DNA from: a virus
Length of the DNA stretch: 20,497 bases
Direction: 5' to 3' (one strand)
IMG/VR virus record: IMGVR_UViG_3300022860_000071
Location: 1-20,497 of that record
Below are positions 1 through 20,497 of this stretch, in pieces. The notes under the pieces are model-generated. The model searched no databases, was not told the DNA's origin, and saw nothing but the letters and a program-made list of their open reading frames with translations. Numbering within the stretch: the stretch's first letter is position 1; each line of letters opens with the position of its first letter. The position numbers and the translations under genes are program-made.

Positions 1-695
1 AGCATCATCCACATGGCACGGACGTAATCGCCGGCAAATCCCCAGTCGCGTTTCGCGGCCAAGTTGCCGAGCGCAAGACGATCCTGTTTTTCTGCTTTGA
101 TCATCACTGCCGCCCTAGTAATTTTCCGCGTGACGAACTCTAAGCCGCGCCGTGGCGATTCATGATTGAACAGAATACCGGAGCAGGCGAACGTGCCGTA
201 GCTGCGCCTGTGAACCTCAACGAGGCGGTGTCCCGCTGTCTTGGCTACTCCGTAGGGTGATTGCGGGTTGAACGGCGTTGTCTCACTTTGCGGCGTCTCC
301 AGTACCTCTCCGAACATTTCAGAGGATGACGCCTGGTAGAATCGCGCATCGGGCTGGATCATCCGAATGGCTTCCAGCAATCGGCCAACTCCGCCGGCCA
401 CGATATCGTTTACCTTTTCCGGTTGCGACCATGAATCAGGGACAAACGACATAGCTCCCAGGTTGTAAACTTCATCGGGCTGCGCCGTTTCGACGGCCCT
501 AATCAGAGACACCATATCGCCCAGGTCGCCACTGATAAACTTCACCTTGTCGATAAGGTGCGCGATCCGCAACGTTGACGGCGTGGACGTTGGACGCACC
601 AGCCCATAGACCTGATAGCCTTTTCCGAGCAAAAACTCCGCAAGGTACGAGCCATCCTGTCCGGTGATCCCGGTAATCAGTGCGGTTTTTATCAT
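1..695 (-). CDS. gmd: GDP-mannose 4,6-dehydratase (3' end beyond window)
   Basis: Converts GDP-D-mannose to GDP-4-keto-6-deoxymannose, the precursor of GDP-fucose, GDP-rhamnose and GDP-perosamine. The frame opens at ATG 695 and stays open to position 1, giving 231 codons of a family that usually has about 320-370. Visible family marks: Rossmann motif GITGQDGSYLAEFLL (residues 9-23), NLGAMSF (78-84), SSSEMFG (123-129) carrying the active-site Ser/Thr-Glu pair, the YGVAK Tyr-x3-Lys pair (148-152), GILFNHESPRRG (173-184) and RDWGFAGDYV (216-225). The start is supported by AAGG six bases upstream and by an ATGA overlap with the stop of the preceding methyltransferase gene, so it is the last visible gene of the glycan operon. 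The C-terminal substrate-binding part lies outside the window. A closely related GDP-sugar SDR enzyme is the only realistic alternative. Confidence 0.93.
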   Translation of the reverse strand, partial: MIKTALITGITGQDGSYLAEFLLGKGYQVYGLVRPTSTPSTLRIAHLIDKVKFISGDLGDMVSLIRAVETAQPDEVYNLGAMSFVPDSWSQPEKVNDIVAGGVGRLLEAIRMIQPDARFYQASSSEMFGEVLETPQSETTPFNPQSPYGVAKTAGHRLVEVHRRSYGTFACSGILFNHESPRRGLEFVTRKITRAAVMIKAEKQDRLALGNLAAKRDWGFAGDYVRAMWMM

Positions 696-1777
696 GCTCC
701 ACCTTCCTTGCCGGCCAGCAACGCGGCCTTGATTTCCGCTAACGCGCCGTTGAGGTATCCTGGAAAAATCTTGTCATACCCATCTTCGCCGTCGCGGTGC
801 CTACCGTAAACGACAGCCTTTGCGTAGTGTTCAAGTACGTCAATCGCCGCAACTCCGTTGGAGGTACACAGCACGTTGCGGATGTGGACGTCCGTTATGG
901 TCTCGTACTTCTCAGCCACGGCTTGGTACGCCTCAACAATTTGTGGATAGATGACATCCACGGTGGGGTACTCCATCCCGAAGTACGTGAGGTTGCACAA
1001 GTTGACCGCGGGGTCGGTGTCTGTCAGGTCCACGTTACCATCGAGCACCCAATTTCTCTGTACACCGCCGTACCCGAGAGTGTGACGCCGACCGCCGTAG
1101 GCAAGCCCCGAGTGTGTGAGATACCCGACCAGATTCTCAGAGTAGAAGCGAGTATTCACGCAACAGTAAATGTCACGCTTCATGGTGGGGTCGGTGGACG
1201 ACGGGGCTTCGCCGATCTTTTTGACGTTGTTATAGAATCGCCGGAGATACTTGTCGACCGGCTGAATGGACACCACCGTACCCACCGAACTTGCAGCACC
1301 GGACTCTTCCAGTGACGGGAACTCAACAATCAACAAGGGGCTGATTCGTGAGAATACGTTGAGGACTTCAAACAGTTCTTTGGGCGGATAGTATTCCAGA
1401 ACATTCAGCGCAACAATGACATCAATTCGGTTTACCGAATATTGCAGCTTCAAGAAATCGAAGATGTCCATCTTGTGAGATGTCAGCACCACGTTGGGTG
1501 TTCCATTTTCAAGCAACATGTCACGTTGTAGCTCCCACCGTGCGGGTACAGACTCCATGCTCCACACCATGCTGTTATTGATTTCTTCGGCAATACGTTG
1601 ACTGAAATACCCGGCATTACTCCCCAGGTCCATCACCACAGAGTTTGCGGGGATGTGCGGTTTGATTGTGTTCCATCGGCCGTCGCAGTCACGCCAACCT
1701 GGATAAACGATTTCACCTTTGACACGAACATCCTGGTAGATGTCGCCGTAATGCTCGGTTGGTTTCAAGTGGTTCAT
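692..1777 (-). CDS. class I SAM-dependent methyltransferase
   Basis: A 361-aa protein. The N-terminal half has a SAM-binding fold: motif I VVMDLGSNAGYF (residues 47-58), an acidic residue at the end of the next strand (MES, 74-76), KMDIFDF (102-108) and IDVIVALNVLEYYPP (118-132). The C-terminal half (about 160-361) matches no domain I recognise and may choose the acceptor. ATG 1777 overlaps the previous stop as TAATG, with GAAGG seven bases upstream inside the previous gene. The frame is open further upstream to 1921, but that part lies entirely inside the preceding gene and has no good ribosome site. The position between a glycosyltransferase-methyltransferase fusion and gmd suggests it methylates a sugar or a glycan intermediate. 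The substrate is unknown. Confidence 0.8.
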   Translation of the reverse strand: MNHLKPTEHYGDIYQDVRVKGEIVYPGWRDCDGRWNTIKPHIPANSVVMDLGSNAGYFSQRIAEEINNSMVWSMESVPARWELQRDMLLENGTPNVVLTSHKMDIFDFLKLQYSVNRIDVIVALNVLEYYPPKELFEVLNVFSRISPLLIVEFPSLEESGAASSVGTVVSIQPVDKYLRRFYNNVKKIGEAPSSTDPTMKRDIYCCVNTRFYSENLVGYLTHSGLAYGGRRHTLGYGGVQRNWVLDGNVDLTDTDPAVNLCNLTYFGMEYPTVDVIYPQIVEAYQAVAEKYETITDVHIRNVLCTSNGVAAIDVLEHYAKAVVYGRHRDGEDGYDKIFPGYLNGALAEIKAALLAGKEGGA

Positions 1778-4005
1778 TATTGTGCCTTCCATATGTACGT
1801 CGGCCCCTGTGCGTATCCAATTGGACCAGCGACCCTTATGTACCCTAGCGGCCCGAGCAGCCGTGATATTTCTTCCGCCTCTGCATTCGGTTCCTGATCC
1901 CACCCGATTGAACATTCGCAAACGATGACGGGCTTGTGTTTTTTAATTGCTTCCATCCCCGATTGCAGAGCAGCAACTTCATCGCCTTCGATATCAAGTT
2001 TGATAAGGCCGATGTTTGAAACGTCGGCCAGCAGGTCGTCCAAACGGGCGCATGGCACCGTTATTGTTCGCCCTGATAAATTGACATCCGACGCCACTTG
2101 CCCCGCCTTCGGCAATTGCGAACGTCCCATGTTGATATCACCGGCAAGCCACATTTCAATGCTTGTCGCGTCACTATCCACAATGGCGAAGCTTTTCACT
2201 TCCCACCGTTTTCCTATAGGAGCGTTTTGAACAAGATTCTTTTTGATCAAGTCGGCAAGAGCCGGAATTGCCTCAATTGAAACAAGTTCAAACGACGGAC
2301 ATTCAGCAGCAAAAAATACTGAGTGGTTGCCGATGTTCGCGCCCACATCAACGTAAGTTCCACCGATACACATATTCCTAATCACTTGCAGCTCTTCGAG
2401 TTCGTAGAACGTCTGGGCGATTGTGATTGACTTGAATACGATCTCGTTTTCAGCCCAGCCTTCGAGCGTGTAATTTTTGCCTTCGTGTGTGATTGTCACG
2501 ACGTTTCGTTTTTCGTCTTCTTTGTGGAAAGAAAACGTTAGATTCATGTTCAACTCGGCCACTTCCAGACGGTCAATGAAAAACCTGTCTCGGTTATGTG
2601 ACCGTCCGTAGGATGTTTCCAGATCAGAACCTTTCACCCAATAATCGAAACTTTGTTTTGCGAAACCTCGCAGGTGCTCAGGATCGGTCCAGACCGCTTC
2701 GGGATAAGCCGCGCTCGGCGACTGCACGAACATATGACCGCCGGGCTTACACACTCGAATCATTTCATTGATCGCGCCGACGCAATCGGGCATGTGTTCG
2801 AGGATATCAATTGCAAGAATTTCATCAAAGGTGTCGTCGGGGAACGGCCATGGAAAGCGGGAGAGATCGTGTACAACGTTGTTCCCAAAATCCATTAAGT
2901 CAGCATTCACAATGTCATATTCAGCGAGCCCCGGAAAACGCCCTACTATTTCAGCATTGCCGCTTCCCAGATTCAAACATTGTTTGCTCATGACTGGCCT
3001 TTCGTCATGGCCTTCGGCTGTGATGATGTTCAACACATCACGCATCCGGTGCATGTAAGTATGATTCCGCCGTACGTGTTCGAAACACTTACGACGTTTT
3101 TCCTCACGCTCCGCGTCGTGTTCCAAATAGTAATCAATCAATTTCTTCAACTCGGAAAAGTCTGTTAGTTTACCCTGTTTGTTATCGAACGTTGTAAGCA
3201 AATCGCCGGGGAAGAATCTTTCGAGCCCTGGAATCATTGGTGCGATAAGGAACCCACCGCGGCCCGTCGTCTCGAAGTACCTATCACTCCAATAATTAGG
3301 AACCCAGATACTGTCACCGATGGCAATCTTCGCGCTCGCATATAAATCATTCAGGTCTTGATTGCGTGCGTCACGCCCATCTACCCACATTTGAAACCGA
3401 TCACCATAAGTATCTTTCAGCCATTCAATCAAACGTTGGCGGAACGGCCACTCCCTAGGATAGTGTTTGTAAGAACCGACAAAAACAATGTCCGCTTTCA
3501 TCTCTTCCCGCGGGATGCCGAATGTCGCCTCAGAGTGCAGAATCCCAGGTGACAAATGATAGTGATTGATTCCCCTGGCTTTGAAGAAGTCTTGATGTCC
3601 ACCATCGGCGGTGAATACAAAGTCCGTCGCCCAAAATGGATTGTCGAGTCTAATGTCAGCTTCACGAGCAAGGCCGACATAAAGATCAAGATGCAATGAC
3701 GCCGTGGTGATCCCCGCTTCTTTCAGTTGAGACAGCAACCATATACCATCATGATCGCCGGCCGAATTCATCCCCCATGTACGGGTATAAAACCAAAGGT
3801 CACAATCTAGCGAGCGTTTAAAAATATCATCAACGGTGGGGGATGCAATGTTATCCAAATCCCGTTCTTGAATTGCAACAACGGTGTGGCCGAGTGCTTC
3901 AAGGCTTTTCTTGATATGAACTTCGGTGCAATGTCTGTGAAGAAAGTTCCCGACGTAAGCGATTCGTAGTGGGTTTTCCGTTATCAGTGAAAAATAATCA
4001 TTCAT
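1777..4005 (-). CDS. glycosyltransferase - methyltransferase - FkbM methyltransferase fusion
   Basis: A 742-aa, three-part protein. Residues about 13-328 look like a GT-B glycosyltransferase of the CgeB/spore-protein type (LRIAYVGNFLHRH, then ADIVFVGSYKHYPREWPF, then the donor-side stretch SDRYFETTGRGGFLIAP at 240-256). Residues about 340-490 are a Methyltransf_11-like SAM domain: LNLGSGNAE (344-352), ILAIDILEHMPD (396-407), RVCKPGGHMFVQSP (417-430). Residues about 540-742 are an FkbM-type methyltransferase: YVDVGANIGNHSVFF (551-565), SIEAIPALADLI (576-587), LIKLDIEGDE (667-676) and CECS (696-699). FkbM enzymes O-methylate sugars and secondary metabolites. The ATG overlaps the previous stop by 8 nt, so translation is likely coupled. 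Inferred role: add a sugar and methylate it, possibly capping a chain. Acceptor unknown. No frameshift seen. Confidence 0.82.
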   Translation of the reverse strand: MNDYFSLITENPLRIAYVGNFLHRHCTEVHIKKSLEALGHTVVAIQERDLDNIASPTVDDIFKRSLDCDLWFYTRTWGMNSAGDHDGIWLLSQLKEAGITTASLHLDLYVGLAREADIRLDNPFWATDFVFTADGGHQDFFKARGINHYHLSPGILHSEATFGIPREEMKADIVFVGSYKHYPREWPFRQRLIEWLKDTYGDRFQMWVDGRDARNQDLNDLYASAKIAIGDSIWVPNYWSDRYFETTGRGGFLIAPMIPGLERFFPGDLLTTFDNKQGKLTDFSELKKLIDYYLEHDAEREEKRRKCFEHVRRNHTYMHRMRDVLNIITAEGHDERPVMSKQCLNLGSGNAEIVGRFPGLAEYDIVNADLMDFGNNVVHDLSRFPWPFPDDTFDEILAIDILEHMPDCVGAINEMIRVCKPGGHMFVQSPSAAYPEAVWTDPEHLRGFAKQSFDYWVKGSDLETSYGRSHNRDRFFIDRLEVAELNMNLTFSFHKEDEKRNVVTITHEGKNYTLEGWAENEIVFKSITIAQTFYELEELQVIRNMCIGGTYVDVGANIGNHSVFFAAECPSFELVSIEAIPALADLIKKNLVQNAPIGKRWEVKSFAIVDSDATSIEMWLAGDINMGRSQLPKAGQVASDVNLSGRTITVPCARLDDLLADVSNIGLIKLDIEGDEVAALQSGMEAIKKHKPVIVCECSIGWDQEPNAEAEEISRLLGPLGYIRVAGPIGYAQGPTYIWKAQ

Positions 4006-7000
4006 CGAAAATCATCCTCTTGATTGCAGGAAGCATTCGTTTCCAACTAATTGCGTCGGCCATTCGGTTTGCAAGTTGTGATTCGACTCTAATGTCTCGG
4101 CCCGCCCAATTGTCAATCGTTGCTGCAATGATTTTCGGTGACTGCTCGGCAATTTCAACGGTTCGGCGAAGTTTAAAAGGCTTCACACTTCGAGGGGCAA
4201 ATAGCCAGTGTGGCGGTAAAATTGTGTTCTGTGGAATCATATCAGTCATCAGCACAGGCAACCCACACGCAAGGGCCTCGTTCATCGGCAGGGACATTCC
4301 CGCGTAACGACGCGGGTGTAAAAAGATGTCGCCCTCTGTCCAATTGTCTTCCGGGTTGTCCTTGCATGACACGTCCACAGTCACACGCGGATCCGTGATT
4401 TGTGGTATCTCCTGAATGGATCGAAGAATGAAACGAACATCTTGGTTTTTCACAAGCGGGATCGCGGCAAGCAGCGCTTTCACGCCGCCGCGATCTTCTA
4501 TCAAATGAGGGTGACCGAGAACGGAAACAAACGTCTTAGCCTCTGTCCTTTCACGATACACAAACCGGTCACGATCGATCGGCATGGGGATAAATGTTGC
4601 GCTGCCTTCTTCTCGATGAATATCTGTCATGTGCCAGTTGACGGGCATCCACAACACATCCGCACGGCCGGGGAGCGGATTGTCAAGGTACTCATAATCC
4701 ACCATCATTATCGTACGGATTCCGCGTTTCCGCGCCATGTCGAACAACGCCCAATTGTAGGGCGTTTCGAATGTCACGATCACGTCAAGGTCTTCCATCC
4801 ATGATTCAAGGAGTTCATTGGGTAGGCATGGATCAACGCTGTATCGTACTATCTCAGGATTGATTCCTGGGAACGCTTCAAGATTGATCGGGTCGTGTCC
4901 GACATCGATGATGATGGACTTGTCCGGTTTGATGTACTTGTAAAAGTCTTGGCTAATTCGTGCCAGGCCACCATGATCGGCCCTCAATATCATACCGAGT
5001 CGGGGCGTATCGGTTAGTGATAAACGACGTGGCGCGAGCACGATTTCAACTTTGGGTTTGGCTTTAACCTCAACTGACAGCGGCTCAGTCTTTGAATCTT
5101 TAGCTGAGTGGCTCTTTCGCTGCCAACGAACACGGCCCCCGCGCCGACTGGTCCGCGGTTCAACGGGCGGTTTCTTTTTTTCCCAACGGACCCCTGCGCC
5201 GTTGGGTCCGCGCTGACTGGTTCGTTCAGTTGGTATTTCTTTCTTCTTCCAGCGAACACCGCCGATGCTTGATTTGCGATTGGTCCGCGGTTCTATGGAT
5301 GGTTTCTTTTTCGGGAGCGGCTTTTCAGCAAGGTCACTAGTACGAGCGTTATCAAAAATGTTTCTGTTCCATGTGACCGGAGCTATCGGCGACGGATCAA
5401 GGTGTTTGTGTTTCCAATCATGCCACGCTGCGATCTCTACAATACGGTTAGTCGTATAATCACCGATGCTGTCGGGGTCGATGTGTTCACGATAACACAC
5501 AAACTCGTCCTGGGCGACTTTGAAAATTGCGCCGGCGCGTTGCAACCGGCACCACAGATCGAAGTCTTGCGCGGGCCCTTTTTGCGTGTAACCGCCGATT
5601 GATAAAACCTGATAGCGATACATCATCACGGTCGGGTGAGCCACGCACCAGGGCTGCGCTTCAATTGCGACGGCTGGATTCAACGCCAACACGTTCGTTG
5701 GCTTGCCACTCAACAAAGACATCTGGCCAGACACCACATCGGCGTCGACCATCATAGGCAACTGTAACGCCAGCCGCCCATCGGGCATGATATCATCGGC
5801 GTCGTGCCGAGCAATGATGTCGGCCCGTGCCGCACGAATGCCGACGTTCAACGTCTCACTAATTCCACCCTGAAGTTTGTGAAGTAGTACGACGACCGAA
5901 GGGTTCTCAGCCGCGATCCTGTCTAATTCGAGCAGTGTGTCTTGACGGTCGGAACCGTCGTCAACAATCACCAACTCGAACGCCACCCCGCGTTGTGACA
6001 AGATCGACTCGACCGATTCACGAAGCCACGCCGGATCGGTGTTCCACACAGGCACCACGACAGAAACTTCGAACCCCTTCGGTCGCCGTACTACGCCATC
6101 AGTTCGCTTTGCGTAAACCGTTTCATATCCTGCAATCATTTTCCCGAGCGGGAATTGTTCGACGGCCCGAGCGCGAGCTTTTTTCCTCAATGCGCTGAAT
6201 CGTTTTTTGTCCTTTGCCAACGCTTCAATCTCAACGAAGAACTGCGAATCATCATCCGCAGCGATATCAACATCGATCAGGATTCCAGCGTTGCCAACTG
6301 TGTCAGGTAATCCTTCAATGGCGCGGGCGACCACCGGCACACCACACGCCATCGCTTCAAGGGCGACGAACGATACTGAGTCATTTTCCGATGGAATAAC
6401 TAACACGTCCATCTGCTGATATTGCTCAGGCATTTCATCGGGTAAAACGTCATCAAGCATTTCCACACAGGGGATCGCGGCAAGCGTTTCGCCGAGCGCT
6501 TCCGTGTGGGGGTTCAGCGCCCCATGGCCAACGAACCGAACGATGAAATCAGCGGGGGCGTTCCATTCGGAAAGAGCAGTTACAAACGACAGTGGTAACT
6601 TCTCAATGGACCGACGACCAACGAAACCGATGACAAACGGCTTGGATGCCTTCCGACGCTTCGCCGGTTTGAACAAGTCGATGTCAACGCCGTGACGTAC
6701 AATGCGATATTCAGAAACATTGTTAGGACAGATCGGCACGATCCACGGAGCGGCGTTTTTGTTGTGGTCCCAACAGTGGCACGTCCCAACCCTTTTGTAG
6801 CGACCCTGGATAAACTTCATCATCCATGTACTTTTCGGATGATGATGATGGACGATGTCGGGTTTGATTTCTTGGAGGATCGCCTGGGCATGATCGGACT
6901 GATCGAATTTTCTAACTTGAACATTATGCGGCAACGTATGTGACCATACGTCATCATGAGACCGATCATTCGGAGCAATGATGTATACGTCGCAGAACGT

Positions 7001-7096
7001 TGAAAACGCAGACGCCAACGTAAAAAGAAAACGCTGTGCCCCGCCAGTTGTCAACTGCCAGGGGAAAAGGTGAGCAATCGCGGGGCGGCGATTCAT
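3998..7096 (-). CDS. three-domain glycosyltransferase (GT4-GT2-GT4-like)
   Basis: A 1032-aa cytosolic protein with no signal peptide. Residues 1-330 are a GT-B, GT4-family domain: glycine motif TTGGAQRF (16-23), HGVDIDLFKP (135-144), ENDSVSFVALEAMACGVPVV (237-256) with the E-x7-E-like donor-binding pattern. Residues 343-550 are a GT-A, GT2-family domain: VSVVVPVWN (344-352), VIVDDGS (376-382), metal-binding DxD in RHDADD (430-435), and GPAQDFDLWCRLQRAG (507-522) near the catalytic base. Residues 590-690 form a very basic linker with three repeats. Residues 698-1030 are a second GT-B-like domain: MPIDRDRF (838-845) and HPRRYAGMSLPMNEALACG (927-945). ATG 7096 has GGAGA six bases upstream. Three transferase domains on one chain suggest sequential sugar additions. 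Sugars and acceptor are not predictable. Confidence 0.87.
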   Translation of the reverse strand: MNRRPAIAHLFPWQLTTGGAQRFLFTLASAFSTFCDVYIIAPNDRSHDDVWSHTLPHNVQVRKFDQSDHAQAILQEIKPDIVHHHHPKSTWMMKFIQGRYKRVGTCHCWDHNKNAAPWIVPICPNNVSEYRIVRHGVDIDLFKPAKRRKASKPFVIGFVGRRSIEKLPLSFVTALSEWNAPADFIVRFVGHGALNPHTEALGETLAAIPCVEMLDDVLPDEMPEQYQQMDVLVIPSENDSVSFVALEAMACGVPVVARAIEGLPDTVGNAGILIDVDIAADDDSQFFVEIEALAKDKKRFSALRKKARARAVEQFPLGKMIAGYETVYAKRTDGVVRRPKGFEVSVVVPVWNTDPAWLRESVESILSQRGVAFELVIVDDGSDRQDTLLELDRIAAENPSVVVLLHKLQGGISETLNVGIRAARADIIARHDADDIMPDGRLALQLPMMVDADVVSGQMSLLSGKPTNVLALNPAVAIEAQPWCVAHPTVMMYRYQVLSIGGYTQKGPAQDFDLWCRLQRAGAIFKVAQDEFVCYREHIDPDSIGDYTTNRIVEIAAWHDWKHKHLDPSPIAPVTWNRNIFDNARTSDLAEKPLPKKKPSIEPRTNRKSSIGGVRWKKKEIPTERTSQRGPNGAGVRWEKKKPPVEPRTSRRGGRVRWQRKSHSAKDSKTEPLSVEVKAKPKVEIVLAPRRLSLTDTPRLGMILRADHGGLARISQDFYKYIKPDKSIIIDVGHDPINLEAFPGINPEIVRYSVDPCLPNELLESWMEDLDVIVTFETPYNWALFDMARKRGIRTIMMVDYEYLDNPLPGRADVLWMPVNWHMTDIHREEGSATFIPMPIDRDRFVYRERTEAKTFVSVLGHPHLIEDRGGVKALLAAIPLVKNQDVRFILRSIQEIPQITDPRVTVDVSCKDNPEDNWTEGDIFLHPRRYAGMSLPMNEALACGLPVLMTDMIPQNTILPPHWLFAPRSVKPFKLRRTVEIAEQSPKIIAATIDNWAGRDIRVESQLANRMADAISWKRMLPAIKRMIFDE
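5123..5311 (-). repeat. three imperfect basic repeats inside the glycosyltransferase linker
   Basis: Residues 596-658 of the 1032-aa protein hold three consecutive units of 20-22 residues. Each follows the pattern K-K-K-P/I-x-x-E-(P)-R-T-x-R/Q ... G-V/R-V-R-W and ends in RW followed by more lysine or arginine. The repeat is also visible in the DNA as three related blocks with shared ggtccgcggttc-like and ggtttcttttt-like stretches. The pattern suggests a flexible, strongly positive tether that could bind nucleic acid, acidic membrane lipids or an acidic partner. This is an inference from composition only. Confidence 0.8.
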
Positions 7097-7113
7097 GTAA
7101 AGTCTCCTGTCGT

Positions 7114-7416
7114 TTACCGCTTAGCCAACTTTTTAACAACGGCCAAGATTTCGTTAAGTTGACCGTTCGGGTTGCTCAGTTTGATGTCGGCCCGAAGTTC
7201 GTTGACACTGTCAATGATTTCTTTGTGGGCCATCGGACAATGATCTCGAAGGATTCCACCCACAACCGATTGAGTCTTTTCAACATCTGCATCTGAAATC
7301 CATTTCTTGATTTTGAAAAGCGACAAGGTTATCCCTACCATGATTCCCAGCAGCTTCAATGCCGCTAGTCCATACGTTGAAACAAAGATGCCAAATTCAG
7401 AAAACAGATTCTCCAC
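7114..7416 (-). CDS. small single-pass membrane protein (holin-like?)
   Basis: A 100-aa protein. I chose GTG 7416 because AAGGAG lies six bases upstream; the frame is open to 7479, but those extra residues have no ribosome site. Residues about 10-35 (from IFVSTYGLAALKLLGI onward) form one membrane helix, followed by a basic KIKKW stop-transfer stretch. Residues 45-100 are a soluble, mostly helical tail with regular hydrophobic spacing (EIIDSVNELRADIKL, LNEILAVVKKLAKR) that could form a coiled coil, so it would be cytoplasmic if the N-terminus faces out. Size, single helix and position after the tail spike would suit a holin or a lysis accessory protein, but no endolysin is in the window and I do not recognise a family. 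It ends 17 bases before the glycosyltransferase gene starts. Confidence 0.7.
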   Translation of the reverse strand: MENLFSEFGIFVSTYGLAALKLLGIMVGITLSLFKIKKWISDADVEKTQSVVGGILRDHCPMAHKEIIDSVNELRADIKLSNPNGQLNEILAVVKKLAKR

Positions 7417-7456
7417 TTTTTGCTCCTTGCCATATGATGTATTGCTTATTGAAAAA

Positions 7457-7540
7457 CTACATTGTTCCGCATGACACAATGCTGTTTACCATGAATGAAA
7501 GGAAAACGATCACCGCCAGTGTCCAAAGAAATTGCTTCAT
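7457..7540 (-). CDS. 27-aa peptide with signal sequence and lipobox
   Basis: An open frame of 27 codons: a short basic start (MKQF), a hydrophobic stretch LWTLAVIVFLSFMV, then SIVSCGTM and a stop. The residues I-V-S-C fit the lipobox pattern for cleavage by signal peptidase II, which would leave a lipidated peptide of only four residues (CGTM). A G-rich stretch (ACGGGG) lies about seven bases before the ATG but is a modest ribosome site. Colicin lysis proteins are also very small lipoproteins, and the next gene is a small membrane protein, so a role in lysis or envelope disturbance is conceivable. It could equally be a chance frame. Confidence 0.4.
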   Translation of the reverse strand: MKQFLWTLAVIVFLSFMVNSIVSCGTM

Positions 7541-7563
7541 GGTCTACCCCGTAACGAAAATAA

Positions 7564-7701
7564 TTAGTCAAGAGCATTCGGGCCGATGATAACCGTTCCG
7601 GCGATTTTCGTCCCGGTTGCACCAAGTGACATTTGCGGAACAAAGGTCACAGCCTCCAGATCAACAACAATGAATATCTTGTCACCAGAACAGTGAGTCC
7701 C
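7564..7701 (-). pseudogene. start-less 45-codon frame after the tail spike, probable gene remnant
   Basis: After an in-frame TGA (7702-7704), 45 codons stay open to a TAA at 7564-7566. The translation is protein-like: it runs from SGDKIFIVVDLEAVTF to KIAGTVIIGPNALD, with alternating beta-type hydrophobic residues. The only possible starts are a GTG at 7650, where GGAGG is just two bases away, and an ATG at 7632, where it is twenty away. It may be the C-terminal end of an earlier fibre or adhesin gene displaced when the present spike was acquired. The spike's own end also contains a GTV followed by a short hydrophobic tail. A short functional peptide from GTG 7650 cannot be excluded. Confidence 0.35.
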
Positions 7702-7706
7702 TCATC

Positions 7707-9902
7707 TTATATCCCTTCGACGGCGCAAACCGTGCCGAAAATGCTAAATGTCAGCAGCGTAAAAACCCTTTGCAAGGAAACGTTTGTCGTATCAGATGCC
7801 CGCGTATGGTAAACCGCGAATCTGAAATTATGATCTAGGTTCGCCATAATGGTATGGGTTCCGCCAATCGAAATTCCGAACGTCCCGTTAGCCTCAATTT
7901 CAGTTCTCGCGATAACTACGGGAGTGTAGGAAGACGGGAAGGTTGAGGCGCTTTCTTGCAAAACAAGATATACCTTTTCGCCAGCAAGCCACGCATGATC
8001 TAGCGTTTTGACGTGGCAAGAGAACCGCGTGGGCATTTCCTCGTTGGTGGTATGCGTTTTTGTGAAAACGATGATCCCGTTTGTGATCGTTACAAAGTTA
8101 GAATCGGATTGCTCGAAATCAACAGTTGTAAGACCGGACGGAGCGATGCCGGTTTGGTCTGCGTCAAGATCAGCATTGGCGTAAACCTGTTCTTGTTTAC
8201 GAAAGTCCACGGCCGCGTCAATGATTGCGGCCCTGTCAACTGAATCGCCCTTCAATTGACTTGCGCCGATAATATCAGCGCTATGCGTTCCGTCGATCTC
8301 GTGTTCCTCGGTCGCCGGATATCCCTGCCAACCTGTATCAGTGCTGTATTGTTCTTCTACGCCCACACCCTTTGCCGTACAAATGTTACCGAAGATTTCG
8401 TTACGTGGAGTTCCAAACGTCTGGAAATTGATTGCATCAGCAGCCGCCGCTGCCGCACCCGAAACGTTCACCGTATTGTGAAGAACTCGGCACAGACTCT
8501 GTTCGAGTGTCGTCGGATCGGTGTAGATTCCAGAGAGAAATGATCCGATAATCTCGTTATAAAGAATTTCGAGATTGTAGTTATTGCCGAAATTGCAATT
8601 GATCCCAGACCGCAAATCAGCTGTTGCACGGTTCGACAAGAAACAACATCGTTCAACTCGGCACCGGTACGTTGTGCCGATTCGCATAAGGTCTCGAACG
8701 GACGGGTCGGTATCAATCGGCATGTTATCTGCGTTGAACATAATGCCAGACATCCGCGCTCGGTAAAGAAAGATCGTATACGTTGCGGGCGGAGCCGTGA
8801 TGTCGAGTACCACGGGCTCTTGTGACATTGACACAAGATGTGCCGTCCGAAATTGAGACCCAGGGTCAAGCGGCGTAACCGACATATTCTTGAATAAATA
8901 GTATCCGGCATTGACGCCTGTGGTGATCTTGAGCATTGACAAGACCCCGAAATCTGCGAAGTTCTGCGCGGCATCTGTAGTGTCGCGAACCGTACCGCCA
9001 ATTGAAACGAAGTCGAGTGTGCCGGTAGCATAACCGAGCATACTCACCGTCATACCGTAAGCAGCAAGTTGCCCCTTAGGGCTGGACGGCGTGGTGATTA
9101 GTGAACGAGAACCGGATGTTAAATGAACACCAGACTTCAATTTCAATTGCGAAGGCATCCATTCCCATTCAAACGAACCATGCCAATCTCCGGAGACTTC
9201 AACAACGCCACCTTGCCGCGCTGCGAGAACGTTTATGGCCACCTGGATACCGATCAAACCCACATAGTTTTCCCCGACCGTTGACCCGTAGCGGCCTCGG
9301 ACGAAAATGTGATTCTTGTTCATCGATATCTGGGGAGGAGAAATAATGCCGTAGTCATCTGGCAAATAGATCGAATAGGCCACCGCATCATTTTCAATGA
9401 GAACGAAACACATAATGTGATGTTCGTTTGTTAGTGACGCCGCACCAGTTCCGTAGACGTCTTCGATATACGCCCACTCCCATTCGTTTGCAGATTCGTC
9501 AAAGCGCCAACACACGGCATCCATCCGGAAGGCGTCAACCGTTTCGGGGAGCAGTCCGATTGGCGAATACGTTCCGCCAGCAAACGGCAACCTCTTTCCA
9601 GTGACGGTAGTAACAACGAATGAGCCAATTGTGAAGGTGGGCATGGTCGCCATAACCACAGTGACGGTGGGCTGTGCCCACAAGCCGTCTGTGATGACGT
9701 CGGCGAACAGCCGGTTGAAATACTTCTCCCACCGCCAAGCGTTTTTGTTCAACCAGTTCTGATAGTCAGACGGTGGAACATCTTCGTTTATCCAGCCAAG
9801 GTCTTTTTTCCCTTCAGCCGGTTCCGTGATGTGCGCAGTTGTCGACGCCCACTCCGTAAGCTTTGCAGGAATGCCGATATCTTCATCGTAAGCAGTACCC
9901 AT
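7707..9902 (-). CDS. tail spike / tail fibre protein with beta-helix
   Basis: A 731-aa candidate receptor-binding protein. Residues 1-75 look like a virion-anchoring N-terminus: a Trp/Asn-rich segment (DLGWINEDVPPSDYQNWLNK, 34-53) of a kind common at the start of phage fibres. Residues about 75-215 are beta-rich. About 215-540 resemble a right-handed parallel beta-helix, with short repeated strands ending in Asn or Gly (YRCRVERCCFLSN, YNLEILYNEIIGSFLSGIY, CRVLHNTVNVSG, NEIFGNICTA), as in pectate-lyase-like tailspikes. About 590-731 look like a terminal beta-sandwich (RFSCHVKTLDHAWLAGEKVY, NFRFAVYHTRASDTTNVSL). Catalytic residues for glycan cleavage cannot be picked out. ATG has GGAG seven bases upstream and starts two bases after the DUF2612-like gene. 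Likely trimeric and attached to the baseplate. Confidence 0.78.
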   Translation of the reverse strand: MGTAYDEDIGIPAKLTEWASTTAHITEPAEGKKDLGWINEDVPPSDYQNWLNKNAWRWEKYFNRLFADVITDGLWAQPTVTVVMATMPTFTIGSFVVTTVTGKRLPFAGGTYSPIGLLPETVDAFRMDAVCWRFDESANEWEWAYIEDVYGTGAASLTNEHHIMCFVLIENDAVAYSIYLPDDYGIISPPQISMNKNHIFVRGRYGSTVGENYVGLIGIQVAINVLAARQGGVVEVSGDWHGSFEWEWMPSQLKLKSGVHLTSGSRSLITTPSSPKGQLAAYGMTVSMLGYATGTLDFVSIGGTVRDTTDAAQNFADFGVLSMLKITTGVNAGYYLFKNMSVTPLDPGSQFRTAHLVSMSQEPVVLDITAPPATYTIFLYRARMSGIMFNADNMPIDTDPSVRDLMRIGTTYRCRVERCCFLSNRATADLRSGINCNFGNNYNLEILYNEIIGSFLSGIYTDPTTLEQSLCRVLHNTVNVSGAAAAAADAINFQTFGTPRNEIFGNICTAKGVGVEEQYSTDTGWQGYPATEEHEIDGTHSADIIGASQLKGDSVDRAAIIDAAVDFRKQEQVYANADLDADQTGIAPSGLTTVDFEQSDSNFVTITNGIIVFTKTHTTNEEMPTRFSCHVKTLDHAWLAGEKVYLVLQESASTFPSSYTPVVIARTEIEANGTFGISIGGTHTIMANLDHNFRFAVYHTRASDTTNVSLQRVFTLLTFSIFGTVCAVEGI

Positions 9903-9904
9903 GT

Positions 9905-10486
9905 TTATTCTCCGGCCAGAGTGCTGGCATATAATCCTTCATCGTATCCGACGCCAGCGGTGTCAAATCGGAAGCTGTCCGTTGACGTGTTGACTAGATC
10001 AACTCGAATCCCGGCCGCCGCGCATCGGTCCATAATAGACGAAAGGTTCTCAGCGTTCAAGACCGCTCCGTCGAAATATAGAATTATGGCTGCCGGGAAA
10101 CATTCTGATAGCCGAACGTCAATGGAATCAGTCAAAGCCTTGATAACAAAAATCAGCGTATCGGCTTCACCTTGCGACAAGATGAAACGAATCCACGCTT
10201 TCAAATCCAAGCGATATCCCACATCGGTCTGGCTTGTGTATCGGGACAAACCGAGGATTCTCCCGATGCCGTCGAGTTGTTCCCCGACCGCCTGCTTTCC
10301 TGTGAACTCAGCCGTTAGGGATCGCTCCGTTAGGACCTCAAAAAATGTATCCTCCAATGTCTGAATCTCAGTTGCGAACACGGTCACCAATGACTCGAAT
10401 CGACCTTTGCCGACTAGCGTTCCCGCAATACGCGCAAGTGTTTTTTTAATGTGGTCGGTGATTTGATCAACATTCAAATCAGACAC
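9905..10486 (-). CDS. DUF2612 / gpI-like baseplate protein
   Basis: A 193-aa protein, always found next to baseplate J in this type of cluster. It is thought to complete the wedge and connect the fibre, like P2 gpI or Mu gp48. The family-like core is QTLEDTFFEVLTERSL (42-57) followed by GEQLDGIGRILGLSR (68-82) and DVGYRLDLKAWI (88-99), then a C-terminal alpha/beta part (IDVRLSECFPAAIILYFDG). The start is GTG 10486, supported by GAGG six bases upstream and by an 8-nt overlap with the J gene. The fibre gene follows directly, consistent with a role as fibre attachment protein. Confidence 0.8.
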   Translation of the reverse strand: MSDLNVDQITDHIKKTLARIAGTLVGKGRFESLVTVFATEIQTLEDTFFEVLTERSLTAEFTGKQAVGEQLDGIGRILGLSRYTSQTDVGYRLDLKAWIRFILSQGEADTLIFVIKALTDSIDVRLSECFPAAIILYFDGAVLNAENLSSIMDRCAAAGIRVDLVNTSTDSFRFDTAGVGYDEGLYASTLAGE

Positions 10487-11975
10487 TAGTGACCTCTACC
10501 GTTGTTCTGGTTGTGCCGAGATCGCCATTCTCGGAACGAGCAATATCAATGTTCGATTCGCCGCCCGAAGGCGCGGGTGACCACCGCGTTTTTGACAAGC
10601 GTACCGTGATTGAAACGATTCCATCACTGGCCTCATTGACCGGCGTGAAATACCGCGAGATAACGACATCCTTGCCGATGGTTTGGTTCGCTTCGGCGTA
10701 GGCTAGAACGTTAGCAACGACAGCAATCGCGTCACCAGTATTCGGCGTATCGTCGACCACCTCCATCAACGTGTCGTCGTCGATCACAACGCTGAAAGCA
10801 TTGCCTTCGAAGTCGGACTCTAGCCAAAAATAATCTTCGCCAGCGGGGTAAGTCGCCGTGGCAGGAACCCAGTCGCCTGAATTGATGGCAGAAGCAACCC
10901 CCGCGGCGATATCCGCTTTAGTATCAAGCGCGACCTTTGTGTAGGAGAAGTCCGTGCTTTGAATCGATAGATCATAATCGGTTCCAGTGTTGAGTAGAAT
11001 TTTGACTTTGACTTTCTGATCACTGCCAACATTGAACTCGGAACCATCGACATTGATTTCAATATGAACCCAGATGTTGATATCCGATGGACGGCTGAAC
11101 GTCACGTCATGCCCGTAACCTTCATCATCGGTCACCGTTTCTGTGACCACATCATCGGACGTTCCGCACGTCTGAATCCCTGCGGGTTTGAGCGACCAGA
11201 TTAGCTCCGCAATTTCTGTATCGTCACCGCCCTTGACGACACACTCGATCGAATGCGGCGGGCGACCATCGGAGTCAATCGAATCGGTGTCATTCTCAAT
11301 CACAGAAACTTGTTCGACGCCGTCGATATTTTGCAGAAGGTTCGCGTACATTCCGCCCACCGTGGATTTTCCGCCAACTTGTAGGCTCTGCAAGCGCCGC
11401 AGCCGCAAATTATAATCGATTTCGGTGTCGTCGCCCAGGACGGCGTCCTTAGCATTCGCGCAAGAAGTCCAGCCTGTGACTTTTGTAATTATGTCTGTCA
11501 GCGTATTAGCCGAAGCTGCAATCGGCCCGAGTTCATCGGAATAACAAACTACCTCGACCGTTCCGCCGACACCGATCACCGACGCAACCGATGTGTAAAA
11601 GCGGTTGCTTCCTGGAACTGTTGAAATGTATTTGTCAACACCGATCGTAGTGCCGGGTGTTCCAGTGCACGTCAACGTCACGACTGACCGACTTGACGAA
11701 CGGCGTTCGACTCCGATCATTGCGCAGACGTTATCCAAAGCTGCACCGGCGGCAGAGTCCGGATACATTGCATCATAAACTGCTTGTGCCAATTCCCATA
11801 TAAGCGCTTCACGCTCCGCGAAAAGGCCGATCAATTGACCTAGCGGCCCGTCCGCTGATAAATTGACAGCCGTACCCCAGCTCGTTGCGGATTTTAAGGC
11901 AGTTTCAATTTCGGCCTTGATGATCGCCAACCGTTTGATGACAAACCCGGTTGTGGTAACGCCATACTCAGTCAT
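10479..11975 (-). CDS. baseplate J-like wedge protein with an inserted domain
   Basis: A 498-aa wedge protein that trimerises or dimerises around the hub in contractile tails. J-family marks: an N-terminal helical region (GPLGQLIGLFAEREALIWEL), YPDSAAGAALDNVCAMIGVE, the DTEIDYNLRLRRLQSLQVGG stretch (184-203), VSVIENDTD, IWSLKPAGIQT and GHDVTFSRPSDINIWV (289-304). The C-terminal part resumes with IGKDVVISRYFTPV. Between roughly residues 312 and 415 lies extra sequence centred on TDYDLSIQSTDFSYT, which looks like an inserted small beta-rich domain that is also present in the sheath. ATG 11975 is preferred over the TTG one codon earlier because GGAG lies five bases upstream. The 3' end overlaps the DUF2612 gene. 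Confidence 0.9.
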   Translation of the reverse strand: MTEYGVTTTGFVIKRLAIIKAEIETALKSATSWGTAVNLSADGPLGQLIGLFAEREALIWELAQAVYDAMYPDSAAGAALDNVCAMIGVERRSSSRSVVTLTCTGTPGTTIGVDKYISTVPGSNRFYTSVASVIGVGGTVEVVCYSDELGPIAASANTLTDIITKVTGWTSCANAKDAVLGDDTEIDYNLRLRRLQSLQVGGKSTVGGMYANLLQNIDGVEQVSVIENDTDSIDSDGRPPHSIECVVKGGDDTEIAELIWSLKPAGIQTCGTSDDVVTETVTDDEGYGHDVTFSRPSDINIWVHIEINVDGSEFNVGSDQKVKVKILLNTGTDYDLSIQSTDFSYTKVALDTKADIAAGVASAINSGDWVPATATYPAGEDYFWLESDFEGNAFSVVIDDDTLMEVVDDTPNTGDAIAVVANVLAYAEANQTIGKDVVISRYFTPVNEASDGIVSITVRLSKTRWSPAPSGGESNIDIARSENGDLGTTRTTVEVTSV

Positions 11976-11990
11976 CAAATCTCCATTCGT

Positions 11991-12353
11991 CTACGGAAAC
12001 GAAAGCGGAAGAACTGCGCCGGTTGTTGTTGTTACGATGAAGTCCATTGTCAAACTTCTCTCCCGTCTATTGAACGCATACTCAATCGGACTGTTGAGTT
12101 TTACAACCCCCGGCGTTCCGAGGATGACGCCCATAAAGACCGCATTCAGCGTTATCGGATTGAAATTTTTACCAAGAATGTTTTTGTACCACGGCGTCCC
12201 GAGATTTGTGTCAAGGAACCATTCACCCTTGACCATCGAAAGCCGCATCTGGATACGCTGTCCAACGACATCCGAACCAGATCCGACTTCGATGTCCATG
12301 CCATTGTTGAAATAAATATCGCCGGTGTCGTCCAACATTAAATCGGTACTCAT
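11991..12353 (-). CDS. gp25-like / gpW-type baseplate wedge protein
   Basis: A 120-aa protein of the gp25/DUF2634 lysozyme-like wedge family, the inner wedge part that links sheath and baseplate. Family-like marks: DDTGDIYFNNGMDIEVGSG (8-26), DVVGQRIQMRLSMVKGEWFL (28-47), the DTNLGTPWYKNILGK strand (48-62), and a beta end with RRERSLTMDFIV. Length fits (usually 100-140 aa). It overlaps the 68-aa gene upstream as ATGA and lies just before baseplate J, the usual W-J order. Confidence 0.87.
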   Translation of the reverse strand: MSTDLMLDDTGDIYFNNGMDIEVGSGSDVVGQRIQMRLSMVKGEWFLDTNLGTPWYKNILGKNFNPITLNAVFMGVILGTPGVVKLNSPIEYAFNRRERSLTMDFIVTTTTGAVLPLSFP

Positions 12354-12556
12354 GACAAAGTGCCCGTAACAGGGGCAGTGCCAGCGCCAACAGTAACGGC
12401 GGTCGCCGTGCCTGTGACATCGGCAGTCTTGACGAACGTATCAATAGCCGTGGCCAGCTTTTTTGCAATGTCCGCAGGGGTCTGCCCAGTGGCCGGTGGC
12501 GACGGAATCAGAGCCTCAAGGATTGCGGTTTCAAGCGTGGCTTTTACCAGTGCCAT
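12350..12556 (-). CDS. small baseplate-cluster protein of unknown function
   Basis: A 68-aa protein with GGAGGG five bases before its ATG. Residues 1-46 are helical and Ala-rich (LVKATLETAILEAL, ADIAKKLATAIDTFVKTA). Residues 47-68 are a Gly/Thr/Val run (VTGTATAVTVGAGTAPVTG) of low complexity. It sits between the spike and the gp25-like gene, a slot that often holds such short Ala/Gly-rich proteins in related tail clusters. No motif tells its role; it might be a small baseplate or spike-associated subunit. No signal peptide or membrane helix. Confidence 0.75.
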   Translation of the reverse strand: MALVKATLETAILEALIPSPPATGQTPADIAKKLATAIDTFVKTADVTGTATAVTVGAGTAPVTGTLS

Positions 12557-12558
12557 GA

Positions 12559-13458
12559 TTACCCTCCAACGCTTACGTCGATTGAAATCATATCCGGCTC
12601 GGTCGAGGTTTCCGAACCCGGTTCAACCTTACCACTTTCACCTAAGAAAGGGCAAATGTGTTTGTGTCTATCAAAGAAAATAGAAAACGTTTCGCCCTTG
12701 ACCGCTTTTTCCGCGTCGGTCTTTGCTCCAAGATAAGTTTGGCCCGTACTGCCAAATATGCCTTCGGCTTCTCCCCAAAACGTACCCTGCGCTTCGCCGG
12801 CCACTAGAATATCGCCGCCCGCATTAATGTTCGTGTCACCCGTCGTGTTGACGTTGGCCTCGCCCGCGTCCACATTCACCGTCGCCGCTGTCACGTTGAC
12901 GCTTGCCGCCGCTGCAACGTTGACGTTGTGATTTGTCGAGACATTCACGTTGCCCGTTGAATCAATAGCAATCTTAGAAACATCTGCATCTGCTACTCTT
13001 CGAAACAATCCGAAGTCCGTTTGTTCGGCCAACGTCGGATCTGAAAATGTGAATGGGTAAAATCCAGGAACACATACAGCGTCGGTCATTTGATGCGAAC
13101 GAATGTCCTGAGGATCAACGGTTACGCCCTCATTCGATTGCAGCCAATTGTCCAGCGATCGGTCTGAAACAATAAGCGCCACGATGTCGCCGGCTTCGAC
13201 CGGCAAATTCAGAACAGCGTTCCGAGTTCGCGGCATGATAATAGGAACACGATCGATTTGCGGGAAGTCGGTCGGCTTCGCCCCCGGCAGATTGATTGTC
13301 TCTTTCATCAAGGGTTGGACCGTTGCGAAAAGAGGTTTGTCAGGTCCATCCCTATCGACGCTGATAATAATCGCAGGTGTCAACGTTCGCAAACCAAAAA
13401 GAAGATCTCGAACATACCGCATGAGAATTTCGTTACCCTGCGGCCGTGGATTGCTCAC
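12559..13458 (-). CDS. Gp138-like baseplate spike (membrane-piercing tip)
   Basis: A 299-aa protein. Residues about 20-100 form an OB-fold like the Gp138 N-terminal domain (IIISVDRDGPDKPLFATVQP, VPIIMPRTRNAVLNLPVEAG), with the conserved DRSLDNWL (about 99-106). After a linker, residues about 160-215 are short alternating repeats rich in NVNV/NVTA/NVDA, which would build a triple-stranded beta-helix needle. Near the C-terminus HKH (265-267) may be the His-x-His metal site seen at the tips of P2 gpV-type spikes. GTG 13458 is chosen because it overlaps the hub stop as GTGA and AAGGG lies eight bases upstream; the TTG at 13476 lacks a ribosome site. Acts as a trimer at the tail tip to pierce the outer membrane. 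Confidence 0.85.
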   Translation of the reverse strand: MSNPRPQGNEILMRYVRDLLFGLRTLTPAIIISVDRDGPDKPLFATVQPLMKETINLPGAKPTDFPQIDRVPIIMPRTRNAVLNLPVEAGDIVALIVSDRSLDNWLQSNEGVTVDPQDIRSHQMTDAVCVPGFYPFTFSDPTLAEQTDFGLFRRVADADVSKIAIDSTGNVNVSTNHNVNVAAAASVNVTAATVNVDAGEANVNTTGDTNINAGGDILVAGEAQGTFWGEAEGIFGSTGQTYLGAKTDAEKAVKGETFSIFFDRHKHICPFLGESGKVEPGSETSTEPDMISIDVSVGG

Positions 13459-14420
13459 GGTTGAATCCCTTCCCAAATAGAAACGAACTCGCCGGATGAA
13501 TCCGTATCTCCCATGTGTTGAACCGTGCTCACTTTATAATCGCCATTGAACTCCGTTTCAATGTCCATTTGCAAAGTTTGCTTTGACCAAACAGAAAGGG
13601 CGGGAACCAAGTTTACCCTACACTTCACAGAACCGTCCTCCTGCCGCTCAGGCACCCCCTGTACGCCGTTCCAAGGCATCCAAGGGCCCGATACACCTGA
13701 TTCAACGATGCTCGTCATAGGAGCAAGGAAAAGAATGTTGTTGTCAAGAAACCAAATCAGATCATGCCGCACGACAAGACTGTCCATGATGTCGCGAGTA
13801 AATCCCCAAAGAGTTAGCCCTTGTGCAAAAAACGGCGAATAAACCGCCGTGGCTTCCGCAAGATGTGCCGCCTTCGCATTAATCGTATACGCCGCAACCA
13901 CAGAAGCATAATCCGGCGAAACGCCGAAACCACGATCAATAGACGAACCATCTATGCCGACTTGTGATTTTTCAAACGATTTCTTCATCAGATCAAAAAC
14001 TTGCAAAATTGTTACGCCCTTTTGCAACGGTTCAGTTGAAACAAACGACGCTAACCGATAAGCGAACTCACCCTCACCTGCCTCGATATCTGTAATGAAA
14101 TCAGATCCCGACCGCTGATGAACACTGTGAATAATGTCAGCCCTAGAAACAATCGGCAGGGATTCAGCCGCCGAGTTATCATCGCCAATGTCGTCAGCAT
14201 ATCCAGCACGGATCGTGATGATGTTCCCAGGTGCGTCGATCAGCGCCCGGCTTGTTCTATTTAGATTGAAGATTTGAACTCGGAGTCGGTTCGGTTGCGA
14301 GGTGACAGTCTTGGTCACAGAGAAAGAAACGCGCAACGTATCAGGTCGGATGACAACTGTGTCGTCGCCAACAGCAGGGCCAATTGAAACATAGATTTTC
14401 CGCTTATACAGTCGTGCCAT
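13455..14420 (-). CDS. baseplate hub protein (gp27/gpD-like)
   Basis: A 321-aa protein in the position of the baseplate hub, between plug and spike. It starts with a beta-rich domain (TLRVSFSVTKTVTSQPNRLR, VQIFNLNRTSRALI, NIITIRAGY), where the pattern of 'sequence of beta strands, IFNLN, GY' is typical of phage hub N-termini. A middle part has DFITDIEAGEGEFAY and a helical segment KGVTILQVFDLMKKSF. The C-terminal part (FLDNNILFLAP, VKCRVNLVPAL, GDYKVSTVQHMGDT) also fits the hub fold, in which such a repeated barrel forms a trimer below the tube. It overlaps the plug gene by 17 nt and its ribosome site is weak, so translation is probably coupled. Confidence 0.8.
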   Translation of the reverse strand: MARLYKRKIYVSIGPAVGDDTVVIRPDTLRVSFSVTKTVTSQPNRLRVQIFNLNRTSRALIDAPGNIITIRAGYADDIGDDNSAAESLPIVSRADIIHSVHQRSGSDFITDIEAGEGEFAYRLASFVSTEPLQKGVTILQVFDLMKKSFEKSQVGIDGSSIDRGFGVSPDYASVVAAYTINAKAAHLAEATAVYSPFFAQGLTLWGFTRDIMDSLVVRHDLIWFLDNNILFLAPMTSIVESGVSGPWMPWNGVQGVPERQEDGSVKCRVNLVPALSVWSKQTLQMDIETEFNGDYKVSTVQHMGDTDSSGEFVSIWEGIQP

Positions 14421-14733
14421 AATACACCAACGAGCATCGTCGCCCCGTTCCTAGTTCCCACCGACCTGGAGGAATGTTCTGCTGCGAACTATCAACGATA
14501 ACGAACTCTCCGTCAGGAAGAGTATCATCGTTGAACTGACGAAACGGGACCCAGCCTGGAAGCAGCGGAACGCAAGTCTTGATCGGCGTATCGGGCTTTG
14601 TGCCGATTGACAAATACCACGATTTCGAGCGCGTATTCCAATAGACACGAATGTGGAATCTCTTTTTGTCAAGATTAATCCACATCGCTTGCGCCGGAAT
14701 ACGAAAATTGATTGGAATTGTTATCGTTGCCAT
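14404..14733 (-). CDS. baseplate plug protein (Pam3 gp18-like)
   Basis: A 109-aa, single-domain beta protein. The pattern I-P-(6)-F ... FHIRVYWNTRSKSWYLSI (26-43) followed by TPIKTCVPLLPGW (48-60) and ending in SLVYYG is the signature of the baseplate plug family, known from cyanophage Pam3 (gp18) and many phages formerly annotated as DUF6983. It sits under the tube and hub centre. TAATG overlap with the Dit-like gene and 17-nt overlap with the hub gene. Confidence 0.82.
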   Translation of the reverse strand: MATITIPINFRIPAQAMWINLDKKRFHIRVYWNTRSKSWYLSIGTKPDTPIKTCVPLLPGWVPFRQFNDDTLPDGEFVIVDSSQQNIPPGRWELGTGRRCSLVYYGTTV

Positions 14734-15422
14734 TATACGTATCCGTCCACAATGAGCGCAATGAACACAGCCGCCGCAAGAATCGAAACTGCATCGGGGA
14801 TTTGATGAGTCAAATAACCAAGGTCTTTCTCTGTAGTTAGTAAATCTTCCCCTGGCTTCATACTTTCCTTTTTGAGAATTAGTTTTTGTTCCAACTCGGC
14901 GGTGAACAAAAGCTGCCGGCCGATTTTCGCACTTCGCGGAACTACTAATCGTGTAATCGTCATTGACTTATAAAGATCAAAGCCGGTTGAAACATCGAAC
15001 GGAGCGCCGCTTTTCCAAAGAGCCTTCAACAGCAACCAAGCATTGATGCTTGTCGGCATGATGCCAGCCCAATTCGTTACCGATCCAAGCCCGCCCATTC
15101 CACTTGTCACAGCGGACAAATACTGGACCGGCGTGTCTGTAATGGTTCCTTCGATTGTCAGCCGTTGCGGATGCGGCGTGTAATTATCAGATACCAAGGA
15201 ACCGTCTTCAATTGGATGCTGACTTGTACTTGCGGTCAACTCATGGGTTTCGCTCAATGACGCATCCAGTTCAACGATTAGACCATCCGGCCCGCCAATC
15301 CAATCCTCATAGTAGTCACCGAACAGCGCAGCCAAAGGGTCGGTTTTCAAGACGGCCTCCGACATACCGCCTTCGATAAACTTTACCTTGATCGGCACAT
15401 TCATTAACAGGGCGATACTCAA
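14733..15422 (-). CDS. Dit-like baseplate/tail protein
   Basis: A 229-aa protein. Residues about 45-180 resemble the Dit-like phage tail protein N-terminal domain: LIVELDASLSETHELTAS (48-65), HPIEDGSLVSDNYTPHPQ (69-86) and LTIEGTITDTP (88-98), then YKSMTITRLVVPRSAKIG and LLFTAELEQKLIL. The role in other phages is a collar around the hub or tape-measure end. The start is TTG 15422: AGGAG lies six bases upstream, whereas the first in-frame ATG is too far away. Odd: residues 209-229 (DAVSILAAAVFIALIVDGYV) are very hydrophobic and membrane-helix-like, unusual for a baseplate protein. Confidence 0.78.
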   Translation of the reverse strand: MSIALLMNVPIKVKFIEGGMSEAVLKTDPLAALFGDYYEDWIGGPDGLIVELDASLSETHELTASTSQHPIEDGSLVSDNYTPHPQRLTIEGTITDTPVQYLSAVTSGMGGLGSVTNWAGIMPTSINAWLLLKALWKSGAPFDVSTGFDLYKSMTITRLVVPRSAKIGRQLLFTAELEQKLILKKESMKPGEDLLTTEKDLGYLTHQIPDAVSILAAAVFIALIVDGYV

Positions 15423-15431
15423 AGGGTTCTC

Positions 15432-17537
15432 CTATGGAATCGGCTTGACCATACTAATCGGCCCAACACCGAAGTCACTGGCCATCCGTCGTTCACGTCT
15501 TTCAATTTCATCAGCAATTGCTTTAGGATCAGAGCCCTCGATATTATATGTCACCGGACGATGAATTGTCATCTGATCTCCACCGCCCATAGACTGCGGA
15601 GAAACATCACGTCCAATGGCCGTTGACATTGCGGCAAGCGGATTGCTCCGCCCCATGAAATTGTTATCCATCAAGAACTGCTGGAATTTGATTTTCAAAT
15701 CCTTAGAAAACCCCGGTGCGAAAATGCGGCTCAGTTCTTTTTCGATTTTGCTTTTCAACTTTTCAGCGCCGGTTATTTCAGCGTCACCAATATTGTATTC
15801 TTTGGGGCCAGCACCGCCAGCGTCAGCGCCAGCGGCGTCAATGGCATCTTTAGCTGCTGCGCTTTTCTCAGCAGCCGAGAGCGCTTTCACGTGTTTTACT
15901 CGACCATCTTTTCCAATTACCGACTCCCCTAGCCCGAATCTCCTTTCAATTTTGTTGAGACGTTTGAGCGCCTTTTCCCTATCCCAGACAGATTTATCAT
16001 CAAGACCCTTCTTCAATCGCGCCATTGTCTTCATGTCGGTTTCGTCGGAACGTCTCCGATAAAAGTTTTCTCTCTCTTGGTAATGAGACTTCGCGTAACT
16101 ACGTGCAGCTTTATCAAGGAGATCCGTTGCTATATAAAGAGCAGCAATAAGTGCGCCTACTCCAAGCGTCACCGCAGCAACCGAACCGGCAGCTGCCGTA
16201 GCGGTACCGCCCATCGCGGTAAAGGCTGCAACTGCCGCAGCCTGAAACGCAACGACCTTTCCAGTCGCGAACACCACACCAAGCGCGAAAGCAAGACCTT
16301 TGAGCGCTTCTTTATACTCCACTACAAAACTTATCATATCTCCAATATTATTGATCCATGAAGCTGCAGTTTCTTCAATCCCCTTCTGATTTTTTTCGAA
16401 CCAGACAGTAAAAGCATCAGCCAATTCAAGAATCTTTGGAATCAGGTTAGTCCCGATCGTCTTGGCTGTATTGACGATCTTTTGTTTAAGTTGGCCCAAC
16501 TTTTGAAGACCAGACGACATCTTAACATTAAACGCTATATCGAGTGCGCCACCAGCCTTTTCTAATTGCTTAATCCACTCTCGCATTTCGGGAATTGATT
16601 TACTTAACAATCCCATGAATTTTGAAGATGCCCGCTCACCCATGATCGCCCCGAGAGCAGCCGCCTTCGTTTTCGTTGTTTTATCCTTAAGAGCCGCAAT
16701 GTAATCCTGCAAAACGTCAGGCATTGAACGCATTTCTTCATTTTGGTCATATATCGAAACTCCTAATTTATCGATCCAATATGCAGCTTCGCCGGTCGGT
16801 CTTGTTAATTTAGCAACGACCATCTTGAATGCCGTTCCGGCTTCCGAACCTTTGATACCGCCAGCAGCGAACAGCCCTAAGATACCAAGAGTTTCCTCCA
16901 TCTTCATATTATACGCACCGGTAACAGGTCCCGCTTCACGCATTGCTGCGGTCAATTGAGGCAAGTTTGTTGCAGCAAGTTGGGTTGTTCTAAAAAGCTT
17001 GTCGGCTACTAGACCGGCTTGTGTCATCGGAATATTCAAACCCTTTGTCGTATCCGATAATTTTTCAATCGCATCACTTGGCATCAGACTACCGACCTTA
17101 GCCAACTTCAATCCAATTTCAGATAGCTCCATAAAGTCAGCAGTAAGAGCCTCAGCGCCAGTCGAAAGAACTTGATAGAAACCTTCATTGATGCTTTCAG
17201 CGCTCATATTCATCTGCTCAGAAAATTTTATTCCGAGATCGCCGAGTCCCTTCTCAATGTCGTCGAATTCTTTGCCAGTAGCAGTGACCATCGTCATTGT
17301 ATTCTTGAGTGAGTCTTCAAACTTGAGGGCTGGGAGTACAAGACCGGCAATCATTGCCGCGCCGAAAGCCGCGAAATACTTACCTACGGTTCTGACTTTT
17401 TGGCCGAGCTTTCCAACAGCTTCGTTTACGCCTGTAACATTTTCCTTGGCACTGTCCACTGACGTAGCAAAAGCTTTCACCTTGCCGCTATCGACCTTGA
17501 AGCCCCAATGGGTTGTCAGTTTGCGAATAACACTCAC
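15432..17537 (-). CDS. tail tape measure protein (TP901 family)
   Basis: A 701-aa protein that sets tail length and is threaded inside the tube. The TP901-type core spans about residues 70-330: FEDSLKNTMTMVTATGKEF, QVLSTGAEALTADFMELSEI, AATNLPQLTAAM, AGGIKGSEAGTAFKMVVAKL and AALGAIMGERASSKFMGLL. A hydrophobic section (about 413-475, LAFALGVVFATGKVVAFQ and TLGVGALIAALYIATDLL) could form membrane helices for DNA delivery. Charged helices follow and the end is flexible. By the usual 0.15 nm per residue, the tail would be about 105 nm long (inference). GTG 17537 is chosen because AGGGGG lies six bases upstream; TTG 17543 sits directly on that site. It follows the chaperone extension stop by two bases. 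Confidence 0.92.
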   Translation of the reverse strand: MSVIRKLTTHWGFKVDSGKVKAFATSVDSAKENVTGVNEAVGKLGQKVRTVGKYFAAFGAAMIAGLVLPALKFEDSLKNTMTMVTATGKEFDDIEKGLGDLGIKFSEQMNMSAESINEGFYQVLSTGAEALTADFMELSEIGLKLAKVGSLMPSDAIEKLSDTTKGLNIPMTQAGLVADKLFRTTQLAATNLPQLTAAMREAGPVTGAYNMKMEETLGILGLFAAGGIKGSEAGTAFKMVVAKLTRPTGEAAYWIDKLGVSIYDQNEEMRSMPDVLQDYIAALKDKTTKTKAAALGAIMGERASSKFMGLLSKSIPEMREWIKQLEKAGGALDIAFNVKMSSGLQKLGQLKQKIVNTAKTIGTNLIPKILELADAFTVWFEKNQKGIEETAASWINNIGDMISFVVEYKEALKGLAFALGVVFATGKVVAFQAAAVAAFTAMGGTATAAAGSVAAVTLGVGALIAALYIATDLLDKAARSYAKSHYQERENFYRRRSDETDMKTMARLKKGLDDKSVWDREKALKRLNKIERRFGLGESVIGKDGRVKHVKALSAAEKSAAAKDAIDAAGADAGGAGPKEYNIGDAEITGAEKLKSKIEKELSRIFAPGFSKDLKIKFQQFLMDNNFMGRSNPLAAMSTAIGRDVSPQSMGGGDQMTIHRPVTYNIEGSDPKAIADEIERRERRMASDFGVGPISMVKPIP

Positions 17538-17539
17538 GA

Positions 17540-17707
17540 TCAACCCCCTTCTTGGTTTGCAGCTTCGACAATCATGTCCATAAAGTCGATTGCATCATTT
17601 GCATCTAAGAGGTCTGTCACAGACCAAAAACGTTCGATCTCTGCCAGTGAACCCTTATCAGCCAACACCACACGCCAAACCAACCATCTTTGTTTTAGGT
17701 GACTTGG
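17540..17707 (-). CDS. tail assembly chaperone, -1 frame C-terminal extension (GT-like)
   Basis: In the -1 frame relative to the upstream chaperone gene there is a protein-like stretch of 55 codons ending in TGA 17540-17542, two bases before the tape measure start. It reads HLKQRWLVWRVVLADKGS, then LAEIERFWSVTDLLDANDAI, then DFMDMIVEAANQEGG. Its helical W/D-rich type resembles the second parts of tail assembly chaperones made by frameshift (lambda gpGT, P2 gpE+E'). It has no ATG start with a ribosome site. The -1 frame is open without stops from a T TTT TTG heptamer at 17824-17830 and also past a C5 run at 17706-17710, so slippage at either site would give a 208-aa fusion. The coordinates mark only the convincing part. 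Confidence 0.68.
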   Translation of the reverse strand, partial: PSHLKQRWLVWRVVLADKGSLAEIERFWSVTDLLDANDAIDFMDMIVEAANQEGG

Positions 17708-18165
17708 GGGCCTGTAGCCTCTTCCACATCGCCGGCCGTTTCGGAACTGATCTCGCCAGGAATCGCTACGCCCTTGAAGATTGTCGCCATCAGAGCTATC
17801 GACAGCGTTTCCTTCAAGTCTGGCAAAAAATCCTCGAAGTTCGTCTCCAATACGAACAACATGACATCGGCAAGATGCTTGAGCTTACCAGCAAAATGAA
17901 GGTCAAAGGCGTCTTCACCCTGCATGACTTTACCATCAACCTTTACATTTTTACCAACGAGCCTGTGTATGAATACAGCGATGTTCTTCTCTGCCAATTG
18001 TCGAACAAGCGCTTCAATCGAATCGCCTAGTCCGGTTTCGGTACGGCCAAAACTTTCACCAAAAAACTGCGTTAACTCCGATAGGATGCTCAACCCTTCA
18101 GTGGCCGGAAACTGAGTACATTCGTACTCATGATCCCCGATAATCCGATCACGTGTTTCAATCAT
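17695..18165 (-). CDS. tail assembly chaperone (frame-0 product)
   Basis: A 156-aa cytosolic protein, AGGAG six bases upstream of ATG. It lies between the tube and the tape measure genes, the invariant place of tail assembly chaperones that bind the tape measure while the tube polymerises. Sequence traits fit: ECTQFPATEGLSILSELTQF at the start, a helical middle (IEALVRQLAEKNIAVFIHRL) and FDLHFAGKLKHLADVMLFVL near the end of the core. The last 25 residues (PGEISSETAGDVEEATGPQ) look like a linker, as expected if part of the product continues in the -1 frame. Family assignment is by position and style rather than a strict motif. Confidence 0.75.
   Translation of the reverse strand: MIETRDRIIGDHEYECTQFPATEGLSILSELTQFFGESFGRTETGLGDSIEALVRQLAEKNIAVFIHRLVGKNVKVDGKVMQGEDAFDLHFAGKLKHLADVMLFVLETNFEDFLPDLKETLSIALMATIFKGVAIPGEISSETAGDVEEATGPQVT
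17824..17830 (-). promoter_or_regulatory. candidate -1 ribosomal slippery heptamer T TTT TTG
   Basis: On the minus strand six T are followed by G, and the phase is exactly T TTT TTG in the chaperone frame (codons GAT TTT TTG, residues 112-114). T TTT TTG is the slippery sequence known for the P2 E/E' chaperone pair. The -1 frame is open from here through the chaperone stop to TGA 17540-17542. A second, weaker candidate is the C5 run at 17706-17710 (GGC CCC CAA), four codons before the frame-0 stop, which would keep more of the frame-0 protein. Confidence 0.5.
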
Positions 18166-18208
18166 TTCGTTCTCCTACACGGCGCGGCGCAGGGTGGCGT
18201 CACGCGGT

Positions 18209-18625
18209 TTAGCTCCCGCCAAGGAACATCATGACATCGTCAGTATCAAACACCCACTCGCGTGCCCCACCGTCGCGGCCATAAGCCGCATCTGGCGGTT
18301 TCTCAATCCAGACATATTTTGCGACGTGCTTGTCTGTGCCAGAATTGTCCATTGCCACAAGCGGAACGACGCCCGAGTTCGTCAATTCGTCGGCCAACAT
18401 CAACGCTGACATTGACGCATTCTGACTGCTTGTTTGTTTCAACCTCACCGTAATCTTTCCAGCTCGGTTGTTCGTTTTCGACCGCGATCCTTCACCCGTT
18501 GCGCCGATCTGTTTTGTGAACGACACCTCGTCACGCGTGACAACAAGGACGTCACCCTCTTCAAAATCAGAGAGGATATACGGACCAATCACTAACTTCA
18601 TTTCTTTCAAATCCCACGTTTCCAT
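18209..18625 (-). CDS. tail tube-like structural protein
   Basis: A 138-aa protein directly after the sheath and before the chaperone, the standard tube position. It is beta-rich: KLVIGPYILSDFEEGDVLVV (residues 10-29), a conserved-looking turn GATGEGSRSKTNNRAG (41-56), KITVRLKQTSSQNASMSAL (57-75), HVAKYVWIEKPPDAAY and REWVFDTDDVMMFLGG at the end. The last part, where strands end in a hydrophobic MMFLGG, is typical of phage tube proteins. ATG 18625 has AAGGAG six bases upstream; the TTG five codons earlier overlaps the ribosome site and is unlikely. The first 56 codons are present a second time, diverged, just upstream (18711-18878). Confidence 0.8.
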   Translation of the reverse strand: METWDLKEMKLVIGPYILSDFEEGDVLVVTRDEVSFTKQIGATGEGSRSKTNNRAGKITVRLKQTSSQNASMSALMLADELTNSGVVPLVAMDNSGTDKHVAKYVWIEKPPDAAYGRDGGAREWVFDTDDVMMFLGGS

Positions 18626-18703
18626 TATTAACTCCTTCAAACGAATCGGTCGTTATGCGCTCACCGTGCCGCTGACGATGACGGTATGGATCGCGCCGGC
18701 CAA
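18465..18703 (+). repeat. direct repeat, downstream copy (sheath/tube junction)
   Basis: 239 bp that match 18718-18956 at an offset of 253 bp, with 9 mismatches by eye (about 96% identity). On the minus strand it holds the last 51 bases of the sheath gene, the intergenic ribosome site and the first part of the intact tube gene. All nine differences lie between 18465 and 18630, which covers the tube-coding part and the base next to its ribosome site. The 73 bp from 18631 to 18703 are identical in both copies. Confidence 0.95.
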
Positions 18704-18715
18704 CGCCTAGTCAAG
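18653..18715 (-). pseudogene. remnant of the sheath 3' end
   Basis: Reading CTT GAC TAG GCG TTG GCC GGC and onward, it is the sheath C-terminus in the sheath frame. It starts from the LDEAL part, with GAG changed to the stop TAG, then jumps over 93 bases (31 codons, in frame) at a shared TTGG and continues as LAGAIHTVIVSGTVSA and TAA. It has no start and is not expected to be translated on its own. Confidence 0.8.
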
Positions 18716-18878
18716 GGCGGTTGTTCGTTTTCGACCGCGATCCTTCACCCGTTGCGCCGATCTGTTTTGTGAGCGACACCTCGTCACGCGTGACAACAAG
18801 AATGTCGCCCTCTTCAAAATCAGAGATGATATACGAACCAATCACTAGCTTCATTTCTTTCAAATCCCACGTTTTCAT
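18711..18878 (-). pseudogene. truncated 5' copy of the tail tube gene (55 codons)
   Basis: ATG 18878 with an intact AAGGAG six bases upstream opens a 55-codon frame ending in TGA 18711-18713. Residues 1-54 match the start of the tube protein with five replacements (E2K, P15S, L18I, V26I, F36L), mostly conservative. After KTNNR it runs into sheath-derived sequence and stops. Because its ribosome site is good, a short N-terminal tube fragment may be translated and could compete with tube assembly. It is more likely debris of recombination with a relative. Confidence 0.85.
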
Positions 18879-18956
18879 TATTTACTCCTTCAAACGAATC
18901 GGTCGTTATGCGCTCACCGTGCCGCTGACGATGACGGTATGGATCGCGCCGGCCAA
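18718..18956 (+). repeat. direct repeat, upstream copy (sheath/tube junction)
   Basis: Partner of 18465-18703. It contains the real 3' end of the sheath gene (18906-18956) and a truncated first part of a tube gene. The 14 bases between the copies (18704-18717) are not random: 18700-18715 match 19046-19061 inside the sheath gene at 15 of 16 positions, so the spacer is leftover sheath sequence. Confidence 0.95.
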
Positions 18957-20497
18957 TGTGGCTTTCCACTTGATGTCAGTCAGCAATCGTGCGGATCGAG
19001 TTGCCGCTGCTACATCGGCCCGCTTCGGATACGTCAGATAGAATCCCAACGCCTCGTCAAGATCGGTGTCAAATGCTAAAAAACCGACGGTCTGCGCGAT
19101 CTGCAAACGCATGGTGATCTGGTTGACAATCACCATAATCCCATCGTCAGTATATGGGACTTTGTTCGATGCCACGAGTGCGGAATAGATGTCTTCCTGC
19201 ATCCGAGTTGTGAGCCAATCACGCCCGACAATGATGTCGATCCATTCGCCGGAATGAACACACCCTTCTCGAAAGATCGACGTTCCGCCGACACTGTCAA
19301 AGAAGTTCATGCGAAGCCCGCCAAGATCGCCGCCGCTCATTGGATCGCCGATCAGCCGAGCCTTCTGTGTTGGCGTAAGAGCGCAAACAACAAACCCATT
19401 TGGACTAGCGAATTTCCACGTCGCCGTTTCGGTGTCGAGGTCAACAGTCAGCCGCGAAGCAAAGATTCCGAAATCAAGCCACTGCTCGTTCGTGTCATCG
19501 GTGGCGTCTGCTTCGTTGTAGTAGCCTGTGCCGCGGGGGTCGTAGATCCCCATCGTGCGCTCAAAATCCATATCCGAGCAAGAGGCCGCAACCGAATCGC
19601 CGCCGTCATCTTCATCGACGGCATCCGTATCCGAACTTGCATAACTGAATACCGTGATTTCCGTTTCGGCTTTCGCCGCGCAAAGATACTGCGGAATTTT
19701 GGATCGGTCGACCAGTCCATAGGCGTACCACGCCGTCGAAGCAAGGCGGCACGCATCGAAGGCCTGAGCCATCGTCTCGCCGTAAAAACGAATATACGGG
19801 AAGTCGTCTTCAATGGCATCATCGAACTCAATGTCCAATCGACACGATGCACTTTCGTTGATCACAATAAACTTAGCCGGATCACCGCCCGGAATCGGAT
19901 GCGCCGGAGTGAACTCAGCGAACACGCCGTCAATTGTCGCTGCGTTTATCGCATCGCGCCAACCCTCGAACAATTCATCGACATCAGTGACCGCGCCAGT
20001 CGTGAAAGCGCAATCGGTTTTGTTGACTGTGATTGTGTACTCGGTCAACGGAGTAACCGAAGCTCCGTTAAACGAAACGACGGCACCATACGGGAGTAAC
20101 GTGAATTTTCCATCGCCCGCCGCAACGAAGGTTTCAACGGCGACCAGCGGAGTTCGCCCTTCGGTGCCTCTGACAATGAGCAACATCACCGGATCGTCGT
20201 CTTGCGTCAACGCCCCAGCGGTGAACGGAACGTCCTTGTCGTCCTTCACCGCTTGGACTAGTCCACCGATGATCGCCGCTGCGTCAGCATAGGCTGAGAC
20301 ATAAGTGATCGTTTTCGATTCCTCAGCCTCGTCGTCGTATTTCCAGTGAAGATCAAATGAATACGTTCCGATCGAGAGTGCAAGTCCGCCAAGTTCGAGG
20401 GCGAAATATAGCATCTTGATCCGACCAACAGCGAATGAACTCGGTTTCGGCGATGGCTTGAAATAGGCGTCGTAAGCCTGTTCAACCGGAAGATAGT
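18906..20497 (-). CDS. contractile tail sheath protein, DUF3383 type (5' end beyond window)
   Basis: Sheath subunit that surrounds the tube and contracts. The frame is open to the right edge: codons upstream of the first ATG (20414) read LPVEQAYDAYFKPSPKPSSF and AVGRIKM, which matches the usual interior of this family, so the ATG is internal and the true start is outside. Visible length is at least 529 residues. The C-terminal half has the DUF3383 signature: TPTQKARLIG, GGTSIFREGCVHSGEWID, IIVGRDWLTTRMQEDIYSAL and NKVPYTDDGIMVIVNQI, ending IHTVIVSGTVSA. The N-terminal half carries two beta-rich modules (around nt 20245-20365 and 19941-20045), the second resembling the insert in baseplate J. 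First gene of the visible tail operon. Confidence 0.9.
   Translation of the reverse strand, partial: YLPVEQAYDAYFKPSPKPSSFAVGRIKMLYFALELGGLALSIGTYSFDLHWKYDDEAEESKTITYVSAYADAAAIIGGLVQAVKDDKDVPFTAGALTQDDDPVMLLIVRGTEGRTPLVAVETFVAAGDGKFTLLPYGAVVSFNGASVTPLTEYTITVNKTDCAFTTGAVTDVDELFEGWRDAINAATIDGVFAEFTPAHPIPGGDPAKFIVINESASCRLDIEFDDAIEDDFPYIRFYGETMAQAFDACRLASTAWYAYGLVDRSKIPQYLCAAKAETEITVFSYASSDTDAVDEDDGGDSVAASCSDMDFERTMGIYDPRGTGYYNEADATDDTNEQWLDFGIFASRLTVDLDTETATWKFASPNGFVVCALTPTQKARLIGDPMSGGDLGGLRMNFFDSVGGTSIFREGCVHSGEWIDIIVGRDWLTTRMQEDIYSALVASNKVPYTDDGIMVIVNQITMRLQIAQTVGFLAFDTDLDEALGFYLTYPKRADVAAATRSARLLTDIKWKATLAGAIHTVIVSGTVSA

Follow-up and report, generated by a model that had tools for sequence, protein, structure and literature searches.

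A tandem partial duplication at the tail sheath/tube junction of an uncultivated contractile-tailed phage

The DNA comes from an uncultivated, contractile-tailed virus of bacteria, in which the junction between the tail sheath gene and the tail tube gene is present twice as a 239-bp direct repeat, with a truncated tube reading frame in the upstream copy and an intact tube gene downstream. With a probability of roughly 0.55, we regard this arrangement as a real tandem partial duplication that became fixed in one environmental phage population and in which one of the two tube alleles came from a related phage. The extra piece has no sign of a special function and is an ordinary kind of recombination scar.

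Structure of the repeat and its joints

The window analyzed is a whole IMG/VR virus record of 20,497 bp; its features are collected in Table 1. The sheath was identified by matches to phrog_205 (tail sheath, 4.6e-57) and DUF3383. Its stop codon is intact at 18906–18908, and an overlapping contig, L008, contains the full 590-amino acid sheath frame. The product of the small downstream gene matched phrog_280 (3.2e-34, over residues 1–137; the category in PHROGs itself is virion structural protein) and PF11681, aligned over its full length with its relatives, and gave phmmer sequence matches to PDB chains of solved tail-tube proteins. Given these matches to tail-tube proteins and its location after the sheath gene, it was assigned as the tube gene. 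Sheath and full tube are thus both complete, which makes the extra block dispensable in principle.

Table 1. Coordinates of the features in the window.
Feature	Position	Strand	Description
Sheath, tube, tail assembly chaperone, tape measure and baseplate genes		minus	
Tail sheath gene, 3' part	18906..20495	minus	529 codons in window; start off contig
Repeat copy 1, allele A	18718..18956	minus	sheath 3' end, GGAG ribosome site, first 53–54 tube codons
Truncated tube reading frame	18711..18878	minus	55 codons (MKTWDLKEMKLVIGSYIISDFEEGDILVVTRDEVSLTKQIGATGEGSRSKTNNRP), then TGA
Spacer between copies	18704..18717	minus	14 bp; sheath-derived, then in-frame 93-bp loss
Repeat copy 2, allele B	18465..18703	minus	sheath 3'-end remnant, ribosome site, start of intact tube gene
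Intact tail tube gene	18209..18625	minus	138 aa, own GGAG site

Immediately beyond the tail genes and in the same orientation (positions 1–7100) are genes that, by their sequences alone, resemble those for sugar-nucleotide dehydratases, methyltransferases and glycosyltransferases, which suggests that the phage may modify glycans. One of them (3998–7096, minus strand), encoding a glycosyltransferase-like protein of 1032 residues, contains a 35-bp direct repeat (5145–5311, 86%, offset 132) that encodes a repeated basic linker of the type EPRTxRxxxxxxVRWxKK.

The two copies of the junction repeat are offset by 253 bp and match at 230 of 239 positions (96.2%), which is far beyond chance; the other best direct-repeat families in the window reach only 20–37 nt at 60–86%. 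In the direction of transcription, the sheath 3' end and stop codon are followed by GGAG and by a tube frame that begins with MKTWDLKE..., continues as far as NNR and closes with one foreign codon and TGA. After these come CTTGACTAGGCG, a second set of the last 17 sheath codons, another GGAG and the intact tube gene, METWDLKE.... An initial reading of the sequence alone had described such a repeat, spanning the sheath 3' end, the ribosome site and the tube 5' end, together with a truncated tube gene, and our alignment bears this out. The nine mismatches are located at positions 18520, 18548, 18550, 18554, 18574, 18583, 18595, 18622 and 18630. Eight of them fall within the tube reading frame. 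Only 18630/18883 is outside it, between GGAG and ATG, so that the earlier placement of all nine at or beyond the tube start is accurate to five bases. The 73 bp on the sheath side (18631–18703) are identical, as had been noted, and so are the distal 55 bp (18465–18519). These blocks are the longest exact runs that the copies have in common.

The spacer had been read as a piece of the sheath gene joined at TTGG after an in-frame 93-bp loss, and this held up. The sequence CTTGACTAGGCGTTGG (18700–18715), which takes in spacer bases and the adjoining TTGG, matches the sheath gene at 19046–19061 in 15 of 16 positions, the sole site with three or fewer mismatches on either strand of the 20.5 kb. The offsets of 346 for this match and 253 for the repeat give the 93-bp in-frame loss, and both ends of the deletion carry TTGG. 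Within the sheath remnant a stop codon has also arisen, from GAG to TAG. At the other joint, the tube sequence AACAACCGAGCT and the sheath sequence GACACCGATCT have ACCGA in common and meet at ACCG(A), giving ACCGCCCT. Microhomologies such as ACCGA and TTGG are typical for illegitimate recombination. The copies are adjacent and in the same orientation, their borders are arbitrary with respect to the genes, and they are connected through one joint sequence with microhomology, as in an illegitimate tandem partial duplication.

Since the intact tube gene still has a ribosome site of its own, the truncated frame most likely has no function and is carried along as a passenger. We also considered that the frame might be kept by selection, as a small tube-related protein, a translation-tuning leader or a means of tuning the tube-to-sheath stoichiometry. 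The frame is open and has retained its ATG and GGAG site, and tandem tube-family genes after the sheath are known, with three phrog_280 genes in Pseudomonas phage KIL1. Against a function, the cut falls arbitrarily after the NNR motif with a stop one codon beyond the joint, 84 of 138 residues are gone, the frame alone has no Pfam match, a conserved Phe has been changed, and nothing comparable is kept in any relative. Together these observations make selection for the frame very improbable.

Recurrence in two other contigs and absence from relatives

The arrangement is not limited to one assembly. The whole duplication is present in IMGVR_UViG_3300031227_002296 and IMGVR_UViG_3300023434_000025, which share 4,659 and 5,477 bp with the window at 100% identity. 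The three records have different contig ends and come from different datasets, which are possibly not independent samples; a literature search found no paper naming these datasets. The sequence-only reading had named an assembler that joined two alleles as one result that would undo its interpretation. Two co-occurring strain alleles put head to tail by an assembler could account for a repeat of this kind, since the contig is metagenomic and identity of about 96% is typical of variation between co-occurring strains. However, the sequence across the spacer joint is unique and must have been present in the reads. Exact runs of 73 and 55 bp are shorter than the usual read length and final assembly k-mers, and since none is longer than 73 bp, a standard read of 150 bases connects either copy with the sequence flanking it. 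Given these short runs and the assembly of one sequence in three records with different ends, we consider an assembler error unlikely, at a level only slightly above that of a selected function.

Tube relatives from 17 loci were aligned, with identities of 58–61% for L004, L005 and L006 and down to 32% for more distant ones. In the stretches covered, none of these loci has a second tube copy, each tube protein matching only itself, and in most of them sheath and tube are about 10–90 bp apart. The duplication is therefore observed in one phage lineage only. A search of IMG/VR for a donor allele, with the truncated frame, the start of allele A, the sheath protein and the undeleted sheath end as queries, returned only the two identical contigs, and neither allele A nor allele B was found there without the duplication in a second phage. 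Cultured phages gave no DNA match and protein matches only below 60% identity, and no match was found among prophages in bacterial and archaeal genomes.

Origin of the nine differences

The earlier reading interpreted the structure as a scar of recombination between related phages rather than of simple replication slippage. The scar itself is supported by the two microhomology joints and the rearranged sheath piece between the copies. The related-phage source is plausible, and we lean slightly toward it. The nine differences span 111 of the 239 bp (P = 0.0098 for uniform placement), with none in the 73 bp of the sheath side (P = 0.035) or the distal 55 bp (P = 0.024); the three values describe one clustering and are not independent. 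The differences thus occupy a tract with sharp ends, as allelic recombination between phages would leave, and their clustering favors an imported allele. Exchange between related alleles is the origin to which we give somewhat better than even odds.

A duplication that arose within a single phage genome through template switching between microhomologies, with the truncated tube then decaying by point mutation under neutral drift and no second phage involved, is a serious if less probable alternative. It would account for ACCGA and TTGG at the joints and for the stop codon and 93-bp deletion in the sheath remnant. It also agrees with the residues changed in the truncated copy. Position 36 is Phe in 17 of 17 relatives and Leu in this copy, and the F36L change would fit decay after truncation; P15S and V26I are changes relative to both nearest relatives. 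The branch of the truncated copy is slightly longer (0.033–0.040 versus 0.014–0.024), and the differing codons show no bias to family-variable positions (P = 0.31–0.49), as expected for drift. Apart from F36L the changes are conservative, and one to two are located in the intact copy. The clearest probable derived change there is K2E, since relatives mostly have AAA at this codon. Both copies therefore appear to have changed. The five non-synonymous and three synonymous changes did not discriminate between the models (Fisher P = 0.38), and how conserved the differing codons are did not separate them either. In contrast, drift within one lineage does not readily explain why the sheath side stayed unchanged when one copy of it is equally useless, or why the distal block did. 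In addition, a perfect tandem repeat should be lost easily via homologous recombination, and the initial repeat would be expected to disappear before nine changes accumulated.

The preferred reading as a whole, a real tandem duplication with exchange between related phages, is supported by the repeat with its joints, the recurrence in three contigs, the single tube copy in the 17 relative loci and the 111-bp clustering. The failure to find an unduplicated A or B allele in IMG/VR, F36L and the lack of codon bias speak against it. We infer the following order of events. An illegitimate exchange between ACCGA in the tube gene and ACCGA in the sheath 3' region would have cut one tube gene after about 54 codons, with a second block of sheath 3' end, ribosome site and tube gene coming to lie downstream of it. 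A 93-bp deletion between the two TTGG sites would then have shortened the now useless sheath remnant. Finally, ordinary homologous recombination, with crossovers in the sheath-side and distal identical blocks, may have replaced the tube portion of one copy with a related phage's allele; alternatively, the copies may already have been different alleles when they were joined.

Comparison with other phages

It is well established that proteins encoded by phages can recombine diverged phage sequences, and phage Red systems efficiently recombine sequences that are 22% diverged (Martinsohn et al., 2008, PMC2327257); an allele diverged by 4–8% would thus meet no barrier. As in the genome mosaicism described there, the present case has joints at short homologies or an exchange between diverged alleles, and a sharp-bounded mosaic. 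That study used temperate lambdoid phages in the laboratory, whereas the present observation is limited to the end product, in a phage that has not been cultivated.

In KIL1 (Flaumdravirus, KU130126), too, a DUF3383/phrog_205 sheath gene is followed directly by multiple phrog_280 genes. Its three consecutive genes, KIL1_0063–0065 (L039:4366–6002), are annotated as hypothetical. They are full-length and strongly diverged, about 28–34% identical where compared, whereas the phage studied here has one 55-codon fragment at 96% DNA identity. The KIL1 trio is flanked on either side by homing endonuclease genes, and between the sheath and the first gene there is a group I intron match; neither element was found in the window analyzed here. 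At L039:3200–4361 (KU130126.1 about 30668–31829) the annotated KIL1 sheath, KIL1_0061, stops early, and the C-terminal end expected for it, AGAIHFVKISGTVN, comes after this in a different reading position. The intron match (RF00028, 71.9 bits) and a GIY-YIG homing endonuclease gene come right after KIL1_0061, where the record annotates promoters and no intron. KIL1 suggested a remnant of such elements as a candidate here, which we rejected: no Rfam match was found in the window at E 0.1, and the 14-bp spacer is too short to contain an intron or an endonuclease gene. As KIL1 shows, additional tube genes can be accommodated at the sheath/tube junction, but the event there is not the same as the one seen here.

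In a structural gene cluster that is normally compact, the duplication offers a clear natural case of a rearrangement that has arisen and is not yet lost. It shows that scars of this type can reach a frequency within a phage population at which they are assembled more than once. The finding changes no known mechanism, but it is relevant to how additional tube genes, like the three found in KIL1, may originate.
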